54,542 bases of DNA from Verrucomicrobiota bacterium JB023. GTDB lineage: Bacteria > Verrucomicrobiota > Verrucomicrobiia > Verrucomicrobiales > Akkermansiaceae. The stretch covers positions 1 through 54,542 of the forward strand of contig JAUTCR010000019.1 of assembly GCA_030673895.1 (NCBI GenBank). The letters are read 5' to 3'. Of this stretch, positions 1 to 54,542 are shown one piece after another; within the stretch, counting starts at the first letter, position 1, and every line of letters starts with the position of its first letter. The notes beneath the pieces were generated by a model, which did no database searches, was not told the origin of the DNA, and was given only the letters and a program-made list of their open reading frames with translations. The translations under genes and the position numbers were made by a program.

Positions 1-3000
1 CGGAAGAAGCGGGACTTCTCCAAGTCGGGTGTGAAGAACGGGATGGTCGCAGTGACCACTTCCACGTCGCCATCCGTTCCGATGGTGAGCGGCACGTCTT
101 CCAGCGCATACCAGGTCTCCATATCGGAGGAGAACTGCACGGTGTAGACCACGCCCTCTTCATCCGCATTGGTCCGGCGGAGGAAGGTCATGGTGAGGCC
201 CACTTCATTCTCTCCGGTCTCAATCTGGAAGAGCTCGGAACCGCGGGAGATGACATTGCCGTTCTCATCGACAACCAGCTCCCCGCTAGTGCCAGGAGCA
301 ATCCCGTAGGCGTAGGCCATGATGGTATCGTTGTCGGTAGCATCTGCGCCGAAGGAAGCAGCGAAGACATCCAGGCCGAGACTATCGAACACGGTGCCCA
401 TCCGGAAACCAAGGTTCTGGATGCGCTCATCGTAGAGCGGCCCAAGGTCGGTTTCGTTATAGGCAGAGGCGCTGCTATTGTGGTTGGCGAGGAGATACTC
501 GGCGAGAGCGTCTTGCTCGCTTCCGCTATCCGCGAAGGTCGCCGAACCGTCTCCGATGGCCAAGTCTCCGAGTTCCACCACGTTGACGCGGGCCGCATCC
601 GGTCCCACTTCACCCACCGAGGCATCGGTGTTGATGTTGGGGAAAGGATAACCGTCACCAGCTCCGATGTGGTTGCCTGAGGCATCGAAGTTCGGGCTCG
701 AGAGGAAGTCGAGGGTCACGATGCGGAACTGCTCGTCGCCGTCTCCGACCATCATGCCATTGTCCATCAGGACTTGGGTGACTTCGCCGTTGAGGTCGAC
801 CAAGGCCACATCAAGCAACTTGCTGCCGCTGGCGGCGGTTTGGTCGAAGCTGAACTTCACGCCCGCAACCTGAGGGAAGGCGCCCGCCACACCGGGCAGG
901 GCATCGACGCCGTGCTCGAGGAGGGCGAGGATTTCCGACTTGGTCAGGGTCATGAGACGCAGGCCGTTGTTGAAGGCGAGGACGGTCTTGATGTCGTTCT
1001 CGCTGATTCCACCTGCGGGCTTCACCAGGTTGTCGCTGCTATCGCGCACTTCTTCATTCGGCAGGCGAATGGGCTCTGTGCCGCCAGCTGGCACCACGGT
1101 CTGTCCGATGGACGCACGGATGCCACCGCCATTTTTGATGGAAAGCACCACGCTTGGGTCAATCGATTGAGCGTAGACGAGGTTCGCATCCGCGGTGAGG
1201 TCACCGAGGTTGGTCTCCTGCGTGCGCACGCCATCGGGGTCCAGCGCGGTGAAGGTGCCGGAGCGGTTTCCGTTAAGGAAGACATTGGCAATGCCGAAGA
1301 CGTTGCCCTCGGTGGCGATGATTTGCGCCTCAATGGCATCGGCAATGGCTTGCACTTCAGGGTCAACCAAGGCTTCCGCACCGAGGTCGGCCACGCCTTG
1401 CTCGTCGGTGGCGTAGGCACCGCTGACGGTCTCGTCGTAGCTGGAGGGAATGATGTTTCCAGCTGCATCGAAGTCGAGAACCAGACGTCCGAGGTATTTG
1501 TAGGAACCATCCGTATTGACCACCGCGACAGGGTTGCCATCGGCATCAGTGCTCATGATGGGGTAAACTCCCTGCACGGAATCTCCTTCACGCACGCGGT
1601 CGTTGCTGTCGAAGAGGCGGGTGTTCGAGCCCCCGGCCACGATGATGTCCACTCCACTCAGGCGGGTGGCCAGCTCTTGCTCAATGCTGATTTGCTGCAT
1701 GTGGGCAAGGAGGATGACCTTGTCGATATCGGCATCCGCGAGGAGGATGGCATCCACTTCCGCTTGAATCTCCGCCGCGAGGTCATCGAGTTGATCCGAG
1801 GTCGGATTGGCTTCGAATCCAGTCGGATAAATGGCCAAGCTGCCCGGGCTGGAAATGCTCGCGAGGGTCGGCGTAGTAGTTCCCACCACGGCGATGCTTT
1901 CTCCATTGACATCAATGACGGTAGAGGAACTTACCACGTTGCTCTGCGGAGCTTGTCCGCCAGCCACTTCGAGCGGCGCCATGCTGGAGTCCGTCGCGAA
2001 GTCGAGGTTGGTGGAGAGATAAGGGAAGTTGGCTCCCGCAAAGTCGGCATCATCCAGAGCGGTTCCATCGAGGAACGAGCTGGTGAAGTCGCCAGTGGCC
2101 GAGCCGTCGATGAGGCTGGCAAGCAATCCGGTGCCGAAGTCGAACTCGTGGTTCCCCAGCGAGATGGCCTGGATGCCGAGCTCGTTCTGAATCTGGATAT
2201 CCGCGATACCTTCTGTTCCGAAGACTGCCGCCGAGGCCTCGAAGAAAAGGCCCGGGATGATGGCGTCTCCAGAGGAGAGCGTCAGGGTGTTGTCCGCGAT
2301 GCCGTCGTTGCCAACATCCTCGGCGCGCAGAGCGTTGAGAACGGCAGAAAGACGGGGGGCATCGCCGATGGCTGCAGCGGCGGCCTCCTGGTCCGCGAGG
2401 TGAAGCAGCTCCAAGGTGAAGAGCTGCTCGACGGTGAAGGTGGTCATCGTGTTGCTGTCCTCATTGGTCACAATGAGCAGCGGGGTGCCGGTCGGATTGT
2501 CCGCTCCGTCCACAAAGACGAGTCCCTCGGGAGCGACGTCGCCGGGCACTTGCTTGAACTCGACAAAGCTTGGCGCGGTCGGGTCGGTGATGTCGTAAAC
2601 CATCACACCCGAAATCCGCTCAAGACCGATGAAGCAGAAGGTGCGGCCATTGACGGTGCCAATGGTGAGCCCCTCGGGCTCAATGCCCTTGTCATCCGAA
2701 CGGTCGTCAAAGTCGGCCGCATTCCCGCCATCGGCGTTGAAGAGTTCGGGCACGAGCTGGGCAGTGATTTTTCCAAACTGGTCGCCAGAGTCGAAGACCA
2801 CTTCGCCAGTTTCCGCATCCCAGATGGTGAAGGAACGGGCGCCGTAGCTCCAGAGCTCGTCGTAGTCTCCATCGCCATCGGTATCTCCATCGACAGCGGA
2901 GATTTTCAGACGACCGAGGTTGGCCTCGTTTTGCAAGAAGACCGCGTTCGGGAAGGTGTCCGGATCGAGGGTCACATCAGCCACCCGCGCTTCGTCCACA

Positions 3001-5807
3001 TCACGACCGTCGCCTTCGTTGGCAGTGAGGAGGTAGGTCTTGCCGTTCACCTCGAAGGTGTCGACTTGGTCGGGCATATACATCCCGAGGACCGGCCAGT
3101 TGCGGATATTGATTTTGCCATCTTCGTTAGAGGCATCCAGCTGATTGCCTTCGAGACTGTGGTCCTTCAGGCCCAGCGGGAAGATGCTGGTGACGGTGGC
3201 AGTAGCAAGGTCGATTTCAGCAATCGCATTGTTCTCCTGCAAAGTGACCCACGCTGTCGTGCTGGCCTCATTGATGGCAACCGCTTCCGGCTCGAGGTCT
3301 TGGGAAACGGTGAGGTCGGTGTCGTTGTCGACCTCGGTCTCATCGGCGGTCACGTTCGGGTAGAGACGCACGCCCATGGAACGCAGTTGCTCGACCTGAT
3401 TGTCAAAGGCGTTGAAGTCGGCCGTAGCCACTGCGGCTTGCGCGGGCGCGGTGCCGTTTCCGTTCATGGCAATGACTGCCACCGAACCCTCTGGGTTGGG
3501 CAGGATGAGAGGGTCGTTCTCATCGGGGTCAGCGGATTGACCTTCGTTACAAACAAGCAACTTGGTGCCATCGGGAGTGAAGGCGATTTGGTCTGGCAGC
3601 GCGCCCACCTCGACGAGGCCGAGGAAGTTGCCAGTGCTGGCCTGATAGAAAGCCACTTGACCAGGGTCGGTCTTGGGCAATCCGACAACTGCAACAGCTA
3701 CGATGTCTTCCGTAGGTGAGGTAGCGGTGCTGGTGATTTCGTCGGTGTCCGCTCCGTTAGAGGAGGGAGTGATGAGGCTCAGCTCAACAGGATTGGTGGG
3801 GTCGGAATAGTCGACCACTTGCAAGCCTGCTCCGGAGGTCACGAAGACGCGTCCGGAGGTTGGGTCGTAGGCTCCGATTTCCGCGCCCTCGGTGAGGGTC
3901 GCCCGACTAACAAGCGAGAGGAGCGAACCATTGAAAACAGGCTCCTCGTCGGTGGGCATAGCCAAGGTGGCGAAGCGGCTGAAGGCAAGGTCGAGACCAA
4001 CCGTTGTTGGATTGATGTCAAACTCGTTGCTAGCGCGCAGGAAGTAGGTCTCCTCGCTGTTCAAGCCGGTGAACTCAACATCAACCGGCACCCCCGCTTC
4101 GGCGCTCACGGTCTGAGTCGCCAGAACACTGGAGACCTGACGAGTGGAGTCAAGGTCGATAGTGAGAGTTCCCGTCTCGGAGGGAGTCACCGTGACGATG
4201 GCCGAAGTGCTGGTGATATCGCTTACCACAACGGGGAATGCGTTCTCGAAACCCTCAACCATACCGGGCGAGCCCAGTTCCGCGCCTTGCACAGGAGCGT
4301 CGGTGCCGTAGTTGGAGCCCGTTGCCGCCGTGTAGCGGGGAGACTCGGTGCCAGAGGTCGGAACCCAAACGAGCGCGTGGAAGTCTTCACTGCCACCACC
4401 CGCGATACCAGCGTGACCGGGGTCGCTCGCGTCCGTGGGGTCGGTGTCGCTTTCGCCAATGGAAGGGCTACCATCCTCTTGGGTAAAGCCGCCCACCTCG
4501 TAGGTGAAGTAGAAAATCTCGTTGCCAGAAGCATCGAAGAACGCCACCCCGTCGCCTTTTCCAAGGCCGGGAGCGTCAGCGGTTTGAATGACTTGAATGG
4601 AGCTATCCAGTCCCCACCAAGCGCGGAAGTCGTCCGCATCGGCTGAAGTCACGATGACCGATTCGCCCGCGGCAATGCTGGTGCCACTTGGGAAGGCCCA
4701 CTCGGCAGCAGCGTCGGCAGAGCGGGAGTTGTCATCCCAGCTGAAGCCGGAGATATCCACCGCTTCGGTGCCGAAGTTGGTCAGCTCCCAGTAGTCTTCC
4801 GCACCGGAAGGAGAGGTGCCGGATTGCTGGGTGAGAATCTCGGTGAGTCCAAGGCTGAAGTCGAGCACGTCACCATCATCGGTCACGGTCAGGTCAGCGG
4901 AACCCGGCATGGCATCGGTCGCCAGCGCGGAGATGGTCACCGTCTGGCTGCCGTCAGGAAAGCTATCGTCCACCGCATCAACTGCGAAGGTCGCGGAAGC
5001 TTGGCCAGCAGGGATGATCACACTAGCGGGCACGGTGGCTTCGCCCTCGTCATTGGAGGTGAGCTCGACAGTGACTGCTTCGGTGGTGTCGCCATCGCGA
5101 GTGACCGTTCCCGTGGATGCGGAAGTGCCGGCGTTTTCCGAGAAGGTCTCGGGAGAGAAAGAAAGGGTCAGCGCGAAAGACGGTCCACTCACGTTGAGCG
5201 CCGAGGTGCCGGGAGAGCCGGTTTCGCTGCCGCCGGGGTTGGTGGTCGCGAGCAAAATGCCATCGGCAAAGGTGTAGCGGGGAGTATCAGTGCCGAAGGC
5301 GGGATCGAGCACTGCGGACTGCGCGTTGTCGCTGCCACCAGCGGAAGGACCCGCGTGACCGCCATTGGAGTCGCTGCCATCGGACTTGGTGAACCCACCC
5401 GCCGCGTAGCTGAGGGAGGCAACCACATTGTCGCTGGCGTCAAAAAGATAAACCGTATCGCCCGAGCCAAAACCGGGAACACTATCGGTGGGAGAATTGT
5501 AAACCTGCACCGACTCGGGGAGTCCCCAATACGAGCGGAAGGTCGCGGGATCGTCCTCAAGGAAGATGATGGATTCGCCCGGGGCAATAGAGGTGCCATC
5601 AGGGATAGAGACCGTTCCGGCAGCCATGCTATCGTCGTCCCACGAGAAACCGGTCAGGTCGCCGGTCTCGTCGCCGATGTTGGTAAGTTCCCAGAAGTCG
5701 TGCGCCCCATTGGAGTGAATCTCCGTGACCAGATAGGCCGGGGCCGCCGAGGCCAGATTCGTGCCGAGCGCTGCGGTCAGCGCAATGGCATAGCGTTGTT
5801 TAAACAT
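1..5807 (-). CDS. Giant secreted lamin-tail / Calx-beta / choice-of-anchor I / 5'-nucleotidase-like protein (3' end outside window)
   Basis: The minus strand reads open from the ATG at 5807 to base 1 without a stop (about 1935 codons); the end is cut off by the window. Residues 1-21 form a Sec signal peptide ending ASA|AP. In order follow a lamin-tail domain (about 22-140), a Calx-beta-like domain (about 205-310), a second lamin-tail domain (about 320-520), a fibronectin-like stretch, a choice-of-anchor I beta-propeller-like region (about 625-1120), and a 5'-nucleotidase/metallophosphoesterase module (about 1125-1825) with GNHEFDFG near 1219 and NGGGIR near 1558. The usual Asp-X-His metal motif at the start of that module reads ADQEA, with Glu in place of His. 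The last residues (YTVQFSSDMETW) resemble the C-terminal module common in secreted Verrucomicrobia proteins. A secreted phosphatase or nuclease-like role is inferred; the substrate is unknown. A long plus-strand frame over the same DNA is its antisense shadow. Confidence 0.85.
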   Translation of the reverse strand, partial: MFKQRYAIALTAALGTNLASAAPAYLVTEIHSNGAHDFWELTNIGDETGDLTGFSWDDDSMAAGTVSIPDGTSIAPGESIIFLEDDPATFRSYWGLPESVQVYNSPTDSVPGFGSGDTVYLFDASDNVVASLSYAAGGFTKSDGSDSNGGHAGPSAGGSDNAQSAVLDPAFGTDTPRYTFADGILLATTNPGGSETGSPGTSALNVSGPSFALTLSFSPETFSENAGTSASTGTVTRDGDTTEAVTVELTSNDEGEATVPASVIIPAGQASATFAVDAVDDSFPDGSQTVTISALATDAMPGSADLTVTDDGDVLDFSLGLTEILTQQSGTSPSGAEDYWELTNFGTEAVDISGFSWDDNSRSADAAAEWAFPSGTSIAAGESVIVTSADADDFRAWWGLDSSIQVIQTADAPGLGKGDGVAFFDASGNEIFYFTYEVGGFTQEDGSPSIGESDTDPTDASDPGHAGIAGGGSEDFHALVWVPTSGTESPRYTAATGSNYGTDAPVQGAELGSPGMVEGFENAFPVVVSDITSTSAIVTVTPSETGTLTIDLDSTRQVSSVLATQTVSAEAGVPVDVEFTGLNSEETYFLRASNEFDINPTTVGLDLAFSRFATLAMPTDEEPVFNGSLLSLVSRATLTEGAEIGAYDPTSGRVFVTSGAGLQVVDYSDPTNPVELSLITPSSNGADTDEITSTATSPTEDIVAVAVVGLPKTDPGQVAFYQASTGNFLGLVEVGALPDQIAFTPDGTKLLVCNEGQSADPDENDPLILPNPEGSVAVIAMNGNGTAPAQAAVATADFNAFDNQVEQLRSMGVRLYPNVTADETEVDNDTDLTVSQDLEPEAVAINEASTTAWVTLQENNAIAEIDLATATVTSIFPLGLKDHSLEGNQLDASNEDGKINIRNWPVLGMYMPDQVDTFEVNGKTYLLTANEGDGRDVDEARVADVTLDPDTFPNAVFLQNEANLGRLKISAVDGDTDGDGDYDELWSYGARSFTIWDAETGEVVFDSGDQFGKITAQLVPELFNADGGNAADFDDRSDDKGIEPEGLTIGTVNGRTFCFIGLERISGVMVYDITDPTAPSFVEFKQVPGDVAPEGLVFVDGADNPTGTPLLIVTNEDSNTMTTFTVEQLFTLELLHLADQEAAAAAIGDAPRLSAVLNALRAEDVGNDGIADNTLTLSSGDAIIPGLFFEASAAVFGTEGIADIQIQNELGIQAISLGNHEFDFGTGLLASLIDGSATGDFTSSFLDGTALDDADFAGANFPYLSTNLDFATDSSMAPLEVAGGQAPQSNVVSSSTVIDVNGESIAVVGTTTPTLASISSPGSLAIYPTGFEANPTSDQLDDLAAEIQAEVDAILLADADIDKVILLAHMQQISIEQELATRLSGVDIIVAGGSNTRLFDSNDRVREGDSVQGVYPIMSTDADGNPVAVVNTDGSYKYLGRLVLDFDAAGNIIPSSYDETVSGAYATDEQGVADLGAEALVDPEVQAIADAIEAQIIATEGNVFGIANVFLNGNRSGTFTALDPDGVRTQETNLGDLTADANLVYAQSIDPSVVLSIKNGGGIRASIGQTVVPAGGTEPIRLPNEEVRDSSDNLVKPAGGISENDIKTVLAFNNGLRLMTLTKSEILALLEHGVDALPGVAGAFPQVAGVKFSFDQTAASGSKLLDVALVDLNGEVTQVLMDNGMMVGDGDEQFRIVTLDFLSSPNFDASGNHIGAGDGYPFPNINTDASVGEVGPDAARVNVVELGDLAIGDGSATFADSGSEQDALAEYLLANHNSSASAYNETDLGPLYDERIQNLGFRMGTVFDSLGLDVFAASFGADATDNDTIMAYAYGIAPGTSGELVVDENGNVISRGSELFQIETGENEVGLTMTFLRRTNADEEGVVYTVQFSSDMETWYALEDVPLTIGTDGDVEVVTATIPFFTPDLEKSRFF

Positions 5808-5857
5808 ACGCCCGTGTTTCAAGCACCACGCCCGAGAGCTGGCTTGAAAAACTATCT

Positions 5858-5880
5858 GACAGATTCGTCATCTATCTGTC
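5858..5880. repeat. Inverted repeat upstream of the giant secreted protein gene
   Basis: GACAGA at 5858-5863 is mirrored by TCTGTC at 5875-5880 with an 11-base spacer, about 50 bases upstream of the start codon at 5807. It could be an operator or an mRNA leader hairpin. There is no independent support. Confidence 0.25.
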
Positions 5881-6040
5881 GATGTCGTCACATTAGATTA
5901 TTGCTCCGACTTGCGGGAACGCTGGGCGTGGCTTTCCGAAGATGATGATTCGGGTTCGCGATGAACGCCGACGGTTTCATTCTCTGCGAGTTGAGTCGCT
6001 TGAGGTGAAGGCGGCCTGACCGGCAGCCGGGGGTGGCTGG

Positions 6041-6823
6041 TCATTCCAGTATCATCCTGGCGTTGTAGGCTTCCATGATAGGGTGGGGCGTGGGGTGAAG
6101 GATGGCGAGCTTGGCCAAGGCTTCGGCGGTAGCGGAGGTATCGGCAAAGACTGAAACGGAATCGATATCGAGCGCGTAAGGCTGGACGGGGGAGTGCTCC
6201 CAATCATCGTCGCTGAGGCTCTCAAGCGATACCGTGCCCGCCGCCGCCGCCAGCATCTGCTGGATCTCACCGGACTCTTGGAGGAGGACGCTTTGATCCT
6301 GCCAATGGGTCATGCGGATGATCCCGCGTGTGCCCAAGATAGCGGTGACCTCAGGCGGGACAATTGAGATGGCCCGATCGATGGCCCAACCGCGCGCGAA
6401 GTGATTGAAATTGAGGTGCAGTGGTCGGTGAAAGGCGACGAAAGTGTCACTCAGGCTAACATCATGCCAAGTGGGGAGTTCCCGGCGTGCTGACTGTCTG
6501 CGTGGCGTCAGGTCGCGGGAGCCAAGTTTCTCCGCTCGGATGGGAGAGATAGCGCCCTCGGTCCGAGCCGCCAGTTCGAGGGCGAACGCGAGAGCTTCCA
6601 GGAATTCGCAAGGAGCTTCCACTGGCTCTTGGCCTGCTGTCTGATTGATGTAGCTGAGTTCGCTATCGTTTCTTAATGGGCTCAGCAGGCGATCGGTCTT
6701 CTGGATTCGCGCCTGCATTCCTATGCTGAGATCGAGGAGCTGATCTTGGTCGAGATGATCAGCACTTAGAGAGACCTCGTAGGAGGCTCCAAGGGCGGGA
6801 AAGGCTCGACTGATGGAATTCAT
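6041..6823 (-). CDS. ApbE-like protein (FAD:protein FMN transferase family, divergent)
   Basis: This predicted 260-residue protein resembles the ApbE/thiamine-biosynthesis-lipoprotein family. It has an N-terminal FPALGASYEV segment, then SPLRNDSELSYIN (matching the family SPYxxDSELSxLN), a NHFARGWAIDRA segment where the family has LGGIAKGYAVD, and SVFADTSATAEALAKLA near the end. Typical members attach FMN to a Thr/Ser of partner proteins. Here the Asp/Gly-rich stretch before the KGYAVD equivalent is degenerate, so activity is doubtful. No signal peptide or lipobox is seen. The ATG at 6823 was chosen because similarity starts there; the frame stays open to 6994, but that extension looks random. 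The gene lies downstream of the pseudopilin on the same strand. No obvious flavoprotein partner is adjacent. Confidence 0.6.
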   Translation of the reverse strand: MNSISRAFPALGASYEVSLSADHLDQDQLLDLSIGMQARIQKTDRLLSPLRNDSELSYINQTAGQEPVEAPCEFLEALAFALELAARTEGAISPIRAEKLGSRDLTPRRQSARRELPTWHDVSLSDTFVAFHRPLHLNFNHFARGWAIDRAISIVPPEVTAILGTRGIIRMTHWQDQSVLLQESGEIQQMLAAAAGTVSLESLSDDDWEHSPVQPYALDIDSVSVFADTSATAEALAKLAILHPTPHPIMEAYNARMILE

Positions 6824-7396
6824 GCGGAAGTTGGTCTCAGCCAGTGGCGCGGGGCGGTCTTCCGACTCCTGCGCTGTCTGTGTTGCTCGACTGCTGAAGA
6901 TGCAGTTCGAATAATGACTGCAAAACACACGGTTGCGAGAAAATGTTCTCGTTAGAGAGAGAGTTCCACAAAAGTTGGAGAACAATTTAAACAATTCTGA
7001 CTAAATGGTATGCCGATGTAAAAATTTGCTGATGAGGTGAGTAACGATCCTGTTTCTCCTCACTGTCCGGGATACCTGATGCCATCAGGATCTCTGGCTC
7101 TCAAGATGGATGAGCTTGCTCAAGAAGGGCTTTCCAAGCAGTAAGGAAGAACGCAAGGAGAGTCAGATGCCGCGGCGAGAAGCGCGGCCACAGGTCAATC
7201 GAAAGGCCTCCCGAGTGGTCCGGAGAGGGCCGTTGTTTCGAAGGAGGTCTCAATTCGCCCCTCATTCGAAGATAATCACCGTCGACCGGACGGATTGTCG
7301 CCGCCTTCGAGATGGGGCTTTGTGCCTTTAGAAAACTAAGTGCTGATGGAGAGGACGGGCAGGAAGCAAAACTTTGTACCTGCCGAGGGAAATCCT
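6824..7396. other. Non-coding stretch between ApbE-like and pseudopilin genes
   Basis: About 570 bases without a convincing gene. A 73-codon plus-strand frame at 7110-7331 is Arg-rich and unlike any family known to me. The only structure noticed is a short perfect inverted repeat, CCTGAT-GCC-ATCAGG, at 7075-7089. Confidence 0.4.
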
Positions 7397-7852
7397 TTAC
7401 CAGCCGCGATAATCCTCAGGGCGAGGATTGTAGTCAAAGTTGCTGACGCCGTCAGCGCCCCCCGTGCAGATGTAGAGGCTGCCAAGGGGAGGAACTGTTT
7501 CGCCCTCACCATCGACGAAGGCGAAAACCACGCCGTCACCACTGGCCGGATGCGCAGGCAGGTCGCCTGGATTACCGCTATCGTTCGCGACGAAAAGATT
7601 GGGGCCGAAGATCGAGTCGGGCATACCCGGGAGCTCGCCTTCTTCAACCAGCTGGCTCGTGGCGTAAGCGCGCATGCCGAGCTGGGCCGCACGAATGACG
7701 ACGATGCTGGAGGCTCGGTCGGCTCCTTTTTTCCAAGACCGAGCGCCCATGACGAGAATGGAGACGAGCGAAAGAAGAACGAGAATGACGACAGTCATCT
7801 CAAGGAGAGTCATGCCTTGCTTACGGGAAATGCGGGGGGAGGGGGATTTCAT
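7397..7852 (-). CDS. Type IV pilin / type II secretion pseudopilin-like protein
   Basis: This 151-residue protein begins with a basic leader followed by a class III prepilin motif: KQG|MTLLEM, then a hydrophobic helix (TVVILVLLSLVSILVMGA). Glu at +5 of the processed protein is the residue conserved in pilins. Prepilin peptidase would cut after the Gly and methylate the new N-terminus. The rest is a small globular domain with a DGVVFAFVDG strand, resembling minor pseudopilins of type II secretion or short H/N-type pseudopilins. No other pilus or secretion genes flank it, so it is either a solitary minor pilin or part of a dispersed system. The start is the ATG at 7852, just upstream of the leader. 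Confidence 0.8.
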   Translation of the reverse strand: MKSPSPRISRKQGMTLLEMTVVILVLLSLVSILVMGARSWKKGADRASSIVVIRAAQLGMRAYATSQLVEEGELPGMPDSIFGPNLFVANDSGNPGDLPAHPASGDGVVFAFVDGEGETVPPLGSLYICTGGADGVSNFDYNPRPEDYRGW

Positions 7853-7993
7853 TGCCTGATGCGGTTAGGGTTGACGCTCCAAAATATTCAAAAATTATAA
7901 ATAGATATCAAGGTTTAATTTCAAAGGTGTGGTTTTATTTTTCGTCAGCGGGCAAGTCGCTGACTATGAAATAGCAGTGGACCCGGACAGGCT

Positions 7994-9967
7994 TCACTTC
8001 TCCGAGGCATTAAGAAATTGCCAGATCGCTTCAAACTGCGCCTCGGCTTCGTGGTCCAAGGCGGGGAGATTGGTTTCGCCTTTGTTGTCGGCGTATTTAG
8101 GCATCTTGGTCCCTGGGGTGATTCGGGTGGGATCGTGCATCCATTGGTGGAAGAAGTCCTTGCGCAGTCTCTCGTGAGTCTGTTCGAAATTGATGCCCAT
8201 CACCTCGAAGGCTGCGGTAGGCGCTTGGTCACCGATGCCGTGGCAAGTGGTGCAACCGAAGCCTTTCTCCGAACTGATTAGGTCACGCCCGATTTCAGCC
8301 AGTTCCGAGTCCGAGGGGGCGTCCGGGGTATCGACCGGGCCGAGGCCATGTTGGGCAGCCAAGCCGTGAGCCAATTGCTTGGGAAAATGATTGGCGAAGC
8401 CGGGCATGCGGGCCTCCAGCCAGGGGCGAGGACGAGGCTGGACGGTGCCGGCCAGCATGCTCGCGAGGTAATCGGGCTGGAGCATCTCACCCAGATAAGT
8501 CAGCGAAGGAATGGTTTGCTCCAGTTTCTCGCCGTGGTCGTCGGCAATGGCGAAGGCGGCGGACTCCGGATGGACGCTGGCGAGGAGGGCGGGGGCCTCA
8601 TCGTAGCTGTGGCAGGCGTTGCAACGGAGGTTGGAAACTTGTCGTCGCGTGTAGTCGGCGGGGGTGTCTTGCCGAAGAGCGGATAAGTGGGTGGTGCGGA
8701 AGGCTTCCAAGGCCTTTCCCGCCTCTTTGGGAAGGTTCAGCGAACCGTGGGGGCCTTCATAGCACGAAGTCTCGGCCCACGAGTGGGAGGCGATGTCCTC
8801 GAAGCTGGGCAGGGCGGACGTATCATAGCGAAGTCCTGCATGGCAGGCTCCGCATTGGCGTTCTTCGATGAGCTGAAGTCCCCGGACGGGATCGCCTTTG
8901 AGGGGAGGGGGGGCATCTTCTCTCGCGGTCGAAGAGGAGGTTTCGCGGCGGAGGAAAGAGGCCAGATCGGCCGCTTCCTCGTCTGAAAGCCGGAAATTCG
9001 GCATCCGGGTGTGAGGGGCTAGTCGCGCCGGATCCTTGAGAAAATCCGCGAGGGCTCCGGCTTGGTATTTCTTCCCCACGTGGGCAAGGGGCACGCGCCC
9101 ATGCGAGGGAGATGTCTCCCCAGGCGTGCCGTGGCAACTGACGCAGGCGAGCTGGTGATAGAGAGTTCCTCCGCGTTGGCTGTCTCCTTGGGGGGCAGAC
9201 GGCGTGGTGTCAGAGCGAAAGGTCTCGATGAGATAGGCGGCCATATCGGAGGCCTCCTGTCTTCCGGTTTCGTTGTCGGGAACGAGACGCGGCATGTTGG
9301 TATCGGGTCGGAACGCGGAGGGATTGGCGATCCAGGCGGCCAGCCAAGGCTCGTTCAGTCGGTCTCCGGTGAGGGCAAGGATAGGGGGAAGATGAGCTAG
9401 TTCCGGCATGGCATGGGGGCCGAATCCGTCGCTCGGTTGGTGGCATTTGCTGCAAAGGTGTCGGGCGAAGAGGTCGCGACCGTGGTGAGCCAGTTGGAGA
9501 GGCGAGGCTTCCGGCATGGCGAAAGCGGAAGGGGGAATGGGTTCGGTGGGAAAGGAGCGCTCTTCCCAGAGAAGGCGAAACTGGGCGTCTCCGTCCGAGG
9601 GCGCCTCATAGTTCAGCTCGAAGGGATGAGCCCCGGCGTTCAGTCTGAGGCGGGCGGATTTCTCTTTTCCCAATTCACCACTCTCTTCAAGGACGGTTTC
9701 CCCATTAATGGTGAGCGTGGCGCCGCCTCTGCCTTCGAAGGAAAAATAGAGTCTTTGTCGCTTACTCACAACAAGTTCGCCTTCCCACGAGGTGGAAAAT
9801 TGACCCGCTTTCAATCCGGGAGCAGGAAGGCCGTTGGCGGGGACGAAGAGTGCGGGCAGCCGCTCGTCTTGGCTGACCGTTTTTGTCCCTTGGCTGTATG
9901 TGGCCCGCACTCCCGCTGAGGAGAGCGGAGCGAGGCAAAGCAGGATGAAGATGAGTATCCGGAACAT
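7994..9967 (-). CDS. PA14-domain multihaem (five-haem) c-type cytochrome
   Basis: This 657-residue exported protein has a signal peptide (MFRILIFILLCLAPLSSAG), then a PA14-like beta-sandwich (about 50-140), then cytochrome c modules. Five CxxCH haem-attachment sites are visible: C172-H176, C275-H279, C372-H376, C449-H453 and C572-H576. Several MPxx segments (TNMP, TRMP, ARMP, TKMP) probably supply axial Met ligands. PA14 plus cytochrome c is an architecture typical of Planctomycetes and Verrucomicrobia periplasmic proteins. The role is inferred to be electron transfer or oxidation in the periplasm. The frame is open to 10096, but the ATG at 9967 directly precedes the signal peptide. Haem attachment would need the ResB/CcsA pair encoded at 20283-23533. 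Confidence 0.88.
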   Translation of the reverse strand: MFRILIFILLCLAPLSSAGVRATYSQGTKTVSQDERLPALFVPANGLPAPGLKAGQFSTSWEGELVVSKRQRLYFSFEGRGGATLTINGETVLEESGELGKEKSARLRLNAGAHPFELNYEAPSDGDAQFRLLWEERSFPTEPIPPSAFAMPEASPLQLAHHGRDLFARHLCSKCHQPSDGFGPHAMPELAHLPPILALTGDRLNEPWLAAWIANPSAFRPDTNMPRLVPDNETGRQEASDMAAYLIETFRSDTTPSAPQGDSQRGGTLYHQLACVSCHGTPGETSPSHGRVPLAHVGKKYQAGALADFLKDPARLAPHTRMPNFRLSDEEAADLASFLRRETSSSTAREDAPPPLKGDPVRGLQLIEERQCGACHAGLRYDTSALPSFEDIASHSWAETSCYEGPHGSLNLPKEAGKALEAFRTTHLSALRQDTPADYTRRQVSNLRCNACHSYDEAPALLASVHPESAAFAIADDHGEKLEQTIPSLTYLGEMLQPDYLASMLAGTVQPRPRPWLEARMPGFANHFPKQLAHGLAAQHGLGPVDTPDAPSDSELAEIGRDLISSEKGFGCTTCHGIGDQAPTAAFEVMGINFEQTHERLRKDFFHQWMHDPTRITPGTKMPKYADNKGETNLPALDHEAEAQFEAIWQFLNASEK

Positions 9968-10161
9968 GGAGCGCGTTGAGGTGTGGGAAATGATGCCGGT
10001 GGGCGAGGCGTCGCCGCAGGTCCCGCTATTCATGTCAGGCGAGATGAAGTCTGACCAAAGGATTTTCCTGACAGCAGGGCGGTGGGTGAGAAACACGACG
10101 GTCTCCTTGTAGAACAGCTTGCCGAATCCCTCCCGAGAGGCTGGATTAGCGGAACGACATC

Positions 10162-11622
10162 ATGGCGGAGGCGAGAGTGAAAAACGGAGGAAAGAAGAAG
10201 GACGGTGATTTCAAGCTGCAGGGAGGCTCAGCGGGAGAGATTCTTGCCGAGGCCCGCTCATTGCCCAATGCTCTGGAGCCCGAGAAGTCGATCCTCTCCT
10301 CGATGCTGCAGGATCCCCAGGACCGCATTGGTGAGGCCCGGGAGGCTCACTTGGGCCCGGATCACTTTTATCTGCCCGCCCATAGCACCCTCTTCAAGGT
10401 ATTGGGTGAACTCTATGATGAGGGCAAGCCGATCGAATTGGTCGCGCTGCATCAGGTGCTGACCGATCGGGGTTTATTGGACTCGATTGGTGGCCCCGCC
10501 GCGCTTGTGGAGCTTAACAACTACGCTCCCTCGGCGGCTCACTTCAGCCATTACCTCGAGATTGTCAGGAATAAATACATTCTCCGGCAAATCATCACCA
10601 CGGCCAATGAGGCCATTGGTGAGGCCTACGGCAATCCCGAAGACGTGAATGGCTTCCTCGATACCGTCGAGGGCAACATGTTCAAAATCAAGGAGAGCCT
10701 CTCCACCTCGGGAGAGATTCGCGTGAAGGACGTCATCACCGATGTCCTCGATGTCTTCGAGCAGCTCCTCACCGGCGAGCGGGGTATTGAAGGGATCGAG
10801 ACCGGCTATCCCGATCTTGACGGCATGTGCAGCGGCCTCAAGCCGGGGGAGATGTTCATCATCGCGGCGCGTCCTTCGATGGGGAAGACCTCCTTCATGA
10901 TGAACATTGTGGAGCACATCGCGGTGGACAAGATGAAGCCCTCCCTCGTGTTCTCCTGCGAGATGTCCGCCCAGCAGATTGTCCAGCGTCTTCTTTTTTC
11001 CCGTGCCCGTTTCGCGCTTTCGGCGCTCAAGCCTGGCTTCAAGCCGACCAAGGAGGAGCTTCTCCGCATCAAGAAGGCGGCCTCGGATTTGTCCAATGCC
11101 CCGCTCTTCATTGATGATACCCCGTCCTTGCCCATCGGCGACTTGCGCGCCAAGGCCCGCCGGAAGAAGCGGGAGGAGGATATCCAGCTCATTGCGGTGG
11201 ATTACCTGCAGCTGATGCGGTCTGGCACCAAGCAGGCCAGTGATTCGCGGGAGCGGGAGATTGCGGAAATTTCTTCAGGCCTCAAGGCCATTGCGAAAGA
11301 GCTGAAAATCCCGGTCGTGGTGCTCGCCCAGCTCAACCGGGGCCCCGAGCAGCGGGGCGGAACGCCGCGCATGAGTGACCTGCGGGAATCCGGTTCCATC
11401 GAGCAGGATGCCGATATGATTGGTCTCCTTTTCCGGAAGGAATACTACAACGATCCGACCAAGGACGATGAGGCGAAGCAAGAGGAGCAAGAAGCCAATG
11501 CGGGTCTTGCCCAGCTCATCCTGGCAAAGAACCGTAACGGGGCCACGGGAGATATTCCTCTGACCTTCATCAAGGAGTTGATGCGCTTCGAGAGCCGGGC
11601 CTGGGAGCCGGACGAGCAATAA
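10162..11622 (+). CDS. dnaB: Replicative DNA helicase DnaB
   Basis: This 486-residue protein has the DnaB order. The N-terminal domain (about 33-135, starting LPNALEPEKSILSSML) is followed by a linker and a RecA-like ATPase domain from about 205. Walker A is ARPSMGKTS with the Lys at 242. Further C-terminal motifs are DYLQLM (Walker B) and AQLNRGPEQR with DLRESGSIEQDAD (sensor and arginine-finger regions). It unwinds the fork as a hexamer loaded at the origin. A short Lys-rich extension precedes the domain. It is transcribed divergently from the cytochrome gene and convergently to menA. The ATG at 10162 gives the normal family length. No intein is present. Confidence 0.97.
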   Translation: MAEARVKNGGKKKDGDFKLQGGSAGEILAEARSLPNALEPEKSILSSMLQDPQDRIGEAREAHLGPDHFYLPAHSTLFKVLGELYDEGKPIELVALHQVLTDRGLLDSIGGPAALVELNNYAPSAAHFSHYLEIVRNKYILRQIITTANEAIGEAYGNPEDVNGFLDTVEGNMFKIKESLSTSGEIRVKDVITDVLDVFEQLLTGERGIEGIETGYPDLDGMCSGLKPGEMFIIAARPSMGKTSFMMNIVEHIAVDKMKPSLVFSCEMSAQQIVQRLLFSRARFALSALKPGFKPTKEELLRIKKAASDLSNAPLFIDDTPSLPIGDLRAKARRKKREEDIQLIAVDYLQLMRSGTKQASDSREREIAEISSGLKAIAKELKIPVVVLAQLNRGPEQRGGTPRMSDLRESGSIEQDADMIGLLFRKEYYNDPTKDDEAKQEEQEANAGLAQLILAKNRNGATGDIPLTFIKELMRFESRAWEPDEQ

Positions 11623-11645
11623 AGACTTTCCGAAAAACGACTTGC

Positions 11646-12527
11646 TCAGAGAGCGAGGAGCCCGTGGAAGGCGGCAGCGAAGGCGACCAGGTGCAGGCCG
11701 GCCAAGGCGAGAAACTTGTTGTAGCGAGGGGAGGGCGGCGTCGTTTTGACTGCTGAACGGAAGTAGTAGGAAGGCAGCACGATGAGTATCAGAATGGCAG
11801 GCAATCCCAGAGTGGTGAAACCAAGGGAGTGGAGACAAAAGGACAGTCCAAGGATCGCAAGGAGGTATTCCACGAGAAGGAGATGGCGCCCCTTCTTCCA
11901 GCCGAAACGAACGGCCAGCGTTCGTTTTTGACTCTGCGCGTCTTCTTCCACATCACGCAGATTGTTGATGGTAATGAGCACTGCCGAGAGGCTTCCCACC
12001 ACAAGCCCGAGCCAAAAGGCTTCTGGAAATAGCTGACCGGTCTGCACGAAAACGGTGCCCATCACGGCAATGAGTCCGAAGAAGAGAATGACGAAAATCT
12101 CGCCCAGCCCCAGATAGGCAAGGGGGAAGGGGCCGCCGGTGTAGCCGTAGGCGAGAAAGAGGCTGGGAAGCCCAATCGCAATGATAGCGAGGCCACGCTC
12201 CTGGATGAGAGGGAGGGAGAGGAGGACCGCCACGCCGAGGAAGCCGGTCGCGAGGGAGTAGACCACCTTCCGTGAGAGCAGCCCGGAGGCCGTCGCGCGG
12301 ATGGGGCCGAGGCGTTTGTCGGTATCGGCTCCCTTGTCATGGTCGAGGGCGTCATTGAAGAAATTGGTGGCAATCTGAATTGCGATGGCGGAGCCCAGGG
12401 TGCAGAGGGCGAGCACCCAGCTAAACTGGCCCGTCAGCTTCCAAGCCAGGACGCAACCTGCCCAAACCGGAACGATGGCGGCTGGCAAGGTTTTGGGGCG
12501 GGAGGCGAGAAGGATGGGTTTGAGCAT
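11646..12527 (-). CDS. menA: 1,4-dihydroxy-2-naphthoate polyprenyltransferase MenA
   Basis: This 293-residue integral membrane UbiA-family enzyme would prenylate 1,4-dihydroxy-2-naphthoate to demethylmenaquinone. The first Asp-rich motif is NFFNDALDHDKGAD after about 60 residues, and the second is DVEEDAQSQKRTLAVRFG in the second half. Eight or nine hydrophobic helices are evident. The start LLASRPKTLPAA is typical of MenA. The ATG at 12527 was chosen because it follows the upstream stop codon by one base (TAG-A-ATG), implying translational coupling; the frame is open to 12584. It is the third gene of a menB / SLOG-membrane / menA operon. Confidence 0.95.
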   Translation of the reverse strand: MLKPILLASRPKTLPAAIVPVWAGCVLAWKLTGQFSWVLALCTLGSAIAIQIATNFFNDALDHDKGADTDKRLGPIRATASGLLSRKVVYSLATGFLGVAVLLSLPLIQERGLAIIAIGLPSLFLAYGYTGGPFPLAYLGLGEIFVILFFGLIAVMGTVFVQTGQLFPEAFWLGLVVGSLSAVLITINNLRDVEEDAQSQKRTLAVRFGWKKGRHLLLVEYLLAILGLSFCLHSLGFTTLGLPAILILIVLPSYYFRSAVKTTPPSPRYNKFLALAGLHLVAFAAAFHGLLAL

Positions 12528-12528
12528 T

Positions 12529-13893
12529 CTAAGAGGATTGAAAAGGATCAGGGTCTTCATCAATGACGCTGGCCGGATCGACATAATTTCCTAAGGTGGC
12601 CTCCAGCTTATACCACTTGCCGTTCGGTCCTTGGATGAAGTCTTCATGGCTGCGTCCCTGCCACACCGTGCCGTCTTTGAACTTAATGGTGGTTTTTTCG
12701 TCCCACTCAATGCTCGTCGCCCTCTTTCCAAAATACTCCAGTTCTCTGGAGCTGAAGGTTCGGGAGCTCGGAGCGTGATGGTCAGTAAGAAAAATATCCA
12801 TGGCGTGCCCAGATTCTCGAAGCTCTTTACGAAAAGCGTCGCGCTCCATCGGCGAGGGCGAGTCGCCGTGGGTTTGATAAAACGCTTTAATCTCCTCAAA
12901 GGCAGCGAGCTGCTCCTTGGTGAGGGAGTGCTCCTTGCGGTCGTGATCGCGCACCTCCAGGATCCCGTCGACGAGGAAGAAGAGGGCAAAGACCACGGCC
13001 CAGGCCTTGACCGCTTTGGTGGCGAATTTGATCTGCCGGGAGCGATGGACCAAGAGGGCGAGGGAGAAGAGGCCTGCGACCAGCATGCCCGGCATGATGG
13101 CAAGCTTGAAAAACTCGAGGGAGAACAGGGGGAGCCACGAGCCGTCTTCGAACTCGATCGGGCGCCAGAGGCAGAGGTGATAGAGGATGAGGGCGATGAG
13201 GGAGGCCAATAGAAAACCGGTCGAGAAGGTGATGTAGCGCAGTGCGGTGTGGCTGCTTCGGAAAAGCTGAACCCCGGCAATGAGAAGGAAGATGTCGCCA
13301 GTTCCGGAGACTTTGTAGTCCGAGATTGCGAAGAAGATCGACGTCGCAAGGAAGACGAAGAGAGCGGACCAGGAAGTGATCTTGAGCAAGCGGTCCTCGC
13401 GGGGCTCGGGGATGCGTCCGAACAGGCGGAGGAGGAGGTAACGGGTCAGGTTGCCGAGGTCCTTGTTTTCAGATTGGCGGGGTCCGGCGATGTTGAGCGT
13501 AGCCGGACGATGCTTTCCAAGCCACTTCCGCAAATCCTCCAAAAGATCTTCGGGCCCTTTCAGGGAGCGCGGAAGGATAAGGAGGGGTTTTTTGAGTTTC
13601 TTGGCGGTCTCAATGGTGAGATTGGTGCCGGGGGACTCCCGGCATCCGATATCGGGCAGGATGACCAGGGTGGCGTCACTTTCGCGAACGTTGGCCCTCG
13701 TTCGCTCTTCGGGGTCGGCGGTAGAGGTTTCCTGAAGTTCGGGATAAGCGTCGACGGGGATCGGGCCGTCCTCTGCGAGACGACCCAGCGGCATCCATCC
13801 TCCGAGGGGAACGCTGCATTCCCGTGCCGCCTCGAGCGCAGCACGGTCGACACCGGTCTGGCCGCCGGAAATGACCTTGGAAGGTAGGTGCAC
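12529..13893 (-). CDS. Putative molybdenum-carrier (SLOG-fold) domain fused to a four-helix membrane domain
   Basis: Residues 1 to about 130 of this 454-residue protein match the putative molybdenum carrier family of SLOG-fold (lysine-decarboxylase/DprA-like) nucleotide-binding proteins. The signatures are SGGQTGVDRAAL (9-20), GGWMPLGRLAEDGPIP (31-46), RANVRESDATLVI (67-79) and SPGTNLT. After a linker come hydrophobic helices at about 172-190, 219-243, 260-283 and 294-313, with a further short hydrophobic stretch at 201-211. A polar C-terminal region (about 320-454) of unknown fold follows. Family members are normally about 140-180 residues and soluble, so the membrane half is unusual. The reading frame is continuous, so I see no sign of an assembly error. 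It lies 12 bases after menB and abuts menA. The biochemical function of the carrier family is not established; a ligand-sensing membrane protein is one possibility. Confidence 0.8.
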   Translation of the reverse strand: MHLPSKVISGGQTGVDRAALEAARECSVPLGGWMPLGRLAEDGPIPVDAYPELQETSTADPEERTRANVRESDATLVILPDIGCRESPGTNLTIETAKKLKKPLLILPRSLKGPEDLLEDLRKWLGKHRPATLNIAGPRQSENKDLGNLTRYLLLRLFGRIPEPREDRLLKITSWSALFVFLATSIFFAISDYKVSGTGDIFLLIAGVQLFRSSHTALRYITFSTGFLLASLIALILYHLCLWRPIEFEDGSWLPLFSLEFFKLAIMPGMLVAGLFSLALLVHRSRQIKFATKAVKAWAVVFALFFLVDGILEVRDHDRKEHSLTKEQLAAFEEIKAFYQTHGDSPSPMERDAFRKELRESGHAMDIFLTDHHAPSSRTFSSRELEYFGKRATSIEWDEKTTIKFKDGTVWQGRSHEDFIQGPNGKWYKLEATLGNYVDPASVIDEDPDPFQSS

Positions 13894-13905
13894 AGACTTC
13901 TTGTC

Positions 13906-14724
13906 TTAGGGGACGCGGGGAAATTTCGAGAAATCAGGGGCGCGCTTCTCGAGGAAAGCGTTTTTGCCCTCCTTGCCTTCCTCGGACATGTAGTAGAGGA
14001 GGGTGGCGTTGCCTGCGAGGTCGAGGAGGCCCATTTGCCCGTCGCAGTCGGCATTGAGCGAGGCCTTGAGGCAGCGAAGAGCGATAGGAGAGTGATTGAG
14101 GATCTCGCGGCACCACTTCACGGTCTCGGTCTCGAGCTCGGCAAGGGGCACGACGGTGTTGACGAGGCCCATCTCGAGCGCTTGCTGCGCGTCGTATTGG
14201 CGGCAGAGATACCAGATTTCGCGGGCCTTCTTCTGTCCCACGATGCGGGCGAGGTATGAGGAGCCGAGACCGCCGTCGAAGGAGCCGACCTTGGGGCCGG
14301 TTTGGCCAAAGCGGGCATTGTCTGCGGCGATGGAGAGATCACAGACCACGTGGAGGACGTGGCCTCCGCCGATGGCGTAACCCGCGACCATGGCGATGAC
14401 AGGCTTGGGAATGGAGCGAATTTTCTTCTGGAGGTCGAGGACATTGAGACGGGGGACGCCGTCGTCGCCCACGTATCCGGCGTGGCCGCGCACCTTTTGG
14501 TCGCCGCCGGAGCAAAAGGCGAGGTCACCTTCTCCAGTCAGGATGATGACGCCCACGGTGGGGTCTTCATGGGCGAGGTCGAAGGCTTGCAGAAGTTCGC
14601 GCACGGTGAGGGGGCGGAAGGCGTTGCGGACCTCCGGGCGATTGATGGTGATCTTGGCAATCGCGCCATCTTCCGTGGTCTCATACTTGATGTCTTCGAA
14701 TTCGGCTTTGGTAGTCCAGCTCAT
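13906..14724 (-). CDS. menB: 1,4-dihydroxy-2-naphthoyl-CoA synthase MenB
   Basis: This 272-residue crotonase-fold enzyme closes the second ring in menaquinone synthesis, turning o-succinylbenzoyl-CoA into dihydroxynaphthoyl-CoA. Recognisable MenB segments are [53 protein letters not shown] and the C-terminal [13 protein letters not shown]. The SGGDQ and GGGH loops supply the oxyanion hole, and GSFDGG is the substrate loop typical of MenB rather than of generic enoyl-CoA hydratases. It is the first gene of the men operon here. The other men genes are not in the window. Confidence 0.97.
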
Positions 14725-14779
14725 GTGCGGCGAAGTTAGCGTAAGATTGAAATTTTTGAACAGACTGAAAGGGAAGGAA

Positions 14780-14824
14780 GCGAGTCTTGGACTCGCACTG
14801 AGGACGTCCTTGGCATTTCCAAGG
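14780..14824. promoter_or_regulatory. Cluster of three palindromes between menB and grpE
   Basis: In the divergent menB-grpE spacer lie GCGAGTC-TTG-GACTCGC (14780-14796), AGGACGTCCT (14801-14810) and CCTTGG-CATTT-CCAAGG (14808-14824), the last two overlapping by three bases. All three are perfect. None matches the CIRCE operator of HrcA. They may be operators for the heat-shock pair, for menB, or leader hairpins of the grpE transcript. Confidence 0.45.
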
Positions 14825-14841
14825 GTTGACCGTGGTTACGG

Positions 14842-15498
14842 ATGGGGTATGGAAGCGGCGTGAACGACGAGGTGAAAGAACCTGTAGAACAAGAAGAGAA
14901 GGCGCCTGAGACCGCTGCTCCCGATGGCGAAGCGGCCGCGCCGTCCAGCGAGCCCCAAGCGGAGGCTTCTTCGGAAGCTCCTGAAATCACGGAGCAGGAA
15001 GAGGAATTGGACCCAATGGAAAAACTGGAAGAGGAGATGAACAAGTGGCGCGACGAAGCTCTGCGCCGGGCGGCTGAACTTGATAATTACCGCAAGCGCA
15101 TGGTGCGCGAGCTGGAGGAGGGACGAAAGTATTCCAACCAGCGCCTTCTGGGCGAGCTTCTGCCGGTTTTGGACAATTTCAGCATGGGCATGATGATGGC
15201 CGAGAAGGAGCAGGGCTCGATGCTCTACCAGGGCATGGCCATGGTGCAGGGGCAAATCACCGAGTTCTTGACCAGTCAGGGCGTCACCGTGATGGAGGTC
15301 GATGCGGGCTCCCCCTTCGATCCGAATCTTCATGACGCGGTGTCCCAGGAGGAAACATCGGAAGTCGAAGACGGCGCGGTTCTCCGCGTGGTGCGCAAGG
15401 GTTACCAACTCGGGGACCGATTGCTGCGTCCTGCAAATGTGGTGGTAGCCAAGGCTCCCTCTGCTGAGGGTAGTGAACAGGAAGGAGCGGAAAGCTGA
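14842..15498 (+). CDS. grpE: Nucleotide exchange factor GrpE
   Basis: This 218-residue protein has an acidic, Ala/Glu-rich disordered N-terminus (1 to about 50), a long coiled coil ([21 protein letters not shown], then [10 protein letters not shown]) and a C-terminal beta domain ending with [21 protein letters not shown], the GrpE signature. It would release ADP from DnaK. The ATG at 14842 lacks a clear ribosome-binding site, while the in-frame GTG at 14860 has GGAAG a few bases upstream, so the true start may be 14860. It overlaps dnaJ by one base. No dnaK is in the window. Confidence 0.95.
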
Positions 15499-16652
15499 TG
15501 GCGGAGCGAGATTATTACGAGGTCTTGGGGGTGTCCAAAGGGGCGTCCGCAGCCGAAATCAAGAAGTCCTATCGCAAGCTCGCGATGAAGTTCCATCCGG
15601 ATCAGAATCCGGATGACCCGAAAGCCGAGGAAAAGTTCAAGGAGCTGGGCGAAGCCTATGAGGTGCTCAGTGATGAGGACAAGCGGGCAGCCTATGACCG
15701 CTACGGGCACCAGGCCTTCAAGGCTGGTGGCGGCGGTGGAGGCGGCTTCGGTGGAGGCGGGGGCTTCCACGATCCGATGGATATTTTCTCCCAAGTCTTC
15801 GGCGGAGCCTTCGGGGGTGGAGGCGGCTTCGAGGATCTCTTCGGCGGCGGCGGTCGTCGGCGCGATCCTTCAGGCAAGCAGCGGGGCAGTGACCTTCGCT
15901 ACGATTTGGACCTCACCCTGGAGGAGGCGGCCCAAGGCACCGAGAAGGAGCTCGAGATCGAGCGCTACATGGGTTGCAACACCTGCAATTCGACGGGTTC
16001 CAAAGGTAGCGGCAGCCGCACTTGCTCGACCTGTGGCGGCCGTGGGGTGGTCATGCGTCAGGCGGGTATCTTCGTCCAGCAGTCCACTTGTCCGGAATGC
16101 CGGGGCTCGGGGCAGATTATCTCCGACCCTTGTACCCAGTGTGATGGCCAGGGCCGGGTGCAAAAGACGGACCGGATTAAGATCAAGATTCCCCCGGGCG
16201 TCGATGATGGCGTTCGCCTGCGCTCCAGCGGTAACGGTGATGCCGGCCTGCGTGGCGGAGCGACCGGTGATCTGTATGTCTTTCTCCACGTCCGTGCACA
16301 CGACGTCTTTCAGCGGGAGGACGACGATCTCTTCTGTGAGGTGCCGGTCCCGTTCTCAATTGCTGCGCTCGGCGGTGAACTCGATGTCCCGACGCTTGAA
16401 GGCAAGGCCAGCATCAAGGTGCCGCCGGGGACTCAGGGAGGCACAGTCTTTCGTCTCCGCGGACGGGGAATGCCCGTCGTCGGTAGTGCGAAGAAGGGCG
16501 ATCTGCACATTCAAGTGAACGTCGAGGTGCCCACCAATCTGGATGGCAAGCAGAAGGAAAAACTGCGCGAATTTGCCGAGTCGATCGGGCAGAAGAATTC
16601 GCCGGTGCAAGAAGGCTTTTTGGAGAAGGCCAAGAAATTCTTTGGCTCTTAA
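15498..16652 (+). CDS. dnaJ: Chaperone DnaJ
   Basis: This is a 384-residue type I DnaJ. The J domain (1-70) has HPD at 33-35. A Gly/Phe-rich linker follows (about 76-120), then four CxxCxGxG zinc repeats ([32 protein letters not shown]) and the two C-terminal substrate-binding barrels. It stimulates the DnaK ATPase and delivers unfolded clients. The start codon shares its first base with the grpE stop (TGATG), so the two are translationally coupled. The first repeat has Ser instead of Gly after its second Cys, a common variation. Confidence 0.98.
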
Positions 16653-16658
16653 TCGACG

Positions 16659-17372
16659 ATGGACCGCTTCTTCCTTGCTGCCGCCCAGTGGACGCCGGAG
16701 GTGCTTCACCTCGGGGGCGAGGAAGGGCATCACGCCGTCCGGGTGATGCGGAAGAAGGTCGGCGACCTCGTCGAGGTCTTCGACGGGGCGGGTCGCTGGG
16801 CTCGCGGCGAGGTGCAAGGAGCGGGCAAGTCCAGCCTCGAGGTAAGGATCGATGAGGAGGGAACGCAGGCACCGTCATCGCCAGCTCTGGAGCTGGCGGT
16901 CGCCATTCCCAAGGGGAAGACCATGGACTGGATCGTGCAGAAGGCGGTCGAGCTGGGCGTCTCCCGGATCCAGCCCTTGGTGACGACCCATACCGTCGTC
17001 AAGCCGGGCTCGGGCAAGGATGACAAGTGGCAGCGCATCGCGCTGGAGGCCTGCAAGCAGTGCGGACAAAATCATCTCCCTTTGGTGGCTCAGCCCCTGA
17101 ACTACGAGCAGTGGCTGTCGCAACCCATGGGCGGCATCAAGGTCATAGCCTCATTGGCTGGCGAAACCAAGACCTTGAGAGAGGTCCTTTCCGCGCAGGA
17201 AGGGGACGGAAAGTATATTTTCTTGGTGGGGCCGGAAGGAGATTTTACTGCGGATGAGGTCTCACGGGCTCTGGCGCAAGGCTTTCATCCTGTGACTCTT
17301 GGGGGGATTGTTCTGCGGGTGGAGACAGCCTGCCTCTATCTCTTGGCGGCGGCCCGTTGTCTCCTGACTTAA
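16659..17372 (+). CDS. rsmE: 16S rRNA m3U1498 methyltransferase RsmE
   Basis: This 237-residue SPOUT-class methyltransferase has an N-terminal PUA-like RNA-binding part with EGHHAVRVMRKKVGD, then AIPKGKTMDWIVQKAVELGV, TTHTVVKPGSG and the knot motifs VGPEGDFTADE and LGGIVLRVETA. It methylates N3 of U1498 in the decoding centre of 16S rRNA. Six bases separate it from dnaJ. A dnaJ-rsmE (or dnaJ-prmA-rsmE) order is frequent in bacteria. Confidence 0.96.
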   Translation: MDRFFLAAAQWTPEVLHLGGEEGHHAVRVMRKKVGDLVEVFDGAGRWARGEVQGAGKSSLEVRIDEEGTQAPSSPALELAVAIPKGKTMDWIVQKAVELGVSRIQPLVTTHTVVKPGSGKDDKWQRIALEACKQCGQNHLPLVAQPLNYEQWLSQPMGGIKVIASLAGETKTLREVLSAQEGDGKYIFLVGPEGDFTADEVSRALAQGFHPVTLGGIVLRVETACLYLLAAARCLLT

Positions 17373-17422
17373 GATGTAAGATAGACTTTCGAGAGGAAGC
17401 AATCTAAGGGGGGGGTGGAACA

Positions 17423-19579
17423 ATGACTGAACTACCCTTGCTCTTGGGGATCGTCGGCACCTGCTGGTTGCCGGGACCGACTCATAGTGATGCCACCGAA
17501 GGTTTCGAAGTCGATACCTCGTCCCGTAATGAGGTGTTATCGTTTTATAATTCAATCTACCTCTCGTCCTCGGACTATCGCGACCATATTGGCTGGGAAG
17601 GGGATTATTCGATTTGCCGAGCCGGGGGCACATCGGTCGAGTTCAACAACGACGTCAAGCGGAGGCTGAACTTCTATCGGGCCATGGCCGGGGTGCCGGC
17701 CGATGCCAGGCTGAATGAGGGGGCCAAGGTGGTCATTGATGGAGATGATTCCTATAAGCCCAATGCCAACACGACCCGCCAAGCTGCTGCTGAAGCCGCC
17801 GCGCTCATGGTGAGCTGGCAAGGGGATGTCAGCCATAATCCGGGGACCAATTGGTTCTGCTGGTCGCGAGCCGCTTGGAATGCCGCGAACAAAGGGGCGC
17901 TCTCCCTTGGCTTTTTCGGTCCGGAGGCCATTGATGCCTATGTGCGGGAGAATGATCCGACCAGCCTCTCGATATGGAACACGGAGGTGGGGCACCGGCG
18001 CTGGATCCTTTATCCGGCCGCGACGGAATTCGGGAGCGGCGACGCGCCGGGCTACGTGACCCAACGGCCCGCCAACGTGCTGTATGTGCTACCTGGCGAT
18101 GAGCAGGTTCTCCAGCCCGCCAGTTTCACAGCCTGGCCACCGGTCGGCTACTGTCCCGATCATCTTTGCCCCTTGCTTTGGTCTTTGGCCTATCCTGGCG
18201 GAGACTTTGCAAACGCGACCGTCCGCGTCGAGGATGCCGAAGGGCGTGCTCTGGCTATCGATGTCATGCCCTCAACGCAAAATTACGGCGACAACGCCAT
18301 CGTGTGGCGGATGCCTGAGGGTGTCCTGGAGCCGACGGCAGGGTCGGATCGGACTTATCAAGTCGTGGTCACCGGCATCGGCGGAAACGGTCCTTCCAGC
18401 TTCAGCTACGAGGTGACTCTCTTCGATGTGAATACGCTCGGAGAGGATTGGACCATGGGCGGGGCAACCGATCCTCCGCTGAGCGGAGCCAACTACTTTT
18501 TCGAGCCCGTGCCCGGGGCCGAGGAATATCGCTTCGAGGTGAGCCAACCCACGGAGGCCAATTGGACGGAAGGGGCCGAAAATGGGACTCTCTCCCAGAT
18601 CATCGATGGGACCAGTCCGGTTTACGATCTGTCCTCTGGAAGTCATTCGAAATCCGGGAACCGCAGTTTCCGCATGGCCTTTCCCGAGGGCAACGAACAG
18701 AATGAGGACCAGAGCTTCACCATCGACCGGCTGATTATTCCAAGTGCCAACACGAAGCTCAGCTATCATTACCGAAGGGGCTGGATGGTGAACACCACGA
18801 CCTTGACGGTGGAATACTCCAGCGATGGCAGTTCCTGGACGACCGTGGACACCATCAACGGTCGGACTGGGAAGACCGACTCGGGTTTCACAAATCGCAA
18901 CGTGACCTTGCCGCATGGGAGTGCGCTACTCGTGCGCTTCCGCCTCAGCCATCCCAATGACGCGGTGGATTATGGCCTGAGCGGCACCTCGTCCAATTCG
19001 AACCACGGCATCTTCATCGACCAAATCACGACCAGCAACGCCTTTGAGCCGGCGAATCTCAACGTCACCAGTCTGCCTGCGGATGCTCTTTTTGCTCGCT
19101 TCGACGAAGCGACGGCGGGGCAGAGCCTCGAGGTGGGCGAGGACTTTACTCTCAACCTCAAGGCTGTGATCGGAGGCAAGGAATATGCGACGGATGAGGT
19201 CCTTGCCGTGCAGGTCGCGCCGGCAGCGGAGGAAGGCTTCACCGATTGGCTCGCGTTCGATTACCCACTCTTGAGCGGAGAATTCACTGACGATTACGAC
19301 GGCGATGGCCTAGCCGACGGGCTTGAATATGCGGTCGGGACTGATCCTCTCCAGCCGGACGCCGGACTCGCGCTGCAAACAGAGGCGGAAGGGGGAGAGC
19401 TCTGCCTTGCCCTGCCGATCGACCCGCGCGGCGGCGTCAACTACAGCGGTGAGTGGTCTTCTGATCTGGACGAATGGTTTCCCTTGGAGGGGAATTTCGA
19501 AGAAGGCCTCTTCATTCTGAAGCACAGGTTTGAGGGCAAGCAGTGTGGTTATCTGCGGTTGAAGGTGAGCGAGCCCTGA
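17423..19579 (+). CDS. Secreted CAP (SCP-like) domain protein with C-terminal beta domains
   Basis: Residues about 30-225 of this 718-residue protein resemble the CAP/SCP superfamily: VLSFYNSIYLSS, RRLNFYRAMAGVPADARLNE, and the EVGHRRWILYP segment holding the conserved Glu and His of the CAP cavity. A middle region (about 360-550) holds a jelly-roll-like domain (SFRMAFPEG, LSYHYRRGW, LTVEYSSDGSSW). Near the C-terminus is a calcium-binding-like DYDGDGLADGLEYAVGTDP motif, as in thrombospondin type 3 or dockerin-like loops, then a short strand-rich tail (YSGEWSSDLDEWFPL) seen in other secreted proteins of this phylum. The N-terminus is only weakly signal-peptide-like. A G-rich stretch before the ATG at 17423 may be its ribosome-binding site. 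The enzymatic activity of the CAP domain is unknown. Confidence 0.75.
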   Translation: MTELPLLLGIVGTCWLPGPTHSDATEGFEVDTSSRNEVLSFYNSIYLSSSDYRDHIGWEGDYSICRAGGTSVEFNNDVKRRLNFYRAMAGVPADARLNEGAKVVIDGDDSYKPNANTTRQAAAEAAALMVSWQGDVSHNPGTNWFCWSRAAWNAANKGALSLGFFGPEAIDAYVRENDPTSLSIWNTEVGHRRWILYPAATEFGSGDAPGYVTQRPANVLYVLPGDEQVLQPASFTAWPPVGYCPDHLCPLLWSLAYPGGDFANATVRVEDAEGRALAIDVMPSTQNYGDNAIVWRMPEGVLEPTAGSDRTYQVVVTGIGGNGPSSFSYEVTLFDVNTLGEDWTMGGATDPPLSGANYFFEPVPGAEEYRFEVSQPTEANWTEGAENGTLSQIIDGTSPVYDLSSGSHSKSGNRSFRMAFPEGNEQNEDQSFTIDRLIIPSANTKLSYHYRRGWMVNTTTLTVEYSSDGSSWTTVDTINGRTGKTDSGFTNRNVTLPHGSALLVRFRLSHPNDAVDYGLSGTSSNSNHGIFIDQITTSNAFEPANLNVTSLPADALFARFDEATAGQSLEVGEDFTLNLKAVIGGKEYATDEVLAVQVAPAAEEGFTDWLAFDYPLLSGEFTDDYDGDGLADGLEYAVGTDPLQPDAGLALQTEAEGGELCLALPIDPRGGVNYSGEWSSDLDEWFPLEGNFEEGLFILKHRFEGKQCGYLRLKVSEP

Positions 19580-19639
19580 TGGCGTTAAAGTTCGCTTCCC
19601 GGTCTTGCGCGACCGGCAGGGTGGGTTTAATTGCGGGAC

Positions 19640-20245
19640 ATGAAGCCTGCCGCCCTGCTTCTTCTTGCCGCCTTGTCTCTCTCTTCCTGCCGGAAGTCGG
19701 GTGACGAGGTCGCTGTGGAAGAGACCCGCCCCCTGAGCACGATGGATGAATCGCCCAAGCTGAATGCAACCAGCAGCGAGCGGTTTCTTCCCCCCGACCT
19801 GCAGCAGCAGATGCCGGAGATGCCGGAGGCGGAAGGCAATTGGTCCTACGATCTGCCGGCAGGCTGGCGGGATGCGGGACCTCGCATGATGAGGGAGATC
19901 AACCTGGCCTTTGGCGAGGGAGGAGAAGCTTATGTCAGTCTCTCGGGCGGAACCTTGCAGGACAATGTCGACCGCTGGTATGGGCAATTCGGAGCCGAGC
20001 CACAGGCGGTGGAGACCCTGCCTCGCATTGAGATGCTCGGCGGCGAAGCAATCGTCATCGAGGCACAGGGCACCTACAGTCCCGGGATGGGGCGGCCAGC
20101 CAAAGAGGGGCAGGCCTTGTTGGGGGCCATGATCGTCAAGGATGGCCGGATTGCGACGCTCAAACTGACCGGTCCGGCGGATGAGGTGGCATCCCAGCGG
20201 GAGGCGTTTCTCCAATTTGCGGCCAGCCTGAAACAAGGTGAATGA
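19640..20245 (+). CDS. Predicted lipoprotein of unknown function
   Basis: This 201-residue protein starts with MKPAALLLLAALSLSSC, a clear lipoprotein signal with lipobox LSSC. A Pro/Glu-rich linker follows, then a globular domain (about 65-200) with WSYDLPAGWRDAGPRMMREINLAFGEGGEAYVSL and a C-terminal DEVASQREAFLQFAASL helix, resembling periplasmic proteins that follow a Trp-containing YDLPxGW start. Just upstream of resB-ccsA, it may be co-transcribed and serve cytochrome maturation or another envelope task; this is an inference from position. A TTG at 19631 could be an alternative start. Confidence 0.75.
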   Translation: MKPAALLLLAALSLSSCRKSGDEVAVEETRPLSTMDESPKLNATSSERFLPPDLQQQMPEMPEAEGNWSYDLPAGWRDAGPRMMREINLAFGEGGEAYVSLSGGTLQDNVDRWYGQFGAEPQAVETLPRIEMLGGEAIVIEAQGTYSPGMGRPAKEGQALLGAMIVKDGRIATLKLTGPADEVASQREAFLQFAASLKQGE

Positions 20246-20282
20246 TTGGCCCCAATCGCACGTAATCTCAGCTCCTTAGTTG

Positions 20283-21530
20283 ATGGAATCTTCTGTAACC
20301 AAGACCGCGCGACGCAAGAGCCCCGCGCTGGCCGTGTTTGACTTTCTGGCGAGTCTGAAGCTTGCCACCGTTCTCCTCTTGCTCCTCTTCGTCCTCACCT
20401 GGTTGGCGACGCTGGAGCAGACGGTCAACGGCCTTCGCCCCATGATGTTGAAGTATTTCAACTGGAAGGAGTTGTTCTTTTTCCCAGAGATCGGACGGCC
20501 GTTCAATAACACCGGGGAAGAGCAGAAGGTGACCGTCTTCTTCCCCATGATCAGTGGATTCTGGCTGTGTGCTCTTTTTACCCTGAACTTGACCCTGGGC
20601 GGGCTGGTCCGCATCCGGAAGACGGCGCGGGTGGTGCCGGTCATTGTGAGCCACTTCTCCATTGTCTTCCTGATGGTGGCGGCAGGCGTGACCCACTTCA
20701 TGGAAGAGCGGGGAGCGCTGATGGTCTATGAAGGAGAGACGAGTAACGTGGCTCAGGATTATCACGAGCAAGTGATCGAGGTCTCGGAGTTTGCCAATGG
20801 CGCTGTCTCCAAGGTGCATCTCATTGAGGGCAAGCCCCTCACTAGCCTGAAGCCGGATGAGACCCGGATCTTCAAGATGGCCAACTTACCCTTCGACCTG
20901 AAGGTGAGCAATTTCATCGAAAACGCCCAGCCAATGCCTGCCATGATGCAGCCTCCAACCCAGGGGCAAGAAGTGGTGGACCGCTTCTGGCTGCGGGATT
21001 CTGGACCGATGAAGGAGACCGAGCTTCATCAGGCAGGCTGCTTCGTCGAAGTGCTGAGCAAAGAGGGCCAGCCGGTGGGCGAGAAAATCATCTTGGCTTC
21101 ACGCTCCAACTACCCGGCGACCGTCAGCTACGAAGGCCGGCCTTATCTCATTAATCTTCGCAAGAAGCTCTGGGTCTTGCCCTTTGCAGTGCAGTTGGAC
21201 GAATTCCGGGTGGAACGGGACCCCGGGACGAACCGGCCCGCGACCTTCGAGAGTGACGTCACCCGCCTCGATGGAGGCACGCGCGAAGAGGTGCATATTA
21301 AGATGAACGAGCCCATGCGCCGGGAGGGCTACACTTTCTTCCAGACCAACTGGGGACCACAGGATGAGGAAAATCCGGACCGCTACTATTCGGTCCTCGA
21401 GGTGGTAAAAAATCCGGCCGATCACTGGCCCTTGGCTTCGCTCATCGTGGTGATGGCGGGGCTGTGTTGGCAGTTCGGTGCAAGTCTGTTCCGCTTTATG
21501 AGCAAGTCAAAGAAGGAGGCAACGTCATGA
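20283..21530 (+). CDS. resB: Cytochrome c biogenesis protein ResB (Ccs1)
   Basis: This 415-residue membrane protein belongs to the System II cytochrome c maturation family. Helices are seen at about 20-45 (LASLKLATVLLLLLFVLTWLATLEQ, typical of ResB), about 95-115 and 125-145, then a large periplasmic domain with REGYTFFQTNWG (the ResB FxYYQS-like segment) and a final helix at about 385-405. With CcsA it exports and attaches haem to CxxCH apocytochromes. The ATG at 20283 was chosen; a TTG lies one codon upstream. Its stop overlaps the ccsA start (ATGA), so the pair is translationally coupled. Confidence 0.93.
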   Translation: MESSVTKTARRKSPALAVFDFLASLKLATVLLLLLFVLTWLATLEQTVNGLRPMMLKYFNWKELFFFPEIGRPFNNTGEEQKVTVFFPMISGFWLCALFTLNLTLGGLVRIRKTARVVPVIVSHFSIVFLMVAAGVTHFMEERGALMVYEGETSNVAQDYHEQVIEVSEFANGAVSKVHLIEGKPLTSLKPDETRIFKMANLPFDLKVSNFIENAQPMPAMMQPPTQGQEVVDRFWLRDSGPMKETELHQAGCFVEVLSKEGQPVGEKIILASRSNYPATVSYEGRPYLINLRKKLWVLPFAVQLDEFRVERDPGTNRPATFESDVTRLDGGTREEVHIKMNEPMRREGYTFFQTNWGPQDEENPDRYYSVLEVVKNPADHWPLASLIVVMAGLCWQFGASLFRFMSKSKKEATS

Positions 21531-23533
21531 AAACAAGTATCGGGCGCTGGATCGCATTCGCCCTCGCAGGAATCTTTCTGCTGGGACTCTTCGTGTATGG
21601 AGTGAGGGGCCTTTCGCCTCAAAAGACGGGACTGGTCATCGACGAGTATGAGGAGTGGTCTGACGAGGTCCTTGCTGCGGCTCGGGAGATTCCGGTGCAG
21701 GAAGGGGGACGGGTGAAACCTCTGGATACTCAGGCTCACTACGCGATGCTGAAGCTGCGTGGGGATCGGAAGATCAAGATCGAGAATGGGCAGGGCGAGA
21801 AGGTGGTCATCACCCCGATGGCGCTCATGCTGGACATGCTCTTCCGCCCGGAAATCGCGCATCGGCTGCCAGTCTTCCGCGTGGAGAATTCCGAGATTCT
21901 CGAAGCGGTCGGCTTAGAATTTCCCGATCGGGGGAAGCGAGACCGTTACAGCTTCGATGAACTGAAAGAAAAAATGTCCGCCTTCATGGAGCGCGCGGGG
22001 GACTTTCAAGCGCGCAAGCAGCGCCGGGAGACCCTGTCGCCTGTCGAGGAGCAGACCATCTCCCTCGCAAGTAATCTGCGCGACTATTACTATCTGACCC
22101 ACTACCTGGACTTTGCTCGTAACAAGGTCGAGCTGAGTGTGGTGGAGGGCGAGGGCAAAAAGGTGCCCATGTCGGTCGTGATGGCGGTGAAGGAGATGAT
22201 CGCGGAGGCGATCCGCGAGAGTCAGCAAAATGGAGAGGAACTCCCGACCCATGTGCAAGATTTCCTCGCCCAGATTCAACAAGCGACGATGAACTCGAGC
22301 TTCGGGCTCCATCCCTTCCCGCCCTATGCACGGGACGAGAAGGAGTGGTCGAGCGCGGGTGAGCTGCTGCAAGGCACGATCACGGGGCAAATCACCGAAG
22401 TGGGCAAAGCCATCGAGGATGTGAAAAGCCTCGAAACCCTTGTCGCGGCAGCGGGAGGGGGTGACTTCGCCAAAGAATTGAAAGCGTTCGGCGAACGGAC
22501 TTCGGCAAGAGCCAGCGAAGGCGAGATGCGTCCTCTCCGTTGGGAACTTTCCTATCAGAAGGCCGGCTGGATCAAGAATGCGCTCTACTGCTTTGGCTTT
22601 GGCACCTTGGCCGCTCTCTTTTCCCTTCTCGCTCCCAAGACGAAAGCGAGTTCGATTCTCCGGCTCACGGTTTGGATTCTGACTTCCGCTGGCCTCCTGC
22701 TGTTCTTTGCCGCGATTGTTCACCGCTATCTTGTGGTGCTCCGGCCTCCGGTCACCACGCTTTACGAGACCATTCCATTCATCACCGCCTGTTCGGTCGC
22801 GGTGGCTCTTTTCGTCGAAGGGATCACGCGCCGGGGGCTGGCTCTTGGCGTGGCACCCGTCCTCGGTTTGGGCGGCGCGGTGCTGGCCTTGGTTTTCGAG
22901 GTGAGCAATGCCACGGATTCGCTCGACCCCTTGGTTGCCGTTCTGCGTTCCAATTTCTGGCTGACGACCCATGTATTGACCATCACCTTTGGCTACGCGG
23001 CGGGTCTGCTCGCGGCGGCCTTCTCCGCGGTTTACATTCTCTGTCGCCTGCTGGGCCTCGATCGCGAGTCACCGGATCTGCGGCGGACTCTGACCCGCAT
23101 TAGCTATGGGGTGGTTTGTTTTGCTCTCCTGCTCTCCATGGTGGGCACGATTCTTGGCGGGATCTGGGCTAACTATTCCTGGGGGCGCTTCTGGGGCTGG
23201 GATCCCAAGGAGAACGGGGCGCTGATGATTGTCTTGTGGACGCTGGTGATCCTTCACGGTCGCTTCGCGGGATTACTCCGGGAATGGGGTATCCATCTGG
23301 CGACGGTCTTCCTCGCCATCGTGGTCACCTTTTCCTGGTTTCACGTCAATATGCTGGGCACCGGCCTCCATTCCTATGGATTCATGGAGGGGAAGAATAA
23401 GATCTTCTTCTTCTACGGCGCGATCTCCGCGCTCATGCTCACCGGCTTCATCGGCTCCCTTGTGCTCGACCGGAAGCCTCGCAAGAAGAGCGAGACGGAC
23501 GATCTCTCCCCGGCGAAGCCGCAGGAGGCTTGA
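21527..23533 (+). CDS. ccsA: Cytochrome c biogenesis protein CcsA (ResC) with long N-terminal domain
   Basis: The C-terminal half (about 350-650) of this 668-residue protein is the CcsA/CcmC-type multihelix core with the haem-binding WWD signature WGRFWGWDPKENGALMIVLW and periplasmic His residues. The N-terminal 330 residues hold one signal-anchor helix and a periplasmic domain starting IPVQEGGRVKPLDTQA, the form seen in long CcsA proteins of several phyla. Start at the ATG at 21527: AAGGAGG lies a few bases upstream and the ATG overlaps the resB stop. It would hand reduced haem to apocytochromes such as the five-haem protein at 7994-9967. Confidence 0.93.
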   Translation: MKTSIGRWIAFALAGIFLLGLFVYGVRGLSPQKTGLVIDEYEEWSDEVLAAAREIPVQEGGRVKPLDTQAHYAMLKLRGDRKIKIENGQGEKVVITPMALMLDMLFRPEIAHRLPVFRVENSEILEAVGLEFPDRGKRDRYSFDELKEKMSAFMERAGDFQARKQRRETLSPVEEQTISLASNLRDYYYLTHYLDFARNKVELSVVEGEGKKVPMSVVMAVKEMIAEAIRESQQNGEELPTHVQDFLAQIQQATMNSSFGLHPFPPYARDEKEWSSAGELLQGTITGQITEVGKAIEDVKSLETLVAAAGGGDFAKELKAFGERTSARASEGEMRPLRWELSYQKAGWIKNALYCFGFGTLAALFSLLAPKTKASSILRLTVWILTSAGLLLFFAAIVHRYLVVLRPPVTTLYETIPFITACSVAVALFVEGITRRGLALGVAPVLGLGGAVLALVFEVSNATDSLDPLVAVLRSNFWLTTHVLTITFGYAAGLLAAAFSAVYILCRLLGLDRESPDLRRTLTRISYGVVCFALLLSMVGTILGGIWANYSWGRFWGWDPKENGALMIVLWTLVILHGRFAGLLREWGIHLATVFLAIVVTFSWFHVNMLGTGLHSYGFMEGKNKIFFFYGAISALMLTGFIGSLVLDRKPRKKSETDDLSPAKPQEA

Positions 23534-23638
23534 TATCGCCTTCAGCGTCGTTTCCGCCTTGGGTCGAAGTCTCTCCAGCTAGCGGGGTGCCAGTGATTTG
23601 TATTGGGTCGCGGGCTTCCTTGCGCTTGCATTGGGGCT

Positions 23639-25120
23639 GTGAACTTGAGGCTTCTGTCCAAGGTCCTGGGCTTGCTGCTCTCGTTGGAGAGCCTCGCCTT
23701 GGTGGCTTGTGCTCTATTTGCGGTGTATGACGATGGACTGCGTTCGTCGGCTTCCGGAGCATTGTTCTTCGCCGCGCTCACGGCCCTACTGATTGGTTTG
23801 TTCATGGTCTATCTCGGCCGGGGGAAGTTCGATCGCGTGCCTCGCCGGGAGGGGGTAATGATTGTGGGCTTCGCTTGGTTGGTCTCAGGACTCATCGGGG
23901 CGGTCCCGTTCGTTTTGGCGGAGCCCGGGCTCACTTGGCCCGAGGCTTTTTTTGAGTCTCTCTCCGGACTGACCACGACAGGATCGACCGTCATTACCGA
24001 TCTGGAAGCTTGGCCCCGCGCCATCCTCCTCTGGCGCTCGGTCTCCCAATTCTTGGGCGGCCTGGGTATTCTGGTTCTCTTCGTCGCTCTGCTGGCCACC
24101 TTGGGAGCGGGGACGAAGTCGCTTTTTCGAAACGAATCTTCCTTTCAGGCTTCCGAAGTCTCCCATGCCAAAATTCGCGACACCGCCATTTTGCTTTGGA
24201 GAATTTACCTCGGGCTCACCGTGGTTTGTATCCTCGGTCTCAAGGTCCTCGGGATGAATTGGCTCGATGCCATCAGCCATGGGCTCACCTGCGTCTCGAC
24301 GGGTGGCTTCTCCACCCGGAATGAAAGCGTGGGCTACTACTCAGGATGGGAGACGGGCCTCGCCATCGAGATGTGGATCATCCTTTTCATGATTCTCGGG
24401 AGCTTGAGCTTCCTGGTCTACGTGGTTCTCCTCAGGCGCAATTGGCAGCGCTTTCGTCGGGAGGAAGAGGGGAAGTGGTATCTGATCCTGATTGCGGCGG
24501 CGGTGCTCGTCATCACCGCCTTGAGATGGGGGATGGAAGGGGACGACGCGGGCGCCAGCCTGCGGGGCGTAATTTTCACCGTCGTGTCCATCATCTCCTC
24601 TACCGGCTATGGCACGGTGGACTTCGAGGTCTGGCCGGTCAGCACCCACTTTGTCCTCATGGGACTGATGTTGGTGGGTGGTTGCGCGGGGTCGACGGCC
24701 GGAGGGATGAAGGTCAGCCGCCTCCTGCTCCTCATGCGTTCCGCGCACCAGGAGATCGTGCAGGCCTTCCGACCGAATCAGATCTTCCGCATGCAGGTGA
24801 ATGGTAATTCCATCGACGATCGCGGGCGCGCGCAGACCATTCTATTCGTGGCGCTTTTCTTTCTTCTCGCCCTTTTTTCTATGCTCGTGGTGTCGATTCT
24901 GGAGGCGAGACATGGTCTTGATTTTGAGACCTTGGTTTCCTGCGTGGTGACGACCTTGGGCAATACGGGCCCGGGCTTTGGCGAGGTAGGACCCACCGAT
25001 AACTTCGCCGAACTCCGGCAGGGGACTCTCGTTTACCTCGGGCTCCTGATGGTCATGGGTCGACTGGAGCTGTTCGCGTTCCTCGTTCTCTTCGTGCCCG
25101 CGGCGTGGCGCAAATATTAA
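23639..25120 (+). CDS. trkH: TrkH/KtrB-type potassium transporter subunit
   Basis: This roughly 493-residue membrane protein has the four-fold M-P-M arrangement of Trk/Ktr transporters. Selectivity-loop segments visible are SLSGLTTTGSTV, GLTCVSTGGFSTRN, IISSTGYGTVDF and VTTLGNTGPGFGEVG, each with its key Gly. VGGCAGSTAGGMKVSRLLLL is also characteristic of TrkH. It would take up K+ together with a TrkA-like regulator not in this window. The GTG at 23639 was chosen because the protein then starts VNLRLLSKVLGLLLSL, a normal TrkH beginning; the frame is open from 23603. It converges on lipB. Confidence 0.94.
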   Translation: MNLRLLSKVLGLLLSLESLALVACALFAVYDDGLRSSASGALFFAALTALLIGLFMVYLGRGKFDRVPRREGVMIVGFAWLVSGLIGAVPFVLAEPGLTWPEAFFESLSGLTTTGSTVITDLEAWPRAILLWRSVSQFLGGLGILVLFVALLATLGAGTKSLFRNESSFQASEVSHAKIRDTAILLWRIYLGLTVVCILGLKVLGMNWLDAISHGLTCVSTGGFSTRNESVGYYSGWETGLAIEMWIILFMILGSLSFLVYVVLLRRNWQRFRREEEGKWYLILIAAAVLVITALRWGMEGDDAGASLRGVIFTVVSIISSTGYGTVDFEVWPVSTHFVLMGLMLVGGCAGSTAGGMKVSRLLLLMRSAHQEIVQAFRPNQIFRMQVNGNSIDDRGRAQTILFVALFFLLALFSMLVVSILEARHGLDFETLVSCVVTTLGNTGPGFGEVGPTDNFAELRQGTLVYLGLLMVMGRLELFAFLVLFVPAAWRKY

Positions 25121-25151
25121 GCCGCTGCTCACAAGCAGGATCGCCCTCGCG

Positions 25152-25796
25152 TCACGCCTCGCCAGTCGAATCCTGCTGGAGCGCTTTCTCGAGAAATGAG
25201 GGATAGGCTCGCATCACCTCAGTCATTGCGGGCACTTTGGGATTCTCGGACTGCATGGAGGTCATGCGGACGCCATCCAGCCCACAGGGCGTGATGGCTT
25301 GGAAGGGGGGCAGTGCTTCCGGGGTCACGTTGAGCGCGAAGCCGTGCCAAGTCACCCACTTCTTCACTCCGACTCCGATGGAGGCCAGCTTGCGATCCTC
25401 GACCCAGATACCAGTGAGTCCCTCCCTGCGGACGGCGGGGACATCGAAGTGTTGGCAAAGTAGGATGAGTGATTCCTCCAAGTCACGGAGGTAACGATGG
25501 AGATCTTGCCCAAATGGTCTCAGATTGATGATTGGATAGCCGACCAATTGCCCGGGACCGTGATACGTCGCTTGCCCTCCGCGCGAGATCTCGAAGACGG
25601 GATGAGGGAGGTGGTCCCGGTTCGCGAGAGAGCTTTGATCCCGGGTCCGGCCGATCGTGTAAACCGGGGCATGCTCGAGTAGTAGGAGGGTGTCTTCACC
25701 CTGTCCGGTCACCCGCTTTTGTAGAATCTCACCTTGGATGGCGAGTCCCTCCTCATAGTCGACCTCCGAGCCGAGTTGCTTGACCTCCAGATTCAC
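25152..25796 (-). CDS. lipB: Octanoyltransferase LipB
   Basis: This 214-residue protein transfers octanoyl groups from ACP to lipoyl domains, for example those of SucB encoded at 34295-35689. Motifs are RGGQATYHGPGQLVGYP (72-88), RKLASIGV with the catalytic Lys136, HGFALNV and TPCGLDGVRMTS with the acyl-accepting Cys171. The length is normal. lipA, the usual partner, is not adjacent. Confidence 0.96.
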   Translation of the reverse strand: MNLEVKQLGSEVDYEEGLAIQGEILQKRVTGQGEDTLLLLEHAPVYTIGRTRDQSSLANRDHLPHPVFEISRGGQATYHGPGQLVGYPIINLRPFGQDLHRYLRDLEESLILLCQHFDVPAVRREGLTGIWVEDRKLASIGVGVKKWVTWHGFALNVTPEALPPFQAITPCGLDGVRMTSMQSENPKVPAMTEVMRAYPSFLEKALQQDSTGEA

Positions 25797-25951
25797 TCCC
25801 CACCACTAGCACTGCCCCTGCTACCGGGAAAGCCCCGGCGCAGAGATTATCGAACGAATTCGTCCCGCAATCGTTTGCTTTCTTGGAAAGGGGGGAATTG
25901 CCGGATGACCGACAGGCCTCTTCGCCCGACAGGTTGCGGTCCGAATCGTCG

Positions 25952-27613
25952 TTACTTGACCTCGAAGGTGTAAGTCCCCGGCTGCGCGATGATCTCCTGC
26001 CGCCCATTGGCGTGGCGCATGATGCGTGCTCCGAAGGACTCGTTTACCGGCTTGCCCGACTCCAGGATCGTCGCGTCCTCTCCGGCAGGGAGAGAGATGA
26101 TCGCGTTGGTATTGCAAGGAATGGCCACCTCAGCTTCGAGCTTCCCGTCCTCATGCCGCTTCCAGTGGATGGAAAGGCGACCGTAAGGGGTGTCGTGGTG
26201 AGCCTTCACCCAAGTCAGCTGGCTATCTTCGGCAGGAAAGTAGGGAGCCAGGTAACTGGCGCGGAATCCAGCGGCTTGATGGTTGAGGCCGGCTGCGAAG
26301 GACATCATCCATTCTGAGCTGGCGGCCAAGGTGACCAGGTCCGCCTCGCTCTCTTTGGCAAATCCCCGAACCAGTTGCAGAGCTTTATCCTCCTGCCCGG
26401 TCCAAGTCAGGACGGGCAACACGGCGCTGGTCCCAATCGGTCCGGTCTGGAGACCTTCCTTCGCGATCTGCTCACCCAGCCGCTGCGCCATCGGCAACTT
26501 GGCTTCCGGAGGAACGACTCCGTAGCGCAGCGCGAGAATGCGGGATGTCTGTGTTGGATCCTTCAGCTTGTTTTCTTCTGTGAGGAAGTTCCGCTTGAAG
26601 CCTTTGCTAACCCGATCGAACCAAGCATTGTGCTGCAGAATATAGGGTGGATGGGGAATCGCGGTAGCCATCTCGCCAAGGATCCGGCAATCGAGCGCGA
26701 ATGAGGTCAGGCTGAGGAGTTCGTGGCTGATGGCGTCGGATTTGTCGTGAAGGGCGGTTCCAAAGGCCTTTCCGTTGAAGTCCGGGTCAAGGTCGCGGCG
26801 CTTCATCCCGTACTCGACCAGGTTCTCGAAGCGGCCACGGAAATAGTGATCGTCGCCGGTCATCTGCCAGAGGGCGAAGGGGACGATGACTGCGGCATCG
26901 GAATAGATGGGCGCATATTCGGGCTCGTCATTCCGGCTAGGGAGGAAGGCTGGATAGAGCTTCTCCTCAGTTTGCGCTTCGTCGAGAGTGGCGAGCCACT
27001 TCTCATAAAGTGGGCCGACGTGGGCATCGAAGGCGAACGAACGCGCGCAGAGCTGCTGGATTGCTCCCGAGGAAATATCGCCTAAGTGCTCTTGGCGGGC
27101 TTGCCGGGACTTGGCGAAAAGCTCGTTCAGGGCGGGGTCGCTGCACTCGAAGCTTGAGAGGATCGCCGGTTCGTAATCGGCATACGATTCATCCAGCGTG
27201 GCCTTGGGATTGACCTTGAAATGCGTGGGCTCACTCCACTCCGTGGGTTGATCCTGGTGGTTCCAGATTTTGACTCGCCAATAGATGTCAGAATTTAACG
27301 GCAGCTTGGGAACATTAACCTCAACGAGGTGGGAATTGGGGCTCTCCACTTTTTTGGAATCCCACAGCAGACCCTTTTCCGCTTTGAGGGCATCTTCACT
27401 GCCTGCCATCTGGATTTGATAAGCCGTCTGACGCTGCCCTCGTTCCCCGGAGGCCAGAACCCAGGAGAAGCGGGGGGACATGCCGGTGACGGTCGGGGTG
27501 GAAAGGTTCTCGACCTTCAAGCGGGAAAGTTCGATGGGAGCCAACTGGCTGTCGTCGCCATGCAAGGAGGCCAGGGTGCAGCTGGCGAGAAGGAAAGAGA
27601 GCAGGGATTTCAT
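25952..27613 (-). CDS. Short GH78 (alpha-L-rhamnosidase-like) protein lacking the usual catalytic motif
   Basis: This 553-residue protein with a signal peptide (cleavage near LHG) begins with the GH78 N-terminal beta domain (SPRFSWVL, GQRQTAYQIQ, YWRVKIWN). It continues with an alpha/alpha-barrel segment: YEKWLATLDEAQ, YPAFLPS, DAAVIVPFALWQMTGDDHYF. It ends with a C-terminal beta domain (DTPYGRLSIHWKR). Known rhamnosidases have around 900 residues, with a carbohydrate-binding beta domain before the barrel and the DERxGWxGD motif carrying the general acid. Here that segment is replaced by SSGAIQQLCARSFAFDAHV, so hydrolysis is doubtful. It may bind rhamnosides or act by another route. It is a single-gene unit on the minus strand. 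Confidence 0.75.
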   Translation of the reverse strand: MKSLLSFLLASCTLASLHGDDSQLAPIELSRLKVENLSTPTVTGMSPRFSWVLASGERGQRQTAYQIQMAGSEDALKAEKGLLWDSKKVESPNSHLVEVNVPKLPLNSDIYWRVKIWNHQDQPTEWSEPTHFKVNPKATLDESYADYEPAILSSFECSDPALNELFAKSRQARQEHLGDISSGAIQQLCARSFAFDAHVGPLYEKWLATLDEAQTEEKLYPAFLPSRNDEPEYAPIYSDAAVIVPFALWQMTGDDHYFRGRFENLVEYGMKRRDLDPDFNGKAFGTALHDKSDAISHELLSLTSFALDCRILGEMATAIPHPPYILQHNAWFDRVSKGFKRNFLTEENKLKDPTQTSRILALRYGVVPPEAKLPMAQRLGEQIAKEGLQTGPIGTSAVLPVLTWTGQEDKALQLVRGFAKESEADLVTLAASSEWMMSFAAGLNHQAAGFRASYLAPYFPAEDSQLTWVKAHHDTPYGRLSIHWKRHEDGKLEAEVAIPCNTNAIISLPAGEDATILESGKPVNESFGARIMRHANGRQEIIAQPGTYTFEVK

Positions 27614-27726
27614 GGTTTGGGTCGCGGCGAAATAGATCGCCGAAGTCGCGCCGGGGTCAAGATCCCAGCGTGGAGATGGCGAGAATTATCCGCACGGGTT
27701 TGATGCCTAAGAGGGTGCGATGCGCC

Positions 27727-29868
27727 TCACCTCACAGTGATGGACTGATCCTCCGGATTGGCGGCTTGCTCCTGTTCGGGTGCCATTTCCCGGATGAGCT
27801 TTTCCATCTCCGGGCGGGGGGATCCGCCGGCTTTGCGGAACTGACGATAGTAGTCGAGAGCGAGACCCTTGTCCCCGATCTCCTCGTGAAGAACGCAGAG
27901 ATTGAACAAGGGATCCAGATACTGGGGGTTGAGCTTGTGGGCTTCCTCGAAGTGTTCGCGTGCCTTCTCAAGCTCGACGGATTGCGCGAAGACGACACCC
28001 AGCCGATTGTGTGCGTCGGCATTCGTGGGTTGCAGCTTGATTGCGAGGTCCAGCTGAGTGCGGGCTTTCTCGAGGTCGCCCTTCGCGAGGTGCGCGGCCC
28101 CGAGCATATGATGGGCGTAGGGCAGAGGGCTGGTCCGCATTGCAACGGCATTCTCAAAGGACTCGATGGCAGGATCCAAGCGGCCCATGCGGAATTGAAT
28201 GACCCCCTGGTTCAGCATCGTGGGGATGTGGCCCGGATGCTCCTCGAGGATCTCTTCGCACAATTCCATCGCAACGTTCAGTTTGCCTTTGCGGTAGGTG
28301 CGCCGGATGGTGTTTTCGAGCGCCTCGATGTGGCGGCGTACGCGGGCCCCGGCTTGACGGCGTTCCTCGGGCGAGGCCCGTTCGGCATCGAAGCGGAAGG
28401 TGCCATTGGTCTGGGTGGTATCCACCATCAACTGCTCTTCCGCAGTCAGGGTGAGTTCTTCGCCCAGAAATTGGCGGACGGCGAGCCGCACTTCCTCGTC
28501 ATTATCGGTTTCACCCATCTTGGCGAGCTCGGTCAGAACAAGATCGCCCATCTCGCGCCGCCGCTTTTGCATGCGGAGGTTCTTCTCGATCACCTCGCGC
28601 AGGATGCGGTTCTCCTCACGCAGGTCGGCATCGAGATCCGCAAGATTGGTCCGGGTGTTAATTTCGGCCAGAGCGTTGCGCAGCTTTTGCTCGGTAGCGA
28701 GGAGGCGCAAGCGGTCGTTCTCCTTCTCTTCCTTGAGTTGGATGATCTGGTCCTTGGCCATGGCAAGGTCACGTTTGGCCTCATTGAGCTGTTCGCGGGT
28801 AGCGTCGGAGTCCCGGGAGATGGCTTCCATGTTCTGCCGGGCCTCGCGAAGATCGCGCGCCAAGGTCATGTTCTGCTCAATGAGCTTCTGCAGCCGGTCG
28901 CCCTGGTTGAGCTGGAGGAGGTCGGCCAGGCTATCCCGTTCTTTGGCAATTTTGTCGCGCTCGCTGATTAAGGAATCCACCTCGGTCCGGGCTTCCGTGA
29001 GCAGGGTTTCGAGGCGGGAGGTGCGTTGGCGCTCAGCTTCCAGAAGAGTCCGGGTCTTCTCCAGCTCGGCACGCACTTGCTTGTCCTCCGCCCGGAGCTT
29101 GGCGATGAGCGCCCCACCGACTTCTCGCTCTTTGTCCATCATCTCCTTGAGTTCATTGGCCCGCTGACGGGCCAGCTTCTCCTGGGTGTCGAGATTGGAG
29201 AGGCGGGTCGAAGCCTCTTCCAGCTGGGAGTGGGCATCCGCCAGCTGGCGGGCCAGGGCACGCTTCTCTTCTTCCACGAGATCGAGCCGATTGCGTAGCT
29301 TCCGCACCTCGATGGACAGCGAGGAGGCGGCGAGTTCATCCCTTTCCTGCTTGAGGGTGGTGATTTGGCTCTGCAGGCGGGCGACGTCGGCATTGCGCAG
29401 ATCCTCGGATTTGGTGAGACGGGCTTGCAAGGAAGCGATTTGGCGCGAGAGCAGGGCGGCGGTGTCTTTCTGTTTTTCCGTCATCCCCTCGGCGGTGCCG
29501 ACCGGGGCCGCCGATTCGTCGTAAAGTGCCAAGGGGGCATCGTTTGCTGTGGCTTCGACTTCCGGGGTCAGTTCCTCGATCAGCCAATTGATTTCCTCTC
29601 GTTTTTTCTCAACGAGGCTGGGTTTCCACTCCGGATGGTAGAGGGCCACGGCATCGAGAAAGCGCCGGGCCCGACGAGCGGCATCGAAGGCTTCTGTTGC
29701 CTTTCCTCCTTTACGAAAGTCGAGAGCTTCGCTGTGAGAAAGGTAACCTTCGAAGTAAACGTCGGCGGGATTGATAGTCGAGGGGTCCTTGTTTTCATCC
29801 GCAGCCAGGGGGAGCGAGGCCGAGCAGAAGAGAAGAAGAGCCCAGAGGAAGGGGTGTGCAACCTTCAT
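27727..29868 (-). CDS. Exported coiled-coil and TPR protein
   Basis: This 713-residue protein has a signal peptide (ending LPLAADEN). After a helical N-terminal section it contains a very long heptad-rich coiled coil (about 135-440; repeated Arg/Glu/Leu such as LARQLADAHSQLEEAS). The C-terminal 200 residues hold tetratricopeptide repeats, e.g. NQGVIQFRMGRLDPAIESFENAV, AHLAKGDLEKARTQLDLAI and NRLGVVFAQSVELEKAREHFEEA. It is probably a periplasmic or outer-membrane scaffold. No enzymatic motif is seen. The spacing to the divergently transcribed oxidoreductase (30004) leaves room for two promoters. Confidence 0.8.
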   Translation of the reverse strand: MKVAHPFLWALLLFCSASLPLAADENKDPSTINPADVYFEGYLSHSEALDFRKGGKATEAFDAARRARRFLDAVALYHPEWKPSLVEKKREEINWLIEELTPEVEATANDAPLALYDESAAPVGTAEGMTEKQKDTAALLSRQIASLQARLTKSEDLRNADVARLQSQITTLKQERDELAASSLSIEVRKLRNRLDLVEEEKRALARQLADAHSQLEEASTRLSNLDTQEKLARQRANELKEMMDKEREVGGALIAKLRAEDKQVRAELEKTRTLLEAERQRTSRLETLLTEARTEVDSLISERDKIAKERDSLADLLQLNQGDRLQKLIEQNMTLARDLREARQNMEAISRDSDATREQLNEAKRDLAMAKDQIIQLKEEKENDRLRLLATEQKLRNALAEINTRTNLADLDADLREENRILREVIEKNLRMQKRRREMGDLVLTELAKMGETDNDEEVRLAVRQFLGEELTLTAEEQLMVDTTQTNGTFRFDAERASPEERRQAGARVRRHIEALENTIRRTYRKGKLNVAMELCEEILEEHPGHIPTMLNQGVIQFRMGRLDPAIESFENAVAMRTSPLPYAHHMLGAAHLAKGDLEKARTQLDLAIKLQPTNADAHNRLGVVFAQSVELEKAREHFEEAHKLNPQYLDPLFNLCVLHEEIGDKGLALDYYRQFRKAGGSPRPEMEKLIREMAPEQEQAANPEDQSITVR

Positions 29869-30003
29869 GAAACTCCGTAGTCTAGGGAGGAACGATGAAA
29901 CTTAAAGAAGGAAAATTGGCAGGCTGGGGCTGCGTAAAATGACAACCGGAAGGGCGGAAGATCGGCGTTGTCAAACGGGGGGAACCTAGCAGGATGGCGG
30001 AGT

Positions 30004-31170
30004 ATGAGTTTCTCAGACAGAAAAATCCGTATGGGCATGATTGGTGGAGGTCGCGACGCCTTCATCGGAGGAGTTCACCGCATCGCCGCCGCGATCGATC
30101 AGCAGATCGAGCTGGTCTGCGGGGCCTTCAGCTCGACGCCCGAGAAGTCGAAGGCGTCCGGGAAGGATTTCCTCCTGCCAGAGGATCGGTGCTATGGCAC
30201 CTTCGAGGAAATGATCGAGACCGAGGCCCAGCTCCCCGTGGGCGAACGGATGGATTTCGTCTCGATCGTCACTCCCAATCACATGCACTTTCCTGCTGCC
30301 AAGGCTGCCCTTGAGGGAGGCTTTCACGTTCTTTCCGACAAGCCGGCCACCCTCGACCTCGCCGAAGCCAAGGCGCTGAAGGAAGTGATTGCCAACTCCG
30401 GCAAGCTCTACGGCCTGACCCACAATTACCCGGGCTATCCCATGGTCAAGCAGGCGCGGGAGATGGTGCAAGGAGGAGAATTCGGTAAGATCCGTAAAAT
30501 CGTGGTCGAGTATCCGCAGGGTTGGTTGGCAACCCGGCTGGAGGCTGATGGCGCAAAGCAGGCGGAATGGCGGACAGATCCCAAGCGTTCGGGCGCGGCG
30601 GGGTGCATGGGGGATATCGGTACCCATGCCGAGAACCTCGCGGAATACATCTCAGGTCTCTCGATTGCCGAATTGGCCGCAGACCTGACCTCTTTCGTAG
30701 ACGGTCGCTTGTTGGACGATGACGGCAACGTCCTTCTCCGCTTCGAGGGAGGAGCCAAGGGCGTCCTCCACGCCTCGCAGATCTCTGTGGGCTGCGAGAA
30801 TAACCTGAACATCAGGCTGCACGGGGAAACAGGAGGTATTGAGTGGCATCAGATTGAGCCGAATACCCTCAAGGTGTTCCGCCTGGGCAAACCAACCGAA
30901 ATCTGGCGCACCGGCAACGACTACGTCGGGGAGGCTGCGGCGGCTAATTCACGCACCCCTTTCGGCCATCCCGAGGGCTACTTGGAGGGTTTTGCTAATG
31001 TTTATCGTAACTTCATCAACCACATCCGAGCGGTGGAGGATGGCCTGGAGGTCACGGATTTGATTCTCGATTATCCGAAGATCGATGACGGTATCCGGGG
31101 AATGGCCTTCATCGAGGCCGTGGTGAAATCGAGCGCGAACAATGCGGCTTGGACCGCCTTGGAGGCTTAA
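30004..31170 (+). CDS. Gfo/Idh/MocA family oxidoreductase
   Basis: This 388-residue NAD(P)-dependent oxidoreductase of the glucose-fructose oxidoreductase / inositol dehydrogenase family has a nucleotide fold starting RMGMIGGGRDAFIGGVH. It continues SIVTPNHMHFPAAKAALEGGFHVLSDKPATLDLAEA, where the Lys of DKP is the conserved catalytic or cofactor residue, and GCMGDIGTHAENLAEYISG, where His is the usual catalytic base. The substrate is unknown and presumably a sugar or cyclitol. The ATG at 30004 gives the normal N-terminus; an in-frame start at 29968 would add a 12-residue tail. It is monocistronic. A strong hairpin follows at 31193. Confidence 0.9.
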   Translation: MSFSDRKIRMGMIGGGRDAFIGGVHRIAAAIDQQIELVCGAFSSTPEKSKASGKDFLLPEDRCYGTFEEMIETEAQLPVGERMDFVSIVTPNHMHFPAAKAALEGGFHVLSDKPATLDLAEAKALKEVIANSGKLYGLTHNYPGYPMVKQAREMVQGGEFGKIRKIVVEYPQGWLATRLEADGAKQAEWRTDPKRSGAAGCMGDIGTHAENLAEYISGLSIAELAADLTSFVDGRLLDDDGNVLLRFEGGAKGVLHASQISVGCENNLNIRLHGETGGIEWHQIEPNTLKVFRLGKPTEIWRTGNDYVGEAAAANSRTPFGHPEGYLEGFANVYRNFINHIRAVEDGLEVTDLILDYPKIDDGIRGMAFIEAVVKSSANNAAWTALEA

Positions 31171-31448
31171 GTTCGACATCAAGTCAAAAGGGGCGGCAGG
31201 GTTTGGGCAAACCCCGTCGCTCCCGGGCTCCCTAACAGCCTGCCACGGTCATTTTTGACGCTCAGCTGCTTGACCCATTGACCAGTATTTGGTCCGCGAG
31301 GTGCTTTTTACCGGAGACGACACCTTAAAATTTCGGAAAAAACACGGTTACAGCAGGGAGGGTGGTTGACTCTCGGCCTCGAGGATCCTACCAATCCCTT
31401 GGCCAACGCGGGGGGTCCAAATTGGCTGAACGAGACCACCACTGACTC
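31171..31448. other. Spacer with a long hairpin before sucA
   Basis: This spacer of about 280 bases holds an inverted repeat at 31193-31220 (GCGGCAGGGTTTG pairing with CAAACCCCGTCGC, 12 of 13 positions including one G-U, two-base loop), probably the terminator of the oxidoreductase gene although no U-tract follows. No open frame was found. Confidence 0.45.
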
Positions 31449-34262
31449 ATGAGTTCCACTGTTTCGGCGCGCTTGAACGCAAATCTTTTAGAGGAAAATT
31501 ACGAGCGCTGGCAGAAGGATCCGCGTTCTGTCGATGAGAGCTGGAATGCTTTCTTCGAGGGATTCGAACTCGGAGTCGTCCAAGCCAAGCCAAAAGGGAA
31601 GCCGGGCGAGAAGGTCGCTGGGCCCCAAGCTGGTTCTGGTTCCAGCTCAGGAGCCGCTTCCGTTGATGCTGCCTTGGATGGGGATCATGGACTCAACTTC
31701 CTCGGTCGGGTGGTCAGCTTGGTCTATAACTACCGGACCCTCGGACACACGCAGGCCCAGATCAACCCGTTGGAAGAAGAGGCCGAGCGCAACCCGCGTC
31801 TCGCCATCGACCGCTTCGGCTTGAGCGAGGAGGACCTCGAGCGGTCCGCGGCGACCCAGTTTTTCCGCAGTGGGCAGCCGATGAAGCTCCGGGAGATGAT
31901 TGAGGCTCTCGAAGAGACTTACTCCGGCTCCATTGGCTTTGAATTCATGCACATCCACAATACGGAGGTGCGGAATTGGATCCGTGAGCGCATCGAGAAT
32001 CGTGGCAGCCGGGACCGGATGACCAAGGAGGAGCAAACTAAAGCTCTCCGTTCCTTGATGGAATCCGAGCTCTTTGAGCAATTTTTGGCCAAGAGCTTCT
32101 TGGGTGAAAAACGCTTCTCCCTAGAGGGCGGGGAGGGAACGATGGTCCTCCTGAATCGCATCTTGGAACTCTGCCCTAGCGAAGGGGTCAAGGAGATCGA
32201 GATGGGAATGGCCCACCGCGGCCGGCTCAATGTGCTGGCCAATTTTGTCCGCAAAAGTTTGCGGACTCTTCTTTACGAATTCACTCCTAACTATGTGCCT
32301 GACCTCATCGCCGGTGATGGTGATGTCAAATATCACCTTGGCTATGAGAGTATCCGGACCCTTCCGGATGGTGAAGTGCGGGTCAACCTGGCCGCTAACC
32401 CCAGCCACTTGGAAGCAGTCAATGCGGTCGTCGAAGGAAAAGCCAGAGCGCGCCAGCGCCTTATCGGCGATGACGGGGTGAAGACCGACCGGACCCGCGT
32501 GCTTCCGCTTCTCATCCACGGTGATGCCGCCTTCGCGGGACAAGGATCCGTGGCGGAGGTGCTAAATCTTTCCCAGCTTCAAGGTTACCGGACGGGTGGC
32601 ACCATCCACCTGATCATCAATAATCAGATTGGCTTCACCACGATGCCGGCCGATGCCCGCTCCTCGAGCTATGCAACGGATGTGGCGAAGATGATCGAGG
32701 CTCCCATTCTCCACGTTAATGGCGAGAAGCCGGAAGAGCTTTGGTGGGCTGCTCAATTTGCTCTCGAGTTCCGCCAGCGTTGGGGCCGCGACGTGGTCAT
32801 CGACATGTATTGCTACCGTCGCCAGGGTCACAACGAGACCGACCAAGCGGCCTTCACCCAACCTCACATCTATCGCAAGCTCGATGGACGCAAGACCGCG
32901 GGCCAGCTCTATCGGGAGGAAGTCGTCGGATCCGGAGCGGTGAGCGAGGACGAGGTGGATCAGATTCACAAAGAGCTCTGGGGACGCCTGGAAGAAGGCT
33001 ATCAGGAGATGAAGCGCCTGGAGGAAAAAGGCGAGCGCACCGTTTTCAGTGGTTCAACCGCCGTTGCCCAAGAGGCTTACCGTCACGATGCCATCGAGAC
33101 CGGCGTCAAAGAGTCCATTCTCAAGCAGGTCGGCCAAGCTCTGGTGACCGTTCCTGATGACTTCAAGCTGCACCCAACCCTGGCCAAACGTTTCATCCCG
33201 CGTCGTCGCGACGCTATTGAGAAGGGTAAGAACGTCGATTGGGCCTTGGCCGAGTCACTTGCTTGGGGGGCGCTTCTCCTCGAGGGTTATCCAGTGCGTC
33301 TTTCTGGTCAGGATTGCCGACGGGGAACCTTCAGCCAGCGGCACGCTGTTTTCTATGATCACGAGACACGGGAGCGTTACACGCCCTTGAAGAATCTGGG
33401 CGAGGATCAGGCAAAATTCTGTGTTTATAACAGCCTTCTCTCAGAGGCTGCGGTCCTTGGCTTCGATTATGGTTACTCTCTCGGTTGCGAAAGCATGTTG
33501 ACGATGTGGGAGGCCCAATTCGGTGATTTCTCGAATGGGGCGCAGGTGATCATCGATCAATTCATCGCTTCCGCAGAGTCCAAGTGGCAGACGCCGTCGG
33601 ACTTGGTGATGCTGCTTCCCCATGGATATGAAGGCATGGGCCCCGAGCACTCGAGTGCCCGTCTGGAGCGTTTCCTCCAGCTCTGCGCGGAGTGCAATAT
33701 GATCGTGGGTAACTTCACGACCCCAGCCCAGTATTTTCACGCACTACGTCGCCAGAAAATCCGTGAGATTCGCAAGCCATTGATTCTCATGACGCCGAAG
33801 AGTTTGTTGACCAAGCCTGAGGCGGTTTCCTCCTTTGAGGAGATGGGAGAAGGCACCACCTTCCGCGAAATCATTGGTGATGCCGACATGGCTCAGAAGC
33901 CAGCGGAGGTTGAGCGCGTTATTTTCTGTTCCGGCAAGGTTTACTACGACCTCGTCGATTATCGTCGTGAGCATGAGATCGACAATGTGGCTATCATCCG
34001 GGTTGAGCAAATTTACCCTTATGCGGAGGACCTGGTCATTGAGGCGGTGAAGCCTTACGTCAATTGCACGAAGTGGGTCTGGTGTCAGGAGGAGCCGCTC
34101 AATATGGGAGCATGGAGCTTCATCGGTGACCGCCTGCAGGAAACACTCGATAGCCGGGTGCGCTATGCGGGACGAGGCCGGGCCTCGAGCCCAGCCGCTG
34201 GCTCCAAGGCGATGCACAAGAGGGAACAGGCGAAACTCGTCGAGGACGCCTACGAGGTGTGA
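31449..34262 (+). CDS. sucA: 2-oxoglutarate dehydrogenase E1 component SucA
   Basis: This 937-residue thiamine-diphosphate enzyme has the length and layout of Proteobacterial SucA. Its N-terminal segment NANLLEENYERWQKDPRSVDESW is the E2-binding tail. Core motifs include HRGRLNVLANF, GDVKYHLG, NPSHLEAVNAVVEGKARA, HGDAAFAGQGSVAEVLNLS, TIHLIINNQIGFTT and RRQGHNETDQAAFTQP. It decarboxylates 2-oxoglutarate and transfers succinyl to the lipoyl domains of SucB, encoded 32 bases downstream. There is no fused E2-like domain of the actinobacterial kind. Confidence 0.97.
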   Translation: MSSTVSARLNANLLEENYERWQKDPRSVDESWNAFFEGFELGVVQAKPKGKPGEKVAGPQAGSGSSSGAASVDAALDGDHGLNFLGRVVSLVYNYRTLGHTQAQINPLEEEAERNPRLAIDRFGLSEEDLERSAATQFFRSGQPMKLREMIEALEETYSGSIGFEFMHIHNTEVRNWIRERIENRGSRDRMTKEEQTKALRSLMESELFEQFLAKSFLGEKRFSLEGGEGTMVLLNRILELCPSEGVKEIEMGMAHRGRLNVLANFVRKSLRTLLYEFTPNYVPDLIAGDGDVKYHLGYESIRTLPDGEVRVNLAANPSHLEAVNAVVEGKARARQRLIGDDGVKTDRTRVLPLLIHGDAAFAGQGSVAEVLNLSQLQGYRTGGTIHLIINNQIGFTTMPADARSSSYATDVAKMIEAPILHVNGEKPEELWWAAQFALEFRQRWGRDVVIDMYCYRRQGHNETDQAAFTQPHIYRKLDGRKTAGQLYREEVVGSGAVSEDEVDQIHKELWGRLEEGYQEMKRLEEKGERTVFSGSTAVAQEAYRHDAIETGVKESILKQVGQALVTVPDDFKLHPTLAKRFIPRRRDAIEKGKNVDWALAESLAWGALLLEGYPVRLSGQDCRRGTFSQRHAVFYDHETRERYTPLKNLGEDQAKFCVYNSLLSEAAVLGFDYGYSLGCESMLTMWEAQFGDFSNGAQVIIDQFIASAESKWQTPSDLVMLLPHGYEGMGPEHSSARLERFLQLCAECNMIVGNFTTPAQYFHALRRQKIREIRKPLILMTPKSLLTKPEAVSSFEEMGEGTTFREIIGDADMAQKPAEVERVIFCSGKVYYDLVDYRREHEIDNVAIIRVEQIYPYAEDLVIEAVKPYVNCTKWVWCQEEPLNMGAWSFIGDRLQETLDSRVRYAGRGRASSPAAGSKAMHKREQAKLVEDAYEV

Positions 34263-34294
34263 GAAAAATTCGACTCTACTGAGAGAAAAAAATT

Positions 34295-35689
34295 ATGGCC
34301 GAGGAACTGAAGATACCGCCGTTTGGAGAATCCATTGTGACAGCGAATGTGTCCCGCTGGCACAAGGCTGATGGCGATAGCGTGAAGAAGGGTGAGACGC
34401 TTGTGACCTTGGAAACCGATAAGGTTTCCCAAGATTTGGATGCGCCGGTTGACGGTGTCCTCAAGATTCAGGTGGAGGAAGATGAAGAGGTCGAAATTGG
34501 TGCGGTGATCGCAACGATCGACGATTCCGCGGCCGCCCCATCCTCCAGTGAGGAGAAGCCTGCTGAGTCGGCTCCTGCCCAAGAACCTGCCGCGCAATCG
34601 ACAGAAGGAGCTGGAGAAGTCGTTCCTGTTAAGATTCCTCCCTTCGGTGAGAGCATTCAGACCGCCAGTGTTTCTTCCTGGGCGGTGAGCAACGGACAGA
34701 CTGTCTCCAAGGGACAGGCCTTGGTGACGCTCGAGACCGATAAGGTCTCCCAAGACCTCGAGGCTGAAGCCGATGGAACAATCGAAATCCTTGTCGCCGA
34801 AGGAGAAGAAGTCGCTATTGGTGCGACCATCGGTAAGCTGACCAAGGGGGCTGCGCCTGCGCAGGCTGCGCCCGAGAAGACGGCCGCGCCTAGCGAGAGC
34901 AAAAAGGAGACCCCGAAAGCCGCCGAGAGCAAGCCAGCTCCAGCAGCCCCGGTAGAAAAAGCTCCCGATAAGCGTGACCCTGCCAAGGAGGGCAAGGTGA
35001 CCCGCCGGAAGATGTCCATGTTGCGGCGCAAGATCGCCCAGCATTTGGTCAATGCACAGCAGACGGCAGCCATCCTGACCACTTTCAATGAGGTCGATAT
35101 GACCAACGTGATGGCCCTTCGCAAGGAGGTGCAGGAAGATTTTGTTTCCAAGCACGGCGTCAAGCTAGGTTTCATGTCTCTTTTTGTTAAGGCGGTTGTC
35201 TCCGCCTTGAAGGAAGTTCCCGCCATCGGCTATTTCATTGAAGAGAATGAAATCGTGGAGAATCACTTCTACGATATCGGAGTGGCCGTAGGCACCGAGA
35301 AGGGCCTTGTGGTCCCCGTTATCCGCGAATGCGATGAGAAAGGGTTTGCCGATATCGAGAAGAGCATCGCGGACAGCGCGAAGAAGGCTCGCGAAGGTGC
35401 CTTGCAGCTGGAAGACCTCCAGGGTGGGATCTTCACCATCTCGAATGGCGGCGTTTACGGATCGCTCTTGAGCACGCCGATTCTCAACCCTCCGCAGAGC
35501 GGGATCCTCGGGATGCACACCATCCAGCAGCGCCCCGTCGCAGTTGATGGCAAGGTCGAGATTCGTCCCATGATGTATCTCGCCTTGAGCTATGACCACC
35601 GCATCGTGGATGGCAAGGAAGCGGTCACTTTCTTGATCAATATCAAGAACTCGCTCGAGAATCCGGCACGGCTTTTGCTTGAGTGCTGA
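34295..35689 (+). CDS. sucB: 2-oxoglutarate dehydrogenase E2 (dihydrolipoyl succinyltransferase) with two lipoyl domains
   Basis: This 464-residue protein has two lipoyl domains, residues 3-77 (ETDKV, Lys43) and 111-183 (ETDKV, Lys150), joined by an Ala/Pro/Glu linker. A second flexible linker (about 184-232) runs straight into the catalytic domain from about 234 ([48 protein letters not shown] with His435 and Asp439). The peripheral subunit-binding domain (family SPAxRKLAxE ... GTGxxGRIxxxD) that normally sits between linker and core is not present, so how E3 is recruited is unclear. E. coli SucB has one lipoyl domain and the binding domain. The gene pairs with sucA; lpd is not adjacent. A hairpin follows the stop. 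Confidence 0.95.
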
Positions 35690-35741
35690 TACCGACCATC
35701 CACCTGCAGCAAGGTGTTTCTGAGCAGCATCACCACGTCGA

Positions 35742-35760
35742 CCGCCTCTTGACGAGGCGG
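35742..35760 (+). terminator. Hairpin downstream of sucB
   Basis: Perfect 7-bp stem CCGCCTC-TTGAC-GAGGCGG 52 bases after the sucB stop. There is no immediate T-run, so it is a weak terminator or an RNA-stabilising hairpin. Confidence 0.5.
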
Positions 35761-35821
35761 CTACCGACGCTGGACTTATTTTCCGGGTAGCTGTTCGTTG
35801 TCCAAGTGGCAGTGCGGTCGA

Positions 35822-36128
35822 TGTGAATAAGTTCTGAATAGTTTGTTCTCTCTTGGACCGCCAAGAGACGCAAAGACGGTTTGTTGTCCACAAACCGTCT
35901 TTTTGATCGGGCTGAACGCATCACTGTGAACAAGTTATTCACAATCAGCAACGCTGTTCATCTGTATTGTTGAATCGATAAATTGTTCCCTGTCAGTCGA
36001 TTAGGCGACCGATAGAAGCGGGTTTTCACCATTGTGAACAGGTTATTCACAATCTGTCTCCATACATTGAGGGGATGAATGGGTGCCAAAGGTGAGTTTG
36101 GACGATTGTTAAAAAACAATGTGAATAA
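35822..36128. other. Candidate replication origin: cluster of DnaA-box-like sites
   Basis: In this AT-rich spacer TTATTCACA, matching the DnaA-box form TTATNCACA, occurs four times exactly: 35822-35830 (minus), 35935-35943 (plus), 36043-36051 (plus) and 36120-36128 (minus). TTGTTCACA occurs at 35925-35933 (minus), a one-mismatch copy at 36033-36041 (minus), and TTGTCCACA at 35884-35892. Two 22-base blocks, 35925-35946 and 36033-36054, differ at one position and each carry two convergent sites. ATTGTT-AAAA-AACAAT at 36105-36120 and the A/T-rich run to about 36165 could be the unwinding region. No dnaA gene is in the window. A set of operators for a repressor reading TGTGAA is the alternative. 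Confidence 0.55.
35872..35904 (+). terminator. Strong intrinsic terminator after sucA-sucB
   Basis: A perfect 12-bp stem, AAAGACGGTTTG pairing with CAAACCGTCTTT, closes a 7-base loop, and the T-run at its 3' foot continues for two more T. It probably ends the sucAB transcript. Its loop and stem include TTGTCCACA, which resembles a DnaA box. Confidence 0.75.
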
Positions 36129-36338
36129 CCTGAGGGCTTCTTTTAAAAATTCGCTTTGCTAGCCAATTTTGGGGGGCAGGGGAGATGGATGAGGATTGCC
36201 TTCGGTGCAAGAACTTCTCTGTAGAAAATTGGGACAACGAGCGATGTTTGAGGCAAGGCACCAGCAGTGCCGGTCGGCAGAAAGGGTTAGTGGGGCGCTA
36301 TTGGCTGGGAAGCGGTCCGCCTTCGTCGTGGGCGGGTG
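36129..36338. other. Spacer between candidate origin and nickel SOD terminator
   Basis: About 210 bases with an A/T-rich start (to about 36165) and a mixed-composition remainder. No convincing gene or RNA was seen. Confidence 0.35.
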
Positions 36339-36382
36339 GAAAAAGAAAACCCCGGGTTCCTCTCGAAGAGGGAAGCCCGGGG
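36339..36382 (-). terminator. Intrinsic terminator of the nickel superoxide dismutase gene
   Basis: On the minus strand a 15-position stem (14 paired, CCCCGGGCTTCCCTC with its complement, 36350-36382) is followed by TTTTCTTTTT (36339-36349). It lies 24 bases after the stop at 36406. Confidence 0.85.
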
Positions 36383-36405
36383 CAAGAATTGGCTTTTGAG
36401 AGAAC

Positions 36406-36864
36406 TTACTGCTCCTTGTTGCCGAAGGCTTTTTCGAATTCGTGCAGAAGGTCATGGAGCTTGTCCACGTTGGCAGAGTCAGTGGATTGCTTGCACTTCA
36501 TTGCGGTGACGATCACCTGGTGGCAGAGTTCCAGCTTCTCCATGTATTCCTTTTTGCCCGCTTCGTCAGTAGCTGGCTTGAGGCGTTGGGCCATAAAGTA
36601 ATCGAGCACGGTTTGCTGGATGCTCTGCGCATGGCTCTCCTTGTTCATGATCCAGCGGGTGAGCTGATGGGCGTTCGCAGCAGGGTCCTTGGACAATTCG
36701 TCGATTTGCTTGGTTGCCTTCTCGATGGTCAACCAGTCGGTGTGAAGGTCCTCGATGACGTTGTTGTCAGCGTAGATTCCACAAGGGATCTGGCAGTGGG
36801 CTTGAAGAGCTGGCGCGGACGCAACACCCGAGGCGATAATGAGACTCAAAAGGTAATTTTTCAT
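36406..36864 (-). CDS. sodN: Exported nickel-containing superoxide dismutase
   Basis: This 152-residue protein consists of a Sec signal peptide (1-22, ending ALQA) followed at once by HCQIPCGIY, the nickel-hook motif HCxxPCxxY of Ni-SOD, then a helical domain of about 120 residues. After cleavage at A22|H23, His23 becomes the N-terminal residue and with Cys24 and Cys28 would bind nickel. In classical Ni-SOD a dedicated protease (SodX/SodP) exposes this His; here signal peptidase could do it, placing the enzyme in the periplasm. The usual Asp-Pro after the hook Tyr is missing. It lies 56 bases after a hypothetical gene on the same strand. Confidence 0.85.
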   Translation of the reverse strand: MKNYLLSLIIASGVASAPALQAHCQIPCGIYADNNVIEDLHTDWLTIEKATKQIDELSKDPAANAHQLTRWIMNKESHAQSIQQTVLDYFMAQRLKPATDEAGKKEYMEKLELCHQVIVTAMKCKQSTDSANVDKLHDLLHEFEKAFGNKEQ

Positions 36865-36920
36865 GGCGGCAGAAGGTTAAAGCGGTTTGTTCGCGCTGCA
36901 ACGCTTCGATTGTCCTCAGC

Positions 36921-37340
36921 CTATTTTTTCAGGTTGAGCAGCCGTTCGTTGGTTTCATCAAGGAGGAACAGCGAACGCCTGAAGTCGATGAAGTCGTTCA
37001 GCTTTTTCACCTCGAGGCGGGAGTCGGGATCGACCTCCAGTTTCATCTGTCCCAGCTCGATGCCCGGGATTTCCTGCACTAGGGTCGGCTCGTCGACGTG
37101 CAGGACGAGAAGGGGAGGGCGGAACCAGCGTTTCTGCAGATCCACCCGGGTGACCCGGGAGTAGGGGATCTCGATGAGCGTCATGTCACCCGGTCCCTTG
37201 GTGAAGACGTTTCCCTTCAGCCGCCAATGGAGGTCGATGTGCTCGGCGTGGAAGCGAAGGTGCCCCTGCACCGTTTCTCGTCCGAGGTGGTCGGTGGCTG
37301 GGATGGTGAAGTGGAGACTAATCGGGTCGGTATCGAGCAC
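36921..37340 (-). CDS. Conserved-looking hypothetical protein
   Basis: This 139-residue soluble protein has alternating beta strands (ISLHFTIPA, LRFHAEHIDLHWRL, MTLIEIPYSRVTRVDL, PLLVLHVDEP) and a C-terminal helix (KLNDFIDFRRSLFLL). The strand pattern with a central IPYSRVTRVDLQK segment recalls PH-like domains, but I do not recognise the family. No signal peptide or membrane segment is present. It is followed by sodN on the same strand, possibly in one transcript. Confidence 0.65.
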   Translation of the reverse strand: MLDTDPISLHFTIPATDHLGRETVQGHLRFHAEHIDLHWRLKGNVFTKGPGDMTLIEIPYSRVTRVDLQKRWFRPPLLVLHVDEPTLVQEIPGIELGQMKLEVDPDSRLEVKKLNDFIDFRRSLFLLDETNERLLNLKK

Positions 37341-37455
37341 CTCTGTTTTTTGCCGGAATCGAGACCGGGAGTCGATTCCGAAGCTTGCCGTGATTACTCT
37401 TTACCCAGAGATTGGTCAGAAACTGACCAGCAGAATAGTGAAGAATGAGTTAAAT

Positions 37456-37495
37456 AAACAAAAGAAACGGGCCGACCAAGTTAATGGTCGACCCG
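37456..37495 (-). terminator. Intrinsic terminator of glnB
   Basis: On the minus strand CGGGTCGACC pairs with GGTCGGCCCG across an 8-base loop (37468-37495, nine of ten positions), followed by TTTCTTTTGTTTA (37456-37467 and on). It lies 27 bases after the glnB stop. Confidence 0.75.
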
Positions 37496-37522
37496 CTCAA
37501 AAGAGTTATTAGAACGCGAAGC

Positions 37523-38368
<846 letters not shown>

Positions 38369-38443
38369 GGCATCGGCGAGGCTGACAGTCTTGCCGGTAT
38401 GGCCGAACTTGAACGGGCCGGGGTCTCTGCTTGGATGGCGGGG

Positions 38444-41400
38444 ATGTCGGCCTCTTTTGTTCATCTCCACCTCCACACAGAGTATTCCACCCTCGATGGC
38501 GCGGTCCGGATCAAGGATCTGGTCTCCAAGGCGTCGGACCTAGGGATGCCAGCGGTGGCGATGACTGACCACGGGAATCTCTACGGGGCGGTCGAATTTT
38601 ATCAGAAGGCGACGGCTGCGGGGGTGAAGCCGATATTCGGCTGTGAGATCTATCTGGCCCCTTTCTCGCTAAGCGAAAAAAAAGAGGTCCCCGGTCGAAA
38701 GCGCGCCACCCATCTCACGCTCTTGGCTGAAACCGAGGAGGGCTGGTGGAACCTGGTCAAGCTCGTCTCACGGGGTCATCTCGAGGGGCTCTATTATGGC
38801 AAGCCGAGGGTGGATCGCGAAACCTTGCGGGAATTCTCGAAAGGAATCATCTGTCTGAGCGGCTGCATCAGTGGCCCCGTCAATGAGTGGATCCTGAAGG
38901 GCGAGAAGGATAAGGCCAAGGAGACCCTTGCGGAGCTAGTCGACATTTATGGTAAGGACAGCACCTTTGTGGAAATCCACGACCATGGGCTGGAAGACCA
39001 GGCGAGGGTGAGACCCGTCTTGGAGGAGCTGGCTCAGGATCTCGATCTGCGCTTGGTCGCCGCCAACGACGTGCATTTTCTCAATCGTGAGGACCACGAG
39101 TCTCACGATGTGATGATCTGCATCGGGACGGGCAAGCTGCTCTTTGATTCGGATCGAATGCGGTATTCGCCCGAGGTTTACTTCAAGAGCGCGGAGGAGA
39201 TGCGAGAAACCTTCGCTGATTATCCGGAGGCGTGTGACGTGACCCTGGAAATCGCCGAGCGGTGCAACGTGGAATTGCACCTGGATGCAACAAGTTCGGA
39301 GAAATACCCGCAGTTTGATTCGCCGGACGGCAGTCCGCGCGAGGACTATTTTCGCAAGGTCTGTTTCGAGGGATTGACCGATCGCTACCGCGATGGGCGC
39401 TTGGAGGAATTGGCTGACTACCTCGGCGTAGGCGTCGAGGAGATGCAAAAAACCTTGGACGACCGTCTCGACTACGAGATTGGCACCATCAATCAGCTTG
39501 GCTTCGCGAGTTACTTCTTGATCACGGCCGATTTCATCAATTGGGGGCGGGAGCAAAATATCCCTGTCGGCCCGGGACGCGGCTCCGCGGCGGGTTCGCT
39601 CGTCGCTTACACCCTGGGGATTACTGATATCTGCCCGATGCGTTTCGGTCTGCTCTTCGAGCGATTCCTCAACCCCGAGCGAGTCAGCCCCCCTGATGTG
39701 GACATCGACTTCTGCCAGAGTCGGCGGGCGGAAGTGATTGAGTATGTTCGCCAAAAGTATGGCGAGCGCTGTGTCTCCCACATCATCACCTACGGCACCC
39801 TGGGGGCAAAGAGTGTCCTTCGCGATGTCTCGCGGGTGATGGGGCTGAGCTACGGGGATGCGGACAAGCTGGCCAAGATGATCGAGACCAAGCCGGGAGT
39901 GAAGCTGGCCTCCGAGTTCGAGGCCAAGGATGAGCTTAGGGAGGCGGTCGAGGGCAGCAGCACCTATCGCGAGCTCTGGGACCACGCGCTGAAGCTCGAA
40001 GGATTGACTCGAAACGTGGGTGTCCACGCGGCCGGTGTGGTGATCGGTGACCGCCCGCTGGACGAGCACGTTCCTCTCACCCGGGGGAACGAAGGGGAAG
40101 TGGTGACCCAGTATGACATGGGGGCGATCACCGAGGTGGGTCTGCTCAAAATGGACTTCCTGGGTCTGAAGAACCTCACCGTCATTCAAGACGCGGTGAA
40201 TCACATCCGGGTCCATACGCCGGACTTCGATATCCGGGAAATTGCCTTGGACGATGAGCCCACCTTCCAGCTCCTCCACCGCGGGGAGACGATGGGCGTC
40301 TTCCAGCTGGAGTCCGGCGGCATGACGGAGACCTGCCGCCGCTACGGGATCCGACGGATTGAGGACATCATTGACCTCCTCGCTCTCTACCGTCCGGGCG
40401 CGATGCAGTTCATCGACCAAATGATCGATGTGAAGGAAGGGCGGGCCAAGCCGGACTACGAGCACCCGCTCCTCGAGGAGATCTGCGGCGACACCTACGG
40501 GGTCATGATCTATCAGGAGCAGGTCCAGAATGCGGCTAAGAGCCTCGCGGGCTACACTCTCGGTGGCGCGGATATTCTCCGTCGCGCCATGGGTAAGAAG
40601 AAGCCCGAGGAGATGCAGAAGCAGCGCCTCCTCTTCGTGAAGGGCTGCAAGGAGGTCAATGACATCGACGAGAAGTTGGCCAACCGCATCTTCGATAAGA
40701 TTGCCATGTTCGCCGGATATGGCTTCAACAAGTCGCACTCCGCTTGTTACGGGCACATTTCGTATTGGACGGCTTATTTGAAGGCGAATTTTCCCGTCGA
40801 GTTCATGGCCGCGCTCTTGTCGAATGAGATCAATAACACCGATAAGATCGGGGTTTTCGTTGCCGAGTGCCATCGTATGGGAATCGAAATTCTTCCCCCT
40901 AACCTCAATCGCTCGCGTTTGCGTTTCGCGCCGGAAGATGCCGACGGGCGCAAGGCGATTCGCTACGGGCTCGCCGCCATCAAAAACGTGGGTGAGGCCG
41001 CCATGGAGAAGGCCATCCGGGAGAGGGAAGAAAAGGGCGACTTCAGCTCCTTGGACGACTTCACCAATCGGCTGGACTCCCGCGTGGTCAATAAGCGCAT
41101 TCTGGAGAATCTCGTTAAGGCGGGGGCTCTCGACTGGACGGGTGAAACGCGGGCGGGCATGTTCGCTCGCTTGGAGAAAGTGGTCGCCTCGGCGACATCG
41201 GCACAGCGGGATCGGGCCGCCGGGCAGGGCGCGCTCTTCGATACCATGGATTTTGTGGGTTCCACGCCCGAGCCCGAAGCCGAAGCGGCAGCCGTCGAGG
41301 AATGGCCCAAGGAAGAGCGGCTCGAGCAGGAAAAGGAGCTGCTGGGATTCTACGTCACTGGCCATCCCCTCGATAAATTCCGGGGGGTGATCGATGCCGA

Positions 41401-41947
41401 GAAATACTGCCGTCTCGGGCTCATCGACGAGCTGGAGCTTGGCGACCGACGCACGCGCTACCTCTTTGCCGGGATGCTGCGCTCCGTGGAGCATCGAACC
41501 ACGAAAGCAGGGAAGCCCTTTGGAATCTTGACTCTCGAGGACTTCACCGGAAGCCGTGAGATCGTGGTTTGGAGCGAGAGTTACACCCCCGCCAAGGAGG
41601 CGGGGCTTCTCGAGGCCGGCACGGTCGTGCGGCTGAAGGCGTCCATCTCCATCGATGATCGCACGGAGCAGCGGCGCCTGTCGGGCAGTGATATTAAGCC
41701 GATTAAGTCGAAGGCTCCCGCGCGCAAGGGCAAGGGGCCGGTCGAGCTGTCTCTCCGGGTGGCCACCAATTGCCGGCAGGACTTGGAACAAATTCGGAAA
41801 GTGCTGACGCTACATCCCGGCAAGACCCCCGTTCTCGTGCATGTCTCGAATGGAGCGGGTAAGCGGGCCACCGTTGAGGTAGGAGAGGAGTATTGGGTGA
41901 AGCGGGGATCCGATCTGGAGACTGCGCTGGCTCCATGGAGTCGATAG
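38444..41947 (+). CDS. dnaE: DNA polymerase III alpha subunit DnaE
   Basis: This replicative polymerase catalytic subunit has about 1167 residues from the chosen start. The N-terminal PHP domain begins SFVHLHLHTEYSTLDGAVR and includes AMTDHGNLYGAVEF. The palm holds GPGRGSAAGSLVAYTLGI and PDVDIDFCQSRR, whose Asp residues bind metal. Then come YGTLGAKSVLRDVSRVMG, VGVHAAGVVIG, FQLESGGM, the finger helices, a helix-hairpin-helix region (ENLVKAGALDWTG) and an OB-fold domain near 1000-1080. It is the DnaE1 type rather than PolC. The ATG at 38444 gives the usual MSASFVHLH start with GGCGGGG just upstream; the frame is open from 38399. Confidence 0.97.
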   Translation: MSASFVHLHLHTEYSTLDGAVRIKDLVSKASDLGMPAVAMTDHGNLYGAVEFYQKATAAGVKPIFGCEIYLAPFSLSEKKEVPGRKRATHLTLLAETEEGWWNLVKLVSRGHLEGLYYGKPRVDRETLREFSKGIICLSGCISGPVNEWILKGEKDKAKETLAELVDIYGKDSTFVEIHDHGLEDQARVRPVLEELAQDLDLRLVAANDVHFLNREDHESHDVMICIGTGKLLFDSDRMRYSPEVYFKSAEEMRETFADYPEACDVTLEIAERCNVELHLDATSSEKYPQFDSPDGSPREDYFRKVCFEGLTDRYRDGRLEELADYLGVGVEEMQKTLDDRLDYEIGTINQLGFASYFLITADFINWGREQNIPVGPGRGSAAGSLVAYTLGITDICPMRFGLLFERFLNPERVSPPDVDIDFCQSRRAEVIEYVRQKYGERCVSHIITYGTLGAKSVLRDVSRVMGLSYGDADKLAKMIETKPGVKLASEFEAKDELREAVEGSSTYRELWDHALKLEGLTRNVGVHAAGVVIGDRPLDEHVPLTRGNEGEVVTQYDMGAITEVGLLKMDFLGLKNLTVIQDAVNHIRVHTPDFDIREIALDDEPTFQLLHRGETMGVFQLESGGMTETCRRYGIRRIEDIIDLLALYRPGAMQFIDQMIDVKEGRAKPDYEHPLLEEICGDTYGVMIYQEQVQNAAKSLAGYTLGGADILRRAMGKKKPEEMQKQRLLFVKGCKEVNDIDEKLANRIFDKIAMFAGYGFNKSHSACYGHISYWTAYLKANFPVEFMAALLSNEINNTDKIGVFVAECHRMGIEILPPNLNRSRLRFAPEDADGRKAIRYGLAAIKNVGEAAMEKAIREREEKGDFSSLDDFTNRLDSRVVNKRILENLVKAGALDWTGETRAGMFARLEKVVASATSAQRDRAAGQGALFDTMDFVGSTPEPEAEAAAVEEWPKEERLEQEKELLGFYVTGHPLDKFRGVIDAEKYCRLGLIDELELGDRRTRYLFAGMLRSVEHRTTKAGKPFGILTLEDFTGSREIVVWSESYTPAKEAGLLEAGTVVRLKASISIDDRTEQRRLSGSDIKPIKSKAPARKGKGPVELSLRVATNCRQDLEQIRKVLTLHPGKTPVLVHVSNGAGKRATVEVGEEYWVKRGSDLETALAPWSR

Positions 41948-41951
41948 GTCG

Positions 41952-41971
41952 AGTTCAAATTTTATTGAACT
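41952..41971. promoter_or_regulatory. Palindromic operator candidate upstream of the GbsR/MarR-like gene
   Basis: AGTTCAAATTTTATTGAACT is an inverted repeat of 7-bp arms around a 6-base spacer, 28 bases before the GTG start at 42000. An almost identical sequence (18 of 20) recurs at 43051-43070 before the exopolysaccharide genes. Confidence 0.6.
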
Positions 41972-41999
41972 TTGCTTCACCCTTCGGCATCTTCCTGTC

Positions 42000-42503
42000 G
42001 TGTCGGAGGCAGTGACAGACTCAAACCCGGGTCTTACCGAAATGGAGAGCCGAACCATTTCTTATTTTTGCGATGGAGTAAAGGTTCTCGGCTTGCCCCG
42101 TTCGGTGGGGGAAATTTACGGGCTTCTCTTTGTTTCGAGGGAGCCCTTGTCGATGGCTGACCTAGTGGAGAAGCTAGGGATTAGCAAGGGTTCAGCTAGT
42201 CAAGGGTTACGTCTCCTGCGTGCCTTGGGAGCGCTCAATGAGGTCAAGGGGATTGACGAGCGTCGCACTTATTTTAAAGCGAATATGAGTTTGAAGCGCT
42301 TGGTCGGAGGCTTTATTCGCGGTCAGATTCGTCCGCATTTGCGGAGTGGGGAGGAGAAGCTCGATCAGCTTCATATGATAGTTGAGGAGGTAGAAGATGA
42401 GGAGTCGAGAAAGTTTTACCAAGAGCGTCTCGACAAGTTGGAGCGTTGGAGTAAACGGGGGCAGATGGTTTTGCCTCTCCTACAACGATTTTTGGGCGAA
42501 TGA
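42000..42503 (+). CDS. GbsR/MarR-like winged-helix transcriptional regulator
   Basis: This 167-residue protein has a winged helix-turn-helix: LGLPRSVGEIYGLLFVSREPLSMADLVEKLGISKGSASQGLRLLRALGALNEV, typical of the GbsR branch of the MarR superfamily. A wing (DERRTYFKAN) and a C-terminal helical dimerisation region follow. It begins with GTG at 42000; an internal ATG at 42042 is an alternative. Its stop overlaps the NusG-like start (ATGA). It heads the exopolysaccharide locus and is preceded by a 20-bp palindrome, so autoregulation is likely (inference). The ligand is unknown. Confidence 0.85.
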   Translation: MSEAVTDSNPGLTEMESRTISYFCDGVKVLGLPRSVGEIYGLLFVSREPLSMADLVEKLGISKGSASQGLRLLRALGALNEVKGIDERRTYFKANMSLKRLVGGFIRGQIRPHLRSGEEKLDQLHMIVEEVEDEESRKFYQERLDKLERWSKRGQMVLPLLQRFLGE

Positions 42504-43042
42504 GTTCCGACGAAGAATCGAAGCCAGCCTGGTATTGTCTGCGTAGTCAGACCAAGCGCGAGCACATCGCCGCGGCCACCTTGGCGCGTCTGGATGAGGT
42601 TGAGGTTTTTTGCCCCCGCATTCGTTACCGCAAGCCCACCCGGCGGGGGGTCATCTGGTGGGTCGAACCCCTCTTTCCGGGTTACCTGCTGGCTCGCTTT
42701 GAGCAGACTCAATCGTTGCGCGATGTTCTTCATACCCAGGGAGTCAGCGGGATTGTGAAGTTCGGCAGCACCATCCCGGCACTCGATGCGGCATTCGTCG
42801 AATCGCTACGGGAGGAATTCGCCGCCGAGGCGGATCAGGCCGAGATGCTTACCATTGAGCGAAAGCTCTCTCCGGGGGATGAAGTGGAGATGGTGGATGG
42901 GGCCTTCAAAGGGCTCACCGGCCAGATCCTCGAGGTCATTCCCTCCAAGGAGCGGGTGATGGTTCTGCTCGAGTTTCTCGGTCAGGAGCGTCCCATCGTG
43001 GTCGATCCCTTCAGTCTCGTCCTCCGTGAAAAGGACGCATGA
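42500..43042 (+). CDS. Specialised NusG paralogue (RfaH/UpxY/LoaP-like antiterminator)
   Basis: This 180-residue protein has a NusG N-terminal domain (AWYCLRSQTKREHIAAATL near 10-28, then PLFPGYLLARFE and VSGIVKFG) and a C-terminal KOW domain (LSPGDEVEMVDGAFKGLTGQILEV). The PLFPGYLLARF core matches NusG, but the protein is not in a secE-rpl context and instead overlaps a regulator gene at the front of an exopolysaccharide cluster. RfaH, UpxY and LoaP paralogues ride RNA polymerase through long polysaccharide operons and suppress termination there. A leader hairpin, an ops-like motif and an intra-operon terminator downstream fit such a role. Confidence 0.88.
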   Translation: MSSDEESKPAWYCLRSQTKREHIAAATLARLDEVEVFCPRIRYRKPTRRGVIWWVEPLFPGYLLARFEQTQSLRDVLHTQGVSGIVKFGSTIPALDAAFVESLREEFAAEADQAEMLTIERKLSPGDEVEMVDGAFKGLTGQILEVIPSKERVMVLLEFLGQERPIVVDPFSLVLREKDA

Positions 43043-43070
43043 ACTGATTTAGTTCATTTTTTATTGAACT
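43039..43070. promoter_or_regulatory. Double palindrome, operator candidate for the exopolysaccharide genes
   Basis: AGTTCATTTTTTATTGAACT (43051-43070) matches the site at 41952-41971 in 18 of 20 positions. It overlaps a second perfect palindrome, ATGAACT-GATTT-AGTTCAT (43039-43057). Together they give three TGAACT/AGTTCA half-sites, spaced for cooperative dimer binding, immediately after the NusG-like stop codon. Confidence 0.6.
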
Positions 43071-43104
43071 CGACAGCGCTTTGCCGTTTCTAGAGGCCGT
43101 GTCG

Positions 43105-43164
43105 CGGGTTCGCCCGGCTTTTACCGTTGGTTCCGGTTCTGCTGGGACCAATGGCGGACGCATG
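43105..43164 (+). promoter_or_regulatory. Leader RNA hairpins and ops-like element before the first sugar gene
   Basis: The transcript leader has a small CGGG-TTCG-CCCG tetraloop hairpin (43105-43116). It also has an 11-bp stem, CCGTTGGTTCC pairing with GGGACCAATGG (43124-43134 and 43144-43154, two G-U pairs). The second stem runs into GGCGGACGCATG (43153-43164), which matches the E. coli RfaH-recruiting ops sequence GGCGGTAGCGTG at 9 of 12 positions. It lies between the NusG-like gene and the epimerase start at 43230. Confidence 0.4.
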
Positions 43165-43229
43165 GCACAACAAATCGACGTTCTAACAACGTCTCAACAA
43201 CGCAAACATCCCAAGAGAAGACAGAGCTT

Positions 43230-44222
43230 ATGAGCAAGAAAGTCCTTGTAGCAGGTGGAGGCGGCTTTATCGGAGGCCATCTCGCACGAGTTCACATCGA
43301 ACGAGGCCACGATGTCGTCGTCACAGACGTCAAGCCTATCGACCAATGGTATCAGCTTCATGAGAGCGCTGAGAATATTCAGGCTAACATGGAGGAGAAG
43401 GGGGCTTGTTACAAGGTCATGGAAGGTTGTGATGAAGTTTACAACCTCGCTTGTAATATGGGTGGCATGGGCTTCATCGAGAACAATCGCAGCCTCTGCA
43501 TGTTGAGTGTTCTCATCAATACCCACATGCTCATGGCTGCCAAGGATCTCGGTATCGACAAATATTTCTATTCGTCCAGTGCCTGCATCTATCCTGACTA
43601 CCGTCAGACGGATGCCGAGGTCACCGCCTTGAAGGAGAGTGATGCCTATCCTGCCATGCCCGAGAACGGCTATGGTTGGGAAAAACTCTTCTCCGAGCGT
43701 CTCTGCAAGAATTTCGAGGAAGACTTTGGTTTCATTTCCAAGGTTTACCGTTTCCACAATGTCTATGGTCCTTATGGAACGTGGGATGGTGGCCGTGAAA
43801 AAGCTCCTGCCGCAATGTGCCGCAAGGTCATTGAGTGCATGGACTCTGGTAATATGGAGATGGAGATTTGGGGTGATGGTGAGCAGACCCGTTCGTTCAT
43901 GTATATCGATGACTGCATTACCGGCATCGATAAGTTGATGGAATCGGATTACACGGATCCGCTGAACTTGGGCCGCAGCGAGCTGGTCACAATCAATCAG
44001 CTTCTTTCCACCGTGGAAGATATCGCGGGCGTCAAAGTCGACCGCAAATACAATCTCGATGCTCCCCAGGGGGTTCGCGGACGGAACTCCGACAACACCC
44101 TCATCAAGGAAAAGCTGGGTTGGGAGCCGGAAATTGACCTGCGCTCGGGCATGGAAAAAACCTTCCATTGGATTAAGGAGCAATACGACCGCAAGAAAGC
44201 GGGCGAGGCGACTGTCCTCTAA
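43230..44222 (+). CDS. NAD-dependent epimerase, GDP-mannose 3,5-epimerase-like
   Basis: This 330-residue extended short-chain dehydrogenase has a nucleotide loop (VAGGGGFIGGHLA), then NLACNMGGMGFIENN, SSSACIYPDYRQ, KESDAYPAMPENGYGWEKLFSE (catalytic Tyr-x3-Lys), RFHNVYGPYGTWDGGREKAPAAMCRK and GDGEQTRSFMYIDDC. These blocks are those of GDP-mannose 3,5-epimerase, which converts GDP-mannose to GDP-L-galactose or GDP-L-gulose. It is the first structural gene after the regulatory leader and ends in a strong terminator. Close bacterial relatives with other sugar substrates are possible. Confidence 0.85.
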   Translation: MSKKVLVAGGGGFIGGHLARVHIERGHDVVVTDVKPIDQWYQLHESAENIQANMEEKGACYKVMEGCDEVYNLACNMGGMGFIENNRSLCMLSVLINTHMLMAAKDLGIDKYFYSSSACIYPDYRQTDAEVTALKESDAYPAMPENGYGWEKLFSERLCKNFEEDFGFISKVYRFHNVYGPYGTWDGGREKAPAAMCRKVIECMDSGNMEMEIWGDGEQTRSFMYIDDCITGIDKLMESDYTDPLNLGRSELVTINQLLSTVEDIAGVKVDRKYNLDAPQGVRGRNSDNTLIKEKLGWEPEIDLRSGMEKTFHWIKEQYDRKKAGEATVL

Positions 44223-44234
44223 GAATTTCGCATC

Positions 44235-44270
44235 ACGGCGGGAAGGTAAGTCTTCCCGCCGTTTTACTTA
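44235..44270 (+). terminator. Strong intrinsic terminator inside the exopolysaccharide locus
   Basis: A perfect 11-bp stem, ACGGCGGGAAG-GTAAGT-CTTCCCGCCGT (44235-44262), is followed by TTTACTTA. It lies between the epimerase and glycosyltransferase genes, both on the plus strand, and would stop most transcripts unless they were antiterminated. Confidence 0.85.
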
Positions 44271-44292
44271 TTCACCCCTTCAGCATTTCACG

Positions 44293-45126
44293 GTGATTAC
44301 CAGCACCCGCGAACCGCAGCTGCCGGCTCTTGCCCAAGGTCGTTCCAACGTCCTTGGCGTGGGGATCACGCCGCTCAATCTCGACTTGGCCTGTCAGGCC
44401 TTGGCGGAAGGAGCGGATTGCCCGGGCTTCACTGGCTTTGTCACCGTCACAGGTGTCCACGGGGTGGTGGAGTCCTTGCGCGATGAGGATCTCCAGCGCA
44501 TTCACAACCGTTCCTTTCTCTCTACGCCCGATGGCATGCCCATGGTTTGGGTTGGCCGTTTGAATGGTTTCAAGCACATGGACCGGGTCTATGGCCCGGA
44601 CCTCATGCTTGATGTGTTCAAGATGAGTGAAGCCACCGGTCACCGCCATTTCTTCTTCGGAGGTGCCGAGGGAGTGGCTTCCTTGCTCCGCGAGAAGCTG
44701 GCCGAGCGCTATCCCAAGGCGTCGGTGGTCGATGTTTACACTCCGCCCTTCCGGCCTCTGACCGAGGAGGAAGAAGAAGCCTTGGTCGAGAGATTGGATG
44801 AGCATCGACCTCATTTCTTTTGGGTCGGACTGAGCACTCCCAAGCAGGAGAAGTTCATGTCCGCCTTTCTCGAGAAATATGCGGACCGCTTTGCCGACTG
44901 GGAACATGGACTCGTCATGCTCGGAGTCGGGGCGGCCTTTGATTTTCATTCCGGCCGCGTCGTGCAAGCTCCCCGTTGGATCCAACGCAGTGGTTTCGAG
45001 TGGTTGTTTCGGGTCTGCATGGATCCCAAGAGACTGTGGAAAAGATATGCTGTCTCTAACACCGTCTTCTTGTCTAGGTTGCTGCCGGCGATGATGGGGC
45101 TAAAGAAATACCCTCTCAAGAGCTAA
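44293..45126 (+). CDS. WecG/TagA/CpsF family glycosyltransferase
   Basis: This protein of about 277 residues from a GTG start carries family blocks LGVGITPLNLDLACQAL, VTGVHGVVESLRDE, STPDGMPMVWVGRLNG, RVYGPDLMLDVF, HFFFGGAEGVASLLREKL, PPFRPLTEEEE, VGLSTPKQEKFM and MLGVGAAFDFHSGRVVQAPRWIQRSGFEWLFR. Family members add N-acetylmannosaminuronate or N-acetylmannosamine to lipid-linked precursors. The frame is open upstream to 44059, overlapping the epimerase gene, but similarity begins near 44293. A later start is also possible. Confidence 0.9.
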   Translation: MITSTREPQLPALAQGRSNVLGVGITPLNLDLACQALAEGADCPGFTGFVTVTGVHGVVESLRDEDLQRIHNRSFLSTPDGMPMVWVGRLNGFKHMDRVYGPDLMLDVFKMSEATGHRHFFFGGAEGVASLLREKLAERYPKASVVDVYTPPFRPLTEEEEEALVERLDEHRPHFFWVGLSTPKQEKFMSAFLEKYADRFADWEHGLVMLGVGAAFDFHSGRVVQAPRWIQRSGFEWLFRVCMDPKRLWKRYAVSNTVFLSRLLPAMMGLKKYPLKS

Positions 45127-45176
45127 GCGCAGCCAATCTCCCTTTTGCATCAGTTATCCCCCAATTAGGAACAATA

Positions 45177-46157
45177 ATGAAACTTCTAGTCACAGGAGGA
45201 GCCGGATACATCGGTTCCCATACCGTCCGCGAACTGGTCTCGGCAGGTCACGAGGTGATTGTCTTGGATAATCTTGTCTATGGTCACCGTGAAGCCCTGA
45301 TCGACGACGGCGTTCAACTCTATGAAGGAGACTTGGGCGACCAGGATTTCGTTCGGCAAATCTTCACTGAGCATGCCATTGAGGCCGTCATCCATTTCGC
45401 CGCCTATGCTTATGTTGGCGAATCGGTTCACGAGCCTCTCAAATACTATCAAAACAATCTCGCCGCTCCGCTCAATCTCCTCACCGTGATGAAGGAGTAT
45501 GATTGCAAGCGCTTCATCTTCTCCTCCACCTGCGCCACCTACGGCGTGCCGGCCACCATTCCGATCTCCGAGAACGAGTCGCAGGAGCCCATCAATCCTT
45601 ATGGCCAGAGCAAGCTCATGCTTGAGCAGGTGCTCAAGGATTGCGATGCCGCCTGGGGCTTGAAGTCCGTCTTCCTGCGCTATTTCAATGCTTCGGGAGC
45701 CTCTCTCGATGGCAAAATCGGTGAGGCCCACGACCCGGAGACGCACCTCATCCCGCGCGTCCTCATGGCCATTCGTGGAGAGATTCCGCAAGTCGATGTC
45801 TTCGGGACCGATTACGATACGCCCGATGGCACCTGCATCCGCGACTACATCCACGTCATCGATTTGGCCGACGCCCACCTGCGAGCCCTCGATTTCCTGC
45901 AGCGCGAGCAGGTGAGCGATTACTTCAATCTCGGCACCGGACACGGCATCTCGGTCAAGGCCATCCTCGAGGCTGCCGAAAAAGTCTCCGGGAAAACCGT
46001 GCCCGTCGTCTATGGCGACCGCAGGGAAGGGGACCCGCCCCGTCTCATCGCCGATGCCTCCAAGGCCAAGGAGAAGCTTGGCTGGGTCGCGAAACACAGC
46101 GACGTCGACCAGATCCTGCAGACCGCCTGGAACTGGGACGGAAACTTTGGCAAGTGA
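45177..46157 (+). CDS. galE: UDP-glucose 4-epimerase GalE
   Basis: This 326-residue enzyme interconverts UDP-glucose and UDP-galactose. Motifs: MKLLVTGGAGYIGSHTVREL (NAD loop), NLVYGHREAL, FAAYAYVGESVHEPLKYYQNN, FSSTCATYG, NPYGQSKLMLEQ (Tyr-x3-Lys), RYFNASGA, DYDTPDGTCIRDYIHVIDLADAH and NLGTGHGISV. AGGA lies ahead of the ATG. It supplies sugars for the exopolysaccharide. Confidence 0.96.
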   Translation: MKLLVTGGAGYIGSHTVRELVSAGHEVIVLDNLVYGHREALIDDGVQLYEGDLGDQDFVRQIFTEHAIEAVIHFAAYAYVGESVHEPLKYYQNNLAAPLNLLTVMKEYDCKRFIFSSTCATYGVPATIPISENESQEPINPYGQSKLMLEQVLKDCDAAWGLKSVFLRYFNASGASLDGKIGEAHDPETHLIPRVLMAIRGEIPQVDVFGTDYDTPDGTCIRDYIHVIDLADAHLRALDFLQREQVSDYFNLGTGHGISVKAILEAAEKVSGKTVPVVYGDRREGDPPRLIADASKAKEKLGWVAKHSDVDQILQTAWNWDGNFGK

Positions 46158-46185
46158 GCCGGGCCCGACCCGCTCCCCACTCGTT

Positions 46186-46779
46186 TTGAAAGAGAATATC
46201 CACCCTGACTTCGAGCGCTTTGTCAGTCGGCAAAGCAAGGAAGAGCTGCTTGGGCAAAAAGGCGTCGTCCTCTGGATGTATGGCCTCTCCGGCTCGGGCA
46301 AGTCGACCATCGCCACACAGGTCGAAAAGTCTCTGCGCGCGCAGAATCGTCTCACCGTGGTCCTCGATGGCGACAACCTGCGCAGCGGACTCAATTCGGA
46401 CCTCGGTTTCACCGATGAGGACCGCAATGAGAACGTCCGGCGCACCGCCGAGGTCGCGAAGATATTTGCCAATCAGGGACTGATCACCATCGTCTCGGTG
46501 ATCACGCCGCTCCGCCGTTTCCGCGATCTGGCCCGCAACGTCATCGGCGCCGATTTCCGCGAGGTCTACGTGCACGCGAATTTCGAAACCTGCGCCCAGC
46601 GTGACCCCAAGGGACTCTATCAAAAGGTGGCCTCTGGCAAGGTGGCCAGCTTCACCGGCAAGGACAGCGGCTTCGAGCAGCCCGAGTCCTGTGACCTTTT
46701 TCTCGATACCGAACAACAATCGGTCGATGACAGTGCCCAAGCGGTCATTCAGCTCATCGACGCCATCACCCAAGACTAA
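46186..46779 (+). CDS. cysC: Adenylylsulfate kinase CysC
   Basis: This protein of about 197 residues from a TTG start (KENIHPDFERF is the typical CysC N-terminus) phosphorylates APS to PAPS. Walker A is GLSGSGKST; further blocks are LDGDNLRSGLNSDLGFTDEDRNENVRR, FREVYVHANFETCAQRDPKGLYQKV and FTGKDSGFEQPE. In-frame TTG at 46147 is an alternative start. It is not fused to CysN as in some bacteria. Four bases separate it from cysD. In this locus it points to PAPS supply for sulfation. Confidence 0.93.
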   Translation: MKENIHPDFERFVSRQSKEELLGQKGVVLWMYGLSGSGKSTIATQVEKSLRAQNRLTVVLDGDNLRSGLNSDLGFTDEDRNENVRRTAEVAKIFANQGLITIVSVITPLRRFRDLARNVIGADFREVYVHANFETCAQRDPKGLYQKVASGKVASFTGKDSGFEQPESCDLFLDTEQQSVDDSAQAVIQLIDAITQD

Positions 46780-46782
46780 CCA

Positions 46783-47688
46783 ATGCCTGACTACCAACTC
46801 AGTCACCTCGACCAACTCGAGGCCGAAGCTCTCTTTATCCTGAGAGAGACCGCGGCCCAATTCGAGAATCCGGCCCTCCTGTTCTCAGGCGGCAAGGATT
46901 CCATCGTCATGGCCCATCTGGCCTACAAAGCGTTTCACCCCGCTCGTCTCCCTTTCCCGCTCGTTCATGTCGATACTGGGCACAACTTCGTGGAGACCAT
47001 GGAATACCGCGACCAATTCGTGGAGAAGCTCGGTGCCCGCCTCGTCGTCGGTTCCGTGCAAGAGTCCATCGACAAGGGCCGCGTGGTTGAGGAGAAAGGC
47101 CCTGATGCCTCTCGGAACAAGCTGCAGATTGTCACCCTTCTTGACACCATCGAGGAGCACCAATTCGATGCCGCTCTCGGCGGTGGTCGCCGCGATGAGG
47201 AAAAGGCTCGCGCCAAGGAGCGCTTCTTCTCCCACCGTGATGACTTTGGTCAATGGGATCCTAAGAACCAGCGTCCCGAGCTCTGGAATCTCTTCAATGG
47301 TCGCAAGCACCAGGGCGAGCACTTCCGCGTTTTCCCGCTCTCCAACTTCACCGAGATGGACATCTGGATGTATATGAAGCGCGAAGGCATCGAGCTGCCC
47401 TCCCTCTACTACGCCCATGAGCGTGACTGCGTTATTCGTAATGGCACCATCCTCGCCGTCTCTGAGTTCGTGCAGCCCCGCGAAGGCGAAGAGGTCAAGA
47501 AGATGCGCATTCGTTTCCGCACCATGGGGGATGCCACCATCACCGGAGCCGTCGAGTCCGACGCCGACACCATTGACAAGATCATCGACGAAGTCGCCGC
47601 CGCCCGCCAGACCGAGCGCGGCAACCGCGCCGACGACAAACGCTCCGAAACCGCCATGGAAGACCGGAAGAAGGAAGGATATTTTTAG
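46783..47688 (+). CDS. cysD: Sulfate adenylyltransferase subunit 2 CysD
   Basis: This 301-residue PP-loop ATP pyrophosphatase forms APS from sulfate and ATP together with the GTPase CysN. It has LLFSGGKDSIVMAHLA, VDTGHNFVETMEYRD, GGGRRDEEKARAKERFFS, PLSNFTEMDIWMYM and RTMGDATITGAV, and ends KKEGYF as is usual. The partner gene cysN, normally directly downstream, is displaced by about 420 bases carrying a four-helix-bundle gene. Confidence 0.96.
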   Translation: MPDYQLSHLDQLEAEALFILRETAAQFENPALLFSGGKDSIVMAHLAYKAFHPARLPFPLVHVDTGHNFVETMEYRDQFVEKLGARLVVGSVQESIDKGRVVEEKGPDASRNKLQIVTLLDTIEEHQFDAALGGGRRDEEKARAKERFFSHRDDFGQWDPKNQRPELWNLFNGRKHQGEHFRVFPLSNFTEMDIWMYMKREGIELPSLYYAHERDCVIRNGTILAVSEFVQPREGEEVKKMRIRFRTMGDATITGAVESDADTIDKIIDEVAAARQTERGNRADDKRSETAMEDRKKEGYF

Positions 47689-47690
47689 GA

Positions 47691-48090
47691 AGTTTTCAGA
47701 GGACAGTGTAAAGTTTTAAGCGGCATCCTACCGTGGCCTATCAGTCCTTCGAAGATTTGCTTGTCTGGCAGCGTTCTTGTCAACTTGCAGTCAAGGTTTA
47801 CGAACTGATGAGGTCTTGCCGGGATTTCGCTTATCGGGACCAAATGATCCGGTCCTCATTGTCCATCCCATCAAATATTGCTGAAGGTGCGGAGAGGGGT
47901 TCCACCAAGGAATTCTGCCGCTTCCTACATATAGCCAAAGGCTCTGCCGCCGAATTGAGAACCCAATTTTATCTTTGCCAAAAGCTGGCCCTCATCCCTC
48001 CGCAGGAAGTGAAGAGGGGAATTGAGGAAACTAAAGAACTCAGCGCCATGCTACAGGGTCTCATTAATAAACTGAAAACTTAAAACTTTA
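47691..48090. repeat. Inverted repeats bracketing the inserted four-helix-bundle gene
   Basis: TAAAGTTTTAAG (47709-47720) is the exact reverse complement of CTTAAAACTTTA (48079-48090). A second pair, AGTTTTCAG (47691-47699) and CTGAAAACT (48072-48080), is also exact. They enclose a single gene, so the block looks like an inserted unit of about 400 bases. No target duplication or transposase was seen. Confidence 0.6.
47733..48083 (+). CDS. Four-helix-bundle (23S rRNA intervening-sequence / S23 family) protein
   Basis: This 116-residue protein with a GTG start has the S23/IVP family pattern: FEDLLVWQRSCQLAVKVYEL, FAYRDQMIRSSLSIPSNIAEGAERGSTKEFCRFLHIAKGSAAELRTQFYLCQKL. Homologues are encoded in intervening sequences of 23S rRNA genes and as scattered solitary genes; their function is not established. 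Here it sits between cysD and cysN, which usually adjoin, and is bracketed by inverted repeats. It is likely a recent insertion with no role in sulfate metabolism. Confidence 0.9.
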   Translation: MAYQSFEDLLVWQRSCQLAVKVYELMRSCRDFAYRDQMIRSSLSIPSNIAEGAERGSTKEFCRFLHIAKGSAAELRTQFYLCQKLALIPPQEVKRGIEETKELSAMLQGLINKLKT

Positions 48091-48104
48091 GACCTAAGAC
48101 TCAA

Positions 48105-49349
48105 ATGGATTTACTCCGATTCACTACTGCCGGTTCCGTCGATGACGGAAAATCAACTCTCATTGGCCGCCTCCTTTACGATTCCAAGTCGATCTTCGAG
48201 GATCAACTTGAGTCCATCGAGGAGTCGTCTCGCAAGAAAGGGGATGAGCACGTTAATCTCGCCCTCCTCACCGACGGCCTGCGTGCCGAGCGCGAGCAGG
48301 GGATCACCATCGATGTCGCCTACCGCTACTTCGCCACCCCCAAGCGCAAATTCATCATCGCCGACACCCCCGGCCACGTGCAATACACCCGTAATATGGT
48401 CACCGGCGCCTCTACCGCCAACTTGGCCATCATCCTCGTCGATGCGCGCAAGGGTGTTATCGAGCAAACCAAGAGGCACTCCTTCATCGCCGATCTGCTC
48501 CGCATCCAGCACGTCATCCTCGCGGTCAATAAGATGGACCTCGTTGACTACTCCGAGGAGCGCTTCAATGAGATCGTGGCCGAATACGAATCCTTCGCTT
48601 CGCGCCTCGGCAATATCGTCGATATCCAGCCCATCCCCATCTCTGCCCTCAATGGCGACAACGTCGTCGACAAGAGCGACAAGATGCCTTGGTATCAGGG
48701 CCCGACCTTCCTCTATCACCTGGAGAACGTTTACATCGGGGGAGAGGAGAACCACGTCGATGCTCGCTTCCCCGTGCAGTGGGTCACCCGCCCGCAGAGC
48801 GACAAGTGGCATGACTTTCGCGGTTTTGCCGGTCGCATCGCTGGCGGCGTCTTCAAGCCCGGCGACGATGTCGTTGTCCTCCCTTCTGGATTCAAGTCTA
48901 AGGTCAAGAGCATCCACACCGCCGATGGCGACCTTGAGGAAGCCTACTCACCCCAATCCGTCACCCTGACCCTTGAGGATGAGATCGATGCCTCGCGTGG
49001 CGACATGATTGCCAAGCCAAACAACCAGCCCAAGGTCGAGCAAAATATCGAGGCCATGATCTGCTGGTTCTCCAAGACGCCCCTGCAGGCCCGGGGTAAA
49101 TACCTCATCAAGCACACCTCCCTGGAAACCAAGGCCATTGTCCAGGAGATCCGCTACCAAGTGGACATCAACACCTTGCACAAAAAGGAAGACGCTCCGA
49201 CCTTCGAAATGAACGACATTGGGCGCATCAGCCTTCGCACCGCGGCCCCGCTTCTCCACGACGCCTACCGCCGCAACCGCACCACGGGCTCCTTCATCCT
49301 CGTCGACCCCGGCACCAATGAAACCATGGGTGCAGGGATGATTGTGTGA
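48105..49349 (+). CDS. cysN: Sulfate adenylyltransferase subunit 1 CysN (GTPase)
   Basis: This 414-residue EF-Tu-like GTPase stimulates CysD. It has G1 [17 protein letters not shown], the ERE(Q)[11 protein letters not shown] switch, G3 [12 protein letters not shown] and G4 NKMDLV, then two beta-barrel domains (RVQWVTRPQ-like [19 protein letters not shown]). It is shorter than NodQ-type proteins with a fused kinase. With CysD and CysC it makes PAPS in the cytoplasm. Confidence 0.96.
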
Positions 49350-49403
49350 GGTAAAATGGACCCAAATGCCCTTTCGCTGCTAGATTGACCAAGAGACACT
49401 AAG

Positions 49404-50276
49404 ATGAAAAACGGTGTTCTCATTCGAATACTTGGAAATGATCTTAGAACCCTCCATGGAGATCGACAGACAATCGACAATCTTAAATTTACTCTGCGAC
49501 ACGAATGCGAGTTTGAGGGTATCGAGAAGATCTTTCTTCTAAATCGACTCTGTTCAGAGGAAAAACGAGAAGAAATCCTAGAAATATTAAATGCATTTGG
49601 AATTGCCCACTTCGAAATACCTTTTTCGTTTTCGGAGTTTCTGAATATTTCTGGTGAACGATTGACCAAAAAAGAGTTCTCGCTTCTATCTAGAAAGGAT
49701 AAGGTGAAATTTCTTTATCCCTTTAATCTGTACTTGATCAACAACAATGGTTCGAGAAATTATTGTATCGATTATGCGAAGCGGCAAGGGTATGATTGGG
49801 TGTTTCCATTAGACTCTAATAATTTCTTGACTCGTGCTTCTTACGAGAAGCTGGCGCAAGGCTTGAAAAAACGAACGCAGTATATTGTCTTGCCTCAATA
49901 CCGTATAATGGATGCGGGATTATCGAACGATGACTGGGCAACACAGGCTTATGAACTAGACGGTTTGCCTATTCATGAGCCTCAACTCGGGTTCTCAACA
50001 AGTTGTCGACATCGATTCAACGAGAAGATATGCTATGGTTGTGGGCCTAAGGCGGAAATGCTCAATGCTTTAGGGGTTGAAGGAGAGTGGAATAAGTGGC
50101 GGGATAACGAGAAATATCTAAGTATCAAGACCAGACGTTTCTGGCTGACCCGCACACAAGTAATTGGTGAGTCCGTTCGGCTAAATCCACTATCACGGAG
50201 GAATGAAAAGTCGGCAAACTGGAATCTTCGTCAAGAAGGGCTCTACGAACTCGTGAGAAACCTTTGGGAAAAGTAA
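49404..50276 (+). CDS. Glycosyltransferase-like protein of the polysaccharide locus (family uncertain)
   Basis: This 290-residue soluble protein begins MKNGVLIRILGNDLRTLHG followed by QTIDNLKFTLRHE and KIFLLNRL, a start reminiscent of GT-A-type sugar-nucleotide folds, with YDWVFPLDSNNF where a DxD-like motif might lie. Later come FSTSCRHRFNEKICYGCGPKAEML and a C-terminal WNLRQEGLYELVRN helix. I do not recognise the family with confidence. It is the first of the AT-rich genes after cysN and is probably an enzyme of exopolysaccharide assembly. Confidence 0.6.
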   Translation: MKNGVLIRILGNDLRTLHGDRQTIDNLKFTLRHECEFEGIEKIFLLNRLCSEEKREEILEILNAFGIAHFEIPFSFSEFLNISGERLTKKEFSLLSRKDKVKFLYPFNLYLINNNGSRNYCIDYAKRQGYDWVFPLDSNNFLTRASYEKLAQGLKKRTQYIVLPQYRIMDAGLSNDDWATQAYELDGLPIHEPQLGFSTSCRHRFNEKICYGCGPKAEMLNALGVEGEWNKWRDNEKYLSIKTRRFWLTRTQVIGESVRLNPLSRRNEKSANWNLRQEGLYELVRNLWEK

Positions 50277-50374
50277 AACCGTTGCACGCCGATCTAATTG
50301 AAGTTTCTTATGCGCAACGTCGTAGCAGAAGAGGCGCTTTGACTTAGGTTAGGTAGTTATCCCGGGTAAAATCG

Positions 50375-51811
50375 ATGCCAACCAATTTTTGTCAGAGGCT
50401 TTTGAGGTCTGGGACGGCGACGCAATGGCTGTTTCTTATCGTAAGACCATTGAAGTTGCTTCTTTTGACACCCCTGGTGTTAGGGAGTTGGACAGAGCAG
50501 GAGATTGCGGTTTTTTACATTGTACTATCAGTAGTAGCATTCACTAATCTAATAACTGAATTTCTTCCCGGGATCCTAAATCCGGTGCTCGTATTTTTCT
50601 ATTCGGGAGTCGAAAATCTCGAAAATATTGGAAAAGAAAATCATGCATCTAATGAGCCCAATTGGAAGGGGTTTGGTGACACTCTCCATACGCTAAGAGC
50701 TTCCCAATGGATTCTAATGATTCTGTTTGTAGCTGTTTCGACAGCTATCTTGCTGAAGTCGCTAGTAAATCAGATTGGCTGGGAACCTTTTAAAAATCAT
50801 TATTATGAGGTCCCAATAATTATCGCCCTGCAGATCATACTGCAAGTTTCGGCAGCAGGATACAGTGGTGCGCTTCGTGCGGTGAACGAAGTAGCTGCGG
50901 TGAATAAGAATGGAGCGATTTTCGCATTACTTCAAATACTGGGTTCCGCTCTTGCTGTTTATTGCGGCGGAACACTTACGAATATCCTATGGATACAGCT
51001 GATGGTCGCTCTAGTGGGTCGTCTCGCGCTTTTCAGATTATACCGATCCGTCTTGCCCGATTTTCCCGAGGTACAATTCAGCAAAGAAATCCTGTCTTTT
51101 GTATTAAAACCTGCTTTGAAACGTCTGGTTGGTGTTCTGAGCGTTACAGGTGTACGGCTACTAAGTCCCGCACTTCTGGCAGGCATACTTCTCAGTCCAC
51201 AGCTCATTCTGTATTCGCTTATGTTAGCAATACTGAATACGCTAATTTCAGCCTCGAATGCCTTCGTTCTAAGTCAACTTCCTCGACTAGGTTCTCTTTA
51301 TGCCAGAGGAGAGGTTGGTAGGCTACGGAGTCTTGTTTTTAGACGGGTTTGTTATTCGGTATCGATGTTTCTGGTGCTCGCAATTCCTTGTGTGCTGAGT
51401 GGATGGTTCTATACTAACCATTTTGATTCCAAGTTGGCACCTTTGAGTATGGTCGCTGGAATTCTCGCAGTCTTTTTGTTTCTCGCTCTGTTTTTGATAA
51501 ATATCCTTTCGGCATGTTACAACGTGACCAATGAGCGCCCATTTTATTTGAGAAATTTGTTCTCCGGTCTGATCACTTTGGGTTTGTTGTATTCTCTCGC
51601 ACAAGCCAGCTTTGGTGGCATTGTTCCCGTTCTACTTATAGTCATTGCTCCCCAGGTTCTGTTGGTTTTTCCTTTGCTTATACAAAAAATGAAAATGTTT
51701 CTCTCGCTAAGTGATCAATATAGCTTCAAAAATTACATTAAGGTAGAATCTGCGCGATTACTCGAAGAGTTGAGAGGTTATCCTAAGAAAGGCAAAAAGC
51801 TCTACTCCTAA
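50375..51811 (+). CDS. MOP-superfamily polysaccharide flippase (Wzx-like)
   Basis: This 478-residue protein has about a dozen hydrophobic helices spread along its length (e.g. WLFLIVRPLKLLLLTPLVL, FYIVLSVVAFTNLITEF, LLSPALLAGILLSPQLILYSLML, FLVLAIPCVLSGWF). The distribution fits lipid-linked oligosaccharide flippases. It would move undecaprenyl-linked repeat units across the inner membrane. No Wzy polymerase is seen in the window. The start is the ATG at 50375, about 100 bases after the preceding gene. Confidence 0.75.
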   Translation: MPTNFCQRLLRSGTATQWLFLIVRPLKLLLLTPLVLGSWTEQEIAVFYIVLSVVAFTNLITEFLPGILNPVLVFFYSGVENLENIGKENHASNEPNWKGFGDTLHTLRASQWILMILFVAVSTAILLKSLVNQIGWEPFKNHYYEVPIIIALQIILQVSAAGYSGALRAVNEVAAVNKNGAIFALLQILGSALAVYCGGTLTNILWIQLMVALVGRLALFRLYRSVLPDFPEVQFSKEILSFVLKPALKRLVGVLSVTGVRLLSPALLAGILLSPQLILYSLMLAILNTLISASNAFVLSQLPRLGSLYARGEVGRLRSLVFRRVCYSVSMFLVLAIPCVLSGWFYTNHFDSKLAPLSMVAGILAVFLFLALFLINILSACYNVTNERPFYLRNLFSGLITLGLLYSLAQASFGGIVPVLLIVIAPQVLLVFPLLIQKMKMFLSLSDQYSFKNYIKVESARLLEELRGYPKKGKKLYS

Positions 51812-51867
51812 CTGTGCTGCTGATCTTGGCCCGAAGAACAAAATCTGTCTAATTCAAAATATTTAAT

Positions 51868-52539
51868 ATGATTAACATCAAGAAAATCGTATGGGATTCT
51901 ACTGCTTTCTTGCCCGCTAGAGCAAGAATGCATGCTGATATTTACAAACAGCTTTTCAGGAACAAAGACTCTTTTCTAAATTCGACAGGGTGGCTCGAGA
52001 GTTTCAAAGAAAAGAAGCCAGTTGATAGCAATGGAGATGAAACCGTCTGGATGAACTATGCCATTACGAGGTTCCTCAAACAGCGGCTTAAGCCCGATTT
52101 CAAGCTGTTTGAATACGGTAGTGGATACTCAACAAGTTTCTACGCTGGTCTAGTTGAAAAGGTTGTTTCGGTGGAGTACGATCAAGAATGGGCTAAATTG
52201 GTTAAGGAGAAAATTCCATCCAATGCCAGTTTAATTATCCAGGGAAAAGATGTTGATGGTAAATATTGCCGCTCGATCAAGGCTGATAACGAACTCTATG
52301 ACGTCGTGGTGATTGATGGAAGGGACAGAGTCAATTGTGTTCGTCAAAGTGAAGGGTCGCTAACGTCTAGAGGAGTGGTAGTCTTAGATGATTCACAGAG
52401 GGAGGAATATAAAAAGTCATACGAGATCATGAATGAAAGGGGATATCGTTTCGTGGAGTTCGAAGGAATTAAGCCGACTGGAATTTATTATTATCGGACG
52501 ACTGTGTTTTATAAAGACGGAAATTGTTTGGGGATCTAA
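51868..52539 (+). CDS. SAM-dependent methyltransferase-like protein
   Basis: This 223-residue protein has a class I methyltransferase core: KLFEYGSGYSTSFYAG (SAM-binding motif I), VVSVEYDQEW (motif II acidic), ELYDVVVIDGRDRVNCV and GVVVLDDSQREEYKKSYEIM. It resembles glycan-modifying methyltransferases in polysaccharide clusters. Acting on the sugar chain is inferred from context; the substrate is unknown. Its 3' end lies 26 bases before the chosen sulfotransferase start. Confidence 0.75.
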   Translation: MINIKKIVWDSTAFLPARARMHADIYKQLFRNKDSFLNSTGWLESFKEKKPVDSNGDETVWMNYAITRFLKQRLKPDFKLFEYGSGYSTSFYAGLVEKVVSVEYDQEWAKLVKEKIPSNASLIIQGKDVDGKYCRSIKADNELYDVVVIDGRDRVNCVRQSEGSLTSRGVVVLDDSQREEYKKSYEIMNERGYRFVEFEGIKPTGIYYYRTTVFYKDGNCLGI

Positions 52540-52565
52540 CCGGTAATCTTTGCTTCTTCTTTCCA

Positions 52566-53153
52566 ATGAACGTATTCATATTAAATACTGGCAGATGTGG
52601 CTCTACGACTTTTGCCAAAGCCTGTAGTCACATCGAAAACTTTACAGCCAAGCATGAGTCCCGGACGCATCTGTTGGGTGAATCTCGGTTAAACTACCCA
52701 CCGAACCATATCGAGGCTGATAATCGGTTGTCGTGGCTTCTGGGTAGGCTCGACGAGACTTATGGTGATTCCGCATTTTACGTCCATTTGACCAGAGAAC
52801 GCGAGCAGGTGGCCGAAAGTTTCGTGAAGCGCTATGATAGCGGAATCATCGAAGCGTATCGAGGGAAAGGCATTATGCTCAATTTGCCTGATAACTCTAA
52901 TCCTTTGGATGTAGCTCGAGATTACTGCGAAACAGTAGACTCGAATATTCGGCTATTTCTTCGGGATAAAAGCATGAAGATGAATATTCAGCTTGAAACA
53001 ATCGAGGTAGGATTCAGGGATTTCTGGGAGAAGATCGGTGCTGAGGGTGACATTGAAGGAGCTATCAAGGAGTTTTCCATTCGACACAATGCCTCGAAGG
53101 AGCCGAACCCTAAGAAGCCTAGCCTTCTGGGTAAGATTCTCTCCAAGAAGTGA
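52566..53153 (+). CDS. Sulfotransferase-like protein
   Basis: This 195-residue protein starts MNVFILNTGRCGSTTFAKA, the 5'-phosphosulfate-binding loop of PAPS-dependent sulfotransferases, and continues with a VHLTREREQVAESFVKRY segment matching the 3'-phosphate-binding region (Arg and Ser). The rest is compact. With CysD/CysN/CysC encoded nearby it would sulfate the exopolysaccharide. The ATG at 52566 was chosen because the loop starts there; the frame opens at 52524. Confidence 0.8.
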   Translation: MNVFILNTGRCGSTTFAKACSHIENFTAKHESRTHLLGESRLNYPPNHIEADNRLSWLLGRLDETYGDSAFYVHLTREREQVAESFVKRYDSGIIEAYRGKGIMLNLPDNSNPLDVARDYCETVDSNIRLFLRDKSMKMNIQLETIEVGFRDFWEKIGAEGDIEGAIKEFSIRHNASKEPNPKKPSLLGKILSKK

Positions 53154-53208
53154 TGGCTTTGCCGAATGGCTAGTTCGGTACTTTTTTGCCTTTCTCGTCT
53201 ATCTTTAG

Positions 53209-54192
53209 ATGTCGTTCTCTCCAGTAGTCTCGATTGTCATCCCGCTCTTCAATCGGGCTCGGCTTGTCTGTAGAACAATAGAATCGGTCCTTGCTCAATC
53301 ATACGATGATTGGGAGGTTCTTGTTGTTGACGACCATTCGACGGACGATTCATTTATAATTGTTGATCGATTCGTTAATTTAGACTCGCGAGTCCGTCTC
53401 TTCGAACGAACTGGGGACCGGCGGGGTGCTTGTGTTTGTCGGAATCAGGGTTTGGAAAAAGCCAAAGGAAAATATGTTATATTTCTTGATTCAGACGACA
53501 TAATGGCAGTAGATGCTTTGAGATCAAGGGTAGCTACTTTGGAGGCTGATAACCAGCTTGATTTCGTTGTTTCGGGCACTGTGATTTTTGAGGAGCAATT
53601 AGGCGATGTCTCAGCCTATCGATGTTTTCCTCATGAGACCGAGATTTCAGATTTCCTGCGGTTTCTGATGTTCGATCAGCCTTGGTTGACGACTGGGCCG
53701 ACTTGGCGCAAGAGCTTCTTGGATAAGCACGAGTTGCACTGGGATGAGAGTTTGCCTTGCTGGCAGGATTGGTTTTTCCATCTCAATGTCTTAGTGACGG
53801 AACCCAAGTATCAACGAATTCTTGGTTTTGATTCGGGTTGGAGAAGAGGAGGTATTGGTCAGATCTCAAAACCAAAAAAGGGAGATAAACGCGATTTCAG
53901 CGGTTTTTTCTCAGGCCTCGCACCATTTTTCAGTCGTGTTGCATCCGGCGGAGGTGAGTTGTCATCGATTCTACGGGAAATTTACCGAGCAGCTCTTCTT
54001 ACGAAAGGAATCGACAAATCCGCTTTCGGTTATTCGCATGATTGCCCCTTTAAGGACTATGTGATGTCTTCTTGGTTTCGAAGGTTTCTCCTGCTACAAT
54101 CTCAAGGCCTTCCTCGTCCTGTTAGAGGTGAGATGATTAAGTGTTTTGACCGTTTTGATTCTCTACAGCGTCCTCCTGTGAAGCTGACGTAA
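53209..54192 (+). CDS. GT2-family glycosyltransferase
   Basis: This 327-residue protein has a GT-A fold: VSIVIPLFNRARLVCRTIESVLAQSYDDWEVLVVDDHSTDDS, then GACVCRNQGLEKAKGKYVIFLDSDDIM (the DSDD motif binds metal and nucleotide-sugar). The acceptor-specificity part is C-terminal. It would add a sugar on the cytoplasmic face. The donor cannot be predicted. Confidence 0.9.
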   Translation: MSFSPVVSIVIPLFNRARLVCRTIESVLAQSYDDWEVLVVDDHSTDDSFIIVDRFVNLDSRVRLFERTGDRRGACVCRNQGLEKAKGKYVIFLDSDDIMAVDALRSRVATLEADNQLDFVVSGTVIFEEQLGDVSAYRCFPHETEISDFLRFLMFDQPWLTTGPTWRKSFLDKHELHWDESLPCWQDWFFHLNVLVTEPKYQRILGFDSGWRRGGIGQISKPKKGDKRDFSGFFSGLAPFFSRVASGGGELSSILREIYRAALLTKGIDKSAFGYSHDCPFKDYVMSSWFRRFLLLQSQGLPRPVRGEMIKCFDRFDSLQRPPVKLT

Positions 54193-54221
54193 GTTCTTGT
54201 GTTTATTCAAATTTCTTTCCG

Positions 54222-54542
54222 ATGTCTCGGGTTAACCGTCCTCATATTCTCTGCCAGACAGGTATCCGTGGTCTGGCGGCTCTCAGCGTCGTGCCTTCCC
54301 ATCTGGGTTTGAAGTACATGTTTCCAGAAAGCGGTGCGACTATCGCTGGATTTTTTCCTTCGGGAATCGCGGTGAACTTCTTCTTTGTTCTTTCCGGTTT
54401 CATTCTTTGCTATGTGTACATGCATGATGGCAGGTTCTCAGGAAGCTGGAATAAATTCTATCGTGCCCGCTTCGCACGGATCTATCCATTGTATCTTTGT
54501 TTGATTCTGGTTGGCTATCTTGCTAATCTTTTAGCGGGCACG
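54222..54542 (+). CDS. Acyltransferase 3 family protein (5' part only)
   Basis: The plus strand is open from the ATG at 54222 to the window end (107 codons). It reads HILCQTGIRGLAALSVVPSHLG, SGIAVNFFFVLSGFILCYVYMH and FYRARFARIYPLYLCLIL, the N-terminal helices of OatA/WecH-type integral-membrane acyltransferases, in which FFxLSGF and RxxRIYPxY are hallmarks. It probably acetylates the polysaccharide. The C-terminal two thirds lies outside the window. Confidence 0.9.
   Translation, partial: MSRVNRPHILCQTGIRGLAALSVVPSHLGLKYMFPESGATIAGFFPSGIAVNFFFVLSGFILCYVYMHDGRFSGSWNKFYRARFARIYPLYLCLILVGYLANLLAGT

Follow-up and report, generated by a model that had tools for sequence, protein, structure and literature searches.

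Why does a gene pair encoding a GbsR/MarR-type regulator and a NusG paralogue, set between two near-identical palindromes, stand at the head of a surface-polysaccharide locus in Verrucomicrobiota bacterium JB023? The stretch of DNA that we analysed (54,542 nt, hereinafter designated the window) had received an initial annotation proposing that the regulator binds both palindromes and controls itself as well as the sugar genes, so that the two regulators jointly set initiation and elongation. Here we examine the palindromes, the promoter and leader beside them and the two proteins. We arrive at a model of two-key control, acting on initiation and on elongation, which we consider probable, although binding, repression, release, recruitment and antitermination are all inferred without binding or expression data.

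Palindromes A and B and their conservation beside the regulator

Both palindromes lie where the initial annotation had placed them (Table 1), and its gene calls hold: the regulator (P0001) contains a MarR_2 domain (PF12802), and the NusG-like protein (P0002) contains NusG and KOW domains (PF02357 and PF00467). The exact annotated motif, AGTTCA-N8-TGAACT, occurs in the whole 4.03 Mb Roseibacillus-type genome only as A and B; three further places match with one mismatch, and their cores are G/C at 5 or 6 of 8 bases. The pattern GTTCAWWNNNNNTTGAAC likewise matches exactly only at A and B, and no extra operators could be recognized with it in this genome, as matches with up to two mismatches number 138 against 142 for the reversed-pattern control. 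Within the window, the two matches found at up to two mismatches do not exceed chance (1.6 expected), and the weight of the palindromes therefore rests on their exactness, position and conservation.

Table 1 Features of the regulator-NusG locus and the adjoining polysaccharide genes (window coordinates)
Feature	Position	Strand	Remarks
Palindrome A	41952-41971	.	AGTTCAAATTTTATTGAACT; core dyad 41953-41970; putative operator upstream of gbsR-nusG
TTGAAC, right arm of A	41965-41970	+	Probable -35 box
GbsR/MarR-type regulator gene (P0001)	42000-42503	+	GTG start, probably leaderless
RfaH/UpxY-like NusG paralogue gene (P0002)	42500-43042	+	4-base overlap with regulator gene
Palindrome B	43051-43070	.	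AGTTCATTTTTTATTGAACT; core dyad 43052-43069; TTGAAC 43064-43069; putative polysaccharide-operon operator
Predicted leader hairpin	43124-43154	+	3' arm runs into ops-like element
Ops-like element	43153-43164	+	Variant GGCGGACGCATG; GACC just 5' at 43146-43149
First polysaccharide-operon gene	43230-44222	+	Epimerase/dehydratase family (PF01370)
Downstream same-strand genes	44233-54192	+	WecG-type glycosyltransferase, epimerase, APS kinase, CysD, CysN, weak Wzx-like, glycosyltransferase 2, some without family match

Conservation beside orthologous regulators had been proposed as the check on the motif, and it passes. An exact GTTCA-N8-TGAAC dyad lies upstream of 132 of the 149 distinct regulator homologues (7 more have it with one mismatch and 10 have neither), when the search covers the 300 nt 5' of the matched region and its first 48 nt, while an equal stretch inside the regulator gene yields 0/149. 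These genes were gathered from the loci of the 30 best matches, from the best 80 of 497 and from another set of 30 loci. The dyad was present upstream of the regulator in 29 of the first 30 loci (28 exact, 1 with a mismatch), and exactly in 86 of the 95 loci of a second batch, which excluded homologues scoring below 140 bits and genomes that had been counted before; only 2 exact sites occur in 460,629 nt elsewhere. The dyad-bearing loci include other classes of the phylum, and conservation beside the regulator homologues rules out that the palindromes arose by chance. Conservation in the relatives covers the dyad GTTCA-N8-TGAAC and the AT-rich character of its core but not the outermost A/T of the annotated motif.

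The TGAACT that had been annotated as an overlapping third half-site at 43039 actually occupies 43040-43045, where it overlaps the nusG stop codon. No TGAACT half-site precedes site B in the other Roseibacillus-type loci (L076, L097 and L098), which speaks against its being part of the operator; its occurrence is probably due to chance. Twelve of the 59 site-B loci (e.g. L104, L116 and L129) carry a second, mostly imperfect palindrome directly 5' of site B, in a tandem-operator-like arrangement. This set of 59 omits L072 (one mismatch, probably no site), which was still included in the 60 loci used for the ops count below.

The palindrome follows the regulator across genomes. Order-wide, a longer palindrome pattern is found in 52 of 58 genomes with the regulator versus 15 of 83 without it (Fisher p about 4e-18, which is no true probability because the genomes are related), and the operator is still present at 19 of 23 homologues that lack an adjacent nusG. 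In family f4, 39 of 42 genomes encode the NusG paralogue without a close regulator, and the pattern is present in 8 of 42; since distant regulator homologues occur in 5 of 6 f4 genomes among the matches listed, this family can be said to lack close ones only. The dyad thus tracks the regulator, with or without nusG, suggesting that the operator belongs to the regulator. One distant homologue of this kind in f4 (G021:C50:29652-30227) has a same-strand ops match behind it. Elsewhere, a regulator paralogue without an adjacent nusG (G097:C1:53897-54491, locus L087) has a variant site, GTTCATAATCCGCTGAAC, upstream and an ops match downstream.

The regulator itself is a MarR-type winged-helix protein related to MJ223 (1ku9, E 1.8e-14), the template used for GbsR according to the available portion of PMC6207618. 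Its best NCBIfam match, CudC, scores 32.5 bits, far under the cut-off of 218, and it cannot be called a CudC equivalog. SKGSASQGL, its helix region, hardly varies among the regulators.

The operator arm doubles as a putative -35 box

At the 98 site A loci linked to nusG, a TA lies 16-17 nt 3' of TTGAAC in 62, against 0-5 at every other offset from 8 to 29, and the same spacing is seen in 10 of 24 homologues without an adjacent nusG. At site B, TA occurs at 16-18 nt in just 1 of 46 loci and no clear -10 element is found. Site A of the window is followed by a weak -10 element, CATCTT at 41988-41993. The T preceding TGAAC is kept in 94/98 linked site A and 44/46 site B copies, while its symmetry mate is kept in just 51/98 and 4/46, respectively. 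The first in-frame ATG or GTG lies 28-31 nt 3' of site A in 63 of 98 loci, suggesting leaderless transcripts; in the window, the centre of the dyad is about 38 bases 5' of the GTG start.

By sequence, site A of the relatives therefore meets the description of an operator overlapping a -35 box, a feature of OpcR-type repressors; OpcR, which is also a GbsR-family protein, reportedly blocks the -35 region (PMC7396694, seen in part). An operator arm that doubles as a -35 box favours repression by occlusion, and the TTGAAC layout at nusG-linked site A, as far as sequence can tell, favours autorepression through blocking of RNA polymerase.

An ops-like element between nusG and the polysaccharide genes

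The initial annotation overlooked an element 3' of nusG that resembles the 12-base ops of E. coli, GGCGGTAGCGTG (PMC5995543, available in part). The data support it as a second element, at the level of elongation, which extends the inference drawn there. In the window it begins 83 nt 3' of site B, and site B is 76 nt from the GACC. Among the 118 distinct loci with 350 nt of sequence 3' of nusG, 91 carry a near-ops within that distance (GACCNNNGGCGGNAGC, at most one mismatch over 12 fixed bases), compared with 0/118 in a coding stretch and 0/118 on the reverse strand. The RfaH criterion of an ops in the leaders of target operons is thus met in 91 of 118 loci; the variant in the window differs at 3 of 12 bases. 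The consensus in the relatives, GACCAAGGGCGG(C/T)AGCGTG, is near invariant except at G10, T11, G12 and base 6.

The element goes together with site B, being present in 59 of the 60 loci counted with site B and in 32 of 58 without it, and the two are 99-111 nt apart in 51 of the 59 loci that have both. The distance from site B to the GACC is shorter, 76-77 nt, in the window and in two further Roseibacillus-type loci. All 26 loci without ops (more than two mismatches) also lack site B. Six ops-less loci lie in genomes of family f1 (G100, G103, G117, G129, G134 and G137) in which a palindrome with ops is located elsewhere. In ten loci of genus g10 (family f2), the ops stands between the operator and the regulator gene, and where nusG is distant from the regulator, ops is found within 400 nt downstream in 5 of 40 loci. 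The four Roseibacillus-type loci read GGCGGACGC(A/T)TG, ops bases 6 and 7 being A and C. This variant retains bases 3 and 8, a pair in the RfaH complex (PMC5995543, in the part available).

Genome-wide, the loose pattern GACCNNNGGCGGNAGC is uninformative on its own, the reversed control often scoring higher. A longer ops pattern gives 39 matches versus 6 in the control in 20 f4 genomes, 33 versus 7 in 20 regulator-bearing genomes, and 8 versus 0 in 20 genomes of genus g2, in which no paralogue was found; all of the g2 matches carry a different flank, ACC(T/G)CC. The JB023 genome also holds an ops relative without a palindrome (GGCGGATGCGTG / AACCAATGGCGGATGCGTG; G000, locus L282, C5:19994-20012, minus strand). 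The GGCGGATGCGTG match starts 85 nt 5' of a GDP-mannose dehydratase gene, which is followed by an epimerase gene and by genes for an ABC-2 membrane protein and a Wzt-domain ATPase; we retain this match, on C5, as a lead. Another ops-like match, on contig C29 of this genome, was set aside, as it lies within an open frame.

A covarying hairpin precedes the ops-like element

The leader of the window is predicted to fold with -21.9 kcal/mol (z -3.60), and 1 of 200 shuffles is equally stable. In the relatives, too, the ops often stands behind a hairpin with compensatory changes. We aligned 27 of the 29 leaders in which GGTTT starts exactly 25 nt 5' of GACC (68 of 92 leaders have a GGTTT somewhere in the 40 nt 5' of GACC). 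In this alignment 92.2% of the cells are paired, against at most 61.1% in slid controls; two-sided changes affect 55 cells, a number reached by 0 of 500 shuffles, and the covariation score is 0.523 versus 0.202 when shuffled. Counted by pair, 6 positions of the stem show two-sided change in the 27 leaders, which does not exceed the shuffles. RNAalifold alone returns nearly the same stem together with a small ops stem. Rfam gives no match to the window stretch up to E 5, and none at gathering scores for 8 loci.

The NusG paralogue is RfaH-like but scores under the RfaH cut-off

The best NCBIfam match of P0002 is RfaH (TIGR01955), at 80.8 bits under a cut-off of 144.5, and the protein also stays under the cut-offs for UpxY (60 of 100) and LoaP (46.3 of 125). 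The residues K10, H20, R23 and R73, through which RfaH contacts ops, are kept in 13, 42, 15 and 2 of 88 ops-bearing loci, respectively, and are Q, T, R and Q in the window; these positions were placed by hand from an alignment. An AlphaFold2 model has the KOW domain in beta form (mean pLDDT 87.5), a prediction that cannot exclude a fold switch. We consider P0002 to be RfaH-like; it may work like RfaH and should not be classed as RfaH.

All four Roseibacillus-type loci (L005, L076, L097 and L098), which carry the ops variant, encode D and L where RfaH has T68 and N70. These residues occur there in 0 and 2, respectively, of 88 other ops-bearing loci, and D at the T68 position is also seen in 2 of the 26 loci without ops.

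Polysaccharide genes lie behind the palindromes

The genes downstream of the epimerase/dehydratase gene in the window (Table 1) are inferred to form one transcript. Those for APS kinase, CysD and CysN (46012-49349) suggest a sulfated polysaccharide, and a gene of the 23S rRNA intervening-sequence protein family (47733-48083) lies between cysD and cysN.

A search for the motif upstream of polysaccharide genes, also proposed at the outset, recovered further copies in relatives, mostly before polysaccharide-related genes where these were sampled. The f1 genomes with the regulator contain 19 palindromes away from gbsR, of which 17 were fetched and 14 have an ops. With L055 left out for its GC-rich core (one AT-cored and one GC-cored site remained unfetched), 14 of 16 AT-cored palindromes are followed by an ops 93-117 nt further on. 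The two AT-cored palindromes without ops (L044 and L048) precede glmM-like genes, a call that Pfam confirms for L044; at both, the glmM-like gene is followed by a frame that resembles glmS by eye. Among ten proteins sampled downstream of such sites, eight fit polysaccharide precursors, transfer or sulfate activation and two have no match.

A two-key model and its alternatives

In the model that we propose, the first key would be a dimer of the GbsR-type protein bound to GTTCA-N8-TGAAC. As the promoter-proximal arm is also the putative -35 box, the bound protein would exclude RNA polymerase and repress both its own gbsR-nusG pair, from site A, and the sugar operon, from site B, until an unknown ligand frees the DNA. 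Sulfate may be considered as such a ligand: the GbsR-type protein CydE is reported to use it (PMC6207618), and genes for sulfate activation are present in the operon. The second key would follow from the first, in that derepression also raises the level of the NusG paralogue, which would load onto RNA polymerase at the hairpin and ops-like element in the sugar-operon leader and sustain it through the long operon. The link between initiation and elongation suggested in the initial annotation is supported and gains a physical element in the ops-like sequence; binding, the sign of regulation and recruitment remain inferences. Several observations count against the model: the missing -10 element at site B, the weak one in the window, the lower frequency of TA at homologues without an adjacent nusG, the short site B to GACC distance and the three deviating ops bases in the window, the 10 regulators without a site, the 26 loci without ops, the few RfaH contacts in the NusG paralogue, the ops matches of genus g2 without a paralogue and the one covariation measure that does not exceed shuffles.

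The palindromes themselves might have another reader. That the NusG paralogue, and not the regulator, responds to them, be it as DNA or in the form of an RNA hairpin, would agree with their flanking the gbsR-nusG pair on both sides and with the short hairpins they can form (-3.3 and -3.4 kcal/mol), and is nevertheless scarcely credible: f4 genomes have the paralogue and mostly lack the pattern, the dyad is near 0 of the 40 loci in which nusG lies away from the regulator, and site A, located at a promoter, would be transcribed little or not at all. On this distribution across genomes we rejected the candidate. We also regard it as very improbable that a different protein binds the palindromes and the neighbouring regulator is a bystander. 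All measurements are of conservation and co-occurrence, which leaves room for such a protein, but the site accompanies the regulator across families and classes, and the regulator's helix region is nearly invariant, like the site.

Even if the regulator is the reader, it could activate rather than repress, touching RNA polymerase from the site that overlaps the -35 box and generating positive feedback. Class-II activator sites are centred near the position that the window's dyad centre takes relative to the GTG, and a site B without a clear -10 element would suit a promoter in need of help. We hold this to be unlikely, as the extra T of TTGAAC is kept although symmetry does not require one and site A often has a TA at the right spacing, as self-sufficient promoters do; the family members described are repressors (PMC6207618 and PMC7396694, both available in part). 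Doubt may equally be directed at the second key: the ops-like element might merely pause RNA polymerase or shape the leader RNA, with the adjacent NusG paralogue not reading it at all. The scarcity of RfaH contact residues would be explained in this way, and ops fits the general pause consensus (PMC5995543 and PMC7819879, in the parts available), but the near invariance of the element exceeds that consensus, the element sits in gene leaders, and it is enriched in the f4 genomes that have the paralogue without a close regulator. We judge a pause-only role to be quite unlikely. Two-key control, with repression at the operator and recruitment at the ops-like element, remains our preferred reading.

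Implications

Taken further, these data would mean that a NusG family outside Proteobacteria reads a 12-base signal close to that of RfaH through different residues and with no predicted fold switch, at an ops just 3' of a covarying hairpin. In Verrucomicrobiota this would take place under a GbsR-type repressor, so that a single regulator would open the way for initiation and, through the release of nusG, for elongation as well. In Roseibacillus the ops signal and its putative reader may have changed in concert, an observation confined to one lineage. We give this whole proposal an even chance. What surprises, judged from sequence, is that another phylum has an almost unaltered ops signal next to a putative reader that has diverged. 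We found no earlier description of this system in the open-licence literature on GbsR, exopolysaccharide, RfaH, ops, UpxY and NusG paralogues in Verrucomicrobia, as far as the accessible text of these sources extends. In a non-proteobacterial phylum, the sequence thus reveals a probable element for recruitment together with a hairpin and a regulatory gene as a fixed neighbour. If the proposal is true, reading of ops by a divergent protein becomes directly testable, and the order of operator then ops offers a rule for locating polysaccharide regulons in these bacteria.

Comparison with known systems

The regulator resembles OpcR and GbsR of Bacillus subtilis, GbsR-family proteins with a MarR-type fold and an AT-rich inverted repeat, of which OpcR acts at the -35 region like the operator here (PMC7396694, portions available). 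They differ in that the B. subtilis proteins control osmolyte genes and the present one is linked to polysaccharide genes; the half-sites of B. subtilis GbsR, as far as the partial source describes them, are 4 bp apart and 3' of the start site, whereas those found here are 8 bp apart and at -35.

The NusG paralogue shares with UpxY of Bacteroides, LoaP of Bacillus and TaA of Myxococcus the character of a specialised NusG for capsule, polysaccharide or antibiotic operons, and UpxY and TaA are encoded within their own target operons (PMC7593976 and PMC7819879, partial text). The portions of these two sources that were available give no ops for UpxY, LoaP or TaA, whereas an ops-like element is found here; PMC7593976 describes, in its available part, the recruitment of operon-encoded NusG paralogues as unknown.

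RfaH, too, is a specialised NusG, and acts with the 12-base GGCGGTAGCGTG in the leaders of long surface-polysaccharide operons (PMC5995543, consulted in part). The small ops stem (C3-G8) is kept in the elements found here. RfaH is described as mostly proteobacterial and without common gene neighbours (PMC7593976, within the same limits). Compared with RfaH, the paralogue described here scores under the cut-off, retains few ops contacts and has a KOW domain predicted as beta, not as the alpha-helical, autoinhibiting form. Its gene also stands next to that of a GbsR-type regulator with an operator of its own.
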